DNA from: Alphaproteobacteria bacterium | Lineage (GTDB): Bacteria > Pseudomonadota > Alphaproteobacteria > Micropepsales > Micropepsaceae | Direction of reading: 5' to 3' | NCBI GenBank assembly: GCA_016792565.1 | Contig: JAEUMK010000002.1 | Location: 1 to 64,000, forward strand | Length of the DNA stretch: 64,000 nucleotides | In this document: piece by piece, positions 1 through 64,000 of the stretch | How positions within the stretch are numbered: position 1 is the stretch's first letter | How the letters are laid out: each line of letters starts with the position of its first letter | Notes under the pieces: model-generated | The model's database searches: none | What the model saw: only the letters and a program-made list of their open reading frames with translations | What the model was told of the DNA's origin: nothing | Position numbers and translations under genes: made by a program

Positions 1-1
1 C

Positions 2-337
<336 letters not shown>

Positions 338-419
338 GCAGCCGGCGCGAGGCCGCTCCGGCGGCCCTGCGCAGCGCTGCCCCCGCCGAGGCGGGGGTCC
401 AGACCCGACTGAAATCGAT

Positions 420-454
420 GGGGGCTCCGGCGCGATCCGGAGCCCCCTTCTTTT
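420..454 (+). terminator. Rho-independent terminator of groEL
   Basis: An 11-bp perfect stem (GGGGGCTCCGG pairing with CCGGAGCCCCC) with a 6-base loop is followed by TTCTTTT. It lies between groEL and the carbonic anhydrase gene and should end groEL transcription. Confidence 0.93.
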
Positions 455-522
455 GGGATTGAAGTCTGCGCGGGTCTCCGTCAGATGAACGCCGATTGGC
501 CGCATTGCAGCAGGGATCTCCG

Positions 523-1173
523 ATGGACCAACTCATCGCCGGCTACCGGCGCTTCCGGGCCGGCTACTACGAGCAGAACAAGGAGACGCTGGAGCGCCTC
601 GCACTGCGCGGCCAGCGTCCGACCAAGATGATCATCGGCTGCTCGGATGCCCGCGTCGACCCGGCGATTAATTTCGACACCGCGCCCGGCGACGTCTTCA
701 TGGTGCGCAACGTCGCCAACGTCGTGCCGCCCTACGCACCCGACGACGACCACCATGGCACCAGCGCGGCGCTGGAGTTCGCCGTGAAGGGGCTGGAAAT
801 CCCCAACATCATCATTCTCGGCCATGCCAAGTGCGGCGGCATCGGCGCCCTGGTCGACGCCGAGCCGGGCGCCGAACGCAAGACCGACTTCCTCGATCTT
901 TGGATGTCGGTGGCGCGTCCGGCCCGCCGCGCCGCCTTCGCCAAGGCCGAGGCGGTGAACATGGCGCACGACCGCGACCATGTCTGCCGCCTCTGCGAGC
1001 GCGAGAACGTGCGGGTCGGCCTCGCCAATCTGCGCACCTTCCCCTGGATTGCGGAACGCGAGAAGTCCGGCGCGCTGGCCCTGCACGGCTGGTATTTCGA
1101 CATCACCAAGGGCGAGCTGTATCGTCTGAACGCGCTGGACGAATTCGAACTGGTCCCGCCCCGGGGGGAGTGA
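523..1173 (+). CDS. Beta-class carbonic anhydrase
   Basis: Predicted zinc enzyme interconverting CO2 and bicarbonate in the cytoplasm (216 residues). The beta-class signature is clear: Cys40-Ser-Asp42-Ala-Arg44 and His101-x-x-Cys104 in GHAKCGG give the Zn ligands (C, H, C) and the Asp/Arg dyad. I chose ATG 523, preceded by CAGGGAT, over an in-frame TTG at 496 because homologues begin close to this point and the ribosome site fits. The next gene, kynA, starts 6 bases after the stop and its GGGGAG ribosome site overlaps the end of this gene, so the two are probably co-transcribed. The family is certain; the physiological link to tryptophan catabolism is unclear. Confidence 0.95.
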   Translation: MDQLIAGYRRFRAGYYEQNKETLERLALRGQRPTKMIIGCSDARVDPAINFDTAPGDVFMVRNVANVVPPYAPDDDHHGTSAALEFAVKGLEIPNIIILGHAKCGGIGALVDAEPGAERKTDFLDLWMSVARPARRAAFAKAEAVNMAHDRDHVCRLCERENVRVGLANLRTFPWIAEREKSGALALHGWYFDITKGELYRLNALDEFELVPPRGE

Positions 1174-1179
1174 CCGCCC

Positions 1180-2250
1180 ATGGACTATGCGAGCTATCTG
1201 AAGCTCGACACGCTGCTCTCCGCCCAGGCGCCGGAAAGCGCGCGGCGCGGCGCCGAAGCGCATGACGAGATGCTCTTCATCGTCATCCACCAGGCCTACG
1301 AGCTGTGGTTCAAGCAGATCCTGCACGAGCTGGAGCGCGTGGCGCGCATCTTCTCGGGCCGCGTGGTGGACGATTCGGAGCTTGGCGGCGCGGTCCATGC
1401 GGCCGAGCGCGTGGTGCGCATCCTCCAGCTCGTGGTCTCGCAGATCGACGTGCTGGAGACCATGACGCCAATGGACTTCCTGGAGTTCCGCGACCTTCTG
1501 GTCCCGGCCTCCGGCTTCCAGAGCGAGCAGTTCCGCATGATCGAGACGCGGCTCGGCCTTACCCGGGCCGCGCGGCTGCGCTTCGACGGCGCGGACTTCG
1601 ACGCCCGCCTCGACGCCGGCGCCCGGGCGCGGATCGAGGCCGCGGAAGGGCGGCCGAGCCTGCGCGAGGAGGTCGACGAATGGCTCGCCCGCACGCCCTT
1701 CGTCGAGATGGGCGGCTTCGATTTCCGCACCGTCTACGATGCGGCGATCGAGCGCATGCTGAAGGCCGACATCGAGACGATCCGCGCCCATGCGCAACTG
1801 AGCGAGGCGGAAAAGCAGGTCCAGATATCGAGCCTTGAGCGCTCCAGCGCGATGTACGACGCGCTGCTCGACGATTCCCGATACGAAACGCTGCGCGAGA
1901 CCGGAGCGTGGACCATGTCGCGGCGCGCCCTCCAGGCGGCGCTCTTCATCTTCCTCTACCGCGACGAACCGGCGCTGCAATTGCCCTTCCGGATGCTGAG
2001 GGCGCTGATGGACATCGACGAGCAGATGGCGCTGTGGCGGCTGCGCCATGCGCTGATGGTCAGCCGGATGATCGGCCGCAAGGTCGGCACCGGCGGCTCG
2101 TCGGGCTACGACTATCTGCGCGGCAGCGCCGAAAAGCACCGTGTCTTCACCGATCTCTTCGCGATCGCGACTTTCCTCATCCCGCGCTCCGACCTGCCGA
2201 AGCTGCCGGACGCGGTCCGGGTCCAGATGCGCTACCGCTACGAGGGCTGA
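1180..2250 (+). CDS. kynA: Tryptophan 2,3-dioxygenase
   Basis: Haem enzyme that opens the indole ring of L-tryptophan to N-formylkynurenine, the first step of the kynurenine pathway (356 residues). The diagnostic helix with IVIHQAYELWFKQ lies near the N terminus, followed by MTPMDFLEFRDLL and SGFQSEQFR. The likely haem-ligand His290 sits in LRHALMVSRMIG, just before the GTGGSSGYDYL substrate loop. At 356 residues it is longer than typical bacterial forms (about 280-300), with the extra length in the middle. It lies between a carbonic anhydrase gene and a kynureninase-like gene that begins 1 base after its stop, so translation is probably coupled. No kynurenine formamidase (kynB) is visible nearby. 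Confidence 0.96.
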   Translation: MDYASYLKLDTLLSAQAPESARRGAEAHDEMLFIVIHQAYELWFKQILHELERVARIFSGRVVDDSELGGAVHAAERVVRILQLVVSQIDVLETMTPMDFLEFRDLLVPASGFQSEQFRMIETRLGLTRAARLRFDGADFDARLDAGARARIEAAEGRPSLREEVDEWLARTPFVEMGGFDFRTVYDAAIERMLKADIETIRAHAQLSEAEKQVQISSLERSSAMYDALLDDSRYETLRETGAWTMSRRALQAALFIFLYRDEPALQLPFRMLRALMDIDEQMALWRLRHALMVSRMIGRKVGTGGSSGYDYLRGSAEKHRVFTDLFAIATFLIPRSDLPKLPDAVRVQMRYRYEG

Positions 2251-2251
2251 G

Positions 2252-3415
2252 GTGGAGACGCTGAAGGCGCACTTCGCCCGCTCGATCCTGCGCCCGGGGG
2301 CGCCGCTGCACTTCGCCGCGCACAGCCATCATCCCTGGCCGGACGTTACTGAAGCGGCGCAGCGGCAATGCTGGGAGGACGCCGCGACGCTGCTGGACGG
2401 CAAGTGGCAAAAGGTCTTTGGCGAGGTCGTCCCCGCCGCCCAGCGTCACGTCGCGCGCCAACTTGCGCTTCCCGATCCCTCCACCATCGTCTTCGCGCCG
2501 AACACGCATGAATTCGTGAGGCGCCTGCTCTCCTGCCTCGACCCGCGCACGACGCCCCGCATCCTCACCACCGACAGCGAGTTTCACTCCTTCGCCCGCC
2601 AGGTCGCGCGGCTTGAGGAGGACGGCCTCGCCGAAATCGTTCGCGTGCCCGCCGAGCCCCTGGCGACCTTTGCGCGGCGCTTCGTCGCCGAACTGCATGA
2701 AGGCCGCTTCGACCTCGTCTTCCTCAGCCATGTCTTCTTCAATTCCGGCTGGGTGGTTCACGAGATCGCCGACATCGTCGCGGCCGTGCGCCATGACGAC
2801 ACGCTGATCGCCATCGACGGATACCACGCCTTCATGGCGCTGCCCGTGGACCTCGGCGCACTCGCGCATCGCATCTTCTATCTCGCGGGGGGGTACAAAT
2901 ACGCGATGGCCGGCGAAGGCGTCTGCTTCCTGCACTGCCCGCCCGGCTATGGCCTGCGTCCGCGCGACACCGGCTGGTACGCCGAATTCGGAGCCCTCGG
3001 CGCCGCGCGCCCGAACGAGGTCGCCTACGGCGCGGATGCCTCGCGCTTCGCCGGCGCGACCTTCGATCCGTCCGGTCTCTACCGCTTCAACGCGGTGCAG
3101 GACTGGCTCGCCGGCCTCGGCGCGGCGGGACGCGTCGCGGCGCAGCGGGCCTATTGCGCGGCGCTCCAGGCGCTGCTTGTGGACGATCTGGCGGGGACGC
3201 CCTTGCGGCCGGGCCAGCTCGTCGTGGACGACGGCGCGGCGCGCGGGCGCTTCCTCGCTTTCCTGACGGCGGAGGCCGAACGGATCGAGCGGGCGCTGGC
3301 GCAGGCGGGCGTCATCGTCGACCGGCGCGGCGATGTGCTGCGCATCGGCTTCGGCGTCTATCAGGACGCGGCCGACGTCACGCGCCTCGCCGCCGCGCTG
3401 CGCGCCGCCGCCTGA
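2252..3415 (+). CDS. Class V aminotransferase-fold PLP enzyme, kynureninase-like
   Basis: A 387-residue fold-type I PLP enzyme. GTG 2252 is chosen because it follows the kynA stop by one base with GAGGG just upstream; a longer in-frame opening inside kynA is unlikely to be used. Visible features are an N-terminal HSHHPWPDVT segment, TDSEFHSF, FLSHVFFNSGW, the PLP-binding IDGYHAF (Asp and His positions) and the Schiff-base lysine Lys216 in AGGYKYAMAGEG. Position directly after kynA suggests it cleaves kynurenine or hydroxykynurenine. However, its lysine region differs from the usual kynureninase form (S/HKYLNGGPG), so it may be a distinct class V enzyme. Family confidence is high; exact substrate is inferred from context. 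Confidence 0.85.
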   Translation: METLKAHFARSILRPGAPLHFAAHSHHPWPDVTEAAQRQCWEDAATLLDGKWQKVFGEVVPAAQRHVARQLALPDPSTIVFAPNTHEFVRRLLSCLDPRTTPRILTTDSEFHSFARQVARLEEDGLAEIVRVPAEPLATFARRFVAELHEGRFDLVFLSHVFFNSGWVVHEIADIVAAVRHDDTLIAIDGYHAFMALPVDLGALAHRIFYLAGGYKYAMAGEGVCFLHCPPGYGLRPRDTGWYAEFGALGAARPNEVAYGADASRFAGATFDPSGLYRFNAVQDWLAGLGAAGRVAAQRAYCAALQALLVDDLAGTPLRPGQLVVDDGAARGRFLAFLTAEAERIERALAQAGVIVDRRGDVLRIGFGVYQDAADVTRLAAALRAAA

Positions 3416-3448
3416 AACGAAACGGCGGAGGGGCTGCCCCCTCCGCCG
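3415..3448 (-). terminator. Hairpin terminator between convergent genes
   Basis: An 11-bp perfect stem (CGGCGGAGGGG pairing with CCCCTCCGCCG) with a 4-base loop lies between the convergent kynureninase-like and PQQ dehydrogenase genes. On the minus strand it is followed by TTTCGTTTC, which suits termination of the dehydrogenase; it may act in both directions. Confidence 0.8.
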
Positions 3449-3484
3449 GTCGTCGCGGGCGCCTGCCCGAGAGGCGGGTGCGCG

Positions 3485-5839
3485 CTAAGGCGTGCCGGGC
3501 GCCGGGGGCGCGGCGGGATTGGCCGCGGCCCAGGCGGCGTTCGCCTCGCTGAGGACATATTGGCGGATCGCCTCGACATCCGCCTCGTTCAGATTGTCGG
3601 CGAACGAGGCCATGCCGTTGGCGGCGAGCGCGCCTTCCAGCACGATCTCCTTGTACTGCGCGAAGACATCGTTGCTGCTCATGCGCAGGTCCGGCAGGAC
3701 GCCCGTGCTCTCCGCAAAGAAGCCGTGGCAGACCGTGCAGGTCTGGTGGAACAGCGTGAAGCCCTTGTCGAGCGTCGCCGCGTCGGCGGTGGCGACGGGG
3801 GGCTTCTCCGGCGGCGCCTTGGTCGAGGCGAGCGCCGCGACGCTCTGGCGGCCGCCCAGCTTGAAGACGAAGAGGCGGCCCTGGTTGGTGCCGGTCCTCA
3901 CCGCCGCGCTGGTCGGGTCCTTCAGATTGGCGAGGCCCCAGGCGCCGCCCCAGCCGGCCAGCAGGGCGACATACTGCTCGCCGTCCACCGTGTAGGTGAC
4001 GGGCGGGGCGAGGATGCCGGTCTGCAGGTCGATCTTCCACACCTGCTCGCCGGTCTCGGCGTCGTAGGCGGCGAAGATGCCGTCGGCGCCGCCGCCGAAG
4101 ACCAGGCCGCCGGCGGTGGTCAGCAGGCCGCCGTTCCAGGCGCCGGCCATCGGCACCGACCAGCGCTCGGACTGGGTCACCGGATCCCAGGCGCGGATGA
4201 AGCCCTTGGCGGGCGGCGGCGGGCTGCCGGACTCGATCGCCGCGATGATCGCCTTGGTGACGCCCGCGAAGTCGGTGCCGGTGTTCCACTTGCCCGGGAT
4301 GTAGGCATAGGGCTGCTGGTTGACGAACAGCGCCGAGGCGTCGATCGCCGGGATGTAGACGAGGCCGGTCTGCGGGTTGAAGGCCATCGGCTGCCAGTTA
4401 TGGCCGCCGACCTGGGCCGGGTACACGAGCTTGGGCTCCTTGGTGTAGTCGACGTCCGGATTGGGAATCGGCTTGTGGGTGACCGGGTCGATGCCCTTGG
4501 TCCAGTTCACCGCGACATAGGCCTCGGCCGAGATGAATTCGCCGGTCGCGGCGTCGAGCACGTAGAAGAAGCCGTTCTTGGGCGCCTGCATCACGACGCG
4601 GCGCGGCACGCCGCCGATCTCCAGATCGGCCAGCATGATGTGCTGGGTCGCGGTGAAGTCCCAGGAATCGCCGGGCGTGCCCTGGTAATGCCAGACATAT
4701 TCGCCCGTATCGGCGTTCACCGCGACGATGGACGAGACGTAGAGATTGTCGCCGCCGCCGGGCGAGCGCATGTCGTGGTTCCACGGCGAGCCGTTGCCGA
4801 CGCCCAGATAGACGAGGTTCAATTCGGGATCGAAGACGATCGAATCCCACACCGTGCCGCCGCCGCCGACTTCCATCCAGGCCGCCTTGGGGTCCTTGCT
4901 CCAGGTCGGCAGGGCACGCTCCAGCGCGGCGCTCTCCTGCGGCTTCGAGGGATGGCCGGGTACCGTGAAGAAGCGCCATTTCTGCGCCCCGGTAACGGCG
5001 TCGTAGGCGGTGACGTAGCCGCGCACGCCCAGCTCGGCGCCGCCATTGCCGATGATCACCAGGCCCTTGGCGATGCGGGGCGCGCCGGTGATGACATAGG
5101 GCCGGGTGCGATCGATCAGCGTGTTGACCACCCAGTCGGGCTTGCCGGTCCGGGCGTCGAGGGCGATCAGGCGGCCGTCGAGCGAGCCGACATAGACGCG
5201 GCCCTGATAGACCGCGACGCCGCGATTGACGATGTCGCAGCAGGCGTTGCGCGCCCATTCGCCGGGCACTTCGGGATCATAGGACCACAGCTCGCGCCCG
5301 GTGCGGGCATCGACCGCCTTCACGGCGCCCCAATTGAGCGAGAAGAACATCGTGCCGTCGACGACGATGGGCGAGGCCTCCAGGCCGCGCACCGTGCCGG
5401 TCTCCATCTCCCACGCGACGCCCAGCGCCGCGACGGTGTCGCGATTGATCTGGTCGAGCGGCGAGAAGCGCTGTTCGTCGGTGGTGCGGCCATGGGCCAG
5501 CCAGTTGCCGGGCTCGGCGTCGGCGGCGGCGATGCGCGCCTCGGTGATCGCGGCCGCCTTGGCGAGCTGCTCGGCGTCGGCCGGCGTGGGCGTGCCGGTG
5601 GTGAAGCCGCGCCGGGTGGCGCTCTCGGCGCCGGCGGCGGCCGGCGTGCCGGCAGGATAGGCGGGCGCGGCCGGCGCGGCCGCGGTCGCCGACGGGGCCG
5701 GGGTCGCGGCGGCGGTCGCCGCCGGGGCGGCGCCGTGCGGCGCGAAGATCCAGGAGGTCGGGGCAAAGTAGTAGAAGCCGGCCGCCGCGATCAGCACAGC
5801 CGATCCGACGCCGACGAATGGTCCGCCCAGTCCGCGCAT
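3485..5839 (-). CDS. PQQ-dependent alcohol-type dehydrogenase with C-terminal cytochrome c domain
   Basis: Quinohaemoprotein dehydrogenase of 784 residues that would oxidise alcohols or similar substrates in the periplasm and pass electrons to its own haem. Start ATG 5839 has AGGGAGAG upstream. The N terminus is a single membrane segment (AVLIAAAGFYYF) followed by an Ala/Pro-rich linker (about residues 35-70), so it looks anchored. The beta-propeller follows, with the vicinal Cys pair (NACCDIVNRG, near residue 200), GDSWDFTATQ near residue 392 and APKNGFFYVLD. The position two residues after the catalytic Asp is Thr, not the Asp typical of lanthanide-dependent forms, so a calcium enzyme is expected. 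The C-terminal domain has a CTVCH haem motif (near residue 700) and GMASF as probable axial Met. The type resembles quinohaemoprotein ethanol dehydrogenase; the substrate is not known. Confidence 0.92.
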   Translation of the reverse strand: MRGLGGPFVGVGSAVLIAAAGFYYFAPTSWIFAPHGAAPAATAAATPAPSATAAAPAAPAYPAGTPAAAGAESATRRGFTTGTPTPADAEQLAKAAAITEARIAAADAEPGNWLAHGRTTDEQRFSPLDQINRDTVAALGVAWEMETGTVRGLEASPIVVDGTMFFSLNWGAVKAVDARTGRELWSYDPEVPGEWARNACCDIVNRGVAVYQGRVYVGSLDGRLIALDARTGKPDWVVNTLIDRTRPYVITGAPRIAKGLVIIGNGGAELGVRGYVTAYDAVTGAQKWRFFTVPGHPSKPQESAALERALPTWSKDPKAAWMEVGGGGTVWDSIVFDPELNLVYLGVGNGSPWNHDMRSPGGGDNLYVSSIVAVNADTGEYVWHYQGTPGDSWDFTATQHIMLADLEIGGVPRRVVMQAPKNGFFYVLDAATGEFISAEAYVAVNWTKGIDPVTHKPIPNPDVDYTKEPKLVYPAQVGGHNWQPMAFNPQTGLVYIPAIDASALFVNQQPYAYIPGKWNTGTDFAGVTKAIIAAIESGSPPPPAKGFIRAWDPVTQSERWSVPMAGAWNGGLLTTAGGLVFGGGADGIFAAYDAETGEQVWKIDLQTGILAPPVTYTVDGEQYVALLAGWGGAWGLANLKDPTSAAVRTGTNQGRLFVFKLGGRQSVAALASTKAPPEKPPVATADAATLDKGFTLFHQTCTVCHGFFAESTGVLPDLRMSSNDVFAQYKEIVLEGALAANGMASFADNLNEADVEAIRQYVLSEANAAWAAANPAAPPAPGTP

Positions 5840-5933
5840 GAAGTCTCTCCCTGAGGCCCTGTTTTGTGATTGGCGGAACAAGACCGCTTTCGCGCCGCCC
5901 GCGCAAGACCTCCCTTTACGTCAGCCGGCGGCC

Positions 5934-6563
5934 TCAGACCCAGTCCTTGGTATAGACGAAGCGCGGCATTCCCCAGGAAAAGCGCACCGCGAGCAGCCGC
6001 AGCGCGAGGCCGGCCGCCGCTGCGGCGATCGCCATGACGCCCGCATCGAAGCCGAGCTCCAGGCCGCCGACATAGAGGATGCCGGTGACGATCGAGACGC
6101 TGGCGTAGAGTTCGGAGCTGAACAGCAGCGGGATCTGGTTGCACAGGATGTCGCGCACCACGCCGCCGGCGCAGCCGGTGATCATGCCAGCCAGGACGGC
6201 GATCGCCATCGGATGGCCCAGCTGGCGCGCCACGTCGCAGCCGACGATGGTCACGACGACGAGGCCGACCGCGTCGAGCAGGATGAAGGTGTTCTTCAGC
6301 CGGTGGATGAAGCGGGCGAAGGCGATGGCGGCCAGCGCCGCAGCGGTCGTCAGCCCCAGGAGCCAGGGCCGCTCCACCCAGTAGAGCGGATAGTGGTCGA
6401 GAAAGACGTCGCGCATCGTGCCGCCGCCGAGCGCCGTGACGGCGGCGAGGATGAAGACCCCCACCCAGTCCATCGAGCGGCGGCCGGCGGCGAGCGCCCC
6501 GGTCATCGCCCAGGCGACGATGGCGACGAACGAGAAGACCTCGATCAGCATCGTGGTGTGCAT
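5934..6563 (-). CDS. TRIC-type cation channel family protein (YicG/UPF0126-like)
   Basis: Integral membrane protein of 209 residues with about seven hydrophobic segments. It has the two-fold repeat characteristic of bacterial TRIC channels: ALGGGTMRDVFLD in the first half and GCAGGVVRDILCN in the second, each with the conserved Gly-Gly-x-x-R-D. Known homologues form trimeric monovalent-cation channels. ATG 6563 is preferred over GTG 6575 because GAGGACGG lies just upstream. It begins 8 bases after the stop of the hydroxylase gene, so the two probably share a transcript. Confidence 0.9.
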   Translation of the reverse strand: MHTTMLIEVFSFVAIVAWAMTGALAAGRRSMDWVGVFILAAVTALGGGTMRDVFLDHYPLYWVERPWLLGLTTAAALAAIAFARFIHRLKNTFILLDAVGLVVVTIVGCDVARQLGHPMAIAVLAGMITGCAGGVVRDILCNQIPLLFSSELYASVSIVTGILYVGGLELGFDAGVMAIAAAAAGLALRLLAVRFSWGMPRFVYTKDWV

Positions 6564-6571
6564 GTCCGTCC

Positions 6572-7228
6572 TCACTCGCCCCAGCGGCGCAGCAGATTGG
6601 CGGTCGCTTTCGAAACCAGGTCGAACTCCGCCGTCTTGCCGTGGTTCTGGAACATGGCGCGGCGGGCGCGTTCCAGGTCGAACAGGATTTCCCGGGCGCC
6701 CGGGTCGCGCACCCGGCTCTCCACCCAGCCGGCGCAGGCGTATCTGACGCCGCGCGTCACCGGCTCCACCCGGTGCAGCGTCGTCGCCGGATAGACGATT
6801 GCCGCTCCGGCGGGCAGCTTGACGCTTTGCTCGCCGGCGGGCGTCTCGATGATCAGTTCGCCGCCGTCATAGTCGGCAGGGTCTGAGAGGAAGACGGTCA
6901 GCGACACGTCGGTGCGGCGGCCGTTCATGAAGGCGTCGTCGACATGGCGGCCGTAGGACTGGCCCACGCCGTAGCGGTTGACGAGAAGCTGGATCAGCCG
7001 CGGCTGCACGGCGGCGGCGAAGATCGCGTTGCGCCGCAACGCCGCATCGATCTCGGCGCGGATCGCCTCAGCGGCAGGATCGTCCCGTCCGAGCTGCTCG
7101 TTCTCCTTGACGAGCCTCGCGTGCCAGCCCGCGGTCGCCTTGCCGTCCTGAAACGCGCCCGCCGCCAGCCGCGCCCGAATGGCGCCGAGCTCGTCTCCAG
7201 TCAGGATGCCGTCCAGCCCCAGGATCAT
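6572..7228 (-). CDS. Fe(II)/2-oxoglutarate-dependent PKHD-type hydroxylase, PiuC/YbiX-like
   Basis: A 218-residue dioxygenase of the PiuC family, members of which are linked to TonB-dependent iron uptake. The iron-binding HxD...H facial triad is visible as GRHVDDAF near residue 95 and LHRVEPVTRG near residue 152, with the following Arg as probable 2-oxoglutarate ligand. DGGELIIETPAGEQSVKLPAG and the C-terminal FDLERARRAMF segment match the family. Start ATG 7228 (MILGLDGIL) is the natural N terminus; a very long open frame upstream runs through the divergent imelysin gene and is a shadow. The gene diverges from the imelysin gene with a Fur/Irr-like box between, so iron control of both is likely. 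Confidence 0.93.
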   Translation of the reverse strand: MILGLDGILTGDELGAIRARLAAGAFQDGKATAGWHARLVKENEQLGRDDPAAEAIRAEIDAALRRNAIFAAAVQPRLIQLLVNRYGVGQSYGRHVDDAFMNGRRTDVSLTVFLSDPADYDGGELIIETPAGEQSVKLPAGAAIVYPATTLHRVEPVTRGVRYACAGWVESRVRDPGAREILFDLERARRAMFQNHGKTAEFDLVSKATANLLRRWGE

Positions 7229-7269
7229 CTGCGCCTCCGCCTCGCCCGGCTTGCGTCTCGGTCCGATTC

Positions 7270-7286
7270 TTGCGAATGATTTGCAA
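7270..7286. promoter_or_regulatory. Fur/Irr-like iron-regulatory box
   Basis: The imperfect palindrome TTGCGAA-TGA-TTTGCAA (one mismatch between arms) lies 36 bases before the imelysin start and 42 bases before the divergent PiuC-like start. It shares GAATGAYTTGCA with a second site at 10087-10098. Iron-regulator binding is inferred from form and context. Confidence 0.6.
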
Positions 7287-7321
7287 TCCGCTACACCGCC
7301 AGACCACGTCTCAGGTAACCC

Positions 7322-8605
7322 ATGCCAGACCTCAAGACCAATCTGCTGCTCGGCGCGGGCGCCATCGCCCTGACCCAGACCCTGACGCTGTGGAGCGGCG
7401 CCCTGGTCCCGGCCGCCGCGGCGGCAGAGGCTCCGCTGTCCGCCGCGGCAAGCGAGGAAGGCGGCGAAGGCGGCGAAGGCGGCGGCGAGAGCGGCGGCGT
7501 TCCGGCCTCCTATGCCCTCGCCTCGACCGACCCTGCGCAATGGTCCTATGACGCCAGCGCGGTGATCGATGGCTACGTCGCCGGCGCCCGCGGGCAGTAT
7601 CTGGCCGCCGCGGCAGCGGCGCGCACCCTTCAGGCGGAAGTCGATGCCTTCCTCGAAGCGCCCGCGCAGGAGACGCTGGACGCCGCCCGCGCCGCCTGGG
7701 TCGCCGCCCGGCCGGCCTATCTGCGCACCGAGGTCTATCGCTACTACGACGGCCCGATCGAGACGGTCGAAGGCGGCCTCAACGCCTGGCCGATGAACGA
7801 GGCCTTCATCGACTATACGAAGGACGCGCCGCAAGGCGGGCTCATCAACGATCCCGCCTTCGAGGTGTCGGAAGCGGCGATCATGGCGCGCAACCAGGCG
7901 ACAGACGAGGCCGACGTGACGAGCGGCTGGCACGCCGCCGAGTTTCTGCTCTGGGGCCAGGATCTCAGCGCCGAGGGACCGGGAGATCGTCCGTTTACGG
8001 ACTATGAACCCGGCACGCCGGCCGCCGACAAGCGCCGCGCCTATCTGAAGGCGACGGTCGGCCGGATCGTCGCCGACCTCGACGGCCTCGCCGCCGCCTG
8101 GGACGCGAACGCGCCCGGCAGCTACGCCACGACTTTCAAGGCCCTGCCGCCGCGCGAGGCGATCGGCCGGATCGTCAATGGCATGGCGGTGATGACGGGG
8201 CACGAAATGCGCGTCGAGCGCATGGCCGTGGCGCTCGACAGCGGCGACCAGGAGGATGAGCAGTCTTGCTTCTCCGACACCACCAAAATGGACTTCGTGT
8301 ACGATCTGGAGGGCGTCGCGGCGGTCTATTACGGCCGCACCGCAGGACAGCAGGCCCCCGGTGTCGATACGCTGATGAAGACCCTCAACCCCGAACGGGC
8401 GGCGCGGATCGACGCCCTCTTCGGAGAAGCGATGACCCGGATCAATGCGCTGGGCGATCCCTGGGACAGGGTGCTGGCGAGCGCGCCGGACAGTCCCGAG
8501 CGGGCGGCGGCCGAGGCGGCAGTGACGACGCTCGGCGAACTCGCCGGCGAGATGAAGGCTTCGGGAACCGATCTCGGCGTGCTGGTGCAGGTGCCGGGGT
8601 TGTAG
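7322..8605 (+). CDS. Imelysin-family (peptidase M75-like) iron-regulated periplasmic protein
   Basis: Exported protein of 427 residues. A signal segment (LLLGAGAIALTQTLTLWSG) is followed by a Gly/Glu-rich stretch (EEGGEGGEGGGESGG, about residues 45-59) and then the alpha-helical imelysin domain. The family GxHxxE motif is present as GWHAAEFLLWG, with a second-repeat motif in TGHEMRVERM. Family members (IrpA, EfeO relatives) sit at the cell surface or in the periplasm and are tied to iron acquisition. The di-haem gene starts 4 bases after its stop, an arrangement common in iron-regulated loci. The upstream iron-box-like palindrome supports repression by iron. The domain call is firm; the exact transport role is unknown. 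Confidence 0.92.
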   Translation: MPDLKTNLLLGAGAIALTQTLTLWSGALVPAAAAAEAPLSAAASEEGGEGGEGGGESGGVPASYALASTDPAQWSYDASAVIDGYVAGARGQYLAAAAAARTLQAEVDAFLEAPAQETLDAARAAWVAARPAYLRTEVYRYYDGPIETVEGGLNAWPMNEAFIDYTKDAPQGGLINDPAFEVSEAAIMARNQATDEADVTSGWHAAEFLLWGQDLSAEGPGDRPFTDYEPGTPAADKRRAYLKATVGRIVADLDGLAAAWDANAPGSYATTFKALPPREAIGRIVNGMAVMTGHEMRVERMAVALDSGDQEDEQSCFSDTTKMDFVYDLEGVAAVYYGRTAGQQAPGVDTLMKTLNPERAARIDALFGEAMTRINALGDPWDRVLASAPDSPERAAAEAAVTTLGELAGEMKASGTDLGVLVQVPGL

Positions 8606-8609
8606 GGAC

Positions 8610-10043
8610 ATGGCGCACGGAAGGTATCTGGCGTTCGGCCTCGCCGCGGCCGGCGCCCTGACGGCGGCCGGCGCCGCCGGGATCGCATCTTCATCCGGCG
8701 ATGGCGTACGCGCCGCGCTCATCGGCGAAAAGGTGACGCCGATGCTCGGCGGCGACACGACGCGGGTCGCCGCCGCCGGCACGTCGTTCACATTCCTCAT
8801 CGAGAACGCCCAGCCTGGCCGGCTGCGCGTCTTCCAGTTCGGCAACCGCCTCTTCAACACCAACTGGGTTCAGGCGCCGGGCTCGGTGAAGTCCTTCGAC
8901 GGGCTCGGCCCCTATTTCAACCGCGTCTCCTGCGCCGGCTGCCACACCTTCGACGGGCGCGGACGGCCGCCGGAAAACACCGGCGACCCGATGGAGTCGA
9001 TCCTGGTGCGGCTTAGCGTTCCCGGCGAAGACGAACACGGCGGACCGAAACCGCACGAGATCTATGGCGACCAGCTCAGCGACCGCGCCATCCACGGCGT
9101 GACGCCCGAGGGACGCGCCCTCATCGCCTGGGAGGAGTTGCCGGGCGCCTATGGCGACGGCACGCCCTATACCCTGCGCAAGCCGCTCGTGACCTTCGCC
9201 GATCTCGCCTTCGGGCCGCTCGACGGCGCGCTGTTCAGCGTGCGCGTCGCGCCGCAGATGATCGGCATGGGCCTGCTGGAGAGCGTGCCGGAGGAGACGC
9301 TCGCCGCGCTCGCCGACCCCGATGACGCCGACGGCGACGGCGTTTCGGGACGCGTCAACATGGTGTGGAGTCCTTCGGCGGGGACGATGTTGCCCGGCCG
9401 CTTCGGCTGGAAGGCGAATACCGCGCGCGCGATCGACCAGACGACCGGGGCGGCGCTCGGCGATATCGGTCTGACCACTTCGGTCCACCCGGCGCAGAAC
9501 TGCACCGCAGCGCAGGCAGCGTGCCGCGCCGCCTTCGACCAGAGCGCAGGCGAGGGTCCGGAAATTTCCGATGCCTTTCTCGAGAAGCTGGTGATCTACG
9601 TGCAGGCGCTCGCCGTGCCGCGCCAGCGCGGCGAGAACGACCCGGCTGTGGTGCGCGGCGAGGCGCTCTTCCGCGCCGCCGGCTGCGCCGCCTGCCACAT
9701 GCCGACTCTGAAGACCGGGGCGGAGGCTGTGTTGCCGGAACTGGCGAACCAGACCTTCCACCCTTTCACCGATCTGCTGCTGCACGACATGGGGCCGGGC
9801 CTCGCCGACGGCCGTCCGGATTTCGCGGCCTCGGGCAGCGAGTGGCGCACGCCGCCGCTCTGGGGGCTCGGCCTGGTGCCGCGCGTGAACGGCCACGACC
9901 TTCTGCTGCATGACGGCCGGGCGCGCGGCTTCGCCGAGGCGATCCTGTGGCACGGCGGCGAGGCGGAAGGCGCCAAGGAAGCCTTCCGCACCATGGACAG
10001 CGAAGACCGAAACGCCCTGGTCGCCTTCCTCGGCTCGCTCTGA
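8610..10043 (+). CDS. Di-haem oxidoreductase-like protein (DUF1111 family)
   Basis: Exported c-type cytochrome of 477 residues with an N-terminal signal segment (AFGLAAAGALTAAGAAGIASS). Two haem-attachment motifs are visible: CAGCH in VSCAGCHTFDGRGRPP near residue 110, and CAACH in AAGCAACHMPTLKTG near residue 362. DPDDADGDGVSGRVNMVW and LHDGRARGFAEAILWHGGEA are typical of the DUF1111 group related to MauG/di-haem peroxidases. It is the second gene of the imelysin operon and is probably translationally coupled, suggesting a redox step in periplasmic iron handling. The substrate is unknown. Confidence 0.9.
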   Translation: MAHGRYLAFGLAAAGALTAAGAAGIASSSGDGVRAALIGEKVTPMLGGDTTRVAAAGTSFTFLIENAQPGRLRVFQFGNRLFNTNWVQAPGSVKSFDGLGPYFNRVSCAGCHTFDGRGRPPENTGDPMESILVRLSVPGEDEHGGPKPHEIYGDQLSDRAIHGVTPEGRALIAWEELPGAYGDGTPYTLRKPLVTFADLAFGPLDGALFSVRVAPQMIGMGLLESVPEETLAALADPDDADGDGVSGRVNMVWSPSAGTMLPGRFGWKANTARAIDQTTGAALGDIGLTTSVHPAQNCTAAQAACRAAFDQSAGEGPEISDAFLEKLVIYVQALAVPRQRGENDPAVVRGEALFRAAGCAACHMPTLKTGAEAVLPELANQTFHPFTDLLLHDMGPGLADGRPDFAASGSEWRTPPLWGLGLVPRVNGHDLLLHDGRARGFAEAILWHGGEAEGAKEAFRTMDSEDRNALVAFLGSL

Positions 10044-10081
10044 AGCGGCGCGCCTGCTCGCCTGACCGTGCTGTCAATCTA

Positions 10082-10102
10082 AATGAGAATGACTTGCATT
10101 AT
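10082..10102. promoter_or_regulatory. Second Fur/Irr-like box
   Basis: AATGAGAATGACTTGCATTAT resembles the classical Fur-box form (TGAGAATGATTCTCATT-like) and shares GAATGAYTTGCA with the box at 7270-7286. It lies just after the di-haem gene and 46 bases before a small open frame. Confidence 0.5.
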
Positions 10103-10148
10103 CGTACAAGTGGGCTAGTCTCGGCCGATCAGGCGGAGATGGGTGGCC

Positions 10149-10331
10149 ATGGACGCGGCACGACCGGACGATCTGGGCATGGAGGCCGTGACGCGCGGTC
10201 TCGGCGCCCTCTGGCTCGCGGCTCGGCTTGCCGCCGCGCGCGACGGCCATCGCCCGCCCCGCCGTCCGCCTCAGGTTCCCGAGACCGGGCGCCCTCCCGC
10301 CGGCCTTGAAGAAATAGGCCTGACGTCCTAG
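10149..10331 (+). CDS. Possible small protein, unknown function
   Basis: A 60-residue open frame (from ATG 10149, or 62 from GTG 10143) downstream of the second iron-box-like site. A GGCGGAG sequence lies about 10 bases upstream. The product has a short amphipathic or hydrophobic stretch (GLGALWLAARLAAARDG) and a Pro/Arg-rich tail. No family is recognised and it may be non-coding; the only support is its position behind a plausible regulated promoter. Confidence 0.3.
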   Translation: MDAARPDDLGMEAVTRGLGALWLAARLAAARDGHRPPRRPPQVPETGRPPAGLEEIGLTS

Positions 10332-10372
10332 CTCTGCTCACGGGCGCGCGGGCGCGCGGACGCAAAGGAACT

Positions 10373-10449
10373 CCGGCGGCGCCGCACTGGCTCGCGGGCA
10401 CGGCTCCGAACGTCGAAGCCGGTTCCGCGCCTTGCGCCGGCGCCGCCGG
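10373..10449. repeat. 12-bp inverted repeat pair downstream of the PRC-barrel gene
   Basis: CCGGCGGCGCCG (10373-10384) and CGGCGCCGCCGG (10438-10449) are perfect inverted copies with a 53-base spacer, ending 8 bases from the PRC-barrel gene stop. A long hairpin in the 3' untranslated region is possible. No T-run follows, so termination is uncertain. The rest of the 10332-10456 gap holds nothing I recognise. Confidence 0.4.
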
Positions 10450-10456
10450 GTGGCCG

Positions 10457-10822
10457 TTACCAGTCGCGGCCGACCTTGTAGTAGTCGTAGGAGGCGTCGC
10501 GGATGGCGCTGCCGCCATCGGCCTTGGTGAAGTCGCCGAGCGCATAGGTCGGCGCCTTCTCCAGCGTCTCCTTGGTCATCGGGACGATGTAGCCGCCCTT
10601 CTCCTTGCTGTAGTCGAGCACCGACCAGGGCACCGAGTGGTACTTCTCGCCGATTCCCAGGAAGCCGCCGAAGCTGACGATGGCGAACATGATCCGGTTC
10701 GAGGTCTTGTCGAGGATGAGGTCCTCGAGTTGACCGATCTTGGCGCCTTTCATGTCGAAGACGGCGGTGCCGCTGACCTTCGAGGCGGCGATGGCGGTCG
10801 TATGACCCGTGGCTGTGGGCAT
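10457..10822 (-). CDS. PRC-barrel domain protein
   Basis: A 121-residue single-domain protein. The PRC-barrel core is evident: VSGTAVFDMKGAKIGQLEDL, then LDKTSNRIMFAIVSFGG and YHSVPWSVLDY. The C terminus is Tyr/Asp-rich (RDASYDYYKVGRDW). PRC-barrel proteins serve in RNA processing, photosynthetic complexes and, in many alphaproteobacteria, as short stress-associated proteins. No signal peptide is seen, so it is probably cytoplasmic. It stands alone in the opposite orientation to its neighbours. The specific function is not known. Confidence 0.88.
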   Translation of the reverse strand: MPTATGHTTAIAASKVSGTAVFDMKGAKIGQLEDLILDKTSNRIMFAIVSFGGFLGIGEKYHSVPWSVLDYSKEKGGYIVPMTKETLEKAPTYALGDFTKADGGSAIRDASYDYYKVGRDW

Positions 10823-11288
10823 GTTGGTACTCTTTCTGTATGGAGGGGTGAGGGTTCGCCCTCTGCCGATAAAGACGCGCCCGCCGCGGAACGGTTCCGC
10901 CAGGATCGCCTGGCCGAACGGCCGGCGCGCTCGGCTGTGGGCGCTCTCGAACCGCGGCGCGACCTGACGGACCGCGGCAGCAAGGCGGCCCGGCGCGGGC
11001 TTGAACGGCTAGGCGTCAGGTCCTATCTCGGCCTCCAAGCGGCGTGGCTGGCCGACATATGGCAGGCGAAGGAGCGGCGCGATTTCGTCGAAAATCGAGG
11101 TTCAAATCGAAGTGCGCGGGTTCAATGCCGGGCGCCGGCCCCGGAAATCCGGCCGCGCCGCCCCGGCCTGGCAATTGAACCGTCCACGCCTCGGCGCGCC
11201 GCCCGTCAACCGGACGGCAAGGCCTCATGGCGTCTTGTCGCTCTTCTGCACTAGACTGAGACGCCTGCGGGCGGACCAGGGAGGCTCC
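10823..11288. other. 466-base intergenic stretch
   Basis: This stretch lies between the PRC-barrel and DUF2237 genes. It should hold the divergent promoters of both, but no tRNA, small gene with family features, or clear operator is seen. The open frames crossing it have no recognisable product. Confidence 0.5.
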
Positions 11289-11696
11289 ATGGCATTTCGC
11301 GAACCGGCCGAGCGCGGCGGCGGCCGCCTGCCGGCGCTCAACGTGCTCGGCGGACCGCTCGCCGCATGCGGCCGCGAGCCGATGACCGGCTTCTGGCGCG
11401 ACGGCTGCTGCAATACCGGACCCGATGACCGCGGCGTCCACACGGTCTGCGCCGTGATGACGGCTGAATTCCTCGCCTTCTCCAAGGCGGCCGGCAACGA
11501 CCTCTCGACCCCGCGTCCGGAATTCGGCTTCCAGGGCCTGTCTCCGGGCGACCGCTGGTGCCTGTGCGCCGGACGCTGGGTCGAAGCCCTGAACGCGGGC
11601 GCAGCGCCGCGGCTCGTGCTGGCCGCGACCCATATCGCCACGCTCGCCTACGCGCCGCTCGAGGCGCTGAAGGCGCACGCCATCGACCTGAACTGA
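11289..11696 (+). CDS. DUF2237 family protein
   Basis: A 135-residue protein of the DUF2237 family. Family landmarks are LNVLGGPLAACGREPMTGFWRDGCC near the N terminus, VHTVCAVMTAEFLAFSKAAGNDLSTP, and PGDRWCLCAGRW. The several conserved Cys residues suggest metal binding, but the function is unknown. ATG 11289 has a GGGAGG ribosome site and the product begins where family members begin; the longer frame upstream (to 11112) is not supported. The LOG-family gene starts 4 bases after the stop, so an operon with it and the DUF885 gene is likely. Confidence 0.9.
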   Translation: MAFREPAERGGGRLPALNVLGGPLAACGREPMTGFWRDGCCNTGPDDRGVHTVCAVMTAEFLAFSKAAGNDLSTPRPEFGFQGLSPGDRWCLCAGRWVEALNAGAAPRLVLAATHIATLAYAPLEALKAHAIDLN

Positions 11697-11700
11697 GATC

Positions 11701-12570
11701 ATGCCAGACACGAAGAAGACCAGAGCCGCATCCCCCAAGCCGCAGGCCCGGCGCGCCGCGCCGCGGACCAACCACGCCCAGATGGCCGCAAAGGCCTATC
11801 GCCTCGCCGCGCTCGACCAGGACTTCCTGCTCGCCGATCCGCAGCGCGGCGTGCGCTTCCTGCTCGAATACGAGAAGGCGGAACAGAACCTGCGCGCCTG
11901 GGGCGTGCGCACCACCATCGTCGTCTTCGGCAGCGCCCGGGTCAGCCCGGACGGCCCCCCCGACCACCGCCGCTGGTACCACGAGGCCCGCACCTTCGGC
12001 CGCATCGCGTCCGAGCGCGGCGGCGCGATGGACGTCGCCGACGGGCTTCGCGACAACGTGATCGCGACCGGCGGCGGTCCCGGCGTCATGGAAGCGGCCA
12101 ATCGCGGCGCCCACGATGCCGGCGCGCCATCGATCGGCTTCAACATCGAACTGCCCCACGAACAGGGCCCCAACCCCTATTCGACACCGGATCTCACGCT
12201 GCAGTTCCACTATTTCGCGATGCGCAAGATGCACTTCGCGATGCGGGCCAATGCGCTCGTCGTCTTTCCCGGCGGCTTTGGCACGCTCGACGAATTGTTC
12301 GAGCTGCTGACGCTGCGCCAGAACGCCAAGCTGGCGCACGACCTGCCGATCGTCCTGTTCGACCGCGACTATTGGCGCCGCCTGATGAACTTCTCCACGA
12401 TGGTCGAAGCGGGCATGATCTCGGCCGGGGATGTCGATCTCTTCGCCTATGCCGACACGGCCGAGGAAATCTGGTCGACGCTGATCGCCCGCGGCCTGCA
12501 CGACGTGCCGGCGCAACCTGTCCGCAGGCTGCGTTCGCATCCGCGCAAGGCCGTCAGGCGCGGAAACTGA
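11701..12570 (+). CDS. LOG-family protein (nucleotide 5'-monophosphate phosphoribohydrolase type)
   Basis: A 289-residue protein of the LOG/TIGR00730 Rossmann-like family, whose studied members release the base from cytokinin riboside monophosphate or other nucleotides. The conserved elements are VVFGSARVSPDG, TGGGPGVMEAANRGA, the active-site MRKMHFAMRANALVVFPGG with Arg/Lys, and PGGFGTLDELFE (the PGGxGTxxE motif). An N-terminal Lys/Arg-rich extension of about 30 residues and a basic tail flank the domain, as in the longer LOG types. It sits between DUF2237 and DUF885 genes with short gaps. The true substrate is not determinable here. Confidence 0.92.
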   Translation: MPDTKKTRAASPKPQARRAAPRTNHAQMAAKAYRLAALDQDFLLADPQRGVRFLLEYEKAEQNLRAWGVRTTIVVFGSARVSPDGPPDHRRWYHEARTFGRIASERGGAMDVADGLRDNVIATGGGPGVMEAANRGAHDAGAPSIGFNIELPHEQGPNPYSTPDLTLQFHYFAMRKMHFAMRANALVVFPGGFGTLDELFELLTLRQNAKLAHDLPIVLFDRDYWRRLMNFSTMVEAGMISAGDVDLFAYADTAEEIWSTLIARGLHDVPAQPVRRLRSHPRKAVRRGN

Positions 12571-12581
12571 ACGGGGACACG

Positions 12582-14420
12582 ATGCTGCGGATCGCGAAAT
12601 GGGCAGGGCTCGCCCTTGTGGGACTGATCTTACTGGCGGCCGGCGCCGGTACCTATCTGCTGGTCATCAACCCGTCGGTTTCGACGACGCTGAACAAGCA
12701 GACCTTCTGGATGCTCACCGAGAATCCCGAGCTGCTGACCCGGCTCGGCGCGATCGAGGGCACCATCCTCGACTTCCACTCCGGCACGCTGAGCGACAAT
12801 TCGTGGGGCACGAAAGCCGACGTCCGCCGGACCGTCGAGGTCAATCTCGCCCAGTTCCGCGCCTATGATCCCGCCACGCTCTCCGGTCAGGACAAGCTGA
12901 CCTGGCAAGTGATGACCGGCCTCTACGAAGAAGTCCTGGCCTTCGACACGGTGCCGTGGCTGTCGCCCGGCGGCATGCTGGGCAGCGGCACGCCCTACCC
13001 GATCAATCAGATGTTCGGCGAGCAGAGCCGCTATCCGCGCTTCATGCAGTCCCAGCATGTCGTCATCAACGCCAAGACGGCGCGTAACTACGTCAAGCGC
13101 CTGAACGCGGCCGGAACCAAGTTCGACCAGGTGATCGGCGTGATCGGCGAGCAGGCGAAACTGGGCGTCGTGCCGCCGAGCTTCGTGATCGACAAGGTCC
13201 TGGCCGAGATGCAGGGCTTCATCGCCAAGCCCGCCAAGGAGAACCCGCTCTACACCGGCTTCTTCGACAAGCTGGCGAAGCTCGATCTTGATGGCGGCGA
13301 GAAGGCCGAGCTCGCGGCCGCCGCCGAGCAGGCGATCGAGGGCGTCGTCTATCCCGCCTATCGGCGCCTGATCGCGGCGGTCGAGGCGATGAAGGGCCAG
13401 GCGACGCCGGACCCGGGCGTCTGGAAGCTTCCGGGCGGCGATGCCTTCTATGCGCTCGCGCTGCGCGAGGAGACGACGACCGATCTGACGCCGCAGCAGG
13501 TGCACGACATCGGCCTCGCCGAAGTCGCGCGCATCGGCGCCGAGATGGATGCCATCCTCAGGGGCCTCGGCCGCACCGAGGGCAGCGTCGGCGAGCGGAT
13601 GCTGGCGCTGGGCGAGGAGCCCGCCCAGCTTTTCGAGGACAGCGATGCCGGGCGGCAGGCGATCCTCGACGAGTACGCGCGGATCATCGCCGAGATGCAG
13701 GCGCGCCTGCCGGACGTCTTCGCGGCGTTGCCCGCCCAGCCGGTCGAGGTCGTGCGCGTGCCCGTCTTCGCCGAGATCGGCTCGGCCGGCGCCTACTACG
13801 AACCGCCGGCCCTCGACGGTTCGCGGCCGGGACGCTTCTTTGCCAACCTTCACGACGTCAAGGAGACCCCGCGCTTCAGCATGAAGACTCTCGCCTATCA
13901 CGAGGCGATCCCCGGGCATCACTTCCAGATTGCCTCGGCGATGAATCTCGATCTCCCGCTCGCTCGCTCGTTCCTGCCCTTCACCGCCTATCTCGAAGGC
14001 TGGGCGCTCTATGCGGAGCAGCTGGCCTGGGAGATGGGTGTGTACAAGGACGATCCCTACGGCGACCTCGGCCGCCTGCAGGCCGAGATGTTCCGCGCCG
14101 TCCGCCTCGTCGTCGATACCGGCATGCACTACAAGCGCTGGAGCCGCGAGCAGGCGATCGACTACATGGTCGCCATGACCGGCATGACGGCGAGCGACGT
14201 GACGCGCGAGATCGAGCGCTATGCGGTGATGCCGGGGCAGGCCTGCGCCTACAAGATCGGCATGATGAAGATCCTGGAGATGCGCGCGAAGGCGAAAGCG
14301 GCGCTCGGCGACCGCTTCGATCTCAAGGCGTTTCATACCGCGGTTCTGGAGAGCGGCCCGCTGCCGCTGACCGTATTGGAGCAGGTGATCGACGCCTGGA
14401 TCGCCGAGCGCAAGGCCTGA
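12582..14420 (+). CDS. DUF885 family membrane-anchored or exported putative metallopeptidase
   Basis: A 612-residue protein beginning MLRIAKWAGLALVGLILLAAG, a signal anchor or signal peptide, so the large domain is outside the cytoplasm. The DUF885 hallmark is AYHEAIPGHHFQIA (HExxxxHH) near residue 443, with the downstream glutamate in YLEGWALYAEQLAWEMG completing a probable zinc site. RYAVMPGQACAYKIGMMKI matches the family C terminus. ATG 12582 has GGGGAC upstream; the long open frame starting inside the LOG gene is discarded. It lies 11 bases after the LOG gene and converges on hslO. Peptidase activity is inferred from the motif; no substrate is known. Confidence 0.92.
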   Translation: MLRIAKWAGLALVGLILLAAGAGTYLLVINPSVSTTLNKQTFWMLTENPELLTRLGAIEGTILDFHSGTLSDNSWGTKADVRRTVEVNLAQFRAYDPATLSGQDKLTWQVMTGLYEEVLAFDTVPWLSPGGMLGSGTPYPINQMFGEQSRYPRFMQSQHVVINAKTARNYVKRLNAAGTKFDQVIGVIGEQAKLGVVPPSFVIDKVLAEMQGFIAKPAKENPLYTGFFDKLAKLDLDGGEKAELAAAAEQAIEGVVYPAYRRLIAAVEAMKGQATPDPGVWKLPGGDAFYALALREETTTDLTPQQVHDIGLAEVARIGAEMDAILRGLGRTEGSVGERMLALGEEPAQLFEDSDAGRQAILDEYARIIAEMQARLPDVFAALPAQPVEVVRVPVFAEIGSAGAYYEPPALDGSRPGRFFANLHDVKETPRFSMKTLAYHEAIPGHHFQIASAMNLDLPLARSFLPFTAYLEGWALYAEQLAWEMGVYKDDPYGDLGRLQAEMFRAVRLVVDTGMHYKRWSREQAIDYMVAMTGMTASDVTREIERYAVMPGQACAYKIGMMKILEMRAKAKAALGDRFDLKAFHTAVLESGPLPLTVLEQVIDAWIAERKA

Positions 14421-14427
14421 CGGCGTT

Positions 14428-15309
14428 TCAGCCCGGCGAGGTCAGCGCCGCCGGGTCGAAGGGATAGAGCGTGCCGCAGAACTCGCACTTGGCCTCGATC
14501 CGGCCTTCGGGAGTCTGCAGATCGGCAAGCTCGTCGGCGGTGTAGCTGCGCAGGATGTTCTCCACCCGCTCGGCCGAACAGCGGCAGCGGAAACCGATCG
14601 GCTGCTCGGCGAAGACGCGCACGCCATCCTCGTTGAACAGGCGGTAGAGCAGATCCTCGCCGGCCAAGGTCGGATCGAGCAGTTCGTCGGGGCCGACCGT
14701 CTCCAGCAGCGCGCCGAAGCGCCGCCAGTCGTCGTCATCGGCGTCGAAAGGACGATGGCCGCCCTCGCCCGCCACACGCTGGATGATGATGCCGCCGGCC
14801 CGCCAGCGCGGCGCGGCGCCCGGCTCCTGGACTTGGCCGACGAAGATCTTCAGCCGCGTTGGAATCTGCTCGGAGCGCTGGAAATAGGCGAGCGCCGCCT
14901 CGCTCAGCGAGCCGGCCAGTTCGACGATGCCCTGATAGCGGTTCTGTCCCTCGTCGGGATCGATGGTGAGCGCAAACGAGCCGTTGCCGAGCAGCGGCGC
15001 GTCAGGCTCCGCGTTGTCGGACACGCTGACGAAACTGCGGACATGGCCGGGCGTGACGAAGTCGGCGGCGACCATCGTCGCTCGCCCGTCGCCCTTGGTC
15101 TGCAGGGTGAGCGTGCCGTCGAACTTGAGCGAAGAGCCCAGCAGGCTGACGATGGCGAGCGCCTCCCCCGCCAGCCGCGCCGCGTCGCCGCGATAGCCGT
15201 GGCCGGAGATGACCCGCTCGGCAACGGCGCCCAGCCGGACGATGCGGCCGCGGGCTTCCGCGCCTTCGATGGCGAAAGGCAATGAGATATCGTCGGCGGG
15301 GCGGGTCAC
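14428..15309 (-). CDS. hslO: Redox-regulated chaperone Hsp33
   Basis: Hsp33 (293 residues, GTG start), a cytoplasmic holdase switched on by oxidation. The zinc/redox switch at the C terminus has all four cysteines: CRCSAERV and CEFCGTLYPFD. The N-terminal beta-domain begins LPFAIEGAEARGRIVRLG, with VISGHGYRGDAARLAGEA following. It lies 30 bases after argF on the same strand; linkage of hslO with argF-argD is frequent in alphaproteobacteria. It converges with the DUF885 gene, with only 7 bases between stops. Confidence 0.96.
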   Translation of the reverse strand: MTRPADDISLPFAIEGAEARGRIVRLGAVAERVISGHGYRGDAARLAGEALAIVSLLGSSLKFDGTLTLQTKGDGRATMVAADFVTPGHVRSFVSVSDNAEPDAPLLGNGSFALTIDPDEGQNRYQGIVELAGSLSEAALAYFQRSEQIPTRLKIFVGQVQEPGAAPRWRAGGIIIQRVAGEGGHRPFDADDDDWRRFGALLETVGPDELLDPTLAGEDLLYRLFNEDGVRVFAEQPIGFRCRCSAERVENILRSYTADELADLQTPEGRIEAKCEFCGTLYPFDPAALTSPG

Positions 15310-15339
15310 TGAAACTGGGCCTTGTCCGGAGGGAGACCC

Positions 15340-16281
15340 TTATTTGGTGTCGGCCAGCGCCCAGACAAGGACGGCCTTCTGGGCGTGGAGGCGGTTCTCC
15401 GCCTCGTCCCAGACTGCAGACTGCGGACCGTCGATGACGTCGGCCGCGACCTCTTCGCCGCGCTTGGCGGGCAGGCAGTGCAAGAAGATCGCGTCCCGGC
15501 CGGCCGCGTCCATGAGCCGCTGGTCGACCTGATAGGGGCGCAGCAGATTGTGGCGATACTCGCGGTCGCTGTCGCCCATCGAGACCCAGCAGTCCGTGAT
15601 GACGCAGTCGGCGCCCGAGACCGCCTCGTAGGGATCCCTGGTGAGGGTCAGGTCGGCCTTCTCGCGCGCCGCCCAGTCGAGGATCTCCTTGGGCGGCGCC
15701 AGCTGCTCCGGCGTCGCGATCTTCAGCTTCACGTCCAGCCGCGCGGCGGCGTGGACCCAGGAAGCGAGGACATTGTTGGCGTCGCCGGTCCAGGCGACCG
15801 TGCGACCGCGAATCGAGCCGAGCCGTTCCTCGAAGGTCTGGATGTCGGCGAGCACCTGGCAGGGGTGCGACTTCTTGGTCAACCCGTTGATGACGGGCAC
15901 GCTGGCGTAGTGGGCGAGTTCGGTCAGCTCCAGATGGCTCAGCATGCGGATCATGATGGCGTCGACATAGCGCGACATGACGCGCGCCGTGTCGGCGATC
16001 GACTCGCGCTGGCCGAGTTCGATCTCGTCGCCCGAAACGATCAGGACATGTGCGCCCAGCTCGTTGATGCCGACGTCGAACGACATGCGCGTGCGCAGCG
16101 AGGGCTGCTGGAAAACCAGCGCGATCTTGCGCCCCAGCAGCGGCAGGTAGTCGCCGAGCTCGCCCTTGCGATGGCGCGCCTTCAGCGCCTTGGCGCTTGC
16201 CAGAAGGCCTTCGATCTCGGCGGTGGTGAAGTCCGCCAGATCGAGAAAGTGCCTGGGCTTGCCGCCCGCGATGCCCGTCAT
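15340..16281 (-). CDS. argF: Ornithine carbamoyltransferase
   Basis: Makes citrulline from ornithine and carbamoyl phosphate in arginine biosynthesis (313 residues, cytoplasmic). Domains are seen in order: the carbamoyl-phosphate-binding N half with Ser61-Leu-Arg-Thr-Arg65, [13 protein letters not shown], the ornithine loop [10 protein letters not shown] and the catalytic [11 protein letters not shown]. The carbamoyl-phosphate motif is SLRTR, where the family usually has STRTR, preceded by FQQP instead of FEKP. The retained SMG ornithine loop argues against acetyl- or succinyl-ornithine specificity. ATG 16281 overlaps the argD stop by 4 bases (ATGA), so the two are coupled. Confidence 0.95.
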
Positions 16282-17468
16282 GCGGCTGCGTCCTGCTTTT
16301 TTGCGATGGCGATGCAGGCGGCCGCGATCGCGGCGGTCGCCTCGGCGATTTCGGCGTCGCCGGCAATGAGCGGCGGGATGATCCGCACGACATTGTCGCC
16401 TGCGCCGACGGTGAGCAGGCGCTGGTCGCGCAGCGCGGCCACGAAGTCGGTATTGGGAATGCGCATCTTGAGGCCCAGCAGCAGGCCTTGGCCGCGCACC
16501 TCTTCGATGAGGGCGGGATACTCGTCCTTCAGCATGGCGAGCTGCTGTTTGAGGCGCAGGGACACCGCCTGAACCCGCTCGAGGAAACCCGGCTCCAGCA
16601 CCGCGTCGAGTACCGCGTTACCGACCGCCATGGCGAGCGGGTTGCCGCCGAAGGTACTGCCATGCGTGCCGGCGGTCATGCCGGCCGCAGCGCGTTCGGT
16701 GGCAAGGCAGGCCCCCATGGGGAAGCCGCCGCCGATCCCCTTGGCGATCGCCATGATGTCGGGCGTGACCCCGGTCCACTCGTAGGCAAACAGCTTGCCC
16801 GTGCGCCCGACCCCGGTCTGGACCTCGTCGAAGATGAGGACAAGACCCTGCTCGTCACAAAGGCTGCGCAGGGCGCGCAGGAACTCCGGCGACGGGGTGC
16901 GCACGCCGCCTTCGCCTTGGATCGGTTCGATCAGGATACCGGCCGTCTCGCGTCCCAGGGCCTGCTTGACAGCATCCAGATTGCCAAGCGGCACCTGATC
17001 GAAGCCTTCGACCTTGGGGCCGAACCCTTCCAGGTACTTGGCCTGGCCGCCTGCGGCGATGGTCGCCAATGTGCGGCCGTGGAACGCCCCCTCGAAGGTC
17101 ACGATCCGAAAACGCTCCGGGCGGCCCTCATGGCTCTGGAACTTGCGCGCCATTTTGATCGCGCATTCCAGCGCCTCGGCGCCGGAATTGGTGAAAAAGA
17201 CCGTGTCGGCAAAGGTCGTGGCGACGAGGCGCCCGGCCAGCCTCTCGCCCCCCGGGATGCGGTAGAGATTGGACGTGTGCCAGAGCTTGGCGGCCTGGTC
17301 GCCGAGCGCCGCCACGAGGCGGGGATGAGCGTGGCCGAGCACGTTCACGGCGATCCCGGCCCCGAAATCCAGGTATCGCCGGCCATCGTCGGTGATCAGG
17401 TAGCATCCCTCGCCCCGCTCGAAAGCGAGGTCGGCGCGCGCATAGGTCGGCAGGACGGGCGGTATCAC
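16278..17468 (-). CDS. argD: Acetylornithine aminotransferase
   Basis: PLP enzyme of arginine biosynthesis (and often lysine biosynthesis) converting N-acetylglutamate semialdehyde to N-acetylornithine (396 residues, GTG start). Class III aminotransferase features are [64 protein letters not shown] and the lysine in [13 protein letters not shown]. It overlaps argF by 4 bases. Its upstream gap to gcrA (298 bases) should hold both divergent promoters. Confidence 0.96.
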
Positions 17469-17573
17469 GGCGGGTAGGCCCTTGGCGGCAACGGCATGAG
17501 ATCGAAGGGCAAGGGAAATACGGGATTTGGGCCCGCGATGCGAGGCAGTTTTGCCGCCCGGCCGGACCGCAGC

Positions 17574-17624
17574 GATTCTCCGTATACGGAAGGCCGCCGA
17601 AACGGCCGAAACCCAGCCTGATTC
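17574..17624. promoter_or_regulatory. Two GANTC sites in the argD-gcrA intergenic region
   Basis: GATTC at 17574-17578 and again at 17620-17624 are candidate CcrM methylation sites upstream of gcrA. In Caulobacter, GcrA acts at promoters carrying methylated GANTC. A TTAAC half-site, possibly CtrA-like, follows near 17649. Function is inferred only. Confidence 0.4.
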
Positions 17625-17766
17625 GTGGAATGTTCCTGTGAGCGGACGTTAACGAAGCCTTGTGCCATCGGGCCCTTCATGGTCCATATTTGGTATGCGG
17701 TTTGGGGCGACGGGAAGCGCCGACACAATCGCTAGGGGGTCATTTCTCAAAACCGAAGGGGACGCC

Positions 17767-18237
17767 ATGTCCTGGACAGACGAACGGATCGAGCGTCTGA
17801 AGCAGCTGTGGGGCGAGGGTCTGAGCGCCAGCCAGATCGCCCGGGCGCTGGGCGAAGTCACGCGCAATGCGGTCATCGGAAAGGTGCACCGACTGGGGCT
17901 CGCCGGGCGGGCGACGGCCCCCCGCGTCGAGCGTCCGCGCCCTGCACCGCAGCCGCGGCTGCATACGCCGCGCGTCGCGACCATGCGGGCCGAGCCGGTG
18001 GCCGAGGAGCCGCTGGAGCCGATGCCCGAGAATGCCGTCACGGTCGTCGATCTCTCTGCCTCCGTCTGCCGCTGGCCGATCGGCGACCCGGCGACGGCGG
18101 AATTCCGCTTTTGCGGCCGCAAGGCCAAGCCGGGCGCCCCCTATTGCGAGGCGCATGTCCGGATGGCCTATCAGCCGGCCCAGAGCCGCCGCGATCGCGA
18201 CCGCGAGATCGCTCGCCGGAAGCTGAACTTCGGCTGA
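17767..18237 (+). CDS. gcrA: Cell-cycle transcription regulator GcrA
   Basis: GcrA (156 residues) is the alphaproteobacterial regulator that binds sigma-70 RNA polymerase and CcrM-methylated promoters. The N-terminal DNA-binding region is clear: MSWTDERIERLKQLWGEGLS, SASQIARALGEVTRNAVIGK, VHRLGLAGR. A Pro/Arg-rich linker follows, then the C-terminal sigma-binding domain with CRWPIGDP, FRFCGRKAKPGAPYCEAH (Cys/His) and RRKLNFG. ATG 17767 with GAAGGGG upstream matches the family start; the longer frame from 17662 is not used. It diverges from argD and converges on phoB. Confidence 0.97.
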   Translation: MSWTDERIERLKQLWGEGLSASQIARALGEVTRNAVIGKVHRLGLAGRATAPRVERPRPAPQPRLHTPRVATMRAEPVAEEPLEPMPENAVTVVDLSASVCRWPIGDPATAEFRFCGRKAKPGAPYCEAHVRMAYQPAQSRRDRDREIARRKLNFG

Positions 18238-18311
18238 CCGGTTCAGCCCGGCTATCCCAAGGCCGTCCAGGGGGCGGCCATGGGGATCTGCGGCATGCAT
18301 AAGGATTGGAG

Positions 18312-19037
18312 CTAGCTCGCCGCGCGGGCTGGCTCGTCGGTCTTCAGCGACTCGTCGAGCGAATAGCCGGCCGAACGCACCGTGCGGATCGGGTCCCGCT
18401 CGCCATCGGCGATCAGCGCCTTCCGGAGGCGGCCGATGTGGACATCGACCGTACGCGCCTCGACATAGACGTCCGATCCCCACACCGCGTCCAGAAGCTG
18501 TTCGCGGCTGAAGACGCGGCCGGGATGCTGGATCAGGTGGTCGAGCAGCTTGTACTCGGTCGGCCCCAGATGGATCTCTCTGGTCCCGCGGCGTACCCGT
18601 CGCGCCACACGGTCGATCGCGATGTCGCCAAACGTCGCCGACTCCTCGGCCAACGCCGGGCGGATGCGGCGCAGGACGGCGCGGATACGCGCCGACATTT
18701 CTGTCACCGAGAACGGCTTGACGACATAGTCGTCGGCGCCGGTGTCGAGCCCGCGGATGCGGTCGGTCTCCTCGCCGCGCGCCGTCAGCATGATGATCGG
18801 CGTGTTGCGCGTTTCGGACTTGGCGCGCAGCCGACGGCACACTTCGATGCCGGAGAGGTTCGGAAGCGCCCAGTCCAGAAGGATGAGATCGGGCGCTTCC
18901 TCGGCGGCGACGATGAGCGCTTCCTCGCCGTCCCTCGCCTCGACGATGCGATAGCCTTCGCGCTCCAGATTGTAGCGCAGCATGGCGATGATCGCGGCCT
19001 CATCCTCGACGATCAGGATGGTGGGTTTGGCGGACAT
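18312..19037 (-). CDS. phoB: Phosphate regulon response regulator PhoB
   Basis: OmpR-type response regulator of 241 residues. The receiver domain has the acidic pair Glu11-Asp12, phospho-acceptor Asp55 in LILLDWALPN, LTARGEE and the DDYVVKPF lysine. The winged-helix output domain contains LGPTEYKLLDHLIQHPGRVF, SREQLLDAVWGSDVYVEART and VDVHIGRLRKAL, the last two typical of PhoB. ATG 19037 gives the family N terminus MSAKPTILIVEDE. It is the last gene of the phoR-phoU-phoB group, 10 bases after phoU. Confidence 0.97.
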   Translation of the reverse strand: MSAKPTILIVEDEAAIIAMLRYNLEREGYRIVEARDGEEALIVAAEEAPDLILLDWALPNLSGIEVCRRLRAKSETRNTPIIMLTARGEETDRIRGLDTGADDYVVKPFSVTEMSARIRAVLRRIRPALAEESATFGDIAIDRVARRVRRGTREIHLGPTEYKLLDHLIQHPGRVFSREQLLDAVWGSDVYVEARTVDVHIGRLRKALIADGERDPIRTVRSAGYSLDESLKTDEPARAAS

Positions 19038-19047
19038 CGCGATCGGC

Positions 19048-19764
19048 CTAGGGCGCGGATTCGTAAGGCACGGCGGTCGAACTGGTCGCATCGCCCTTGG
19101 GGCGGTCCTCGCCCAGATAGGTGCCGCTGACCAGATAGGTCACCTGCTCGGCGATATTGGTCGCGTGATCGCCGACGCGCTCGAGGTTCTTGGCGACGAA
19201 CAGGAGATGGGTGGCGAGCGAGATCGTGCGCGGGTCTTCCATCATATAGGTCAGCAGTTCACGGAAGAGCGAGTTGTAGAGCTCGTCAATTTCCTCGTCC
19301 CGGCGCCAGACCGCTTCGGCCGCCGCGACATCGCGCGCCGCATAGGCGTCGAGAACGGCCTTGAGCTGTCCGAGACACTCGCGGCCCATGCGGATCAAAC
19401 CCTGGGTCAGTCGAAGAGGCTGTTCGCGGTTGAGAACCAGCGCGCGTTTGGCAAGGTTCTTGGCGAGGTCGCCGATGCGCTCGAGCTCGTTTGCGATCCG
19501 CAGGGCCGAAACGGTCAGCCGAAGATCGACCCCGACCGGCTGGCGCAGCGCCAGGACCTTCACCGCCTCGCCTTCGATCTGACGCTCGAGATCGTCGATC
19601 CGGCGATCGGTCTCGATCATGCGGTCGGCGAGCGCGGAGTCGCGCCGCGCCACGGCATCGATGGCGCCTTGCAGCGCCGCCTCGACGACCCCGCCCATCT
19701 GGGCGACGTGGGTAGACAGGGCTTCAAGTTCGCCCTCATAGGATTTGACGAGATGTTCCGCCAC
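19048..19764 (-). CDS. phoU: Phosphate signalling regulator PhoU
   Basis: PhoU (238 residues, GTG start with AAGGGGG upstream) is a cytoplasmic three-helix-bundle repeat protein that couples the Pst transporter to PhoR. Both repeats carry the metal-binding signature: ALRIANELERIGDLAKNLAK in the first and LLFVAKNLERVGDHATNIAE in the second. It sits between phoR and phoB, with a Pho-box-like element 47 bases upstream of its start. pstSCAB are absent here although they commonly lie between phoR and phoU. Confidence 0.97.
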   Translation of the reverse strand: MAEHLVKSYEGELEALSTHVAQMGGVVEAALQGAIDAVARRDSALADRMIETDRRIDDLERQIEGEAVKVLALRQPVGVDLRLTVSALRIANELERIGDLAKNLAKRALVLNREQPLRLTQGLIRMGRECLGQLKAVLDAYAARDVAAAEAVWRRDEEIDELYNSLFRELLTYMMEDPRTISLATHLLFVAKNLERVGDHATNIAEQVTYLVSGTYLGEDRPKGDATSSTAVPYESAP

Positions 19765-19810
19765 GGCCGGCCCCCTTGGATCAGCCGCTCATACGGTGCG
19801 GACTGCGCGC

Positions 19811-19843
19811 CTTTGTAACGCTTAAATGACAGTTTTATGAAGT
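19811..19843 (-). promoter_or_regulatory. Pho-box-like triple direct repeat upstream of phoU-phoB
   Basis: Reading the minus strand, three 11-base units run head to tail: ACTTCATAAAA, CTGTCATTTAA and GCGTTACAAAG. The middle unit contains a perfect CTGTCAT, and the 7+4 spacing is that of PhoB-binding Pho boxes. The element overlaps the phoR stop and ends 47 bases before phoU, which implies an internal autoregulated promoter for phoU-phoB. Confidence 0.65.
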
Positions 19844-21001
19844 CGCTCGCGCGCGGAGCACAATCGTGAAGCGGCTGCCCTGCCCAGGCTCGCTTTCGAT
19901 CTCCAGTCTTCCGCGGTGGCGATTGAGGATGTGCTTGACGATCGCTAGACCGAGCCCGGTGCCGCCGCGCTCACGGCTGGCCTTGGCATCGACCCGGTAG
20001 AATCGCTCGGTCAGGCGCGGCAGATGCTCGCGCGCGATGCCTGGCCCCTTGTCGGCCACGGCGAGACGGACGACAGGCCCCGAGGGGTCCTGTCCGCTGG
20101 TGAGCCGGATGGTTACGTCGCCCCCGTCGCCACCATACTTGATGGCGTTGTCCAGCAGGTTCTGGACGACCTGGATCAGCTCGTCGCGCTCGCCGGCAAC
20201 CGGCGGTACGGTGCCTTCGACCTCGATCGGCACACGGATCCCCGCGCGAGCAATTTGCGGCTGGACCGCATCGACGACATCTCGCGCGATCGCGGCGAGA
20301 TCGGCCGTGCCCAGCGGCAGGACATGCTCGTTCAGTTCGATCCGCGAGAGCGAAAGCAGATCGTCGATGAGGCGTCTCATGCGATCGGCCTGGGTCTGCA
20401 TGATCTCGAGAAAGCGCGCCTGCGCCTCTGGGTCGTCTCGCGCCGGGCCCCGGATGGTCTCGATGAACCCGGCCAGGCTCGTCAGGGGCGTGCGCAGTTC
20501 ATGACTGGCGTTGGCGACGAAGTCGGCCCGCATGCGCTCGACCCGGGCGATCGCCGTCATGTCACGCAGCAGGACGAGGACCAGGGCCTCAGGGGCGGCC
20601 GCGCCGAGCGCAGCGACATGCGCCTCGATCGTGCGCTCGACCGGGACCGGCAATGTGAAGCCGATATCCTCGGGCGGCCCGGCCTGCGCGACGCGTTCGA
20701 TCGCCTGGATCACCGCGGGCACGCGAAACGTGGCGACAAGGGGTTTGCCCTCGACGGCCCCGGTGAGGTCTCCCGCCGCCTGGTTACGCATGACGACGCG
20801 GCCTGTCGTGTCGACCAGCAAGCAGGCGTCGGGTAGCGCCGCCAAGGCCTGGCGCACGAGGTCCAGGGTCGACAGATCGCCGCGCGCCGCGGCCTGCGAG
20901 GTGTCCAAGCGCGCGCCACGTCTGCGTCCCCAGCCAAAGCCCAAGAGACCGGCAGCGGTTACGCCGGCCAGCGCGACGACGAGGGTTGCGGCGGCATCCA
21001 T
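19835..21001 (-). CDS. phoR: Phosphate regulon sensor histidine kinase PhoR
   Basis: Membrane histidine kinase of 388 residues. Order: one or two N-terminal hydrophobic segments (residues about 3-25), a PAS-like domain (about 48-150, ending LRDMTAIARVERMRADFVAN), the HisKA domain with phospho-accepting His167 in NASHELRTPLTSLAGFIET, and an HATPase domain with NLLDNAIKYG, ADKGPGIA and GGTGLGLAIVKHI. ATG 21001 is preferred to a longer frame reaching into the upstream gene. No large periplasmic sensor domain is present, as is normal for PhoR. It begins 7 bases after the dienelactone-hydrolase stop, so transcription may continue from that gene. Confidence 0.95.
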   Translation of the reverse strand: MDAAATLVVALAGVTAAGLLGFGWGRRRGARLDTSQAAARGDLSTLDLVRQALAALPDACLLVDTTGRVVMRNQAAGDLTGAVEGKPLVATFRVPAVIQAIERVAQAGPPEDIGFTLPVPVERTIEAHVAALGAAAPEALVLVLLRDMTAIARVERMRADFVANASHELRTPLTSLAGFIETIRGPARDDPEAQARFLEIMQTQADRMRRLIDDLLSLSRIELNEHVLPLGTADLAAIARDVVDAVQPQIARAGIRVPIEVEGTVPPVAGERDELIQVVQNLLDNAIKYGGDGGDVTIRLTSGQDPSGPVVRLAVADKGPGIAREHLPRLTERFYRVDAKASRERGGTGLGLAIVKHILNRHRGRLEIESEPGQGSRFTIVLRARATS

Positions 21002-21008
21002 CACGGCG

Positions 21009-21842
21009 TCAGGCAGCGCCGTTCGCGGCGAACCATGCGAGCATCTTGGCCCACGCATCTGCTGCGTCAGCCTCGACATAGCTGGGCCGATAGTCCGCGT
21101 TGAAGCCGTGCGGCGCTTCGGGATAGACGATGATCCGGGATGGCGAACCCGCGGCCGTCAGGGCGGCGTTCATCCGCTCCACGGTATCGAGCGGAATGCC
21201 CTGGTCCTTGCCGCCATAGAGCCCGAGCACCGGGGCCTTGAGATCGGCAGCGACGTCGATGGGATGCTTCGGCCGCAGGGCGTTGGATTCTCCCACAAGG
21301 CGGCCGTACCAGGCTGCGCCAGCCTTCAGCGATGGATTGTGGGCGGCGTAGAGCCAAACGATCCGGCCGCCCCAGCAGAAGCCGGTGATGGCGAGCTTCG
21401 CCGAGTCGGCGCGCTCCGAGGCCGCGAAGGACGCGGTCGCATCGAGGTCGGCCATGACCTGCGCATCGGGAACCTTCGAGACGATGTCCTCCACGAGTTT
21501 ATCGATGTCGGTGTAGGGCGCCGGGTCGCCCTGGCGCGCATAAAGAGCGGGGGCGATGGCGTAGTAGCCGGTCCGCGCGAGACGCCGGCAAAGATCCTTG
21601 ATGTGCTCGTGGACGCCGAAAATCTCCTGCGTGACGATGACCACCGCCTCGGCGGTTCTCCCTGCCGGGCGCGCGCGATAGGCCGGTATCGCGCCGTCGG
21701 CGACGGGAACCTGCACTTCGGCAATGTCCAGACCGTCGGCGGGCGTCGCGATCGCGCTTGCAGCGACCGGAGACACCGCCGCCGCGAAGCCCGCGCCCAG
21801 GGCGGTTATCGAGAAGGCACGGCGGCTCAGCACTGCTGTCAT
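21009..21842 (-). CDS. Dienelactone-hydrolase-family protein, Tat-exported
   Basis: Alpha/beta hydrolase of 277 residues. The N terminus [19 protein letters not shown] is a twin-arginine-type signal, so the enzyme is probably exported folded. The catalytic triad of the dienelactone hydrolase type is visible: the cysteine nucleophile in GFCWGGR, Asp in YGGKDQG and His in EAPHGFNAD; the [12 protein letters not shown] motif is also typical. It lies just upstream of phoR, which is unusual, and may be co-transcribed. Carboxymethylenebutenolidase activity is known for the family; the real substrate is unknown. Confidence 0.9.
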
Positions 21843-21867
21843 GACGTTCTCCAGATGGGGGCACGAT

Positions 21868-21902
21868 CAACAAGAAGGGCGGGCAGATCGCTCTGCCCGC
21901 CC
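21868..21902 (-). terminator. Terminator of the CVNH-repeat gene
   Basis: A perfect 10-bp stem (GGGCGGGCAG pairing with CTGCCCGCCC) with a 6-base loop is followed on the minus strand by TTCTTGTTG. It lies 40 bases past the stop of the CVNH-repeat gene. Confidence 0.8.
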
Positions 21903-21942
21903 GGTTACGCTCAAATGACCTGCTCGATCAATCGTCCGATCG

Positions 21943-24900
21943 TCATTGCGGCACCGCGCACTCAGCCGGAAACGCCTCGGCATGAGCGGGATTGGCACAG
22001 TCGAGCGGGCATTCATTGCCGACATTGGCCGGATCGTTGCAGTCGAGAGCCGCCGGTTCAGGCTCGGCCACAGGCTCGGGTTCCGGCTCAGGCACCGGCT
22101 CGGGTTCGATCATCGGCTCCGGCTCGGGCTCGGGCACCGGCTCAGGTTCGATCACCGGTTCCGGCTCGGGCTCCGGCACCGGCTCGGGTTCGACCACCGG
22201 CTCCGGCTCGGGCTCCGGCGTCGGCTCGGGCTCGGCCACAGGCTCGGGTTCCGGCTCCGGCGTCGGCTCGGGCTCGACCACGGGTTCCGGCTCGGGCTCC
22301 GGCGTCGGCTCGGGCTCGATCACGGGTTCCGGTTCGGGCTCCGGCGTCGGCTCGGGCTCGATCACCGGCTCCGGCTCGGGCTCCGGAGTCGGCTCGGGCT
22401 CGATCACCGGCTCCGGTGTCGGCTCCACCACCGGCTCTGGCGTCGGCTCCACCACCGGCTCTGGCGTCGGCTCCACAGTAGGTTCCGTTGTGGGCTCGGG
22501 GGTCGGTTCCACCACCGGCTCCGGCGTCGGTTCCACAGCGGGTTCCGTTGTGGGCTCGGGGGTCGGTTCCACCACCGGCTCCGGTGTCGGCTCCACAGCG
22601 GGTTCCGTTGTGGGCTCGGGGGTCGGCTCGACCACCGGCTCCGGCGTCGGTTCCGCAGCGGGTTCCGTTGTGGGCTCCGGCGTCGGCTCGGGAGTGGGCT
22701 CCGGCTCGGGTGCCAGACCTTCGGTCGCCGCAGCGCCGGGGACGGTCTGCGGGCAGGCCTCCGGATTGGCGGCGGCCTGGGCCGGGTCGCTGCAATCGGC
22801 GACCGGAACCGAGTCTGGATCGAGCGGTTGGCCGCTATCGTCCGTGCCCTGGACCGGCGGCGCCGTCTCCACCTCGTCCGCCGCGGCGACCGGATCGACC
22901 GTCTCGACGGGGACCGGTGGCGGCTCGTCAGGGGTCGGCGGGGCGATGGCCGCCTCCGGTTCCGGAGGCGTGAACCCCTCGCAGGCCAACTGCCCGTTGA
23001 GATTGACGATCGGCTTGTCGCCGCAATCGGCGACTGGCAGGGCGGTCGGAATCCAGGCGCCGCCTTCGTTGAGGCACTCGGCCGAGAGAACCCCGCCCGA
23101 AAGCGTCCCGTTCCGGCAGGACGAAACCCAATCGCCGGCCGGCAAGGCTTCGGCGGCCTTGGCTGCCGCCTGGTCGGGCGTCAGGACGACGCCGTCATTG
23201 CCGACGCCCGGCGCCACATCGGCCACCGCCACCTCCGGCGCCAGCTGCGAGGCGACGCCGGCGCAGCCGAGTTCGCCGCTCTCGTTGTAGATGTCGCCGG
23301 TGCACTGGGCGTAGGGCAGCGAGGTCGGGTTCATCGCGCCGTCGGGCCTGGCGCAGTCGGCGGTCAGGTAGTCGGCGCTGACGGCCGCGTTCTGGCAGGT
23401 CTGCTGATAGGATCCGCCGGGGAGCGCCAGCACCACCGGCAGCGGCACGGGAGGCTCGACGCCCGCGCAGGTCAGGAAACCGCCGGAATTGGCGATATCG
23501 CCGGTGCAGGCGCGATAGTCGAGCGCCGTCGGCATGAACGCGCCCGCGCCGTTGGCGCACTCGGCGCTCAGGAAACCGCCGGCCGCCGAAGCGTTGCGGC
23601 AGCTCTGCTGATAGGAGCCGGGCGGCAGGTCCTCGACTTCGATCACCGGAGCGGGAGGCGGCGGCGCACAAACCAGTGCGCCGTCGCGATTCTCGACCGG
23701 CAGATCGCAGGCTGCGACGTCGATCACCGCGGCACGCCAGCCGCCGTTCGCAGTCTGGCACTCGGCGTTCAGCAGACTGCCGTTCATGGCCGCGTTGCGG
23801 CAGCTGCGCGCCCAACTCCCCACCGGGAAGGCCTGGGCGGGCGGGTTGCAGGCCAGTTCGCCGTTGCGGTTCTCGACCGGGGCGGAGCAGGAGCGGGTAT
23901 CGAGTTCGGTGTCGCGCCAGTTGCCGCGGCCGTCGCGGCATTGGGCGACAAGCCAGAATCCGTCCCACGTCACGTTCCGGCAGCCATCGACCCAGGTGCC
24001 GGAAGGCTGCTCGGGGCGCACCCTGCCGCAGCTCAGGCCGCCATTGTCGTTCTCGATCGGATAGGGGCAATAGCGCACGTCGATGGCGCTGGAGCGCCAA
24101 CCGCCGCGCTGGGTCCGGCACTCCGCGCTAAGGACGTAGCCGTCGAACGACGCGGCGCGGCAGGTATTGGCCCAGCCGCCGGCCGGCAGGACGAAGTCAC
24201 GCTCGCGACGGCGCTCGGGGCGCCACGAACTGTCGCAGTAGAGTTCGCCGCCATAGTTGAAGATTTCGGACGAGCAGTCCGTCCAGCGGATCTCCGCGAA
24301 ACGCCACTCGCCGCGCCAGCCGATGCACTGGCCGTACAGCCAGTCGCCGTAGACGGTCACGTCGCGGCAGGATTCGTACCAGGTGCCGACCGGCAAATAG
24401 TAGAATTCGTCCGGCAGAGGCTCGTAGTAGGGTTGATCGTCATAGGGGTCGCGCGGCGGCGGCGGCGGACGGCGCGGCGGCGGCGGCACGCGCACCACGA
24501 CGGGGGCGGGACGCTTGTAGTCCCGGCCGCAGACCAGGCGGCCGCCGTCGTTCTCGACGCCGGTCGGGCACTTGCGCCAGTTGATCTTCGTGACCTTCCA
24601 GCGGCCGCGCTTGTCGCGGCACTCGGCCGAAAACACCGCACCTGTCACGGAAGCGGCGCGGCAGGAGCGCTGCCAGCCGCCGCGCGGGGCATAGGGACGC
24701 GACGCCGCGGTCAGCGGCACCGGAAGGTTGATGCGGGTGCGCTCGATGTCCTTGTCGCACACCAGCGTTCCGCCGATATTGGTGATCGTGGTGCCGCACT
24801 TGCGCCAGTTGACGAGCGAAACGCGGGACCCGCCTTCCCAGTCCGTGCAGCGCGCGGCGAGCAGGTCGCCGGCGACGTCGAAGCTGGCGCAGGTGGCAGC

Positions 24901-25533
24901 CCACGAGCCGCGCGGCACGAAGCGCTTGCGCTCGCAGGCGAGGCGGCCGTCCGTCGCCACGCCATAGCCGGTCCGGCAGGAGCCGTCGCGGAGGGACGAG
25001 GCGATCCAGCGGCCGCGTGAGTCGAGGCACTCGGCCTTGAACATGCCGCCGGAGACCCCGAAAAGGCGGCAGGAACGCGCCCACGAGCCCATGGGCCGTT
25101 CCCCCGGGAGATCGCAGACCAGGCGCCCGTCCTTGTTGAGCAGCGCTGTCGGACAATCGGCGACGCTGACGCGCGTCTTGCGGAAACGCCCATCGGCACG
25201 CCGGCACTCGGCGCCCAGAACCCGCCCGTCGAAGACGAAGGACCGGCAGGCGCTGGTCCACAGGCCGGCAGGCAGCGCCGACCGGCGGACGCAGACGAGC
25301 TTGCCGTTGTCGTTACGAATGTCGCCGAGGCAATCGGCGACCCGGGCGAGCTTGACCGACTTCGCCTTGCCGGCCTTGTCGCGGCAACGCGCCGAGAGCG
25401 TTCCGTCTCTCGATACCGAGGCCTTCTCGCAGCTCTTCAGATAGGATCCGGGCGGCACGGCGGGCTTCGCCTCCGCCGCCGCGAAGGACAGGATTGCCGC
25501 GCACAGGGCGGCCACAGCAAGACGAAGTCGCAT
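21943..25533 (-). CDS. Large secreted protein with about twelve CVNH-like repeats and a Pro/Glu stalk
   Basis: A 1196-residue exported protein; ATG 25533 has GAGGA upstream. Residues 1-22 form a signal peptide ending AAAEA. Residues 27-851 hold about twelve units of roughly 55-60 residues. Each follows the pattern PxGSWxxSCR, then a G-containing strand, LSAECR, GxWxxTxI, a third Cys, IxNxxGxLxC. Four Cys per unit and the spacing fit the cyanovirin-N homology (CVNH) fold, a carbohydrate-binding family. A Pro-rich insert (about 342-379) separates units 5 and 6. After residue 855 come a Pro/acidic linker, a Pro/Glu repeat stalk (about 941-1160) and a C-terminal tail. Three small motifs of the type DCxDPA...C occur near 913 and in the tail. 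No membrane anchor or sortase-like signal is seen. Sugar binding is inferred from the fold pattern only. Confidence 0.85.
22048..22415 (-). repeat. 42-base tandem repeats encoding [14 protein letters not shown]
   Basis: About eight near-identical in-frame 42-base units code for the 14-residue unit [14 protein letters not shown], with V/M/A/I substitutions. They form the distal part of the stalk of the CVNH-repeat protein. Copy number could vary between strains because units are nearly identical and stay in frame. Confidence 0.85.
22435..22690 (-). repeat. 60-base tandem repeats encoding a 20-residue Pro/Glu/Thr unit
   Basis: About four in-frame 60-base units code for [20 protein letters not shown] with small changes. 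They form the proximal part of the stalk, next to the 42-base repeat block. The two unit lengths point to two separate expansions. Confidence 0.8.
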
Positions 25534-25666
25534 GGACCAGGATTCCTCAGCCGAAGCGCCCCGACACTGTGCAGGCCGCCCCATCGAGCGCAAGGGGACT
25601 CGGCCGGGGCAGTGCCGCATTGACGCATGTCATTGGTCCTGCCGCATGAACGTCCAGTGAACCGCT

Positions 25667-25942
25667 TCAGCAGCAGGCTTCGGCCGCCAGCGTCGCGGCG
25701 CGCTCGCCGAGCTCGGCAATGTCTGCCGGCCCGATGTCGGCCATAGGACGCAGGATGCGAAACGCGATCTGTGTCGCCGGATGGAGCAGGACGAGCAGGG
25801 TAGAGCGGCCCTGTCCCTCGGCGCGGCCGCAGGCCTCCTCGGTCACCAGCCAGGCCTCCTCGCCCTCGCCAAAGCGAGCGACAGCCAAGGCCTTGATGCG
25901 GGCGGCCTGACGCGCGGCGTGCGGCACGGTGTTCAGTTTCAT
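25667..25942 (-). CDS. Small protein of unknown function
   Basis: A 91-residue product starting MKLNTVPHAARQAARIKALAVARFGEGEEA. The middle has TEEACGRAEGQG with an acidic-Cys pattern, then a beta-strand-like STLLVLLHPATQIAFRILRP, and it ends in CC. The N-terminal VPHAARQAARIxALAxARFG form recalls small uncharacterised alphaproteobacterial proteins, but no function is known. It lies on the same strand as, and 133 bases upstream of, the CVNH-repeat gene and diverges from the VWA gene. A perfect 14-base palindrome (GCACGCCGGCGTGC, 25945-25958) sits at its 5' end. Confidence 0.6.
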   Translation of the reverse strand: MKLNTVPHAARQAARIKALAVARFGEGEEAWLVTEEACGRAEGQGRSTLLVLLHPATQIAFRILRPMADIGPADIAELGERAATLAAEACC

Positions 25943-26003
25943 CGGCACGCCGGCGTGCTAACACGGCCCGGTGCGTTGTAGAACCGCGCCGAGGGAGTCG
26001 TGC

Positions 26004-29000
26004 ATGAAGCGATTGATTGCCGGTGCGTCGTTCGCCGTGTCGCTTGCCGTCGCAGCCGTCCTGACCGCCCAGGAGGGCCCGACCGAGAACGCGACGCTCG
26101 AGACGGCGGCGCCCGTGACCCTTGAGTCCCGCGTCGAGGCATCGATCGCCCGCAACCAGTATGGCGGCGCGGTCAGCCGGTACTACGTGCTTGAACTGAG
26201 CGAAGCGCAGAAGGATGCGCGGTTCGACGTCGTCATCCCCAACCCAGCCAATGCGCGGTTGACGCTCGAATATGTCGACCAGAGCGACTATGTCGTCGAG
26301 CGGGCGATCAGGGCGGACAGCGGCGAATTGCGGCTGAACCGCTTCGTCCTCGGCCCGGGCCGCCACGTGTTTCGGGTCGCCGCACAACTGGAAGACGGCC
26401 AGCCGCCGCCTGCGTTTACGCTTCTCTTCGAGCCCAAAGGCACCTGGCAGCCCGGCGAGGAGCGCGAGCCCAACGAGGACATCTCGCGCGAGACGGCGGG
26501 GCCGATCGCCTCCGGCATGAAGGGCACGGTCACCGACGGCGAGGACCAGGACTATTTTGCGCTCGACGTTACCGGACCGCTTCAGCTCTGGCGCATCGAG
26601 GCGACAGGCGCCGCCGTCAAAGGGCTTGTGCTGGTGGAGCCGGGCGGAAGAGACGCCAAGCGCGCGAACGTCCTGGGCGAAGGCGAGACGGCACAGTTGT
26701 GGAGCGTGCTGCTGCCGCCGGGCCGGGCCCATTTCCGCATCTCGTCCGAACCCGGCGAATGGGTGGTCACGGCGACGCCCCAGGGGCCGGCGCCGATCGA
26801 AGTGCTGGGCGGGCTTGCCGCGCCGCGCCGGTCCGGAGAAACCGACGAGGTCGAGCCGAACGACGGTCCCGACCGCGCCTTGATCCTGCCGCTCGACGGC
26901 AGCCGTGCGGGACAGATCGAGTCGCAGGAAGACCACGACGTCTACCGGTTCACACTGGATGGCGAGACGCGGGTGCAACTATCGCTGTCGGGTCCGCCCG
27001 ACATGCGGTTGCGGGCGATCGTCCAGCGCTACGACAGCACCTGGGAGGCAGGGCGGCTGCTGATCGGCGAGGCCGGAACGCAGAGCGCCCAGTACCTGCT
27101 GCCGCAGGGCGACTATTTCGTCGAGGTCAAGGGCGACCGGCGCGAGGCGAAGCCCTACGAGATTGCGCTCGCCCGCCTGCCCTTCTATGGCCCTGAGGCG
27201 GACCTGGAGCCGAACGATTCCATCCTCACCGCCAAGCCGGTGCCGGCCTCGCTCAGGCTGCAGGGCACGCTGGCGCATGACGACATCGACTGGTTCCGGC
27301 TGCCGGATCTCGACCGGCCCGCGACGCTGACCGTCACAAGCGGCGACGCCGCAGGCGATCTCGACCTGCGGGTCGGCGTTCTGGCGCTGACGCAGGCGCC
27401 GAACGGCCCGCAACGCTGGGAAGTCGACGACAGCGACGGGCGCATGGTGCGCAGCGAAGACCGCAAGACGTTCTCGATCGAGCTGCAGCCCGGCCGCGAC
27501 CGCTTCCTGCGCGTTAGCGGCGGCGCGATCGGCCCGTACGACCTCGGCATCGCGTTCAGCGACGGACCGCAACCGCAGCTGGCAGCCGAGGGACTGAGCG
27601 CCACGCTCGTCGCGAACGCGCCCAGTGTCGCCGCGTTCAGCGATGCGACGCAGCGCGTAGCCGTCCGCCTGACGCTGAAGAATGCCGGCCCTGCGTCCAT
27701 GGACGCGGCTTTGGCGTTCAATCTTTCGGACGATCGCTGGAAGATCGAGAATGCGCCGGCGGCCTTGAGCGTTCAGCCCGGAGCAGCCGCCGAAGTGCCG
27801 ATCTCGCTGATCGCGCCGGCCATGCTGTTCGATGATGCGGCCATCGTCCTGAGCGTTCGGGCAGCATCAGGCGGCGCGGCGGCGACGGCCGAGACCATGA
27901 TCGCGGTGAGCAGCGATACGGCGCCGGTCGCGCCCGAGTACCGGTGGCCGCTGCCCGAGGAAATGCTCGGCGGCATCAACGTCGCGTGGAGTGCGCTCGG
28001 CGGCACCGCGCCTGAGTCCGCCGCGCGCCTGATCGACGGCTTCGCGACGGCGGGCACCGCGGAACGCATCGACGCCAGCGACGACCCCGCCGACGTGGCG
28101 ATCCTCGATCTCGCGGGCGAAGCGCCGATGAAACTCACTGGCGTGACGGTCAACACGACCGTCGGCACCGACATGAACAATCAAGTGCGGCGGCTCGCTG
28201 TGGAGACGTCGCTCGATGGGACGAGCTATACTCGCCAGTTCGAAGGCGACGTCGGCGCCCGACAGGGCGAATACGCGATCCCCTTCGCCGCTCCGGTCGA
28301 GGCGCGGTTCGTCAAGGTGCTGCCGCTGCTGCCGCAGGGGCTCAGCTACGCCGTGCCGATCATCGGCGAGATCAAGGTTCTCGCCGAACCCGGTGCCGGT
28401 CTCCAGCTGGCGCCGGGCGGTTTCAACATCGCCGACCCCAGGCTTGGCGGCTTCGTCGCCGCCTTCGCGCCCGCCGATCTGGAGTTCAACCAGATGCTGT
28501 CGGGCGAGGATCGCCCGGCCGAGGCGCGCTTCTCGGAAGAGGCCGTCCGCCGGATGCACTGGACCGTCGCGTTCCGGGATCAGCGGGCCGCTCGGGTCTC
28601 CAGCATTGCCTGGACCGACGGCGAGGACTTCGACGCCGAGCACGCCATACAGCGCCTCGCGATCTCGACGGCCATGGACGCCAAAGGCCCCTACACGGCG
28701 ATCGGCACCTGGGAACTGGCGCGCGGAATGGACGGCTCCGTCGCACCCTTCGTCTTCGCCAGTCCGGTCTGGGCGCGCTTCGTGCGGTTCGATGTCGAAG
28801 TGCCGCCGCCGCCGGAGAACGGCTGGGCAACCTATCAGCGGCTGCCCAAGCGCCTGGCGATCCATGAGGCGCCGGCCGGACCCGACGACGGTTCGATTGT
28901 CGGCGAGTGGGGCGAGGGCAACCGCAACGGCCCCTACGAGCGGCTGAACCCGCGTCCTCTGCCGCAGGCGGCGGACGCGATTGCTGCCGGCGGATCCTCC

Positions 29001-30659
29001 CGCGCGCAGGCCCGCGCGCTGCCGCTCGACCAGGCGACGCCGGGACGGGTCAGCGCCGGAACGCGATCGGACTGGTGGGTCATCGATGTCCCGGCAGAAG
29101 GCCAGTCGCTGACGCTCACGCTGAACGCGCCGCTCGGTCTCGCCGTCGCCGCATCGCTTGAAGATGCCGACGGCAAGGCCGTGCCGCTGGCCACCGGCGC
29201 GGATGACGGGCGCACGCGCGTGGCGACGGCCAAGGTGTCGCCCGGGCGCTACTATGTGCGGGTGGACGAACCGCCCCGCTCCATCGTCATCAGCTGGGAC
29301 ACGTCCGGCAGCGTCGGCCCCTATGTCCCGACGATCATCCAGTCGATCCGGGGCTTTGCGCGCTTCCTCATGCCGGGGCGCGACGAAGTGAACATGGTGC
29401 CGTTTCGCGATCCGGAGTCGCAGCCGCTGCTGGAGTCCTGGACCGGCGACCCGCTGACGGCCTTCGCCACGCTCAACGACTATAACTGGGCCGATCAGTC
29501 CTCGAACGCCGAGAGCGGGCTCATCGGTTCGCTCAAGGCGCTGGAGGGACGGCCCGGGACGCGCGCCGTCATCCTCATCACCGACTACGCCACCGGCAAG
29601 TCGACCGAGATGCGCATGGAGGCTCTGGACCTCCTGGCGAAAACCGGCGCACGGGTCTTCAATTTCGCGATTCCCTCCGACAGCGGCCCCGATGGCACCA
29701 TCTTCGAACGCGGGCTGATGCTGAGCTTCGCCGGATTCTCGAACGGAACGGCCGCCTATGCCGGAACGCCCTCAGCTCTCGAGCAGGCCTTCGCGCAGAC
29801 CGCCGCCGCGCTCCGGGCGCCCAAGGACTACGCGATCGCCGCCGCCGTCGGCTTCAAGCCGCCGGAGCCCGGCACGGTCGCCGTCATCGTGCCCGAGGCC
29901 GCCACGCCGCCGGTATCGCGGGAACGCGCCGTCCTCGTGATCCTCGACGCTTCGGGTTCGATGCTGAAGAAGCTCGGCAAGAAGCGGCGCATCGAGATCG
30001 CCAAGGAGACGCTCAACGAGCTGACGCAGACGATGCTGCCCGAGGGTACGCCGTTCGCCCTCAGGGTCTTCGGCGACACCAAGCCCGACAGCTGCGAGAC
30101 CAACCTGCGTCTGCCGCTCAGCCCGCTCGACCGGGCAGCCGCCAGGAGCGCCGTCGCGGAGATCGTTTCCATCAACAAGGCGAAGACGGCGATCGGCGCG
30201 TCGCTGGCGGCGGCGGCCGACGATCTGGCCGGCGCCAGGGGACAGAAGCTGATCGTCCTCATCACCGATGGCGAGGAAACCTGCGACGCAGATCCCGCGG
30301 CGGAAATCCTGAATCTGCGCGCGAAGGGCATCGATGCGCGGGTCAGCATCGTCGGCTTTGCGGTCGACGATGCGGCGCTGAAGGATACGTTCGCGGCATG
30401 GGCGGCGGCCGGCGGCGGCGGCTATTTCGATGCGACCCGGCCCGATGAGCTGGCGCCCGCCGTCCAGCGCGCGCTGCTGCCGCCGTTCGAGGTGGTTGCG
30501 GCGGATGGAACGGTGGTCGCAAGCGGGGTCGCCGGCGGGGATCCGGTGGCCGTGCCGCCCGGCACCTACACGATCCGGGTGCTGACGGACCCGCCGCTCG
30601 ACTTTCCCGGCGTCGTTGTGGAAAGCGGCGGCGCCGCCAGCGTCACGCTCGCCGAATGA
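26004..30659 (+). CDS. Giant secreted protein with PPC-like, discoidin-like and two VWA domains
   Basis: A 1551-residue exported protein; ATG 26004 has GAGGGAG upstream and residues 1-22 form a signal peptide. Several PPC-like beta-sandwich modules lie in about 45-515, three introduced by an EPN[D/E] motif (REPNED, VEPNDG, LEPNDS). Two modules resembling F5/8-type (discoidin) domains lie around 650-790 and 810-960 (each with an LAxxTxxD-type strand and ARFVK/RFVRF). Another PPC-like module follows near 1000-1090. VWA-like domain 1 has a DTSGS motif near 1098, and VWA domain 2 has a canonical MIDAS DASGS near 1314 with ITDGEETCD. The end is a PEGA-like beta domain. No C-terminal anchor is seen. 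It overlaps the VanZ-like gene by 4 bases. Surface binding or matrix function is inference. Confidence 0.85.
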   Translation: MKRLIAGASFAVSLAVAAVLTAQEGPTENATLETAAPVTLESRVEASIARNQYGGAVSRYYVLELSEAQKDARFDVVIPNPANARLTLEYVDQSDYVVERAIRADSGELRLNRFVLGPGRHVFRVAAQLEDGQPPPAFTLLFEPKGTWQPGEEREPNEDISRETAGPIASGMKGTVTDGEDQDYFALDVTGPLQLWRIEATGAAVKGLVLVEPGGRDAKRANVLGEGETAQLWSVLLPPGRAHFRISSEPGEWVVTATPQGPAPIEVLGGLAAPRRSGETDEVEPNDGPDRALILPLDGSRAGQIESQEDHDVYRFTLDGETRVQLSLSGPPDMRLRAIVQRYDSTWEAGRLLIGEAGTQSAQYLLPQGDYFVEVKGDRREAKPYEIALARLPFYGPEADLEPNDSILTAKPVPASLRLQGTLAHDDIDWFRLPDLDRPATLTVTSGDAAGDLDLRVGVLALTQAPNGPQRWEVDDSDGRMVRSEDRKTFSIELQPGRDRFLRVSGGAIGPYDLGIAFSDGPQPQLAAEGLSATLVANAPSVAAFSDATQRVAVRLTLKNAGPASMDAALAFNLSDDRWKIENAPAALSVQPGAAAEVPISLIAPAMLFDDAAIVLSVRAASGGAAATAETMIAVSSDTAPVAPEYRWPLPEEMLGGINVAWSALGGTAPESAARLIDGFATAGTAERIDASDDPADVAILDLAGEAPMKLTGVTVNTTVGTDMNNQVRRLAVETSLDGTSYTRQFEGDVGARQGEYAIPFAAPVEARFVKVLPLLPQGLSYAVPIIGEIKVLAEPGAGLQLAPGGFNIADPRLGGFVAAFAPADLEFNQMLSGEDRPAEARFSEEAVRRMHWTVAFRDQRAARVSSIAWTDGEDFDAEHAIQRLAISTAMDAKGPYTAIGTWELARGMDGSVAPFVFASPVWARFVRFDVEVPPPPENGWATYQRLPKRLAIHEAPAGPDDGSIVGEWGEGNRNGPYERLNPRPLPQAADAIAAGGSSRAQARALPLDQATPGRVSAGTRSDWWVIDVPAEGQSLTLTLNAPLGLAVAASLEDADGKAVPLATGADDGRTRVATAKVSPGRYYVRVDEPPRSIVISWDTSGSVGPYVPTIIQSIRGFARFLMPGRDEVNMVPFRDPESQPLLESWTGDPLTAFATLNDYNWADQSSNAESGLIGSLKALEGRPGTRAVILITDYATGKSTEMRMEALDLLAKTGARVFNFAIPSDSGPDGTIFERGLMLSFAGFSNGTAAYAGTPSALEQAFAQTAAALRAPKDYAIAAAVGFKPPEPGTVAVIVPEAATPPVSRERAVLVILDASGSMLKKLGKKRRIEIAKETLNELTQTMLPEGTPFALRVFGDTKPDSCETNLRLPLSPLDRAAARSAVAEIVSINKAKTAIGASLAAAADDLAGARGQKLIVLITDGEETCDADPAAEILNLRAKGIDARVSIVGFAVDDAALKDTFAAWAAAGGGGYFDATRPDELAPAVQRALLPPFEVVAADGTVVASGVAGGDPVAVPPGTYTIRVLTDPPLDFPGVVVESGGAASVTLAE

Positions 30660-31018
30660 CGCCCGAGGTCCGCCTGTTCCGCACGCTGGCCTGGGCGGCG
30701 TTCGCTCTCGCGGCCTGCGTGGTGGTCTACTTCACGCTGCGCCCCGGTCCCGGCGGCACGGTCTTCATGTGGCGCGACAAGGTGCAGCATTTCGGCGCCT
30801 ATGCGACGCTGGCGTTCCTCGCAACGCTCGCGGCGATCGACCTTCGCCGGGCGGTGCTGATTGCGGTGCTGCTCGCCGTCTTGGGGTACGCTCTTGAGGT
30901 GCTGCAGACCTATGTCGGGCGCAGCTACGACCTCTTTGATGCAGCAGCCAACGCGCTGGGCTGCCTTGCGGGCGTTTCGATCGGCGCGCTCATTCGAAGG
31001 ATCGCCGGACATGTATGA
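30656..31018 (+). CDS. VanZ-like family membrane protein
   Basis: A 120-residue membrane protein with about four hydrophobic segments. The VanZ-like signature is visible in DKVQHFGAYATLAFLATL and in GYALEVLQTYVGRSYDLFDAAANALG. VanZ-type proteins in Gram-negatives have no settled function. Start ATG 30656 overlaps the stop of the large VWA gene (ATGA), so translation is coupled and the product may assist that secreted protein. Confidence 0.85.
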   Translation: MTPEVRLFRTLAWAAFALAACVVVYFTLRPGPGGTVFMWRDKVQHFGAYATLAFLATLAAIDLRRAVLIAVLLAVLGYALEVLQTYVGRSYDLFDAAANALGCLAGVSIGALIRRIAGHV

Positions 31019-31358
31019 AGGACAATTGGCCGCCTGGCTGGTGACGCTGGCCGTCGAAGCGATTGTCGCGGCGATCCTGGCGCGCCAGTTCGGTCTTGTC
31101 TCGTGGAAGGCCGCCGCGGCGGCCTTCTTCGGCAGCCTGGTCACGCACCCGGTCGTCTGGTGGACCTATTTCAAGATCATCTACGCGATCGGCTACTGGC
31201 CGACATTCGCCGTCGTGGAGGGCTTCGCGGTCGGCGTCGAGGCCGTCTTCTACCGCGCCGCCGGTGCGCGCTGGGATGCGGCCTTCGCGATATCCTTCGT
31301 CGTCAATGCGGCGTCGGTGCTGGTAGGCTTTGCGCTCCAGTCCGCGGGCTGGATCTGA
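31011..31358 (+). CDS. Small integral membrane protein, unknown
   Basis: A 115-residue protein with about four membrane segments (LAAWLVTLAVEAIVAAILA, AAAAAFFGSLVTHPVVWWTY, WPTFAVVEGFAVGVEAVFY, FAISFVVNAASVLVGFAL). HPVVWW and the Glu in the third segment stand out. It overlaps the VanZ-like gene by 8 bases and is the third gene of the VWA operon. Its 3' end overlaps the convergent membrane gene by 56 bases. No family is recognised with confidence. Confidence 0.75.
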   Translation: MYEGQLAAWLVTLAVEAIVAAILARQFGLVSWKAAAAAFFGSLVTHPVVWWTYFKIIYAIGYWPTFAVVEGFAVGVEAVFYRAAGARWDAAFAISFVVNAASVLVGFALQSAGWI

Positions 31359-32355
31359 GCATGGGCAGGGCGAAGCCGCCGCCGAGCGCCATCAGGAAGA
31401 TCGGCAGCTCGATCCAGGAATGAAGCGTCGCGGCGAGACCGTAGGCCGAGCGTGCGCCTGAATAGTCGACCGCATAGAAGGCCGCCGAAGCGAGGCCGGC
31501 GAGGCCGAGCGCGGCATAGAAGGCCGGCCAGGACGGCCACGGCGCCAGACGGCCCGGGCGCGCCGCGCCGCGCTGCAGCAGGCGCGGCATCAAGACGATG
31601 ACCGTCAGATAGTGCATGACCTGCGCCACGACCGCCGCCTGGAAGAGCGGCAGCGCCGTGTCCATCCGCATGGTCGCCGGCAGAAAGGCCTGGAGCGGTT
31701 TCGTGCCCGCACCGAGGGCGGATCCGGCACGGGCGGCGTCGTGGCCGAATACGGTAAGCGCCAGCCAGTCCAGCCCGCCGAGCGCGATGAGACCGGGCAG
31801 GACGAAGAAGGGGATGCAGAGCAGCGCGATGGCCGCCAGCCGCCGCCCCTTCGGCAAGGCGTCGGCGACGAATCCGAGCGGCGTCAGGTTGTGCAGCCAC
31901 GCCCAGATCAGAAAGGTCATGTAAGGATAGTAGAGCGCGCCGAACACGATCAGCGCCGCCACGGCGAAGCCCAGCAGGCGCAGGCGCCGCATGAAGAACG
32001 ATGCGGCGAGCGCCAGCGCGGCCCCGAACAGCAGTTCCAGCGGACCGCCCAGCCTGCCGGGGATGACGTCATAGGTGCTGAGCATCCGCGCGGCGATCAG
32101 CCCTGCCAGGAACAGGCCGATCAGACCGAGGGCCGCGCGCGAGGACCGGCCCGAAAAGCGCTCGTCGCAATAGCGGATCTCGGCCAGCACATGCGGCAGC
32201 CCGAACAGCGCGATCAGCCAGACATAGGCCGCGAGCGGTGCGAGCGCGACGGCAGAGACGGCAACGAGCGCCGCTGCGACAAACGCGGCGGCCCACACCG
32301 CGGGCTCCGCAGGAGAGGGCGAGCCGGACGCGAAATCGGGCGAGGCGGCGGTCAT
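31303..32355 (-). CDS. Polytopic membrane protein, unknown function
   Basis: A 350-residue protein with about nine hydrophobic segments. A conserved-looking motif LFGLPHVLAEIRYCDERFSG follows the second segment; other polar residues in membrane regions include WAWLHNLTP and QVMHYLTVIVLMPRLL. The PH...E...Y/H pattern could indicate a membrane enzyme, but I recognise no characterised family. Start ATG 32355 shares bases with the divergent ATG of the IalB-family gene, leaving no spacer. No good ribosome site is seen, so the start is uncertain. The 3' end overlaps the convergent gene by 56 bases. Confidence 0.75.
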   Translation of the reverse strand: MTAASPDFASGSPSPAEPAVWAAAFVAAALVAVSAVALAPLAAYVWLIALFGLPHVLAEIRYCDERFSGRSSRAALGLIGLFLAGLIAARMLSTYDVIPGRLGGPLELLFGAALALAASFFMRRLRLLGFAVAALIVFGALYYPYMTFLIWAWLHNLTPLGFVADALPKGRRLAAIALLCIPFFVLPGLIALGGLDWLALTVFGHDAARAGSALGAGTKPLQAFLPATMRMDTALPLFQAAVVAQVMHYLTVIVLMPRLLQRGAARPGRLAPWPSWPAFYAALGLAGLASAAFYAVDYSGARSAYGLAATLHSWIELPIFLMALGGGFALPMLRSSPRTGAQSLPAPTPH

Positions 32356-33199
32356 GACGGAAACTTGCCAAAAAGGGACGTCCGGCGCGAGTCGGCAATT
32401 CGCGCCAGCAGCAGGCTTGCCCCCGGCCGAGAAACCGGCCAAAGGACGGCGAAGCGCCCCCGGCGCCCCCCTTGCAGAACGGATCGCGCCCTTGTCCAAC
32501 GGATCGTCATCCGCCCTTCCCTGGGCGATCGCCATCGTCACCACCGCCATTGCCGCCGGCACGCTGGGGTATTTCGCGGGCCAGTACACGGCCCAGCCGG
32601 CCGCGCCGGTACCGACCGCTGCAGCGCCGCAACAACGTGCCGAGCCCAATCAGCTGCCTCCCGGCGTGACGACCGAGACGATCGGCGCCTGGACGTTGAT
32701 CTGCCAGGAGACGCCCGACAAGCGGCAGAACTGTTCGGCGATCCAGGACGTGACGAACCCGCAGGGGCAGATCGTGCTCAGCATGGTTGCCGGCTACGAC
32801 GTCGATGGGCAGCGGGCCCTTCTGGTGCGCGCCCCCCTGGGGATCGACCTGGGCATGGGGCTCGAGTTTAACCTGCCCGGCGACGAGCCGGTCGCCTTCC
32901 AGTTCACCGCCTGCGATCAGATCAGCTGCAACGCCATCCTGCTCGTGACGGAAGAGAACTTCCCGAAGCTCGCGGCTGCCGCCTCGATCGAGTTGGCCTA
33001 TACGCGCGGCGACGGCGTCCGGGTTCCCGCCAGCGTGAAGACGGCGGGCCTGAGCGAAGCCTATACGCGGATCCAGCGCCCTGCGGCGCCGGCCGCCGCA
33101 ACACCCGCGCCCACCACCCCGGCCGAGGCCGCTCCGGCCGCTCCGGCACCGGCGACCGAAGGCGCCCCGCAGCCGACGCCGAAGCCGACCACTCCCTGA
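32354..33199 (+). CDS. Invasion-associated locus B (IalB) family protein
   Basis: A 281-residue protein. An N-terminal cytoplasmic stretch of about 50 residues precedes a signal anchor (ALPWAIAIVTTAIAAGTLGYFAG), then the IalB-like domain: IGAWTLICQETPDKRQNCSAIQ, LGIDLGMGLEFNLPG and FTACDQISCNAILLV, whose four Cys may form disulfides. A long Ala/Pro/Thr-rich tail follows. ATG 32354 has GAGG eight bases upstream; a TTG at 32492 directly before the anchor is an alternative. IalB was named in Bartonella, but the family is widespread in non-pathogenic alphaproteobacteria as periplasmic proteins of unclear role. Confidence 0.85.
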   Translation: MTETCQKGTSGASRQFAPAAGLPPAEKPAKGRRSAPGAPLAERIAPLSNGSSSALPWAIAIVTTAIAAGTLGYFAGQYTAQPAAPVPTAAAPQQRAEPNQLPPGVTTETIGAWTLICQETPDKRQNCSAIQDVTNPQGQIVLSMVAGYDVDGQRALLVRAPLGIDLGMGLEFNLPGDEPVAFQFTACDQISCNAILLVTEENFPKLAAAASIELAYTRGDGVRVPASVKTAGLSEAYTRIQRPAAPAAATPAPTTPAEAAPAAPAPATEGAPQPTPKPTTP

Positions 33200-33224
33200 G
33201 TCCCAGCCGACCCGAAGGCCCCGC

Positions 33225-34112
33225 ATGAGCGAGCTGATCGTCGCCGCCACCCAGATGGCCTGCTCGTGGGATCGCGACGCCAATGTCGCGGGCGCCGAAC
33301 GCCTGGTGCGCACGGCGGCGGCCGAGGGCGCGCGCCTGATCCTGCTGCAGGAACTGTTCGAGACGCCGTACTTCTGCAAGGACGTCGACTACGTCCATAT
33401 GCAGCTCGCCCGGCCGATCGGCGAGAACCCGGCCGTGCATCACTTCCAGAGCGTCGCGCGCGAGCTGGGCGTGGTGCTGCCGATCAGCGTCTATGAACGC
33501 GAGAACAACGCGCTCTTCAATTCGCTGGCGATGATCGATGCCGATGGCGATCTGCTGGGGGTCTACCGCAAGTCCCATATCCCGGACGGCCCGGGCTATC
33601 ATGAGAAGTTCTACTTCAACCCCGGGGACACCGGCTTTCCCGTCTGGCAGACGAAGGTCGGCAAGGTCGGGGCGGCGATCTGCTGGGACCAGTGGTTTCC
33701 CGAGGTCGCGCGCATCCTGGCGCTCAAGGGGGCGGACGTCATCTGCTACCCGACCGCCATCGGCTCGGAACCGCACGACCCGACCCTCGATTCCAGCGCC
33801 CACTGGCAGCGCACCATGCAGGGCCATGCCGCGGCCAATTTGACGCCGGTGATCGCCTCAAACCGCATCGGCCGCGAAGTGGGCAAGAACGCCGAGATCA
33901 CCTTTTATGGCTCGTCGTTCATCGCCGGGATCGACGGCGGCTTGATCGCCGAAGCGAACCGAACGGACGAGGCGGTTCTGACGGCCGCGTTCGATCTGGA
34001 GGCCAACCGGCGCGTCCGGCTCAACTGGGGCGTGTTCCGCGATCGCCGGCCGGATCTCTACGGCGAACTCCTCACGCTGGACGGCGCGCGCACGCATGCC
34101 AGCCGGCGGTAG
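33225..34112 (+). CDS. aguB: N-carbamoylputrescine amidase
   Basis: Nitrilase-superfamily enzyme (295 residues) that hydrolyses N-carbamoylputrescine to putrescine, CO2 and ammonia in the agmatine route. The catalytic triad is visible: Glu43 in LLQELFETPYFCKD, Lys116 in YRKSHIPDGPGYHEKFYF and Cys153 in AAICWDQWFPE. The segments GYHEKFYFNPGDTGF and LDSSAHWQRTMQGHAAAN are specific to this subfamily. No agmatine deiminase (aguA) is present in the window. The gene stands alone between ialB and a convergent crotonase gene. Confidence 0.94.
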   Translation: MSELIVAATQMACSWDRDANVAGAERLVRTAAAEGARLILLQELFETPYFCKDVDYVHMQLARPIGENPAVHHFQSVARELGVVLPISVYERENNALFNSLAMIDADGDLLGVYRKSHIPDGPGYHEKFYFNPGDTGFPVWQTKVGKVGAAICWDQWFPEVARILALKGADVICYPTAIGSEPHDPTLDSSAHWQRTMQGHAAANLTPVIASNRIGREVGKNAEITFYGSSFIAGIDGGLIAEANRTDEAVLTAAFDLEANRRVRLNWGVFRDRRPDLYGELLTLDGARTHASRR

Positions 34113-34139
34113 GCGTCACGGGCCGCGGCCCATGACGCC
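34112..34139. terminator. Bidirectional hairpin between aguB and crotonase genes
   Basis: GGCGTCACGGGCC and GGCCCATGACGCC form a near-perfect 13-bp stem (one G-T pair) with a tiny loop. It starts at the last base of the aguB stop and ends 6 bases before the convergent crotonase stop. There is no T-run, so its strength is uncertain. Confidence 0.55.
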
Positions 34140-34145
34140 CTCCGG

Positions 34146-34961
34146 TCAGTCGGCGTAGTTCGCCGCCCGCTTCTGCAGATTGGACATGATGGCCTCCACC
34201 TGGTTCGGGCTGCCGATCAGCTTGAGCTGCTCGACCGACTCGGCCAGCAGAATCTCGGCGGACGTGCCATGCGCCGCGAGGTTCATCAGCCTCTTGCCGG
34301 CGCGGATGGCGGTCGGGCTCTTCGAGGCGATCTCGCGGGCGAGCGCCAGAGCATCCTCGCGCGGGGTCGCGGTCACCTTGGTGGCGAACCCGTAGGCGCC
34401 GGCTTCCTCGCCCGAGAAGATGCGCCCGGTATAGGTCAGCTCGCGGACCACGTCCTCGCGCGCGAGATGGCGCATCAGTTCCACACCGCCCATGTCGGGC
34501 ACGAGACCCCACTTGATCTCCATCACCGAAAGACGGGTGTCGGGCGCCACATAGCGGATATCGGCCCCCAGCATGACCTGGAAGCCGCCGCCGAAGGCGA
34601 CGCCGTGGACGGCGGCGATTACCGGCACCGGCACTTCCCGCCAGACCATCGCCACGTACTGGGCGCGATTGGATTCGCCGTGGCTGCGCTCGCCGAGGCT
34701 GCCGCCGGCGCTGCTTTCTCCTGCCTTGCGCGAACCGTCGGCCATCTTGCCGAAATTGCCCATGTCGAGGCCGGCGCAGAACGCCTTGCCTTCGCCCGAG
34801 ATCACCACGGCGCGCACGCCCTTCTCGGTCTTGAGGCGCTCGCCGGCGGCGACGAGCGCCGAGAACATGGCGTCATCCAGCGCGTTCATCTTGTCGGTGC
34901 GCACGAGGCGGACGTCGGCGACGCCTGCGTCGATGGCGATCGTGATGCGATCCTCGCTCAT
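34146..34961 (-). CDS. Crotonase/enoyl-CoA hydratase family protein
   Basis: A 271-residue crotonase-fold protein acting on acyl-CoA thioesters. The oxyanion-hole segments are KAFCAGLDMGNFGK and VAFGGGFQVMLGADIRY. In classical hydratase two glutamates act; here the second is kept (SVMEIKWGLVPDMGG) but the first position is Gln in GGGFQVML, so hydration may not be the reaction. The GLVPDM subgroup is common in alphaproteobacteria. It overlaps the SDR stop by one base (TGATG), which indicates translational coupling, and lies in a lipid-type gene group. Confidence 0.92.
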   Translation of the reverse strand: MSEDRITIAIDAGVADVRLVRTDKMNALDDAMFSALVAAGERLKTEKGVRAVVISGEGKAFCAGLDMGNFGKMADGSRKAGESSAGGSLGERSHGESNRAQYVAMVWREVPVPVIAAVHGVAFGGGFQVMLGADIRYVAPDTRLSVMEIKWGLVPDMGGVELMRHLAREDVVRELTYTGRIFSGEEAGAYGFATKVTATPREDALALAREIASKSPTAIRAGKRLMNLAAHGTSAEILLAESVEQLKLIGSPNQVEAIMSNLQKRAANYAD

Positions 34962-35722
34962 CAGAAATTTCCTCCGTCGATGTTGATCTTCTGGCCGTTG
35001 GCGTAAGGGTTGGCGTCGGAGACCAGCCAGACGACCGCGGCGGCGACATCCTCGGGTTCGCTCACGCGCCCGAACGGCGAGGTGGCGTCGAGGTCGTGGA
35101 TGTCCTTCGCGCCGCGCGCCTTGCTCAGGCGGCGGCCCATCTCGGTCACCGTCAGGCTCGGCGCCACGATGTTGCAGCGGATGCCGTTCTTCTGTTCTTC
35201 CTTGGCGATCGTGCGGGCGAGCGCCTCTTCCGCCGCCTTGCCCATGTTGTAGGGCACGCCGCCCGCCGACATGTAGATCGTCGCGACGCTGGAGATCATC
35301 ACGATGTCGCCGCGGCCCGCCTTGCGCAGATGGGGAATGGCCAGCTTGGACAGGACGAAGGGCGCGATGGCGTGGACGTTGACGACGCGGCGCAGTTCGG
35401 CGGGATCGGTGTCCGCGACCGACTGGCCGCGGCTGGCGATGCCGGCATTGTTGACGAGGATGGAGAGCGAGCCGAAATCGGCCACGACGCTCTCGATCAG
35501 GCTGGCGCAGGCGGCATCGTCGTCGACGGCGGCCTGGTAGATCCGGGCCTTGCGACCCAGCGCCCTGACAGCCGCGGCGGTCTCCTCGGCCTCCGCTTCC
35601 TCGCGGCGGTAATTGACCGCGACGTCGGCGCCGGCGCGCGCGAGTTCCAGCGCAATGGCCCGGCCGATGCCGCGGCTGGCGCCCGTCACGAGGGCGACGC
35701 GGCCCTCCAGCGATATCTTCAT
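34961..35722 (-). CDS. Short-chain dehydrogenase/reductase
   Basis: Classical SDR of 253 residues. The NAD(P) motif is TGASRGIG at residues 13-20; Arg40 after the second strand (NYRREEA) suggests NADP(H) preference. NNAG is at 91-94, catalytic Ser144/145 and Tyr158-x-x-x-Lys162 (YNMGK), and the C terminus NGQKINIDGGNF is typical of FabG-like 3-oxoacyl reductases. It is coupled to the crotonase gene, so a 3-hydroxyacyl or similar substrate is plausible. Confidence 0.93.
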   Translation of the reverse strand: MKISLEGRVALVTGASRGIGRAIALELARAGADVAVNYRREEAEAEETAAAVRALGRKARIYQAAVDDDAACASLIESVVADFGSLSILVNNAGIASRGQSVADTDPAELRRVVNVHAIAPFVLSKLAIPHLRKAGRGDIVMISSVATIYMSAGGVPYNMGKAAEEALARTIAKEEQKNGIRCNIVAPSLTVTEMGRRLSKARGAKDIHDLDATSPFGRVSEPEDVAAAVVWLVSDANPYANGQKINIDGGNF

Positions 35723-35782
35723 GCTCGTTTCGTCCCTCTGTTCTTCTTGGTGGATTTGATGGTCATGGCGGATCGGGCGCCG

Positions 35783-36715
35783 CTAGCCGGCGGGCAGGCG
35801 GAAGCGGCCGGCGGGGCTGGGCGGGCCTTCCGTGAGAATGCGGCGGTCTTCCGTCATCGCGACGATGTGCGAAAAGACGCTCATCGCGGCGGCAGGATGA
35901 AGGCGCCTGTCGATGTCGGCATACATCGCGGCGACCATGTCGGGGATGCGATCGATGCCGCGCGCCAGGCACTGCAGGATCTGGTCTTCGCGGTCGCGCC
36001 GGTGGGCGACGAGCGTCTCGACATAGGCGCGCGGGTCGCGGCCCATCGCGTCATGCGGTCCGCCGATCGGAGCGCCATGGGTCGGGTAATAGACGGCGTC
36101 GTCGCGTTCGGTCAGCCGTTGCAGCGAATGCATGTAGGCGCGCATGTCGCCGTCCGGCGCGCCGACGACCGTCGTCGACCAGCCCATCACGTGATCGCCG
36201 GGAAAGAAGGCGCGCTCGTCCCGCAGCGCATAGCACATGTGGTTCGATGTGTGGCCGGGCGTGAAGACGCACTCGAACGACCAGCCCGGGCCCTCGATCG
36301 GATCGCCGTCGCGCACCTCGACATCCGGCACGAAGGCCGTGTCGCCCGCTTCCTCCAGCCTGACGTGATCGCCGCCCCGCAGCGAGCCGTGCGGTCCGAA
36401 GGCATAGGTCAAGGCACCCGTCTTCGCCTTGAGGGCGGCAGCCAGGGGCGAATGGTCGGCATGGGTGTGGGTGACGAGGATGTGCGTGATCGGGGCATTT
36501 CCTGCGGCGGCGAGAATGGCCGCCAGGTGGTCGCCGTCGTCGGGACCCGGGTCGATCACCGCGAGGGCCTGCCGCCCGACCAGATAGGTGCCGGTGCCGT
36601 GAAAAGTGAACGGCGAGGGGTTGCGCGCCAGGACGCGCCGCACCAGCGGCGACATCTCCACGGCCTCGCCATAGACAGGGTCGTAGTTGCGGTTGACGGG
36701 GACGGTAACGGGCAT
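35783..36715 (-). CDS. Metallo-beta-lactamase-fold hydrolase (LACTB2/glyoxalase II-like)
   Basis: A 310-residue MBL-fold protein. The metal site shows as THTHADHSPLA (HxHxDH), TPGHTSNHMCY for the third His, FPGDHVMGW for the bridging Asp and PTHGAPI for the last His. The C-terminal winged-helix-like region (LHPAAAMSVFSHIVAMTEDRRI) matches LACTB2-type members. ATG 36715 (MPVTVPVNRNYDPVYG) is preferred to a longer frame. It diverges from the GST gene by 79 bases. The substrate is unknown; thioester or nucleic-acid hydrolysis are known in the family. Confidence 0.92.
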   Translation of the reverse strand: MPVTVPVNRNYDPVYGEAVEMSPLVRRVLARNPSPFTFHGTGTYLVGRQALAVIDPGPDDGDHLAAILAAAGNAPITHILVTHTHADHSPLAAALKAKTGALTYAFGPHGSLRGGDHVRLEEAGDTAFVPDVEVRDGDPIEGPGWSFECVFTPGHTSNHMCYALRDERAFFPGDHVMGWSTTVVGAPDGDMRAYMHSLQRLTERDDAVYYPTHGAPIGGPHDAMGRDPRAYVETLVAHRRDREDQILQCLARGIDRIPDMVAAMYADIDRRLHPAAAMSVFSHIVAMTEDRRILTEGPPSPAGRFRLPAG

Positions 36716-36794
36716 GGGCGGCACTCTTGCGGAGGCGGGAGCGAAACGCCAGTCTCCGCGCGCGTCAATCCAGAAAGCCAACCGGGAGGAGTTC

Positions 36795-37406
36795 ATGAAG
36801 TTCTACAATTCGATCGGCCCCAATCCGCAGGTCGTCCGGGTGTTCGCCGCCGAGAAAGGCCTCGCGCTCGACAAGGTCGAGGTGGACCTGATGAAAGCGG
36901 AGAACCGGCAGGATGCCCATCTCAGGCGCAACACGGCCGGCCAGCTGCCGAGCCTTGAGACCGATGGCGGGCAGTTCATCAACGAGATCACCGCGATCTG
37001 CGAGTACCTGGAGGAGAAGAACCCCTCCCCCGCTCTGATCGGCTCGACCCCGGAGGAACGTGCCGAGACCCGCATGTGGGTGCGCCGGTTCGACGAGAAC
37101 GTCATCGTCCCGATGACCACGGGCTTCCGCTGGGCGGAGGGCCAGCAATTGTTCACCGGCCGTATCCCCGTCTTCCCCGAGGGCGCACCGTTCCTCAAGG
37201 CCCTCGCCAAGGACCGCCTCGCCTGGATCGACACGATGCTCGCGGGCCGGACCTGGTTCTGCGGCGACCGCTTCACGCTGGCCGACATCATGGCGGGCGT
37301 CTTCGTCGTGTTCGGCACGATGGTCGGCCAGCCGCTGGACCCGGCGAACAAGAACCTCGCCGCGATCGTCGAGCGGGTGAAGTCCCGGCCGAGCTTCGCT
37401 GCCTGA
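36795..37406 (+). CDS. Glutathione S-transferase family protein
   Basis: A 203-residue cytosolic GST with an N-terminal thioredoxin-like domain (FYNSIGPNPQVVRVFAAEKG; TAGQLPSLETDGG with the cis-Pro; FINEITAICEYLEEKNP with the Glu/Ile-Thr pattern contacting glutathione) and a helical C-terminal domain (WFCGDRFTLADIMAGVFVVF). ATG 36795 has GGGAGGA just upstream; the longer frame from 36687 is not used. It diverges from the MBL-fold gene, and linkage of MBL-fold and GST genes suggests a detoxification step. The substrate is unknown. Confidence 0.93.
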   Translation: MKFYNSIGPNPQVVRVFAAEKGLALDKVEVDLMKAENRQDAHLRRNTAGQLPSLETDGGQFINEITAICEYLEEKNPSPALIGSTPEERAETRMWVRRFDENVIVPMTTGFRWAEGQQLFTGRIPVFPEGAPFLKALAKDRLAWIDTMLAGRTWFCGDRFTLADIMAGVFVVFGTMVGQPLDPANKNLAAIVERVKSRPSFAA

Positions 37407-37427
37407 AGCCGGCAAGCGGGCCGGCGC

Positions 37428-38981
37428 TCAGATCGTCCGGCCCGCCTTTTCCCAATAGGGATCGCGCAGCTTGCGCTTGAAGATCTTGCCGCTGTCCTCG
37501 CGCGGCAGGGTCGGCTGGAAGTCGATGATCTTGGGAATCTTGTAGCGCGCCAGGTGCCTGGCGAGTTCGGCGCGGACGAAGGCCGCGTCGATCCGGGCCT
37601 CGGGATAGGGCTGCACGACGGCGCAGAGCACCTCGCCGAACTCCTCGTCGGGAACGCCGAAGACCGCGCCGTCGGCAACGCCCGGCACTTTCAGAAGTTC
37701 GGCCTCGATCTCGGCAGGATAGATGTTCACGCCGCCGGAGATCACCATGTTGTTGCGGCGGTCGCAGAGATAGATGAAGCCGTCCGCGTCCTCGTAGGCG
37801 ACATCGCCGACCGAGATGAGGCCGTCCATCTCGGCCTTGCGGCGCTTTTCGTCGTCGCCGTGATAGGTGAAGTCCAGTCCGGTCGTCAGCCGGATATAGA
37901 GATCGCCCGGCGTGCCGCGGGCCACGTCCTTGCCGTCCTCGCCCAGGATGCGCAGCCTCACGTTGGGCAGCGGCTTGCCGACCGTGCCGGGATGGGCGAG
38001 CCACTCCGCGGAAGTGCAGAAGACGACCGCGCCGGTCTCGGTCGAGCCGTAGTACTCGTTGATGATCGGCCCCCACCACTCGATCATCGCCCGCTTCACA
38101 TGCGGCGGACAGGGCGCGGCGGCGTGGACGATGAACTTCAGCGACGAGAGATCGTATTTGCGCCTCGCCTCGTCGGGCAGCTTGAGCAGCCGCACGAACA
38201 TGGTCGGCACCATCTGGATATGCGTGACGCGGTGCTTCTCGATCAGGCGCAGCAGATCCTCCGGATCGAAGCGCGGCTGCAGGATGACATCGGCGCCGGC
38301 CCGGACCGCGAGGCCGCTATAGGCGTTGGGCGCCGAATGATACATCGGCCCGGGGATGATCGAGACGATCCTTGCCGCGCCCGGATCGGCGGGCGCGCTG
38401 AAAAGGCCGAAGACCGTGCCGATCGTCGCCGCGCTCGATGCCGCCTGCTCCGCGGTCGGCGGCGCGCGCTTGACGCCCTTCGGCCGTCCGGTGGTGCCGC
38501 TGGTATAGATCATCGCCCCCGGCGGTTCCGCGACTTCCGGTGCGCGGCGCTCGAAGCCCGCTAGCCAGGCGTTCCAGTCGGTGCGTCCGGCGGGAACCGC
38601 CGCCTCCTCGGGCGACACGCGGAAGGCGGCGGCGATCTCGGGCGGCGTCGGCACGACCAGCACGGGCACGCCCTCCGGCAGGGCCGGCTCGATGGCGCGC
38701 AGCAGATCGGCATGGACGACGATCGCCTTGGCGCCGCAATTGCGGAACAGGTAGTCCGCCTCGTCGATCGTGTAGTGCCAGTTGACCGGCACCGGATAGC
38801 CGCCGAGCTGGCCGATCGCGGCGGAGGCCTCGAAGAACGCGAAGTCGTTGCGCAGCATGATCGCCACCGCGTCGCCCCGCCCGATGCCGAGCGCGGCGAA
38901 GCCGGCCGCCGCCCGCTCGGCGCGCGCCTGGAGGTCGGCGTGGCTCAGCGTGCGATCGCCCGAAATGATGCAGGCCGTCAT
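37428..38981 (-). CDS. Acyl-CoA synthetase (AMP-dependent ligase)
   Basis: A 517-residue ANL-superfamily ligase that activates a carboxylic acid to its acyl-CoA via acyl-AMP. Motifs in order are the ATP loop MIYTSGTTGRPKGVKRAP near 165, PMYHSAP, the adenine site EYYGSTETG, SVGDVAYEDADGFIYLCDR and the C-terminal catalytic lysine in PREDSGKIFKRKLRD. Start ATG 38981 has GGGGGAG upstream; a much longer open frame beyond it is the shadow of the MATE gene. With the neighbouring crotonase and SDR it fits an acid or lipid catabolic group. Chain specificity is unknown; the sequence is nearer fatty or aromatic acyl ligases than acetyl-CoA synthetase. Confidence 0.93.
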   Translation of the reverse strand: MTACIISGDRTLSHADLQARAERAAAGFAALGIGRGDAVAIMLRNDFAFFEASAAIGQLGGYPVPVNWHYTIDEADYLFRNCGAKAIVVHADLLRAIEPALPEGVPVLVVPTPPEIAAAFRVSPEEAAVPAGRTDWNAWLAGFERRAPEVAEPPGAMIYTSGTTGRPKGVKRAPPTAEQAASSAATIGTVFGLFSAPADPGAARIVSIIPGPMYHSAPNAYSGLAVRAGADVILQPRFDPEDLLRLIEKHRVTHIQMVPTMFVRLLKLPDEARRKYDLSSLKFIVHAAAPCPPHVKRAMIEWWGPIINEYYGSTETGAVVFCTSAEWLAHPGTVGKPLPNVRLRILGEDGKDVARGTPGDLYIRLTTGLDFTYHGDDEKRRKAEMDGLISVGDVAYEDADGFIYLCDRRNNMVISGGVNIYPAEIEAELLKVPGVADGAVFGVPDEEFGEVLCAVVQPYPEARIDAAFVRAELARHLARYKIPKIIDFQPTLPREDSGKIFKRKLRDPYWEKAGRTI

Positions 38982-39088
38982 GGCGTTGGCTCCCCCGTTT
39001 CTCGTTGGGAGCGATTGATGCCCGCGGGAGCGGCCGGCGCAAGTGGCGGCCGGATCAGGGGGCGCCGGCCGCGCGCCCTGCCCAACCG

Positions 39089-40531
39089 TCAGAACCGGCC
39101 GCGATGGCGGGTCAGGTATTCGAACCGCCAGGTCATCAGGGCGGCCGCCACGGCCAGCCCCGCCGCCAGGCCGATCCAGACCCCCTGGCCTTCCAGATAG
39201 GTCCAGAAGCCGAGCGCCGCGCCGATCGGGAAGCCGACCGCCCAGTAGGACAGCCCGGCGATCCACATCGGCACGTTCATGTCCTTCAGGCCGCGCAGCG
39301 CGAAGGCGGCCGCCACCTGCTGGCCGTCGGCGAGCTGGAAGATCGCCGCCACCATCAGGTATTGCGCCGCGAAGCCGGCGGCGATCACCGCCTTGGGATC
39401 GCCGAGGTCGAGATAGAGCCCGGCGATGAAGTACGGCCAGGTCCACATCACGAGCGCCGTGACGGCCATGCAGGCGAACGCCAGCAGCATGCCCGCATGG
39501 CCCGCCCGCCGCACCGCCGCCCAGTCGCGCGCCCCGGCCGCATAGCCGGTGCGCACCGTGGTGGCGAAGGCGATGCCGAGCGGTACCTGGAAGGTGAGCG
39601 AGGCGATGTTGATGGCGATCTGGTGCCCGGCCAGCTCCGCCGTGCCGAACAGTCCGACCAGCCACAGCGCCGCGTTGAAGACCGCGCCCTCGAAGAACAG
39701 GGTCATGCCGATCGGCAGGCCGAGCCAGACGAAGCGCGCCACGCGGCGGCCCTCGAAGCGCAAGAGGCCCTCGAAGGGGCGCATCCCCCGGGTCGCGGGA
39801 TGATAGGCGACGCAGAGCGCGAGCGCCGCGGCGCTGATGATCGTCGCGCAGCTCGTGGCAAGGCCGGACCCGACGACGCCCATCGCCGGCATGCCGAGAT
39901 GGCCGAAGATGAAGATCCAGTTCGCCAGGCCGTTGATGCCGATCCAGGCGATCGTCACGAACAGCGCCGGACGTGGCCGGCTGAGCGCCGAGAACAGGTT
40001 CCGCATCACGCCGATCAGCAGCATGAAGGGCAGCGCCGGGATCAGCGTCAGCACGTAGAGCGCCGCGGTCTCCGACACCGCCGCATCCTGTCCGAGCAGC
40101 GCGAAGATCGGCCGCGCGAACAGCAGCAGCGCCATGGCCGGCACGGCCGCCAGCGCCACCGCCCACAGCGCGGCGCGCAATTGCGCGCGCAGCTCGTTCG
40201 AGGTGTCGGACCGGCGGCGGGCCGGATCGAGGCCGTGGGGATCGGCGCCGATCGCCTGCGACAGCAACGGCGAGACCGCCGAGGAGAGGCCGAAGCCGAA
40301 CATCATCGGCAGGTAGAAGAGGCTGAGCCCCAGCGCCGCGGCGGCGAGCGCGTCCGGCCCCAGGCGGCCGAGCAGCAGCACGTCCGTGGTGCCGATCGCC
40401 ATCGAGGCGAGCTGCGTCAGGACGAGCGGCCAGGCCAGCCGCAGCGTCGCTGCGATTTCGCCGGCATAGGTCTGGGGAAGCTGAAGGGCGGAGGATGGCC
40501 GATGGGCGGCCTGAACTGCGTCTGCGGTCAT
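39089..40531 (-). CDS. MATE family multidrug/toxin efflux transporter
   Basis: Inner-membrane Na+ or H+ antiporter-type exporter of 480 residues with twelve predicted segments in two homologous halves. The first half begins LRLAWPLVLTQLASMAIGTTDVLLLG, and the second LGLPIGMTLFFEGAVFNAALWL. NLFSALSRPRPALFVTIAWIGINGLANW is characteristic of NorM-type members. It stands between the acyl-CoA synthetase and tRNA-Pro genes on the same strand. The substrate is unknown. Confidence 0.94.
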   Translation of the reverse strand: MTADAVQAAHRPSSALQLPQTYAGEIAATLRLAWPLVLTQLASMAIGTTDVLLLGRLGPDALAAAALGLSLFYLPMMFGFGLSSAVSPLLSQAIGADPHGLDPARRRSDTSNELRAQLRAALWAVALAAVPAMALLLFARPIFALLGQDAAVSETAALYVLTLIPALPFMLLIGVMRNLFSALSRPRPALFVTIAWIGINGLANWIFIFGHLGMPAMGVVGSGLATSCATIISAAALALCVAYHPATRGMRPFEGLLRFEGRRVARFVWLGLPIGMTLFFEGAVFNAALWLVGLFGTAELAGHQIAINIASLTFQVPLGIAFATTVRTGYAAGARDWAAVRRAGHAGMLLAFACMAVTALVMWTWPYFIAGLYLDLGDPKAVIAAGFAAQYLMVAAIFQLADGQQVAAAFALRGLKDMNVPMWIAGLSYWAVGFPIGAALGFWTYLEGQGVWIGLAAGLAVAAALMTWRFEYLTRHRGRF

Positions 40532-40643
40532 TGTCTGGCGGGTCCTGAAAGGGTCAGGGGAAGCGGCCGCCAGGCGTTCCGGCGGCAGATCAGGCGGGCG
40601 GGTAATCCATCGAACGGGTCATCCTTGTTCCTTTGAAACGAAG

Positions 40644-40720
40644 TGGTCGGAGAGAGAGGATTTGAACCTCCGGCCCCTGCCTCCCGAAAGCAGTGCTCTA
40701 CCAGGCTGAGCTACTCTCCG
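40644..40720 (-). tRNA. tRNA-Pro (CGG anticodon)
   Basis: A full cloverleaf is readable on the minus strand in 77 bases including an encoded CCA. The acceptor stem is CGGAGAG paired with CTCTCCG, discriminator A; the D-arm is GTAGCTCAGCCTGGTAGAGC; the anticodon stem-loop is CTGCT-TTCGGGA-GGCAG with anticodon CGG; and the T-loop has GGTTCAAATCC. It reads codon CCG, a common proline codon in this G+C-rich genome. Confidence 0.97.
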
Positions 40721-40829
40721 ACGCGGGAGGCGAGGGTGTAACCGCGCCGTCTGCCGAAAGCAAGCGGGCGGGCGGCATTTGGCGAAAAGGTTTCGCCTGC
40801 GGCCGGATCGCCACACGAGCGCCGGGCGC

Positions 40830-40861
40830 AAAAGAAAAACGGCGGGCATTTCTGCCCGCCG
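40830..40861 (-). terminator. Rho-independent terminator of the TonB-dependent receptor gene
   Basis: A 9-bp stem CGGCGGGCA/TGCCCGCCG with a 4-base loop is followed on the minus strand by TTTTTCTTTT. It lies 31 bases past the receptor stop. Confidence 0.93.
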
Positions 40862-40892
40862 CCTTTGCCGTAAAGCGTCGATCCGGTCGGGA

Positions 40893-43800
40893 TCAGAAGC
40901 CCTTGGAGATGTTCAGGAACAGCTGGCGTCCGACATAGTCGTAGCCCGAGTAGAGCGGCGCGTTGCCGACCAGGTTGTAGGCGCCCGACGACATGGTCTG
41001 CGGCGGGTCCTGGTCGAACATGTTGCGCACGCCGAACGTCGCGCTCCACTGCGCATCCTCGTCCACATACTGGATCGAGGCGTTGTGCAGGTAGTAGTTC
41101 GGCACGCGGAACTGGAACGAGGTCGTCGCTTCGTCCAGGCCGAAATACTCGTAGCTGTCCATGCCCTCGATCCACTCGAGGCCGTAGCGGATCTTGAACC
41201 CTTCGTAGGTGTAGGTCAGGTCGATCGTGCCCGTGTATTCCGGGTTGTTGATCGAGCCGTTGTACTCGTCAAACGCCTCGTCGGCGAACAGACGGTCCTT
41301 CTGCTCCAGGTACTGCGTCAGCTGCGCGTTGATGAGCAGCGTGCCGGGACCGACATCGCCTTCCCAGCGCAAATTGTAGTCGATGCCCTCGACGATCACC
41401 GTCGCGATGTTGGTGTAGCTGTCATAGACGGTCAGCGCATTCGACGACGGATTGCGCGGATCGATGAAGTTGCACCAGCTGCCGGCGGCGCGGAAGCCCG
41501 GGTCGTCGTAGCAGAGCTGCAGGATGCTGCCGGCGCCGACGCGGCTGACGCCGTTGTCGATCTGGATGTCGTAGTAGTCGACCGCGAACGACAGGCGGCC
41601 GAATTCCTCGCCGAAATCATAGTCGAAGACCGCGCCGACCGTGAGGTTGTCCGAGGTCTCGGCCGCGAGGCCCTGGGCCGCGCCGCCGGCCGTGATGACC
41701 GCCACGCTGGAGGTCGCGGTGAAGCCGACCGGCAGGCCTTCCGACTGGCAGTTCAGGAAGCGCGGCGAGGTCGGATCCTGCAGGTCCCAGTTGTTGCAGG
41801 GATCGTTGGTGCTCGACAGGAAGCCGCTGGTGCCGCCCTGGAACTGCTCGAACAGCGCCGGGGCGCGGTACGAGGTGCCATAGGTGGCGCGGAGCGAGAA
41901 CCACTCGACCGGCTTGTAGAGACCGCCGACCTTGTAGGTCCAGTCCGAGCCGTACGAGTCGTAGTCGGTGTAGCGGCCCGAGACGTTGATCGTCAGTTCC
42001 TGGGCGCCCGGCAGGTCCTTCAGCAGCGGCACTTCGACTTCGCCGAAGATCTCCAGAACCGAATCCTCGCCGCGGGTGATCGCCGCCGAGGTCAGGTTGT
42101 AGAGGTTGCCGTTCTGGCTGTTGATGTTCGGCGTATCGTCGATCTCGGCCGTGCGGTACTCGAGGCCGAAGAACGCCGAAACCTGGTTGCCGTCCCAGAT
42201 CTCGAACAGCGTGCCGTCGACGCCGGCCGAGAAGACCAGTTCGTCATAGGTGGTGGTGCTCCAGACCGGCACGAAGGTGTAGGCCTTCCAGTCTTCCGGC
42301 AGCACGCCGCCGATGACCTGGCTGGAGAGCGGCGGGGCGGGAATGCAGTTTTCCGCCGGGTTGATCAGGTTGATGGCGCATGTCAGGCCGCCGCGGACCG
42401 GGCCGGTGAAGCCGACCGGCGCCGCCACGACGTTCAGCGAGTTGGCCATGCGGTCGGTCAGCCACGAGTCGAACTTGTAGCGGGCGTCTGACTGCGAATA
42501 CGAGATGTTGACGTCGTAGTTCCAGTCGCCGAAGCCGGTCTCGCCCTGCACGCCGGTCGTGAACTTGTAGAAGTCCACTTCCTGCTCGCTCTTGTCGTTG
42601 CCGAAGCCGATGAAGGCACGGATGCCGACATCGAGACCGTTCGAGATCAGCGTCGGCCCGGAGAAGCGGGTCGGGAACACGAGATTCGCCGGGATCAGCG
42701 GGCTGCCCATCGCATAGTCGAGCGAGAGCTGGCGGAAGCCGACCTGCTCGGATTCGCGGCGGTTGGCCAGCGCCTCGAAATAGATCTCGTGGCCGCCGCC
42801 GAACTCGTACGAGCCTTCGACGAAGGCCGTCATCACCGTCGCGCCGGAGATCAGCGAACGGTTGAGGGTGCGCGGGTCGAACGTGTCGCGGACGTTGAGG
42901 TTGGGGCCGACGCCCTCGAAGCCGACGACGCCGGTCGTGACGGCCGAATTCGGACGCCAGCGGTTGAAGTTCGCGCCCGAGCCGCCGGGGGCGGCGACGC
43001 CGGCGCGGGTCGGCGTGCCGATCGTGTTGATCGTGACGCCGTTCGAGCCGGTGCCGGTGATCGGATAGCACTTCGGCCGGCCGGTAATCGGGTCGATGAA
43101 GTCGGTCAGCGCGCCGGTGACGCGGTTGATCCGGTTGTCGATGTTGCAGAGGGTCCAGTCGCGGTCCTTCAGCGCCAGGCCTTCGCGGTCGTAATACTCG
43201 GCCGAGCCGGAGATCGCCCAGTTGTCGCCGGTCGCGCCGCCGACGAGCGAGAGGCTCCGCTGGTCGCCGCCGCCGTTGTGGGCGTAGTTGTACTGGCCCT
43301 CGATGACGAGGCCGTCGACGTCCTTGCGGGTGATCACGTTGATGACGCCGGCGATGGCGTCCGAACCGTAGATCGACGAGGCGCCGTCGCGAAGCACTTC
43401 GATGCGGTCGATGATGGCGCTGGGCAGCACGTTGAGGTCGGCCGAGCCGACCGCGCCGCGGGTGCCGGCCGGGGCGACGCGGCGGCCGTTGATCAGCACG
43501 AGGCTGCGGCCGGCGCCGAGGCCGCGCAGCGACAGCGTGTTGGCGCCGGGGCCGCCATTCGTGACGAAGCCGCCGAACGCGTTGTTGATCTGCGCCGAGC
43601 CGCCGGTGACCGCGGTGCCCTGGAGGGCGGCGGCGGTCGACGAATAGCCGGCGAGCGTCGTCTCCTGGCGGGTGATCACCTGGATCGGCGAGGGCGAGTT
43701 GTAGGTGTCGCGGCGCAGGCGCGAGCCGACGACGACGATTTCCTCTTCGCCCTCGGCGGTGGCGGCCGCGGCGGCCGCGGCTTCCTCGGCGGCGATCTCC

Positions 43801-43916
43801 TCGGGGGTCTTTTCGGCCGGAGCGGGATCCTGGGCGAATGCGGTCGCGCCAAAGCTCAGCGCGACGGCCGCGGCGCCGGACAGCAACAGGGAATCAAGAA
43901 TCGACTTTGAGCGCAC
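40893..43916 (-). CDS. TonB-dependent outer-membrane receptor
   Basis: A 1007-residue outer-membrane transporter (GTG start with GAGGGGG eight bases upstream). After a signal peptide ending in ATAFAQ there is an Ala/Glu-rich stretch, a TonB box (EEEIVVVGSRL) and a plug domain with SPIQVITRQE, LSLRGLGAGRSLVLINGRR and IDRIEVLRDGASSIYGSDAIAGVINVIT. The large beta-barrel ends in the outer-membrane signature LFLNISKGF with terminal Phe. Several extracellular-loop cysteines (CNIDNR, CDNP-like CNNWDLQ, CQSEG) are present. The ligand cannot be told; this length and plug type is common among receptors for sugars, peptides or siderophores in sphingomonads and Caulobacter relatives. No adjacent regulator or transporter genes give a clue. 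Confidence 0.95.
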   Translation of the reverse strand: MRSKSILDSLLLSGAAAVALSFGATAFAQDPAPAEKTPEEIAAEEAAAAAAATAEGEEEIVVVGSRLRRDTYNSPSPIQVITRQETTLAGYSSTAAALQGTAVTGGSAQINNAFGGFVTNGGPGANTLSLRGLGAGRSLVLINGRRVAPAGTRGAVGSADLNVLPSAIIDRIEVLRDGASSIYGSDAIAGVINVITRKDVDGLVIEGQYNYAHNGGGDQRSLSLVGGATGDNWAISGSAEYYDREGLALKDRDWTLCNIDNRINRVTGALTDFIDPITGRPKCYPITGTGSNGVTINTIGTPTRAGVAAPGGSGANFNRWRPNSAVTTGVVGFEGVGPNLNVRDTFDPRTLNRSLISGATVMTAFVEGSYEFGGGHEIYFEALANRRESEQVGFRQLSLDYAMGSPLIPANLVFPTRFSGPTLISNGLDVGIRAFIGFGNDKSEQEVDFYKFTTGVQGETGFGDWNYDVNISYSQSDARYKFDSWLTDRMANSLNVVAAPVGFTGPVRGGLTCAINLINPAENCIPAPPLSSQVIGGVLPEDWKAYTFVPVWSTTTYDELVFSAGVDGTLFEIWDGNQVSAFFGLEYRTAEIDDTPNINSQNGNLYNLTSAAITRGEDSVLEIFGEVEVPLLKDLPGAQELTINVSGRYTDYDSYGSDWTYKVGGLYKPVEWFSLRATYGTSYRAPALFEQFQGGTSGFLSSTNDPCNNWDLQDPTSPRFLNCQSEGLPVGFTATSSVAVITAGGAAQGLAAETSDNLTVGAVFDYDFGEEFGRLSFAVDYYDIQIDNGVSRVGAGSILQLCYDDPGFRAAGSWCNFIDPRNPSSNALTVYDSYTNIATVIVEGIDYNLRWEGDVGPGTLLINAQLTQYLEQKDRLFADEAFDEYNGSINNPEYTGTIDLTYTYEGFKIRYGLEWIEGMDSYEYFGLDEATTSFQFRVPNYYLHNASIQYVDEDAQWSATFGVRNMFDQDPPQTMSSGAYNLVGNAPLYSGYDYVGRQLFLNISKGF

Positions 43917-44176
43917 GAGTGAAGCCCCCTCTAGTGCATAGATGGTGGGCGCGCGCAGCCCCGCGCACGCCCGTTGGCGCCAAACTTCACGGAACCGTCA
44001 AAGAGGTCAAATCTTATCGATCTGTGACGGTCATCGCATAGCAGCATGTTGCTTTGGAGCCACAGCCGCGTCCGGCGCCCGGTTATTTCGATGCCAATAC
44101 AAGCCCGAATTTCGAGCGGCCGGAGCGGATCCGGTCGTTCGGCGGCCGGGACCGGCCAGTGCCGCCTCGAATAATC

Positions 44177-45094
44177 TCAGCCGTCGTCGCCAAGATAGGG
44201 GGTGAGCGATTTCGCCGCGAAGTGCTGCCGCAGCGAACGATTCAGCTCCGCCCCGAAAAGGATCAGGATGGCGGTGAAGTAGAAGAAGACCATCGCCGCC
44301 GCGATGCCGCCAAGGCCGCCATAGACGACGTCGTAGCTGGCGAAATTGGCGAGATAGGCCGTGAATCCGGCCGCGAGCGCGAGCCACGTCAAGGTCGAGA
44401 CCAGGACGCCCGGCATGACGTCGTGGAGCCGCCGCCGCCCGCCGGGCAGCCAGAGATGGGCGATGCACAGCGCCAGGAACAGCGCCGCGCCGGCCGAGAG
44501 GTAATGGGTGAGGATGTTGTTCGCGACCGTCCCGGCCGCCTCGCGGGCATAATCGGGCAGGCTGGTCATCGCCACGGTCGAGACGATGGTCAGATAGCCG
44601 AGCAGCACCGCCAGTGCGACGACGCAGGCGATGATGCCCAGGCTCTCCAGGCGGCGGCGGACGATCGAGCGCGTCTCCAGCGTGTCGTAGGCGCGGTTGA
44701 GGCCGGTGCGCAGCGCCTCGACGCCGTTTGACGCGGACCACAGGGCGACGATCGCACCGACCGTCAGGAGCTGCGGGCTGCGGATCGACAACGCCTCGGT
44801 GAACGGCCGGGAGATCGCTCCGGCAATCTGTTCCGGTAGCGCACCGAAGGCCAGCGTGACTGCCTCTCTCGCCTCGCCCTCGGCGTCGAAGAAGGCCGCA
44901 AAGGCGATCAGGAAGATCAGGAAGGGGAACAGCGCCAGCAGGGTCGAGAAGGCCATGTAGCCGGCGATTTCGAAGCCGTCGTGAAGCAGCAGGCGTTCGA
45001 GCGCGTTGCGGATGGGCGCAAAGACGCCCCAGAGGCGCTGCAGGACCGCGCGCCAGCTTTCCGGCAGGATGTGACGCGGCGTCCGCAGGCGCAT
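44177..45094 (-). CDS. YihY/virulence factor BrkB family membrane protein
   Basis: A 305-residue inner-membrane protein with about six membrane segments. The family motifs are GYMAFSTLLALFPFLIFLIA, LWSASNGVEALRTGLNRAYD and VYGGLGGIAAAMVFFYFTAIL ending in LFGAELNR. YihY/BrkB proteins were once thought to be RNase BN; their real role is unknown. ATG 45094 starts 5 bases after the modB stop, the place where modC is usually found, so it is probably read with modA-modB. Confidence 0.93.
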   Translation of the reverse strand: MRLRTPRHILPESWRAVLQRLWGVFAPIRNALERLLLHDGFEIAGYMAFSTLLALFPFLIFLIAFAAFFDAEGEAREAVTLAFGALPEQIAGAISRPFTEALSIRSPQLLTVGAIVALWSASNGVEALRTGLNRAYDTLETRSIVRRRLESLGIIACVVALAVLLGYLTIVSTVAMTSLPDYAREAAGTVANNILTHYLSAGAALFLALCIAHLWLPGGRRRLHDVMPGVLVSTLTWLALAAGFTAYLANFASYDVVYGGLGGIAAAMVFFYFTAILILFGAELNRSLRQHFAAKSLTPYLGDDG

Positions 45095-45099
45095 GAGCG

Positions 45100-45801
45100 T
45101 CAGTCTAGCCGACCCGCGGCCCTTTTCGGAAGGCGGCGGACGAACCACTCCGACACGATGAGCGCGAGCACCGAGAGGGCGATCGCCATCAGCGTCAGCC
45201 GCAGCGCCTGCCACTCCCCGCCCGGGGTCTGGATCGCGGCGTAGATCGCCGTGGGAATGGTCTGGGTCTCGCCGGGAATGTTCGAGACGAAGGTGATCGT
45301 CGCGCCGAATTCGCCAAGGCTCTTGGCGAAGGCGAGCACCGCGCCGGCGACCACGCCGGGCATGGCCAGCGGCAGGGTGACGACCAGGAACGTGCGGATC
45401 CGCCCTGCCCCCAGGCTGCGGGCCGAGCGCTCGATCGCCGGATCGACCGATTCGATGGCGACACGGATCGTGCGCACGGCGAGCGGGAAGGCCATCACCG
45501 CCGAGGCCACCACCGCCCCCGTCCACTTGAAGGCGAGCACGATGCCGAACCAGCTTTCCAGCCATGCGCCGACCGGGCCGCGCCGTCCAAGCAGGATCAG
45601 CAGCAGGTAGCCGGTGACGACCGGCGGGACGACCAGCGGCAGGTGAACCAAAGCATCGACCAGCAGCTTGCCGGGAAAGTCGGTGCGCGCCAGCAGCCAG
45701 GCCACCGCAACGGCAAACGGCAGCACAACCAGCGTGCACCAGAAGGCGACGCGCAGGCTGAGGACGATCGCCTCCCACTCTGCCGCACCGAAGAGGTCCA
45801 T
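45100..45801 (-). CDS. modB: Molybdate ABC transporter permease ModB
   Basis: Inner-membrane permease of 233 residues with about five segments. The ATPase-docking EAA loop is RSLGAGRIRTFLVVTLPLAMPGV, and the molybdate-type segment AKSLGEFGATITFVSNIPGETQT is diagnostic. ATG 45801 overlaps the modA stop (TGATG). The expected ATPase gene modC is not next to it. Confidence 0.95.
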   Translation of the reverse strand: MDLFGAAEWEAIVLSLRVAFWCTLVVLPFAVAVAWLLARTDFPGKLLVDALVHLPLVVPPVVTGYLLLILLGRRGPVGAWLESWFGIVLAFKWTGAVVASAVMAFPLAVRTIRVAIESVDPAIERSARSLGAGRIRTFLVVTLPLAMPGVVAGAVLAFAKSLGEFGATITFVSNIPGETQTIPTAIYAAIQTPGGEWQALRLTLMAIALSVLALIVSEWFVRRLPKRAAGRLD

Positions 45802-46568
45802 CAACGCGCCGGTTTGCCGAATCCCGCCCCGGCGAAGATCGCGGTCGCGGCCTCGGCGCGCAAGTAGGCGAGGAACTGCGCCGAAGCCGCCGTCGCCGTT
45901 CGGGTGAGGGCGGCCGGGTAGAGGATCGGATCGTGGCTCGATGCCGGGAAGACGCCCAGCGTCTTCACTCTGGGCTCCGCCTTCGCGTCGGTGACATAGA
46001 CGATGCCGAGCGAGGCTTCGCCGGCGGCGACGAAGGCGAGCGCGGCGCGGACGTTCTCGGTGCGCGCGACATTTGCGGCGACGCCGTCCCAGACGCCCAG
46101 CGCCGTGAGCGCGGCCTTGCCGTACTTGCCGGCCGGCACGGCGTCCGGGTCGGCCATGGCGAGCTTGCCCTCGCCGAGCGCGGCGGCGATGGGGAAGCCT
46201 GCCGCCGGCGTCAGGGACAGCGTGCTGGCGACCGGCGCGATGAGGGCGAGTTCGTTCGCGAGGAGATCGATGCGGGTTTCCGGCCTGATCAGGCCCTTCT
46301 CCTGCAAGGCGTTCATCCAGTCCTCGTCGGCCGAGATGAAGATCTCGGCCGGTGCGCCTTCCTCGATCTGTTTGGCGAGCGCGTTCGAGCCCGCATAGGA
46401 AATCGTCACTTCAACGCCGCTTTCCGCCCTGAAGGCGGCCGCGGCCTCGTCGAGCGGGCCCTTGAGGCTGGCGGCGGCGAAGACGACCGGCCTTGCGGCT
46501 TGAGCGGCGCCGGCCGCCGGCGCCAGGGCGAGGATGCAGGTGGCGAGGAGCGCGAGAACGTACTTCAT
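45801..46568 (-). CDS. modA: Molybdate-binding periplasmic protein ModA
   Basis: Solute-binding protein of 255 residues with a signal peptide (YVLALLATCILALAPAAGAAQA). ModA features are VVFAAASLKGPLDEAAAAF, ISYAGSNALAKQIEEGAPAEIFISAD, MADPDAVPAGKYGKAALTALG and ASLGIVYVTDA, which contribute the oxyanion-binding Ser/Tyr residues. It captures molybdate (or tungstate) for ModB. A ModE-type operator lies 20-44 bases upstream, so repression by ModE-molybdate is likely. Confidence 0.96.
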   Translation of the reverse strand: MKYVLALLATCILALAPAAGAAQAARPVVFAAASLKGPLDEAAAAFRAESGVEVTISYAGSNALAKQIEEGAPAEIFISADEDWMNALQEKGLIRPETRIDLLANELALIAPVASTLSLTPAAGFPIAAALGEGKLAMADPDAVPAGKYGKAALTALGVWDGVAANVARTENVRAALAFVAAGEASLGIVYVTDAKAEPRVKTLGVFPASSHDPILYPAALTRTATAASAQFLAYLRAEAATAIFAGAGFGKPAR

Positions 46569-46588
46569 GAGTCGCCATCCGGTCTTGC

Positions 46589-46612
46589 CGTTATATCCTT
46601 CCGTATATAGCG
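46589..46612. promoter_or_regulatory. ModE operator
   Basis: CGTTATAT-N7-TATATAGCG is an almost perfect inverted repeat matching the known ModE-binding form (CGyTATAT...TATATArCG). It lies between divergent modA and modE and ends 7 bases before the modE start, so it should control both genes. Confidence 0.88.
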
Positions 46613-46619
46613 TCAGTCC

Positions 46620-46958
46620 ATGCCAACGCTATCCATTCGAGTCGATCTCAGGCCCGGCGCGTCGATCGGTCCCGGCAAGGCACGGCTGCTGGAACTGATC
46701 GCCGAGACCGGCTCGATCTCGGCCGCGGCGCGGGCGATGGAGATGTCCTATCGCCGCGCCTGGCTGCTGATCGACGATCTCAAGGCGGTGTTCGGCGAGG
46801 CCGTCGTCGAGACGGCCGCCGGCGGTGCCAAGGGGGGCGGGGCGCACCTGACGCGGCGCGGCCGGACGGTGCTCGACGCCTTTCGCCGCGTTGAACGCGC
46901 AGCGGCCAAGGCGGCGGCGCGCGAGATCGCCCGCATGACGCTGGCGGATGCGGCATGA
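46620..46958 (+). CDS. modE: ModE-type winged-helix regulator, DNA-binding domain only
   Basis: A 112-residue LysR-like winged-helix protein of the ModE N-terminal type: ARLLELIAETGSISAAARAMEMSYRRAWLLIDDLKAVFGEAVVET followed by GGGAHLTRRGRTVLDAFRRVE. It lacks the C-terminal TOBE/molybdate-binding domains of full ModE, so how it senses molybdate is unclear. The ATG lies just 7 bases after the operator and no ribosome site is visible; the transcript may be leaderless or the start may differ slightly. It diverges from modA. Confidence 0.9.
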   Translation: MPTLSIRVDLRPGASIGPGKARLLELIAETGSISAAARAMEMSYRRAWLLIDDLKAVFGEAVVETAAGGAKGGGAHLTRRGRTVLDAFRRVERAAAKAAAREIARMTLADAA

Positions 46959-47074
46959 AGCGCCCGGCGGCGCATGCCTCGGACGCGACCTGCCCCGCCC
47001 GATAGCGCCGCCGCTTCCCCCGGCACGGCCTGAACCTCTACACTCGCATCCATTGCGATGATCGAGGGGCGAGC

Positions 47075-48016
47075 GTGACCAGGAAGATCGGAATCATGTC
47101 CAGGCCGCTCTTGGGCCTCATGCGGCGCGCCGGCGGCGCCTACGATCTGGTCAGCCGCGACGACTACGACAGCGACGCGGCCATGGCGGCCGCGCATCCC
47201 GACCTCGCGGCCCTGCTGGTGATGGGCGGGCGCGAGCTGCCGCACGCAACGGTTGAGGCCATGCCGCGACTCGGCCTGATCTGCTGCTTCGGGGTCGGCT
47301 ATGACGGCATCGACATCGCCCATGCCCGGTCGCGCGGCGTCACGGTCACCAATTGCCCCAACGTCAACAACGAGGATGTCGCCGACCATGCGCTCGGCCT
47401 CTTCATCGCGCTCGTGCGCGACATCGTGCGCGGGCACGAGCGCGTCGTGGGCGGGGGCTGGGAACGCGGCGACCGCGGCGCCCTGGGGCCTTCGCTGCGC
47501 CAGCTGAAGGCGGGGATCGTCGGCATGGGCGCCATCGGCCGGTCCATCGCGCAACGGCTGCCGGGTTTCGGCGTGACTGTCGCGTGGTGGGGCCCTAACC
47601 CCAAGCCCGACATCGCCTTTCCGCGAGCGGCCAGCATCCTCCACCTCGCCCGCGACCGCGATGTCATCTTCATGGCGGGACGTGCCGACGAGACCAGCCG
47701 GGGGATCATCTCGGCCGAGGTGATCGATGCGATCGGCCCCAAGGGCTATCTCATCAACGTCTCGCGCGGGTTCACAGTTGATGAGGACGCCCTGATCGCG
47801 GCGCTGAAGAACGGCAGGCTTGCGGGCGCCGCGTTGGACGTGTTCCTGGAAGAACCGACCCCCGCCGCCCGATGGGCAGACGTTCCGAATGTCGTGCTGA
47901 CGCCCCACGTCGCCGGCGGCGGGCGCGGGGCGATCGAGGCGCAGACACAGCTGGTGCTCGAGAACTTGGCGCTCTACTTCGCCGGGCAGCCGGTCAAAAC
48001 GCCTGTTGCGGCGTGA
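47075..48016 (+). CDS. D-isomer-specific 2-hydroxyacid dehydrogenase
   Basis: NAD(P)-dependent 2-hydroxyacid dehydrogenase of 313 residues (GTG start with GAGGGG upstream), resembling glyoxylate/hydroxypyruvate reductases. The Rossmann loop is GIVGMGAIGRSIAQRL; the catalytic Arg is in MAGRADETSRG, Glu in LDVFLEEPTP and His in TPHVAGGGRGA. The N-terminal catalytic domain has CCFGVGYDGIDIAHARSRGV. It may use hydroxypyruvate or glyoxylate; the substrate is not certain. It stands alone. Confidence 0.93.
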   Translation: MTRKIGIMSRPLLGLMRRAGGAYDLVSRDDYDSDAAMAAAHPDLAALLVMGGRELPHATVEAMPRLGLICCFGVGYDGIDIAHARSRGVTVTNCPNVNNEDVADHALGLFIALVRDIVRGHERVVGGGWERGDRGALGPSLRQLKAGIVGMGAIGRSIAQRLPGFGVTVAWWGPNPKPDIAFPRAASILHLARDRDVIFMAGRADETSRGIISAEVIDAIGPKGYLINVSRGFTVDEDALIAALKNGRLAGAALDVFLEEPTPAARWADVPNVVLTPHVAGGGRGAIEAQTQLVLENLALYFAGQPVKTPVAA

Positions 48017-48058
48017 GCCGCGCGCTATAAAGCGACGAATGCCACTCCCGGAGCTGCG

Positions 48059-48898
48059 ATGATGCCAACGACCGGCGCGCCAACGCGCGCCCGCTATGAA
48101 CTTGATAACTCACTTCAGCTCACCTTGGGCGAGAATGGTGCCTGGCAGGGCGCGACCAGTCCCGGCTACGGCAACCGGGTCGGGCCTTATGGTGGCTGGA
48201 TCGCCGCGTTGCTGATGAAGGCGATTCTCGAGCAGGGACCACAGGGCGAGCCGCTAAGCCTGACGGTGACCTTCCTTGGCGGATGCGCTGACGGCGCCTT
48301 GAATGGCTCGACGCGGCTGCTGCGCCGCAGCCGCACCAACGAGCACTGGACCGCCGAGTTCAGCGACTGCAGCGGCGCCGCGGTGGCGCATGCCGTCGCG
48401 ACGTTCGGACTGCGCCGTCCGACCGTGCCGATGGGCAGCATGAAGCCCCCTGCCCCCGCTCCGCGACCCGAAGAGGTCCCTGAGCGGCCGAGTTTCGGGG
48501 GCCGCGGCCCGGCCTTCTTCAATCGCTACGATGCGCGACAATTCGTCGGCCTGCCGTTCAAGAAGAACCCGACGGCCGAAAGCCGCGCCTGGATCAGGGA
48601 TGCGGACGGCCGGCCGCTCGACTGGATTTCGCTCGCCGCCCATGCCGACGCGCCTGTGCCGCGGGCTTTCCTGGTGAGCGGGACGCCGAGCGGCATCGCA
48701 ACGATGACCATGTCTGTCTATTTCCACGCTACGCCCGAGGCCTTCGCGGAAGCCGGCGGGGACTTCATCCTGGTCGAGTCGGACTGCCGCGCTGGGCATG
48801 ACGGGTTCCACGATCAGACGGCACTGCTGTGGACCGCATCGGGCAAACTGCTTGCGACCTCCGAACAGGTCGTCTGGTACAATTTGAAGCCGGAGTGA
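48059..48898 (+). CDS. Acyl-CoA thioesterase-like protein (double hotdog fold)
   Basis: A 279-residue protein resembling TesB-like thioesterases, with two hotdog domains. The first contains YGNRVGPYGGWIAALLMKAIL, LTVTFLGGCADGAL and EHWTAEFSDCSGAAVAHAVATFG; the second, AAHADAPVPRAFLVSG and CRAGHDGFHDQTALLWTASGKLLATSEQVVWY. Members hydrolyse acyl-CoA. There are two adjacent ATG codons (48059 and 48062) and either may be used. The gene stands alone after the dehydrogenase gene. Confidence 0.85.
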   Translation: MMPTTGAPTRARYELDNSLQLTLGENGAWQGATSPGYGNRVGPYGGWIAALLMKAILEQGPQGEPLSLTVTFLGGCADGALNGSTRLLRRSRTNEHWTAEFSDCSGAAVAHAVATFGLRRPTVPMGSMKPPAPAPRPEEVPERPSFGGRGPAFFNRYDARQFVGLPFKKNPTAESRAWIRDADGRPLDWISLAAHADAPVPRAFLVSGTPSGIATMTMSVYFHATPEAFAEAGGDFILVESDCRAGHDGFHDQTALLWTASGKLLATSEQVVWYNLKPE

Positions 48899-48911
48899 AA
48901 CCCGGAGCTTG

Positions 48912-48930
48912 ATTATCGTGTTGCGATAAT
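48912..48930. promoter_or_regulatory. Perfect inverted-repeat operator before the DUF2975/XRE pair
   Basis: ATTATCG-TGTTG-CGATAAT is a perfect 7-base inverted repeat with a 5-base spacer, 39 bases before the DUF2975 start. It is a likely binding site for the XRE protein encoded two genes down. Confidence 0.6.
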
Positions 48931-48969
48931 TTATAGCTGCCCCTCGATACTCGGATCGAAGGAGAGATC

Positions 48970-49515
48970 ATGACCGATGCATGGACGGCAACCGCCGAGA
49001 AGGCAGCGGAGAGGGCCAGAACGCTGCGGCCGATCGCGATCACGCTGTTTGCGATCGGGATGGCGATGATCGCCAATGACGTGGTGCCGGTCTCGCGCGA
49101 ATGTTTCGACGTCCTGATCGACGGGCAAAGGCAGTTCTCGGCGCTCTGCGTTCTTCAGAAAGTCGGGCCGCGACTCATCCTGGCCGGGCCGGCGATCGCC
49201 TTGGTCTGGGCGCTGTGGGAGGCCCAGTCCTATCTGAAGCGCGTCGAGGACGGCGCGGTCTGGGCGCCGGCGACGATGAAGCTGTTCGGGCGCATCGGCG
49301 AGTGCCTGATCGCGGCGGCGGTCTGGAGCGCACTGTTCGCCCCGACCCTGATCGCGTGGGTCAATGAGCGCGGCGGGCCGCTGGCTTGGCAGCTCGACGC
49401 CCCCATCGTGACGCTGGCCGGTCTCGGCATCATCCTGATCGCCATTGCGCGGGTGCTGGGCGACGTCCTGACGGTCGCCGGGCAGGTCAAGTCCGACAAC
49501 GACGAGATCGTCTAG
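48970..49515 (+). CDS. DUF2975 family membrane protein
   Basis: A 181-residue protein with four membrane segments (IAITLFAIGMAMIANDVV; LILAGPAIALVWALWEAQSY; GECLIAAAVWSALFAPTLIAW; VTLAGLGIILIAIARVLGDVLTVA). The length and layout, plus a small XRE gene 4 bases downstream, match the DUF2975/YozG-type pairs found in many bacteria. GGAGAG is the ribosome site. The function is unknown; the pair probably autoregulates through the inverted repeat upstream. Confidence 0.85.
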   Translation: MTDAWTATAEKAAERARTLRPIAITLFAIGMAMIANDVVPVSRECFDVLIDGQRQFSALCVLQKVGPRLILAGPAIALVWALWEAQSYLKRVEDGAVWAPATMKLFGRIGECLIAAAVWSALFAPTLIAWVNERGGPLAWQLDAPIVTLAGLGIILIAIARVLGDVLTVAGQVKSDNDEIV

Positions 49516-49519
49516 CGCC

Positions 49520-49732
49520 ATGGCGATCGTCGTCAGGCTCGACGTGATGCTGGCGCTGCGCAAGCGCCGGGCCAAGGACCTCGCCGCCGAGATCGGCATC
49601 ACCGAAGCCAATCTGTCGCTGCTGCGTACCGGCAAGGTGAAGGGCATCCGCTTCGAGACACTGGATGCGATCTGCAAAGCTCTCGACTGCCAGCCGGGGG
49701 ATCTGCTCGAATATGCGGCCGGCGAAGGCTAG
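49520..49732 (+). CDS. Small XRE-family HTH regulator (YozG-like)
   Basis: A 70-residue Cro/C1-type helix-turn-helix protein: VVRLDVMLALRKRRAKDLAAEIGITEANLSLLRTGKVKGIRFETLDAICKAL is the HTH domain, followed by DCQPGDLLEY, the standard end of this small subgroup. It is coupled to the DUF2975 gene. Confidence 0.93.
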   Translation: MAIVVRLDVMLALRKRRAKDLAAEIGITEANLSLLRTGKVKGIRFETLDAICKALDCQPGDLLEYAAGEG

Positions 49733-49744
49733 CGCCGCCTGCCG

Positions 49745-50011
49745 TCAGTCCACGCTGAGGTCGCCGTCCTTGATGATCACGTCGTCGTCGCCCTCGGCAT
49801 CGATCTCGCCCACATCCTCCACGATGATGGTACAGGCGTCCGAGCAGATGCCGCCCTTGGTGGTGCCGCCCGAGATCGAGGCGCTCATGGTGGACGAACC
49901 GGTCTTCACCTTGATCGCATAGGTCTGGCTGTCCTTGTTGATCAGGTCGACAGCCATCGCCGTGCCGCAGAGCAGGACAGCGGCGAGGGTGCCGGTGGCC
50001 AGGTTCTTCAT
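49745..50011 (-). CDS. Small secreted acidic protein, unknown
   Basis: An 88-residue product with a clear signal peptide (MKNLATGTLAAVLLCGTAMA). The mature part of about 68 residues has two cysteines (GGICSDACTIIVED), which may form a disulfide, and an acidic Asp/Glu end (GEIDAEGDDDVIIKDGDLSVD). A beta-rich, periplasmic protein is likely. No family is recognised. ATG 50011 is chosen because it gives the signal peptide. It is 63 bases downstream of the CSD/DUF1294 gene on the same strand. Confidence 0.75.
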   Translation of the reverse strand: MKNLATGTLAAVLLCGTAMAVDLINKDSQTYAIKVKTGSSTMSASISGGTTKGGICSDACTIIVEDVGEIDAEGDDDVIIKDGDLSVD

Positions 50012-50074
50012 GACGATTCTCCGTTTCCTCCAGCGCATCATCACTACCCAGCGCGCGCCCGGCAAGCGGTCGAT

Positions 50075-50713
50075 TCAGGGAAAGCGAATCATGCCGCTCA
50101 GGACAGCCGTCAGCAGCAGGGCGTGCGTCAGGAAGATCAGGCGCGTGATGTAGCGGAAGGAGAGCTTGCGCGTCTTGTGGCGGAAGACGTGCTGCGCGAA
50201 CAGACCGCCGGCGATGCCGAAGAGGATGTCCGACAGGTGCAGCGACATCTCGCGCACCCGAAGGCGGCCTTCGACCGCATAGCGCTTGTCGACCCAGTAG
50301 AGGAGACCCGAGACGATGCCCATCCCGGCATAGAGCCCGGCCACCCAGGCCGGCGCCCGGCCTGCGACGACCGCAGCGGCGACGACAAGGAGGAGCGCTA
50401 CGGCGGCTGCAAGCCGCGAGACGTCGAGCGCCGAGAGGCGCTCCTTGGATGCTCGTGACGCCGGCGCGCGGGGCGGCTGGGCGGGCGGCGCGCCGACGAT
50501 CTGGATGTCTGTTGCGGCCGCTCGGCCGTTGCGGCCCTCGGCGAGGACAAAGGTCACGCGGTCGCCGATCGCCGGTCGGACATGGCGGGCGCGCAGGAAC
50601 TTGGCGTGCACGAAGATGTCGCCGCCGACCGAGGGGGCGGCGGCAAAGCCGAACCCCTTCTCGTCGTCCCACGAGACGATCTCGCCTTCGATGCGTGTGC
50701 TTGCTTCGGTCAC
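50075..50713 (-). CDS. Cold-shock-domain/DUF1294 fusion membrane protein
   Basis: A 212-residue protein (GTG start). Residues about 5-70 form a cold-shock-type OB fold (GEIVSWDDEKGFGFAAA, DIFVHAKFL) that would bind nucleic acid, and about 95-212 the DUF1294 membrane domain with roughly four segments (YWVDKRYAVEGRLRVREMSL). This fusion is a known architecture of unknown function. Confidence 0.92.
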   Translation of the reverse strand: MTEASTRIEGEIVSWDDEKGFGFAAAPSVGGDIFVHAKFLRARHVRPAIGDRVTFVLAEGRNGRAAATDIQIVGAPPAQPPRAPASRASKERLSALDVSRLAAAVALLLVVAAAVVAGRAPAWVAGLYAGMGIVSGLLYWVDKRYAVEGRLRVREMSLHLSDILFGIAGGLFAQHVFRHKTRKLSFRYITRLIFLTHALLLTAVLSGMIRFP

Positions 50714-50903
50714 GGCGCGCGGTGAATAGCCGAGCCGGGCGGCCGCGTCGATCTTGGAGATGCGTCATCGGGATCGCGAGGCCATCCGCCCCGGCCGCAA
50801 TGCTGCAGCGCGAGACGAGATCGGCCGACATGGCTGGCGCAGCGCTGCTCCGCGCGTCTAAGCTGTCTCGATCGACATCGAATAACGCAAGGGAAACGCC
50901 CAG

Positions 50904-52178
50904 ATGGACTTTTCGATCCCCCCGCACGTCAAGGACCTCCTGGCCCAGATGGACGCCTTCATCGAGGCCGAGATCAAACCGCTCCAGGCGCAGGACGACA
51001 ACGAGCGCTTCTTCGACCACCGCCGCGAACACGCTCGCACCGACTGGGACAACGACGGCAAGCCGCGCCACGATTGGGAGGAGCTGCTGCGCGAGATGCG
51101 CCGCCGCGCCGATCGCGCCGGCTTCCTGCGCCTCGCGCTGCCCGAGGAATACGGCGGCAGGAACATCGGCAATCTGGCGATGGCGATCATCCGCGAGCAC
51201 CTGGCCGCCAAGGGGCTTGGCCTCCACAACGATCTCCAGAACGAGAGTTCGATCGTCGGCAATTTCCCGCAGATCCTGATGTTCCGCGACTTCGGCCGCC
51301 CGGGCCAGGCCGAGGAGTGGATCAAGGGCGCCCTCGCCGGCACGCACCGCGCCGCCTTCGGTCTCACCGAGCCTGAACACGGCTCGGACGCCACCTGGAT
51401 GGAGACCAACGCCGTCAAGGACGGCGACGGCTGGATCATCAACGGCGCCAAGATGTGGAACACCGGCGTGCACGTTGCCAGCCACGACATGGTGTTCTGC
51501 CGGACCAGCGGCAAGGCCGGCGACGCCAAGGGCATCTCCTGCTTCCTGGTGCCGATGGATGCACCCGGCGTCAACGTCGAGTTCTACTACTGGACGTTCA
51601 ACATGCCGACCGACCACGCGCATGTGACGTTCAAGAACGTCCGCGTGCCGGACGAGGCTCTGTTCGGGCCGCTCGACGACGGCCTGCGGCTCGCCCGGCA
51701 CTTCGTTCACGAGAACCGCATCCGCCAGGCGGCCTCGTCGCTGGGCGCGGGCGTCTATTGCCTCAACGAGGCGATCGACTACTCGAACGTGCGCAAGCCG
51801 TTCGGCAAGAAGCTGTCGTCGAACCAGGCGATCCAGTTCCCGACGGTCGAGCTGATGACCCAGGCCGAGATGCTGCGCCTGCTCATTCAGAAGACGGCGT
51901 GGGAAATGGACCAGATGACCGGCCCGGAGATCCAGGTCCAACTCTCCGACAAGGTTTCGATGTGCAATTACTGGGCGAACCGCTTCTGCTGCGAGGCGGC
52001 CGACTGGGCGATGCAGGTACACGGCGGCATGGGCTATTCGCGCCACAAGCCGTTCGAGCACATCTATCGCCACCACCGCCGCTATCGCATCACGGAAGGC
52101 TCGGAACAGATCCAGATGCGCAACGTGGCGGGCCATCTGTTCGGGTTCCTCGGCAAGAACGCCAAACGCGATCACTAG
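50904..52178 (+). CDS. Acyl-CoA dehydrogenase
   Basis: FAD-dependent dehydrogenase of 424 residues that introduces a double bond next to the thioester of an acyl-CoA. The N-terminal helical domain has LALPEEYGGRNIGNLAMAII, the middle domain FGLTEPEHGSDATWMETNAV and WIINGAKMWNTGVHVASHD, and the C-terminal domain VHGGMGYSRHKPFEHIYRHHRRYRITEGSEQIQMRNVAG. The position near the end (TEGSEQIQ) is consistent with the ACAD family, but the base residue was not assigned. It precedes two divergent-facing MFS genes and may use the same nutrients as mmsAB. Confidence 0.94.
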   Translation: MDFSIPPHVKDLLAQMDAFIEAEIKPLQAQDDNERFFDHRREHARTDWDNDGKPRHDWEELLREMRRRADRAGFLRLALPEEYGGRNIGNLAMAIIREHLAAKGLGLHNDLQNESSIVGNFPQILMFRDFGRPGQAEEWIKGALAGTHRAAFGLTEPEHGSDATWMETNAVKDGDGWIINGAKMWNTGVHVASHDMVFCRTSGKAGDAKGISCFLVPMDAPGVNVEFYYWTFNMPTDHAHVTFKNVRVPDEALFGPLDDGLRLARHFVHENRIRQAASSLGAGVYCLNEAIDYSNVRKPFGKKLSSNQAIQFPTVELMTQAEMLRLLIQKTAWEMDQMTGPEIQVQLSDKVSMCNYWANRFCCEAADWAMQVHGGMGYSRHKPFEHIYRHHRRYRITEGSEQIQMRNVAGHLFGFLGKNAKRDH

Positions 52179-52253
52179 GCCTGCGCGCAGCAGGACGCGC
52201 CAGGGCAAAGTCGATTGGGCGGTGGAGCGATCCGCCGCTCCTTCCCTGTCCGA

Positions 52254-53573
52254 CTATCCGACCGTCTCCTCGCGAATCGTCCGGCGGGCGATCCAGAAGA
52301 GCGCGGCGGCAAACAGCCCGAGCAGGCTGAAGATGATCAGCGACCACCGGATCCCCTCGCCGGCGCCCATGCCATAGGGGCCGGCGAGAACGTCGCTGAG
52401 CATGCCGATGCCCAGTGGTCCGAGGCCCAGCCCGATCAGGTTGATGATGAAGAGCAGGATCGCCGAGGCGGTCGCCCGGGTCTGCGGCCGCACGAGGCCC
52501 TGCACCGAGGAATAGACCGGGCCATACCAGAGCGAGGCGAGGATCGTCGGGATCGTGAGGACGACGATGGCGGCAACGGCCGAGTCCAGCAGCAGGCCTG
52601 CGACATAGATCGGGATGGCGGCAAGTCCGGCAACGGCCGGCACGACCATATGGGCACGCAGGTCTTCGCGGCCCAGCCAATCGGCGATCCAGCCGCCGAA
52701 CCAGGTTCCGAACATGCCGGCGATTCCGCCGGAGAGGCCTAGCACGAGGCCCAGGAAGCCGATCGGCTGCAGCCCGATCGAGGCGGCGAGTTCGGTCAGT
52801 TCCCCGGCATGGTTGCGAAAGAAGAACGAGCCGATGAAGGCTGCCGAGCCGTAGCCGTTGAAGGCGATCAGGGCGGCCGCCACGGCCAGGCACCAGAAGG
52901 TCCGCTTGGCCGCCAGTTCGCGCAGCGCGTCGGCCAGAGAGGGGCCCGAGGCGGTCACGCGGGGAAGGTCGCGGCGCGGTTCCTTCAGCGTCGTGAAGGC
53001 GACGACCGCCATCACAATGCCGGGCACGCCGGCGATGAGAAAGGCAGTGCGCCAGCCCCACAGGTCGGCCGCAAGTCCGCCCATCACGAGACCGAGCAGC
53101 GACCCGAGAGGGGTGCCCAGATGATAGAACGCCATTGCCGATGCGCGCTTTTCCTTCGGCACATAGTCGGAGATCAGCGAGTGGGCCGGCGGCGTGCACC
53201 CGGCCTCGCCGATGCCGACGCCGACGCGCGCGAGGATGAGCTGGACGAAGTTCGTCGCCATCCCGCAGAAGACCGTGAAGAGGCTCCAGACGGCGGTCGC
53301 GGTGGCGATGATGAAGGGCCGGTTGGCGCGCTCCGCGTAGCGCGCGATGGGAATGCCCATGACCGTATAGAGCAGCGCGAAGGCGAAGCCCGTCATCATC
53401 CCGAGCTGCCAGTCCTTGAGGCCGAGATCGTTGCGGATCGGTTCGGCCAGGATCGTCACGATCTGGCGGTCGAGGAAGTTCAGCGTGTAGATGGCGAGGA
53501 GGACGCCCAGCGCATAGCGGCGATAGGCGGGGGCCAGCGGCGCAGGCGCGGGGCCGGCGGTTTGATCGGACAT
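52254..53573 (-). CDS. MFS transporter, first of two tandem paralogues
   Basis: Major facilitator protein of 439 residues with twelve predicted segments. MFS motif A is MGIPIARYAERANRPFII; DRQIVTILAEPIRNDLGL after segment 1 and GVGIGEAGCTPPAHSLISDY in segment 5 point to the spinster/hexuronate-like MFS group common in alphaproteobacteria. It is preceded by a close paralogue 2 bases away. The substrate is unknown. The long continuous frame beyond the start is a shadow of the paralogue. Confidence 0.9.
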   Translation of the reverse strand: MSDQTAGPAPAPLAPAYRRYALGVLLAIYTLNFLDRQIVTILAEPIRNDLGLKDWQLGMMTGFAFALLYTVMGIPIARYAERANRPFIIATATAVWSLFTVFCGMATNFVQLILARVGVGIGEAGCTPPAHSLISDYVPKEKRASAMAFYHLGTPLGSLLGLVMGGLAADLWGWRTAFLIAGVPGIVMAVVAFTTLKEPRRDLPRVTASGPSLADALRELAAKRTFWCLAVAAALIAFNGYGSAAFIGSFFFRNHAGELTELAASIGLQPIGFLGLVLGLSGGIAGMFGTWFGGWIADWLGREDLRAHMVVPAVAGLAAIPIYVAGLLLDSAVAAIVVLTIPTILASLWYGPVYSSVQGLVRPQTRATASAILLFIINLIGLGLGPLGIGMLSDVLAGPYGMGAGEGIRWSLIIFSLLGLFAAALFWIARRTIREETVG

Positions 53574-53575
53574 CG

Positions 53576-54913
53576 CTAGCTCACCATCTCTTCGCGGATC
53601 GTGCGGCGGGCCGCCCAGAACAGGATGAAGGCGGTCGCGCCAAGGCAGTAGAATACGATCAGAGCCCAGCGCAGACCGTCGTTGACGCCAAGGCCGAAGG
53701 CTGAAGCCAGAAGATCGCTGATGATGCCGATCCCCAGCGGTCCGAGCCCAAGGCCGATAAGGTTGATGATGAAGAGAAGAATGGCCGCCGCCGTCGCCCG
53801 CGTCTCGGGGCGCACCAGGCCCTGAACCGTCGCGTAGACGGGACCGTACCACAGCGTGTTGAGAATCGGCGGGATCGCCAGGACCACGAGTGCGACGACC
53901 AGGCTTTCGGTCAGCAGACCGAACACATAGAAGGGGATCGAGACCAGCGTCGCGATGGCGGGCATCGCCATGTTGAAGCGCAGGTCGCGCCCCCCGAACC
54001 TGTCGCCCAGAAAGCCGCCGAGCCAGGTCCCCGCGGCGCCGGCAACGCCGGCGACGACGCCGAGCACAAGTGCGACGAAGCCGAGCGGCTTCAAGCCGAA
54101 CGAGGCGGAGACCTCGGCCAGCTCGGCGCTGTGGTTGCGCAGGAAGAACGATACGATGAAGGCGGCCGAGCCGTAGCCGATGAACGCCTTGATGGCGCCC
54201 GCGAAGGCGACCAGCCAGAAGGTGCGCTTGGTGCGCAGTTCGCGCATCGCATCCCCGAATGACGGCGCCGCGGCCCGCTTGGCCTCCAGGGCGGCTTTCA
54301 GCTTCGTGCGGGGTTCCACCAGCGTGAAGGCGGCGACCAGCGCCATGACGACGCCGGGCGCGCCGGCCACCAGGAAGGCGACGCGCCAGCCATAGGCGTC
54401 GGCCACCAGTCCGCCGAGCACCATGCCGAGCAGGCCGCCCAATGGCGTGCCGAGGGAATAGAAGGCCAGCGCCGAGGCGCGCTTCTCCTTCGGCGTGTAG
54501 TCGACGATCAATGAGTGCGCGGGGGGCGTACATCCGGCCTCGCCGACGCCGACGCCGATCCGGGCGACGACAAGCTGGACGAAGTTCTGCGCATAGCCGC
54601 ACAGCACGGTGAAGGCGCTCCAGACCGCCGTCGCCGTCGCGATGATGAGCGGCCGATTGGCGTGTTCGGCAAAGCGGGCGATGGGAATGCCCAGCACCGT
54701 GTAGAAGACTGCGAAGGCAAGGCCCGTCATCAGTCCGAGTTGCGTGTCAGTCAGGCCGAGGTCGTTCTTGATGGGTTCGGCCAGCACCGACATGATCTGC
54801 CGGTCGAGGAAATTCAGCGTGTAGATGACGAGCAGGACGCTGAGCGCATAGCGGCGATACGCAGCCGACATCGGCGCTGGCGCGGCCGGTCCGGCCGCAG
54901 CGGTCTCGCTCAT
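53576..54913 (-). CDS. MFS transporter, second tandem paralogue
   Basis: A 445-residue MFS protein closely similar to its downstream neighbour, sharing YTLNFLDRQIMSVLAEPIKN, GIPIARFAEHANRPLIIATATAVWS, GVGVGEAGCTPPAHSLIVDY and ETRATAAAILLFIINLIGLGLGPLGIG. The two genes are separated by 2 bases, so they are co-transcribed and probably came from a tandem duplication. Different loop sequences suggest diverged substrates. It may import a substrate of the nearby mmsAB or acyl-CoA dehydrogenase genes. Confidence 0.9.
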   Translation of the reverse strand: MSETAAAGPAAPAPMSAAYRRYALSVLLVIYTLNFLDRQIMSVLAEPIKNDLGLTDTQLGLMTGLAFAVFYTVLGIPIARFAEHANRPLIIATATAVWSAFTVLCGYAQNFVQLVVARIGVGVGEAGCTPPAHSLIVDYTPKEKRASALAFYSLGTPLGGLLGMVLGGLVADAYGWRVAFLVAGAPGVVMALVAAFTLVEPRTKLKAALEAKRAAAPSFGDAMRELRTKRTFWLVAFAGAIKAFIGYGSAAFIVSFFLRNHSAELAEVSASFGLKPLGFVALVLGVVAGVAGAAGTWLGGFLGDRFGGRDLRFNMAMPAIATLVSIPFYVFGLLTESLVVALVVLAIPPILNTLWYGPVYATVQGLVRPETRATAAAILLFIINLIGLGLGPLGIGIISDLLASAFGLGVNDGLRWALIVFYCLGATAFILFWAARRTIREEMVS

Positions 54914-55030
54914 GGATTTGCCTCCCTGGGGCGATCGATAGGCAGACCGCTCTACGGCGGCTCAATGCCTAGGTTCGGCGACGGGAACACCGGACGCAAG
55001 CAGATTGAGCATCTCCCGCCCGCTCTCGGC

Positions 55031-55918
55031 TTAGCGCCAGGAGCCGTCCAGCAGCTTGACGATGGCGCTGAAATCCTTGCCCGCGCCGCCGAGGCCGGCG
55101 AAGAGCTGGTAGAGCGCCTCGGCCTGGGCGCCCATCGGCACGCTCGCCTCGACGCCCTGGGCGGCCTCGAGCGCGAGTTTCAGGTCCTTCAGCATGAGCG
55201 CAGCGGCGAACCCGCCTTCAAAGTCGCGGTTCGAGGGCGCCGCCGGAACAGGGCCGGGCACCGGGCAATACGACGTCATCGACCAGCATTGTCCGGAAGC
55301 CTTCGACGAAATGTCGAAGAACGTCTGGGCATCGAGGCCGAGTTTCTGCGCCAGCGTGAAGGCCTCGCAAGTGCCGATCATGCTCACGGCGAGCAGCATG
55401 TTGTTGCAGATCTTGGCGGCCTGCCCTGCCCCGCTCTCGCCCGCGCGGATGACGGCCTTGCCCATCTGCGCCAGATAGGGTTCGGCGCGCGCGAAGGCCT
55501 CCGGCGCGCCGCCGACCATGAAGGTGAGCGTTCCGGCGGAGGCCGCGGCGATGCCGCCGGAAACCGGCGCGTCGACCATGGCGAACCCCCGCGCCGCGCC
55601 GGCCGCGCCCACCGCCTTGGCGGTCGCCACGTCGATGGTGGAGCAGTCGATGAGGATGGCGGCGGGATCGGCGGCGGCGAAGATGCCGTCCTCGTAGACC
55701 GCCTTCACGTGCCGTCCGGCAGGCAGCATGGTGATGACGGCCGCCGCGCCCCGCGCCGCCTCGGCGGCGCTGGCGGCCCTAACGGCCCCGGCTTTCGCCG
55801 CCGCGTCGAGCGCGGCCTCCGACAGGTCGAAGGCGCGGACCTCGCGGCCCGCCTTGATCAGGTTGGCGGCCATGCCCGAGCCCATATTGCCCAGACCGAT
55901 GAAGGCGACATGCGACAT
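55031..55918 (-). CDS. mmsB: 3-hydroxyisobutyrate dehydrogenase
   Basis: NAD-dependent beta-hydroxyacid dehydrogenase (295 residues) of valine catabolism, oxidising 3-hydroxyisobutyrate to methylmalonate semialdehyde. The Rossmann motif is FIGLGNMGSGMAANLIKAG, the substrate motif is VDAPVSGGIAAASAGTL, and the catalytic lysine is in GAGQAAKICNNMLL. ATG 55918 (MSHVAFIGLG) is the family start. It follows mmsA by 8 bases. Confidence 0.95.
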   Translation of the reverse strand: MSHVAFIGLGNMGSGMAANLIKAGREVRAFDLSEAALDAAAKAGAVRAASAAEAARGAAAVITMLPAGRHVKAVYEDGIFAAADPAAILIDCSTIDVATAKAVGAAGAARGFAMVDAPVSGGIAAASAGTLTFMVGGAPEAFARAEPYLAQMGKAVIRAGESGAGQAAKICNNMLLAVSMIGTCEAFTLAQKLGLDAQTFFDISSKASGQCWSMTSYCPVPGPVPAAPSNRDFEGGFAAALMLKDLKLALEAAQGVEASVPMGAQAEALYQLFAGLGGAGKDFSAIVKLLDGSWR

Positions 55919-55926
55919 GGCTGGCC

Positions 55927-57426
55927 TCACTTCATCGTCGGGATGACGAAGCTCTGGTCGGATACCGGCCCGCCGGCCGGCCAGCGCTGAGTCACCGTCT
56001 TGATGCGGGTGAAGAAGCGGAAGCCTTCCGGCCCGTGCTGGTTGACGTCACCGAAGGCGCTGCGCTTCCAGCCGCCGAAGGTATGATAGGCGAGCGGCAC
56101 AGGGATGGGCACGTTGATGCCCACCATGCCGACCTCGACGCGGGCGGCGAACTCGCGCGCCGCTTCGCCGTTGCGGGTGAATATGGCGACGCCGTTGCCG
56201 TATTGATGCTTGGAGGGCAGCTCGAGCGCCTGCTCGAAGCTCTCGGCGCGGACCATCTGGAGCACCGGGCCGAAGATTTCCTCCTGATAGGTCTTCATGC
56301 CGGGCTTTACATGGTCGAACAGCGTCGGGCCGACGAAGAAGCCGTCTTCGAGGCCCTGCATCCGGAAGCCGCGCCCATCGACCACCAGCTCCGCGCCTTC
56401 CTGCACGCCCAACTCGATGTAGTTCTCGATCTTGGCCTTGTGCGCGGCTGTGACGACCGGGCCGTAATGGGCGTCCTTGTCGGTCGAGGCGCCGACCCTC
56501 AGCCCGGCGATCGCCGTGACGAACTTGGCGCGCAGCGCCTCGGCGGTCTTCTCGCCGACCGGCACGACCACCGGCAGCGCCATGCAGCGCTCGCCGGCCG
56601 AGCCGAAGGCGGCGCCCATGATGTCGGCGACGGTCTGGTCGAGATCGGCGTCGGGCAGGATGATGCCGTGGTTCTTGGCGCCGCCCATCGCCTGGACGCG
56701 CTTACCCGCCGCGACGCCGCGCTGGTAGACGTAGTGGGCGATGTCCGATGAGCCGACGAAGCTGACCGCCTTGATGTCGGGATGATCGAGGATGGCGTCG
56801 ACCGCTTCCTTGTCGCCGTGGACGACATTCAGCACGCCGTCCGGCAGGCCGGCTTCCGTCATCAGCTCGGCGAGCCGCACCGGCAGCGAGGGGTCGCGCT
56901 CGGACGGCTTGAGGATGAAGGCGTTGCCGGCCGCGATGGCGGGCCCGAACATCCACATCGGGATCATCGCCGGGAAGTTGAACGGCGTAATGCCGGCGAC
57001 GACGCCGAGCGGGACGCGCATCGAATAGACGTCGATGCCGGAGCCGGCATTGCTGGTGTAGTCGCCCTTGAGGAGATGGGGGGCGCCGCAGGCGAACTCG
57101 ATGACCTCAAGGCCGCGCTGGATGTCGCCCTTGGCGTCGGCGATCACCTTGCCGTGCTCGGCGGAGAGCATATGGGCGAGATCGTCCATGTGGGCTTCGA
57201 GCAGGCGCTTGAACTCGAACATGACCCGGGCCCGCCGCTGCGGATTGGTCGCCGCCCACTCCGGCTGAACCGCCTTGGCGGCGTCTACGGCGGCGGCGAC
57301 CTCGGTTGCCCCGCCCAGGCGAACACGAGCCTGCACTTTGCCGGTATTGGGGTCGAACACGTCGCCATAGCGGTTGCCGCCGCCCACGAAGGTCTTGCCG
57401 GAGAGGTAGTGTGCAATGTCGCGCAT
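55927..57426 (-). CDS. mmsA: Methylmalonate-semialdehyde dehydrogenase (CoA-acylating)
   Basis: NAD- and CoA-dependent dehydrogenase of 499 residues converting methylmalonate semialdehyde to propionyl-CoA in valine and thymine catabolism. Features include ITPFNFPAMIPMWMFGPAIA, NAFILKPSERDPSLP, the catalytic cysteine in SAGERCMALPVVVPVG, and GGAKNHGIILPDADLDQ. The C-terminal YHTFGGWKRSAFGDVNQHG is typical of MmsA. ATG 57426 is the start; the upstream extension is not needed. mmsA-mmsB form an operon divergent from a LysR gene. Confidence 0.96.
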   Translation of the reverse strand: MRDIAHYLSGKTFVGGGNRYGDVFDPNTGKVQARVRLGGATEVAAAVDAAKAVQPEWAATNPQRRARVMFEFKRLLEAHMDDLAHMLSAEHGKVIADAKGDIQRGLEVIEFACGAPHLLKGDYTSNAGSGIDVYSMRVPLGVVAGITPFNFPAMIPMWMFGPAIAAGNAFILKPSERDPSLPVRLAELMTEAGLPDGVLNVVHGDKEAVDAILDHPDIKAVSFVGSSDIAHYVYQRGVAAGKRVQAMGGAKNHGIILPDADLDQTVADIMGAAFGSAGERCMALPVVVPVGEKTAEALRAKFVTAIAGLRVGASTDKDAHYGPVVTAAHKAKIENYIELGVQEGAELVVDGRGFRMQGLEDGFFVGPTLFDHVKPGMKTYQEEIFGPVLQMVRAESFEQALELPSKHQYGNGVAIFTRNGEAAREFAARVEVGMVGINVPIPVPLAYHTFGGWKRSAFGDVNQHGPEGFRFFTRIKTVTQRWPAGGPVSDQSFVIPTMK

Positions 57427-57492
57427 AGGGCGCCGCTCCCGTTCGTTGATCGCAGGTGTTGGCAGGACGCTATCATCGCCGGGCGGGGCGAG

Positions 57493-57523
57493 GTATTGCG
57501 TTCTTGCGGGTATTGTCTTGCGG
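57493..57523. promoter_or_regulatory. Direct repeat in the mmsA-lysR intergenic region
   Basis: GTATTGCGTTCTTGCGG is followed immediately by GTATTGTCTTGCGG, i.e. GTATTG(CGT)TCTTGCGG twice, ending 8 bases before the LysR start. A regulator site is possible. Confidence 0.4.
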
Positions 57524-57530
57524 AAATGCA

Positions 57531-58424
57531 ATGGCAGCGGTCGATTGGGACGACATTCGGGTTTTCTTGGCGGCGGCGCGGGCCGGGTCGCTGACCGCGG
57601 CCGGTCGGCGGCTGGGCATCGACGCGGCGACGGTCGGCCGGCGGGTCGCCCGGCTGGAAACCGTGCTGCGCGCAACGCTGATGGTCCGGTCGGCGACGGG
57701 GCTGACGCTCACCGCCGCCGGGACAAGGCTTCAGGGCTCGGCCGCCTCTGCCGAGACGGCCATGCTGGCGACGCTGGAGGAGGGCCTGCGGGACGCCGCG
57801 GGCGGCACGGTCCGGATCAGCGTCGCCGAGGGCTTCGGTACGGCGATACTGGCGCCGGCCCTGCCCCGGCTGAGGGCCGAACGGTCCAACCTGAAGATCG
57901 AACTCGTCGCCAATCCCGGCCTCCTGTCTCCTGCAACGCGGGAAGTTGACATGGCCGTCACGCTTTCGCCGCCGAGCGAGGGCCGGCTGACCGTCGAGCC
58001 GCTCTGCGACTATCAGCTGGCGCTCTATGCGGCGCCCGGGTATCTCGCCCGGCGGGGCGAGCCGTCATCGATCGGGGCCCTGCGTCACAGCGATGCGGTC
58101 GGGTATGTCGAGGACCTGATCTTCGCCCCGGAACTGGACTATCTGGCCGAAATCGGCCTCCGCGGCCGGCCGCCGCTCGCCAGCACCTCGATCAGGGCCC
58201 AGCGCGAAATCATCGCGGCAGGCGGCGGAATCGGCATACTTCCGTGCTTCCTTGCCGATGGATTGACGCGTGTCTGCTGCGATGAAGTCCTGCTAACCCG
58301 CCGTCTTTGGCTGTGTATCCACCGCGACATCGCCGCCACCTCCCGCATCAAATCCTTGAGGATTTGGCTGAGGCGCCTCGTTCGTGAACAACACAGCCAC
58401 CTGTCCCCGTTCGATCCGCCTTGA
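57531..58424 (+). CDS. LysR-family transcriptional regulator
   Basis: A 297-residue LysR-type regulator. The N-terminal winged HTH is WDDIRVFLAAARAGSLTAAGRRLGIDAATVGRRVARLE, and the effector domain begins near residue 88 (GGTVRISVAEGFGTAIL). The second lobe contains GIGILPCFLAD. ATG 57531 (MAAVDWDDIRVF) is the usual family start. Its divergence from mmsA suggests control of valine catabolism, inferred only from position. It resembles the subgroup with VDWDDIRxFLAAARAGSLTAAGR. Confidence 0.93.
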   Translation: MAAVDWDDIRVFLAAARAGSLTAAGRRLGIDAATVGRRVARLETVLRATLMVRSATGLTLTAAGTRLQGSAASAETAMLATLEEGLRDAAGGTVRISVAEGFGTAILAPALPRLRAERSNLKIELVANPGLLSPATREVDMAVTLSPPSEGRLTVEPLCDYQLALYAAPGYLARRGEPSSIGALRHSDAVGYVEDLIFAPELDYLAEIGLRGRPPLASTSIRAQREIIAAGGGIGILPCFLADGLTRVCCDEVLLTRRLWLCIHRDIAATSRIKSLRIWLRRLVREQHSHLSPFDPP

Positions 58425-58527
58425 GCGCAGGCCGAAGAGGAAGTCTGGGAAACTCTCGAACGGCGACACATTGACTCGCCGCCAAACTCGACTCGCAGGG
58501 CTCCATTGCATCCCATACGCGATGTGA

Positions 58528-58968
58528 CAGCGTTGCGACCGAAGGCGCATCATCGAACCAGCCATCGCGGGCGAGGCCGCAATGCGACGCTCGGCGATGA
58601 ACATGGCGGGCCTCGACAAGGCCGTCGCCAACATCAACGCTGCTCACGACGGCCGCGCGTTTCTCGCCGCCTATCACGACTTTTGGGTCGGCGTGGCGGC
58701 GGCGTCGGGCAATGCGCTGTTTGGACTTCCGATACCAGCGCTTGCCGCTATCGGCAGGTCGGGCGGCCTTGCATCCACCGAAGACGGGCGCAGGCGCGCG
58801 CATATGTTGTGCAACCGCATCCGTAGCGCCATCGGCGCCTGCGACTGCGTGGCGGCGACCCGTGCCGTGGAAGATCTGCATGCAATGATCACCGAGATCA
58901 TCACGCTTCGCTATTCCGGCCGGCTTCCGCGGACCTTCTCATGGGCCGATGTGCGGGAAATTCTCTAG
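58528..58968 (+). pseudogene. Truncated GntR-family regulator (FCD domain only)
   Basis: The open frame (from a stop at 58525; first ATG 58582, 128 residues) resembles an FCD ligand-binding domain without its N-terminal winged helix. RRRIIEPAIAGEAAM, just before the ATG, matches the usual start of an FCD domain. FLAAYHDFWVGVAAASGNALF and RIRSAIGACDCVAATRAVEDLHAMI match its helices, including Asp and His metal or ligand positions (second His in DLHAMI). No HTH is seen upstream in any frame. It is therefore most likely the remnant of a GntR regulator, though a small functional protein cannot be excluded. Its 3' end overlaps the convergent VOC gene by 4 bases. Confidence 0.6.
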
Positions 58969-59396
58969 GAGGGCGGCGCTACCGCGAATAGAGCGCCACG
59001 GTCCTTGAAAGCCTTGAACTCCAGGGCATTGCCGGACGGATCGCAGAAGAACATCGTCGCCTGCTCGCCGACCTGGCCGGCAAACCGCACATGGGGCGGA
59101 ATGACGAACTCGACGCCGGCTTCGGCAAGCCGCCGGGCCAAATCCTGAAACCGATCCCACTCCAGAACGACGCCGAAGTGCGGCACGGGTACATCGTGGC
59201 CATCGACCGGACTGAGATGAGCCGGGTTCATCGCGGGATTGAGGTGGGCGACGATCTGGTGACCGAAGAGATCGAAATCGATCCAGGTTTCCGAGCAGCG
59301 GCCCTGGGGCAGGCCGAGCAAGCCGCCGTAGAATCGTCGCGCGGCCTCAAGATCATGCACCGGAAATGCGAGGTGGAATGGATCGAGAGCCTGCAT
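58965..59396 (-). CDS. VOC-family (glyoxalase/dioxygenase-fold) protein
   Basis: A 143-residue two-module VOC protein: [27 protein letters not shown] (metal-ligand His), [27 protein letters not shown] (second His) and [17 protein letters not shown] (Glu). DHxx of full ring-cleaving dioxygenases is not obvious. The role is unknown; it is next to a catabolic gene group. Confidence 0.9.
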
Positions 59397-59440
59397 GTCC
59401 TGTGTCTAGTCCGCTCTGCGACACAGCTCAATCGGCCCCG

Positions 59441-60337
59441 TCATGGGAATCGGCCTGCGCGTGCGAGGGCCGACGGTTGCGGCCGGCCGAGCTTCGTGCC
59501 GATCCACTCAGCGGTCTCGATCAGAGCCTCGAGGTCGAGCCCGGTCGAAAAGCCGCCACGCTCGGCCATGTAGACGAGGTCCTCGGTCGCGATATTGCCC
59601 GTGGCGGCGGGCGCAAACGGGCAGCCTCCGATGCCGCCACAACTTGCATCCAGAATCGTAACCCCTTCGTCGAGCGCGGCCGCCGCATTGGCAAGACCGG
59701 TATTGCGGGTATCGTGGAAGTGAACGCGCAAGGGCGTCGCAGGCGCCTCGCGGCGGACAACCGCTAGCCGATCGCGCACAGACCACGGATCGGCAACGCC
59801 GATGGTATCGGCAAGCGCGATCTCGGCGACGTTTGCTGACGCACAGGCGGCGGCGATGGCAGCCACGCGATGTTGGGCAACTTCGCCCTCAAAGGGGCAA
59901 CCGAAGGCGACGGCGATCGTCACCGTCAAGCGCGGCGCGGACGCGGTCGCCAGCGCAGCGATCAAGCGAAGTCCTTCAAGCTGTTCTGCAACAGTAGCTC
60001 CTTGATTGCGGATGCCGAAGCTATCGCTTGCGCAAACCACGAGATTGACCTCCTCGCATCCGGACGCAGCGGCACGATCCCAACCCTTGCGGTTAAGTGC
60101 CAAGCCGATGCGCACGCAACCGGTATGCGGGGCGGAGAGGCCTGCCATGATTTCCTCGGCGTCAGCCATCTGGGGGACCCGGGCGGGATTTACGAAGGAC
60201 ACGGCTTCGATGCGCGTCACCCCAGCCAGCTCCAGACGCGCGATGAAGGCAAGCTTCTCGTCGACGGAGAGCAGGACTTTCTCGTTCTGCAGCCCGTCGC
60301 GGGGAGCGACCTCAACGATTTGTATGGGCTGAGCCAT
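59441..60337 (-). CDS. Hydroxymethylglutaryl-CoA lyase-like protein
   Basis: A 298-residue TIM-barrel lyase of the HMG-CoA lyase family. The N terminus VEVAPRDGLQNEKVLLS has the Asp-containing metal site, then VEAVSFVNPARVPQMAD, AFGCPFEG, LADTIGVADP, the HFHDTRNTGLAN metal His pair and the glycine-rich loop with the active Cys (CGGIGGCPFAPAATGNIATED). HMG-CoA lyases yield acetoacetate and acetyl-CoA; close relatives act on other 3-hydroxyacyl-CoA substrates. Its position with a CoA-transferase divergent gene suggests a linked catabolic route. Codon choice looks less G+C-biased than neighbouring genes, which may indicate transfer. Confidence 0.9.
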   Translation of the reverse strand: MAQPIQIVEVAPRDGLQNEKVLLSVDEKLAFIARLELAGVTRIEAVSFVNPARVPQMADAEEIMAGLSAPHTGCVRIGLALNRKGWDRAAASGCEEVNLVVCASDSFGIRNQGATVAEQLEGLRLIAALATASAPRLTVTIAVAFGCPFEGEVAQHRVAAIAAACASANVAEIALADTIGVADPWSVRDRLAVVRREAPATPLRVHFHDTRNTGLANAAAALDEGVTILDASCGGIGGCPFAPAATGNIATEDLVYMAERGGFSTGLDLEALIETAEWIGTKLGRPQPSALARAGRFP

Positions 60338-60421
60338 CCCAAGCGCTCCAATAGGATTTTGGATGCATAGTCACCGGGAATGCGCCGAAATCAACCCAAT
60401 ATCTGATACTGCTCGATTGCT

Positions 60422-60431
60422 TTGCATGCAA
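60422..60431. promoter_or_regulatory. TTGCATGCAA palindrome in a divergent promoter region
   Basis: A perfect 10-base palindrome lies between the HMG-CoA-lyase-like gene (minus) and the CMD gene (plus), 39 bases before the latter. It resembles GntR/FadR-type operator cores. Confidence 0.4.
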
Positions 60432-60470
60432 TTGTGAGTCAGACAAGGCGGAAGAGAAGAGGAGACGTCC

Positions 60471-61127
60471 ATGCCCAGACTTCGCCAAGTGCCGCGCAGC
60501 GAAGCGAAATCGTCGATCGTTACGGAGTGGTACGATCTCCTTTTCGGGCCGGACCGCGATCCAGTTGCCGAGCCCGGCACCCGCACCGGCACGCCCGGCA
60601 ACTGGTGGACCGTGTTCGCGTTGGTGCCTGACATTCTCGACCACGCGGGGCGGGGGTTTCGCTACTACGCCAATCCACAGCGATTGCTCGATCCTAGGCT
60701 GCGAGAACTCGGGCAGACACGCGCGGGATGGGCAATCGGGAGCCAGTTCGTCTACTCACAGCACTGCAAGTCGTGCCGGGGCCTCGGAATGGCCGAGGAC
60801 AAGATCGACGCGATCAAGGAGTGGCAGGTCAGCCCGCTCTTCGACGAGCAGGAGCGCGCCATCCTGGCCTATGTCGACTACCTCGTCCTGATGCGCGGCC
60901 GGATGCCGGAAGCGGTCATGTCGAACCTGAAGCGCTTCCTCAGCGATGAGCAGATCCTAGAGCTGACCTACACGACGTGCCTCTACGACATGCACGCGGT
61001 AATGAGCCGTGCGCTGCGGCTGGAATTCGATGATCGCGACGATCCGATTGTCGAGGTCGCCGCACCGGATAGCTATACCGGTCGCAGTTTCCTGGATCCT
61101 GCGGCTCCGGCCCCGTCTCAGGCCTAG
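60471..61127 (+). CDS. Carboxymuconolactone decarboxylase (AhpD-like) family protein
   Basis: A 218-residue all-helical protein. The CMD/AhpD core has FVYSQHCKSCRGLGMAEDKIDAIKEW (CxxC with nearby His) and LFDEQERAILAYVDYLV, then LELTYTTCLYDMHAVMSRALRLEFDD. AhpD proteins use the CxxC pair as a peroxide-related redox centre; other members act on lactones. The ribosome site is GAGGAG-like. It is followed by the class III CoA-transferase gene 14 bases on, so the two are co-transcribed. Confidence 0.88.
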   Translation: MPRLRQVPRSEAKSSIVTEWYDLLFGPDRDPVAEPGTRTGTPGNWWTVFALVPDILDHAGRGFRYYANPQRLLDPRLRELGQTRAGWAIGSQFVYSQHCKSCRGLGMAEDKIDAIKEWQVSPLFDEQERAILAYVDYLVLMRGRMPEAVMSNLKRFLSDEQILELTYTTCLYDMHAVMSRALRLEFDDRDDPIVEVAAPDSYTGRSFLDPAAPAPSQA

Positions 61128-61141
61128 ACAGGCGGCACTCC

Positions 61142-62395
61142 ATGACACTGACCGGAAGCGAAGGCGCCACATCGGCGCCGCGGGCGCTCGACGACATCAC
61201 CGTGCTGGACCTGACACATATGCTGTCAGGACCCTACGGCACGATGCTGATGGCCGATCTCGGCGCGCGCACCATCAAGGTGGAACCGCCTGGGAAGGGT
61301 GAAGGAACGCGTCGTCTTCTGGAAACCGATCCCGACTATGCCCGAGACGGCATGGGCGCCTACTTCGTGACGTTGTGCCGCAACAAGGAGAGCGTTGCGA
61401 TCGACCTCAAGTCAGAGGCTGGCCGAAATGTCTTCTACGATCTCGTCGCTCACGCCGACGTGGTCGTATCCAACTTCGGGGTCGGCGTGCTCGAGCGGCT
61501 GGAGATCGACTATCCGCGCCTCGCGGCGCGCAACCCCGGCATCATCACCTGCGCCATCTCGGGTTTCGGCGAGACCGGACCTTGCCGGGACTGGCCTTCC
61601 TTCGACCTGGTGGCTCAGGGCATGGGCGGCGGCATGTCGCTGACCGGCACCGAGGGCGGCGAGTACCTCCGCGCCGGCATTCCGATCGGCGATCTGGGGG
61701 GCGGACTGTTCGCGGTGATCGGCATCCTTTCGGCTCTGCAGGCACGCAATCGCACCGGCCGAGGGCAGCATATCGACATATCCATGTTCGACTGCCAGCT
61801 CTCGCTGCTGAACTACATCGGCACGATGAACCTGATGTCGGGCAAGTTGACCGAGCGAAACGGCAACGGTCACTTCGTTCATGTGCCCTACAACACATTC
61901 CGCACGACAACGCGGCCGATCATCGTCGCGGTCATTACAGACAATTTCTGGGCCGCGCTGGTCGATATTCTCGACGACGAGGCCCTGCGCGATCCGGCAT
62001 TTGTTAGTCAGCCCGGCCGGCTCGTGGCAAAGGCCTTCATCGAAGAGCGCGTACAACGCGCCTTCGCCCGGGAAAGCTGCGAACACTGGATGGCCGTTCT
62101 GGCCGAGGCCCGCATTCCAGCTGCCCCCGTCAACGACGTGGCGCAGGCCTTCGCCGAGCCCCAGACGGCGGCGCGGAACATGAAGGTCACCGTCGCGCTT
62201 CCCAGCGGCGCAACCATCAAGGAACCAGGCAACCCGGTGAAGATGTCCTCAAGCCGCGGCGACGTCTTCGCGACGCCGCCCACGGTAGGACAGCATACGG
62301 ATTCGGTCTTGAGGGACATGCTGGGCTATGCGGAAGACCGGCTGCAGGAACTGGCGGCGCGCGGGGTGATCGGCCGGCCCGCCAGCACCGCCTAG
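61142..62395 (+). CDS. Family III (CaiB/BaiF-type) CoA-transferase
   Basis: A 417-residue CoA-transferase that moves CoA between acyl groups. The N terminus has DLTHMLSGPYGTMLMADLGARTIKVEPPGKGE, then NKESVAIDLKSEAGR, FDLVAQGMGGGMSLTG and IPIGDLGGGLFAVIGILSAL with the catalytic Asp (in GD). The C-terminal domain has RIPAAPVNDVAQAFAEPQ. It probably activates a carboxylic acid for the lyase or other steps of this cluster. The substrate is unknown. Confidence 0.94.
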   Translation: MTLTGSEGATSAPRALDDITVLDLTHMLSGPYGTMLMADLGARTIKVEPPGKGEGTRRLLETDPDYARDGMGAYFVTLCRNKESVAIDLKSEAGRNVFYDLVAHADVVVSNFGVGVLERLEIDYPRLAARNPGIITCAISGFGETGPCRDWPSFDLVAQGMGGGMSLTGTEGGEYLRAGIPIGDLGGGLFAVIGILSALQARNRTGRGQHIDISMFDCQLSLLNYIGTMNLMSGKLTERNGNGHFVHVPYNTFRTTTRPIIVAVITDNFWAALVDILDDEALRDPAFVSQPGRLVAKAFIEERVQRAFARESCEHWMAVLAEARIPAAPVNDVAQAFAEPQTAARNMKVTVALPSGATIKEPGNPVKMSSSRGDVFATPPTVGQHTDSVLRDMLGYAEDRLQELAARGVIGRPASTA

Positions 62396-62489
62396 ACGCG
62401 CCGCATCGAGAGCCTGAACACGGGCTGGTGGCGGCGCCGCTCGCTGCGACCGCAGCGGCTTGAGGATACCATCCGCCGAAGACTTGCGC

Positions 62490-63461
62490 TTAGAGCGCCC
62501 TGAGCCACTCCAGAAGCAGCGCCGTCACCTCGCCGGGGCGTTCCTGTTGCGTCCAGTGCCCGCATCCGGGCAGGACATGCATGCCCTGCAGGCCGGGCAC
62601 AGCGGCGCGCATCGCCGGAACCGGGTCGGCGCCACCGATCATGTTGAAGGCGGGGTCGCGGTCGCCCGCGATAAACAGCGCCTTCTGGCCGATCGTGCGG
62701 CCCTTGAACGGAAGGAGGAAACGCCAGTCGCGCTCGTGGTTGCGATAACGGTTGATCGGCCCACGTAGGCCCGAGCGTTCGAACTCGTGGACATAGTAGT
62801 CGAGATCGGTCTCGCTCAGCCATGCGGGAAATGGCTGGGGGTCTTCCAGACCCTCAAGCAGTGTCGCATCGGCAGTCTTGTTGCGCGGCCAGCTGTCCGC
62901 CTTCGCGTCGCCCGAGATCGCATAGAGGAAGCAGCGCAGGAAGCGGCGCGGGTCGGCCTCCAGCTCGGCCTCAGCGACGCCGGGCTCTTGAAAGTAGGCT
63001 TGGTAGAAGAAGCGGTTCTTTCTTGTGAACAGCGTTTCGAAGACCTCGTTGAAGGGTCGATCCGGCACGCCCGTGTAGGGAACCGAGAGGGCCGCTACCG
63101 CGCCGATGCGATCGGGCCGCGTCAGCGCCGTGTTCCAGACGATCGGCGCGCCCCAATCGTGGCCGATCAGAATCACCGGTGCGTCCGGCTGCACCGCGTC
63201 GGCGGCAGCGATCACATCGGCGATCATGTGCGCCATGTCGTAGGCTTCGATCGCGTGCGGCTTTCCGGAGCCGCCATAACCCCGCACATCGATGGCGCAG
63301 GCGGTGAAGCCCGCCGCCGCAATCGGGCCAATCTGATGCCGCCACGAGTACCAGGACTCGGGAAAGCCATGGACCATGAGGACCAGAGGGCCAGTCCCGG
63401 CTGCCGCAACGCGCAGCGGCACGCCGCAGCCCTCGACCATCTTGAACTCAGGCTCGATCAT
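62490..63461 (-). CDS. Alpha/beta hydrolase, epoxide-hydrolase-like
   Basis: A 323-residue alpha/beta hydrolase. HGFPESWYSWRHQI gives the oxyanion-hole HGFP, the nucleophile is Asp102 in GHDWGAPIVWN, the acid is in AGDRDPAFN and the base is His in PGCGHWTQQE (near residue 298). An Asp nucleophile points to an epoxide hydrolase or haloalkane dehalogenase type; the HGFPES and GHDWGA forms favour an epoxide hydrolase. It shares the minus strand with the old-yellow-enzyme-type gene, 18 bases downstream of it. Confidence 0.9.
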   Translation of the reverse strand: MIEPEFKMVEGCGVPLRVAAAGTGPLVLMVHGFPESWYSWRHQIGPIAAAGFTACAIDVRGYGGSGKPHAIEAYDMAHMIADVIAAADAVQPDAPVILIGHDWGAPIVWNTALTRPDRIGAVAALSVPYTGVPDRPFNEVFETLFTRKNRFFYQAYFQEPGVAEAELEADPRRFLRCFLYAISGDAKADSWPRNKTADATLLEGLEDPQPFPAWLSETDLDYYVHEFERSGLRGPINRYRNHERDWRFLLPFKGRTIGQKALFIAGDRDPAFNMIGGADPVPAMRAAVPGLQGMHVLPGCGHWTQQERPGEVTALLLEWLRAL

Positions 63462-63479
63462 TCGCTCTCCCCCGCCGCC

Positions 63480-64000
63480 TCAATCCGCAACGAAGCCCTT
63501 CCAGTTGCGCATGTAGGCGATGAAGTGATCGCTCAGACCCTCGGCGCGCAAATGGGCCTCGCTTACCGGTAGCACGGCAGGCGTGAAGTCCGGATCCGCG
63601 ATCACCTTGCGTGGGAAGTCGTGATGCAGGATCGCGCTGCGCCCGATCACGACGAAGTCGAGGCCGGCCGCCATGGCCGCGCGGGCCGCGCCGCCGCTGG
63701 TGATCTTGCCCGCCGCGCCGAGGCGCACGCCACCGCGCGGGATGCCGCTGAAGTAGGACAGTAAGGTGCGGCCCTTGAACTCGTCCTCGACCGGCTCCTT
63801 GAAGACGTCCCACAGGGACATGTCGAGGTAGTCGATCTTCGCCGCGGCTGTCAGGCGGGTCGCCAGCACCACAATTTCGGCGAGGCGCAAGCCGAAACGT
63901 TCGGGCGAGAGGCGGATGCCGAGCTGGAAGTCCGGACGGCAGCGCGCGCGGATGCCGTCCACGATGTCAACAATGAGCCGGGCGCGGTTCCCGGCCGAAC
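63480..64000 (-). CDS. Old yellow enzyme-like NADH:flavin oxidoreductase, 5' end missing
   Basis: C-terminal part (about 173 residues) of an FMN-dependent TIM-barrel oxidoreductase; the frame remains open past base 64000. The partial sequence shows NRARLIVDIVDGIRAR, FQLGIRLSPERFG, the FMN-phosphate site GGAARAAMAAGLDFVVIGRSAI and a variable C terminus ending WKGFVAD. The upstream active-site residues are outside the window. It is likely the first gene of an operon with the epoxide-hydrolase-like gene. The substrate is unknown; enoate or xenobiotic alkene reduction is the family theme. Confidence 0.88.
   Translation of the reverse strand, partial: SAGNRARLIVDIVDGIRARCRPDFQLGIRLSPERFGLRLAEIVVLATRLTAAAKIDYLDMSLWDVFKEPVEDEFKGRTLLSYFSGIPRGGVRLGAAGKITSGGAARAAMAAGLDFVVIGRSAILHHDFPRKVIADPDFTPAVLPVSEAHLRAEGLSDHFIAYMRNWKGFVAD

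Follow-up and report, generated by a model that had tools for sequence, protein, structure and literature searches.

A predicted PhoB operator at the 3' end of phoR, directly before phoU-phoB and apart from the pst genes, in the Micropepsaceae

Three 11-base repeat units that overlap the end of phoR in an alphaproteobacterial genome of the family Micropepsaceae very probably form a PhoB operator driving phoU-phoB. The operator would descend from the promoter that follows phoR and heads pst(S)CAB-phoU-phoB in other alphaproteobacteria, the pst genes of this genome now being located elsewhere. The site was studied in a 64,000-nucleotide stretch of one contig, and the whole of this stretch is referred to as the window. 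The kind of promoter is known, and the arrangement is new: in a literature search limited to titles and abstract openings, with most subscription journals outside its scope, no description of a phoR-phoU-phoB order without pst was found among the matches listed.

Results

Sequence and setting of the site

The minus strand of the window reads ACTTCATAAAA / CTGTCATTTAA / GCGTTACAAAG from 19843 to 19811, that is, three 11-base units with a central CTGTCAT. Identity to CTGTCAT is 4/7, 7/7 and 3/7 in units 1, 2 and 3, and the units contribute 12.9, 16.1 and 7.6 bits, in that order, to the matrix score described below. The repeat is present on the phoU strand as originally predicted, and the overlap with the end of phoR claimed at the same time is borne out, with the stop codon (TAA, 19837-19835) located inside unit 1. 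The repeat also lies before phoU, as had been proposed, but at a distance of 46 bases from the GTG start (19764); the 47 bases of the original prediction are the difference of the coordinates.

The minus-strand genes are arranged in the order DLH, phoR, phoU, phoB, with gcrA convergent behind phoB (Table 1). The open reading frame of phoR spans 19835-21079 at its longest; the likely start at 21001 is 7 bases past the preceding gene. PhoR scores slightly below the TIGR02966 cut-off (325.9 versus 334.2 bits), and the cognate PhoB gene, which exceeds the cut-off of TIGR02154, is found in the same genome, 0.8 kb from the box. A large frame further upstream on the same strand (21943-25620) carries repeated cysteine-bearing segments followed, in its C-terminal part, by a long low-complexity E-P repeat (TPEPEPEPV..., window positions 21980-22715).

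Table 1. Features of the phoR-phoU junction and of the separate pst promoter
Feature	Position	Strand	Evidence or remark
PhoB box (predicted), three 11-base units	19811-19843	-	sequence, matrix, model R1, family footprint
-10-like element TATGAG	19788-19793	-	TA = 19793-19792, footprint positions 51-52
phoR stop codon TAA	19835-19837	-	within unit 1 of the box
phoR, sensor kinase	19835-21001	-	TIGR02966, 325.9 bits; HisKA, HATPase_c
phoU, first gene 3' of the promoter, GTG start	19048-19764	-	TIGR02135, above cut-off
Ribosome-binding-like AAGGGGG before phoU	19777-19771	-	sequence
phoB, response regulator, 10 bases past phoU	18312-19037	-	TIGR02154, 344.1 bits, above cut-off
DLH gene, precedes phoR	21009-21842	-	
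Terminator-like hairpin, upstream of the DLH gene	21877-21902	-	consensus match alone
pstS promoter box	L155 (contig C55) 1616-1648		triple box, TA at the same 17-base spacing

Scoring of the repeat

A Pho box was defined as at least two head-to-tail 11-base units with 7 well-conserved bases, following the description in the accessible part of PMC4415409. Ranking by simple consensus matching was dropped. With up to 3 mismatches allowed, the pattern CTGTCATNNNNCTGTCAY matches the genome 138 times and its backward-read control 72 times, figures that cannot rank the window site, which itself matches the pattern at 3 mismatches only. A 33-column matrix was trained on 41 boxes that follow phoR in loci with a distant phoU, all from alphaproteobacteria of other families (41 of 42 such loci; L028, with phoR split into two matches, was left out). 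Training takes the best site per region at any score, and those of L009, L010, L035, L037 and L048 are weak and may not be real; 36 of the 41 training regions score above 22 bits.

A scan with a PhoB position matrix had been suggested as a check on the original prediction. With this independent matrix the window site, its three units in register, scores 36.6 bits, compared to 8.4 for the runner-up among the 127,936 positions of the window. Simulated sequence with the three-base context of the window (3 Mb, one strand) contains no position of 14 bits or more, and 200,000 shuffles of the 33-mer gave none equal to the site score (best 24.0).

A second model, R1, is a profile without structure built from 30 of the training boxes, 11 of the 41 (near copies and weak ones) being excluded. 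Applied to the 3.07-Mb genome at E<=10, with 150 of 267 first-look candidates scored, R1 returns two matches: the promoter of pstS, located on contig C55, at 17.8 bits (E 0.014), and the window site at 17.6 bits (E 0.017). The E-values are only roughly calibrated and that of the window site is modest; the ranking is clear. In the relative G003, R1 finds further matches in L227 (E 0.11) and L228 (E 1.3). The match in L227 (minus strand, around 1501) is a PhoB-box-like array of repeated units; the pstS box of G003 is some 10 kb away.

Conservation in the family

A phoU match was found in 87 of 96 family genomes, which yielded 88 phoU-upstream regions; phoU matches that were secondary or incomplete (G036, G039, G041, G068 and G072) were left out. 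In 85 of the 88 regions phoR directly precedes phoU, and within the stretch examined it was not found in L119, L199 and L203. The box reaches at least 14 bits in 85 of the 88 regions (all except L203, L200 and L133), at least 20 bits in 81 and at least 30 bits in 52. Column-permuted matrices reach 14 bits in a mean of 0.1 of the 88 regions and 20 bits in none, and the reversed matrix does so in 9 and 0 regions, respectively. All five regions from the window's own genus have the box (33.0-36.6 bits), which overlaps phoR in two of them.

In the alignment, reduced to 68 non-redundant family regions, the box holds 1.28 bits per column, the sequence upstream of it 0.15 and the 17 bases between box and TA 0.31; the TA itself holds 1.93, and the sequence beyond it falls to 0.10. 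The TA is located 17 bases past the box in 59 of the 68 regions (9 lack it). The same spacing is seen in 28 of 36 phoR-to-pst promoters (8 lack the TA), and the pstS promoter of the window genome shares it. The -10-like TATGAG of the window was located from this alignment and not from a sigma-70 scan; a sigma-70 consensus scan of 17600-22000 found no standard promoter. The -35 position would fall in the third unit of the box, as would be expected if PhoB replaces the -35 element.

Of the 88 family loci, 70 have the phoR stop within the box, at box position 20 (52 loci), 9 (11 loci), 11 (6 loci) or 17 (one locus), and in these loci the box encodes the tail of PhoR, for example ...VTEML or ...LTAS before the stop. 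In 15 loci the box is wholly outside phoR, with a median of 33.0 bits as compared to 31.5 for the 70 overlapping loci. As the stop occurs in two frames and the box is equally strong outside phoR, it is the DNA site that is conserved, and not the PhoR tail.

The same promoter before pst in other alphaproteobacteria

Named records contributed 80 loci, 50 of which carry phoR on the phoU strand and upstream of that gene; the other 30 are outside the junction counts. The 50 were chosen by likeness to the PhoU of the window and are not a random sample. In 42 of these 50 alphaproteobacterial loci phoR is 1.0-5.7 kb from phoU, a distance comparable to that taken up by all or some of the pst genes. In 40 of the 42 the C-terminal motif of PstB lies ahead of phoU, its end 8-114 bases away; the motif search found none before phoU in L050 and L072. 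Where phoR is distant in this way, none of the 42 regions directly before phoU reaches 8 bits.

Eight named-record cases are adjacent, and five of them (L001-L004 and L007) were treated as genomes already present in the family set. Across all eight loci (10.6-16.7 kb) tblastn detected no pst gene, counting as queries the Bradyrhizobium PstS and PstC and the four Pst proteins of the window genome, with two spurious Bradyrhizobium frames discounted. The window has what marks the alphaproteobacterial phoR/pst promoter, a triple box immediately past phoR and, downstream of it, the TA at an identical distance; the genes that follow are phoU-phoB and not pst. The original prediction was of a PhoB-controlled internal promoter for phoU-phoB. 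As far as the sequence goes, PhoB control is supported by the conservation, the spacing of the TA, the presence of PhoB and the like box before pst. The role as a PhoB promoter is the likely one, and the word internal is secondary, since elsewhere the same promoter heads the pst-phoUB transcript.

The separate pst locus

The genome has its own pst genes on contig C55 (pstS, a long pstC, a long pstA and pstB), located behind a triple box of their own. Compared to the window box, the first two units of the pstS promoter match the consensus pattern perfectly, and this promoter drives pstS and the pst genes that follow. Four relatives of the same genus likewise carry pst behind a separate triple box, spaced in the same way. 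By their coordinates, pst and phoU are 0.9-1.4 Mb apart in G003, G035, G083 and G084, each a single-contig genome. In six genomes from two other genera of the family the box before pstC is weaker (16-20 bits) and lacks a TA at that spacing; a separate pst locus under an equal box of its own is therefore documented for the window's genus only.

The pst operon of the window genome occupies 1744-8057 of L155 (contig C55), with a PstC frame of 877 amino acids and a PstA frame of 577. PstC frames of 878-895 amino acids are found in G003, G008 and G013, and of 352-413 amino acids in six checked g2/g6 genomes. By the length of the PstC frame, the family has two Pst types.

History of the junction

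A tree of PhoR and PhoU (59 rows, taking in 15 of the 88 family loci) has 18 rows in which phoR and phoU are adjacent and 41 with pst between them. It requires five changes of state, at least four of which are forced by well-supported branches; the direction of change is not given by the count. Outside the family, adjacent pairs are found in one genome each of Parvibaculum, Caulobacter (C. ginsengisoli) and the Hyphomicrobiaceae, with boxes of 27.1, 31.7 and 11.4 bits before phoU, respectively. We read this distribution as pst having probably been lost more than once while the promoter was retained. In two family members, L200 and L202 (G058 and G060), the phoR-phoU pair resembles that of Caulobacter on the tree, which suggests transfer or mis-binning.

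Discussion

From the sequence we infer that PhoB binds at the window site, that a transcript starts there and that it is induced. Upon phosphate starvation, phosphorylated PhoB would bind the three units head to tail, cover the -35 position and recruit RNA polymerase to the -10-like TATGAG, 17 bases downstream of the box. Expression of phoU and phoB would be raised and that of phoR would not, phoR being read from further upstream. The result would be positive feedback on PhoB, together with feedback on PhoU. The promoter that heads pst(S)CAB-phoU-phoB in many alphaproteobacteria would now abut phoU-phoB, with phoR ending inside it.

In E. coli, the gene order places the Pho box upstream of phoB and not at the end of phoR. 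The likeness of the E. coli phoB promoter to the window site lies in a PhoB site upstream of phoB, which the accessible text of PMC10294691 describes as broadly conserved in the gammaproteobacteria examined. The PhoB-controlled pstC-pstA-pstB-phoU-phoB transcript of Caulobacter crescentus (PMC11208175, from the part available) is alike in including both phoU and phoB; the window promoter differs in that no pst genes are located between it and phoU. In Agrobacterium tumefaciens, with the arrangement phoR | pstSCAB-phoU-phoB, the six genes after phoR, through phoB, rise in a mutant while phoR is unchanged; in that locus the pst genes intervene, and further promoters are suggested before phoR and pstC (PMC12501420, as far as its available text goes).

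A silent site, at which PhoB binds and no transcript starts, with transcription of phoU-phoB coming entirely from a promoter ahead of phoR, is quite improbable. The box does overlap the end of phoR, and in the available portion of PMC10294691 most PhoB sites of E. coli are intragenic without detectable regulation. The same text describes the silent intragenic sites as mostly poorly conserved, and holds that the distance to core promoter elements has to be strict. The window site has both conservation and spacing to a core-like element: a box is kept in nearly all of the family regions, more than half of the boxes reach 30 bits, the TA occurs at one spacing, and in the 15 loci with an intergenic box phoR has ended before it. 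A conserved C-terminal tail of PhoR, with no DNA site, is very improbable as the source of the repeat. Although a stop at box position 20 is common and V-T-E is among the last residues in 44 of those 52 loci, tails such as TAS, VTEML and AVT vary, the stop uses two frames, and boxes clear of phoR are no weaker. We rejected a coding constraint because conservation continues beyond the stop, into the third unit and the TA. Least probable of all, with next to no likelihood, is a repeat that arose by chance where the G+C-rich genome is locally A+T-rich. The abundance of simple-pattern matches at 3 mismatches would fit such an origin, which is contradicted by the shuffles, by the conservation in the family and by the rarity of R1 matches in the genome, and was likewise rejected.

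A different history of the same promoter has to be weighed as well, in which the order phoR-box-phoU-phoB came first and other lineages had pst inserted later, between the box and phoU. The tree would allow it, since changes are counted there without their direction. We consider it unlikely: phoU is distant from phoR, with pst between them where recognised, in most of the named-record loci (picked by likeness of PhoU), and the adjacent cases outside the family stand singly among pst-bearing relatives in Caulobacter, Hyphomicrobiaceae and Parvibaculum. We lean, with some reserve, towards loss. Several separate alphaproteobacterial lineages would have lost pst behind phoR and kept the PhoB promoter for phoU-phoB, and in the family phoR would have grown or shrunk until its stop was taken from the box. 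Selection may then keep PhoB feedback on PhoU and PhoB apart from the transporter, with the dosage of PhoU uncoupled from that of PstSCAB.

If the site acts as a PhoB operator for phoU-phoB, it would be a conserved and probably active regulatory site overlapping the end of a gene, unlike the intragenic PhoB sites of E. coli, most of which are silent. The junction would also constitute a natural experiment on the purpose of PhoU, which would be off the Pst transcript and yet under the control of PhoB. PhoB feedback on PhoU and PhoB would be separable from Pst in these bacteria, and could thus be tested alone.
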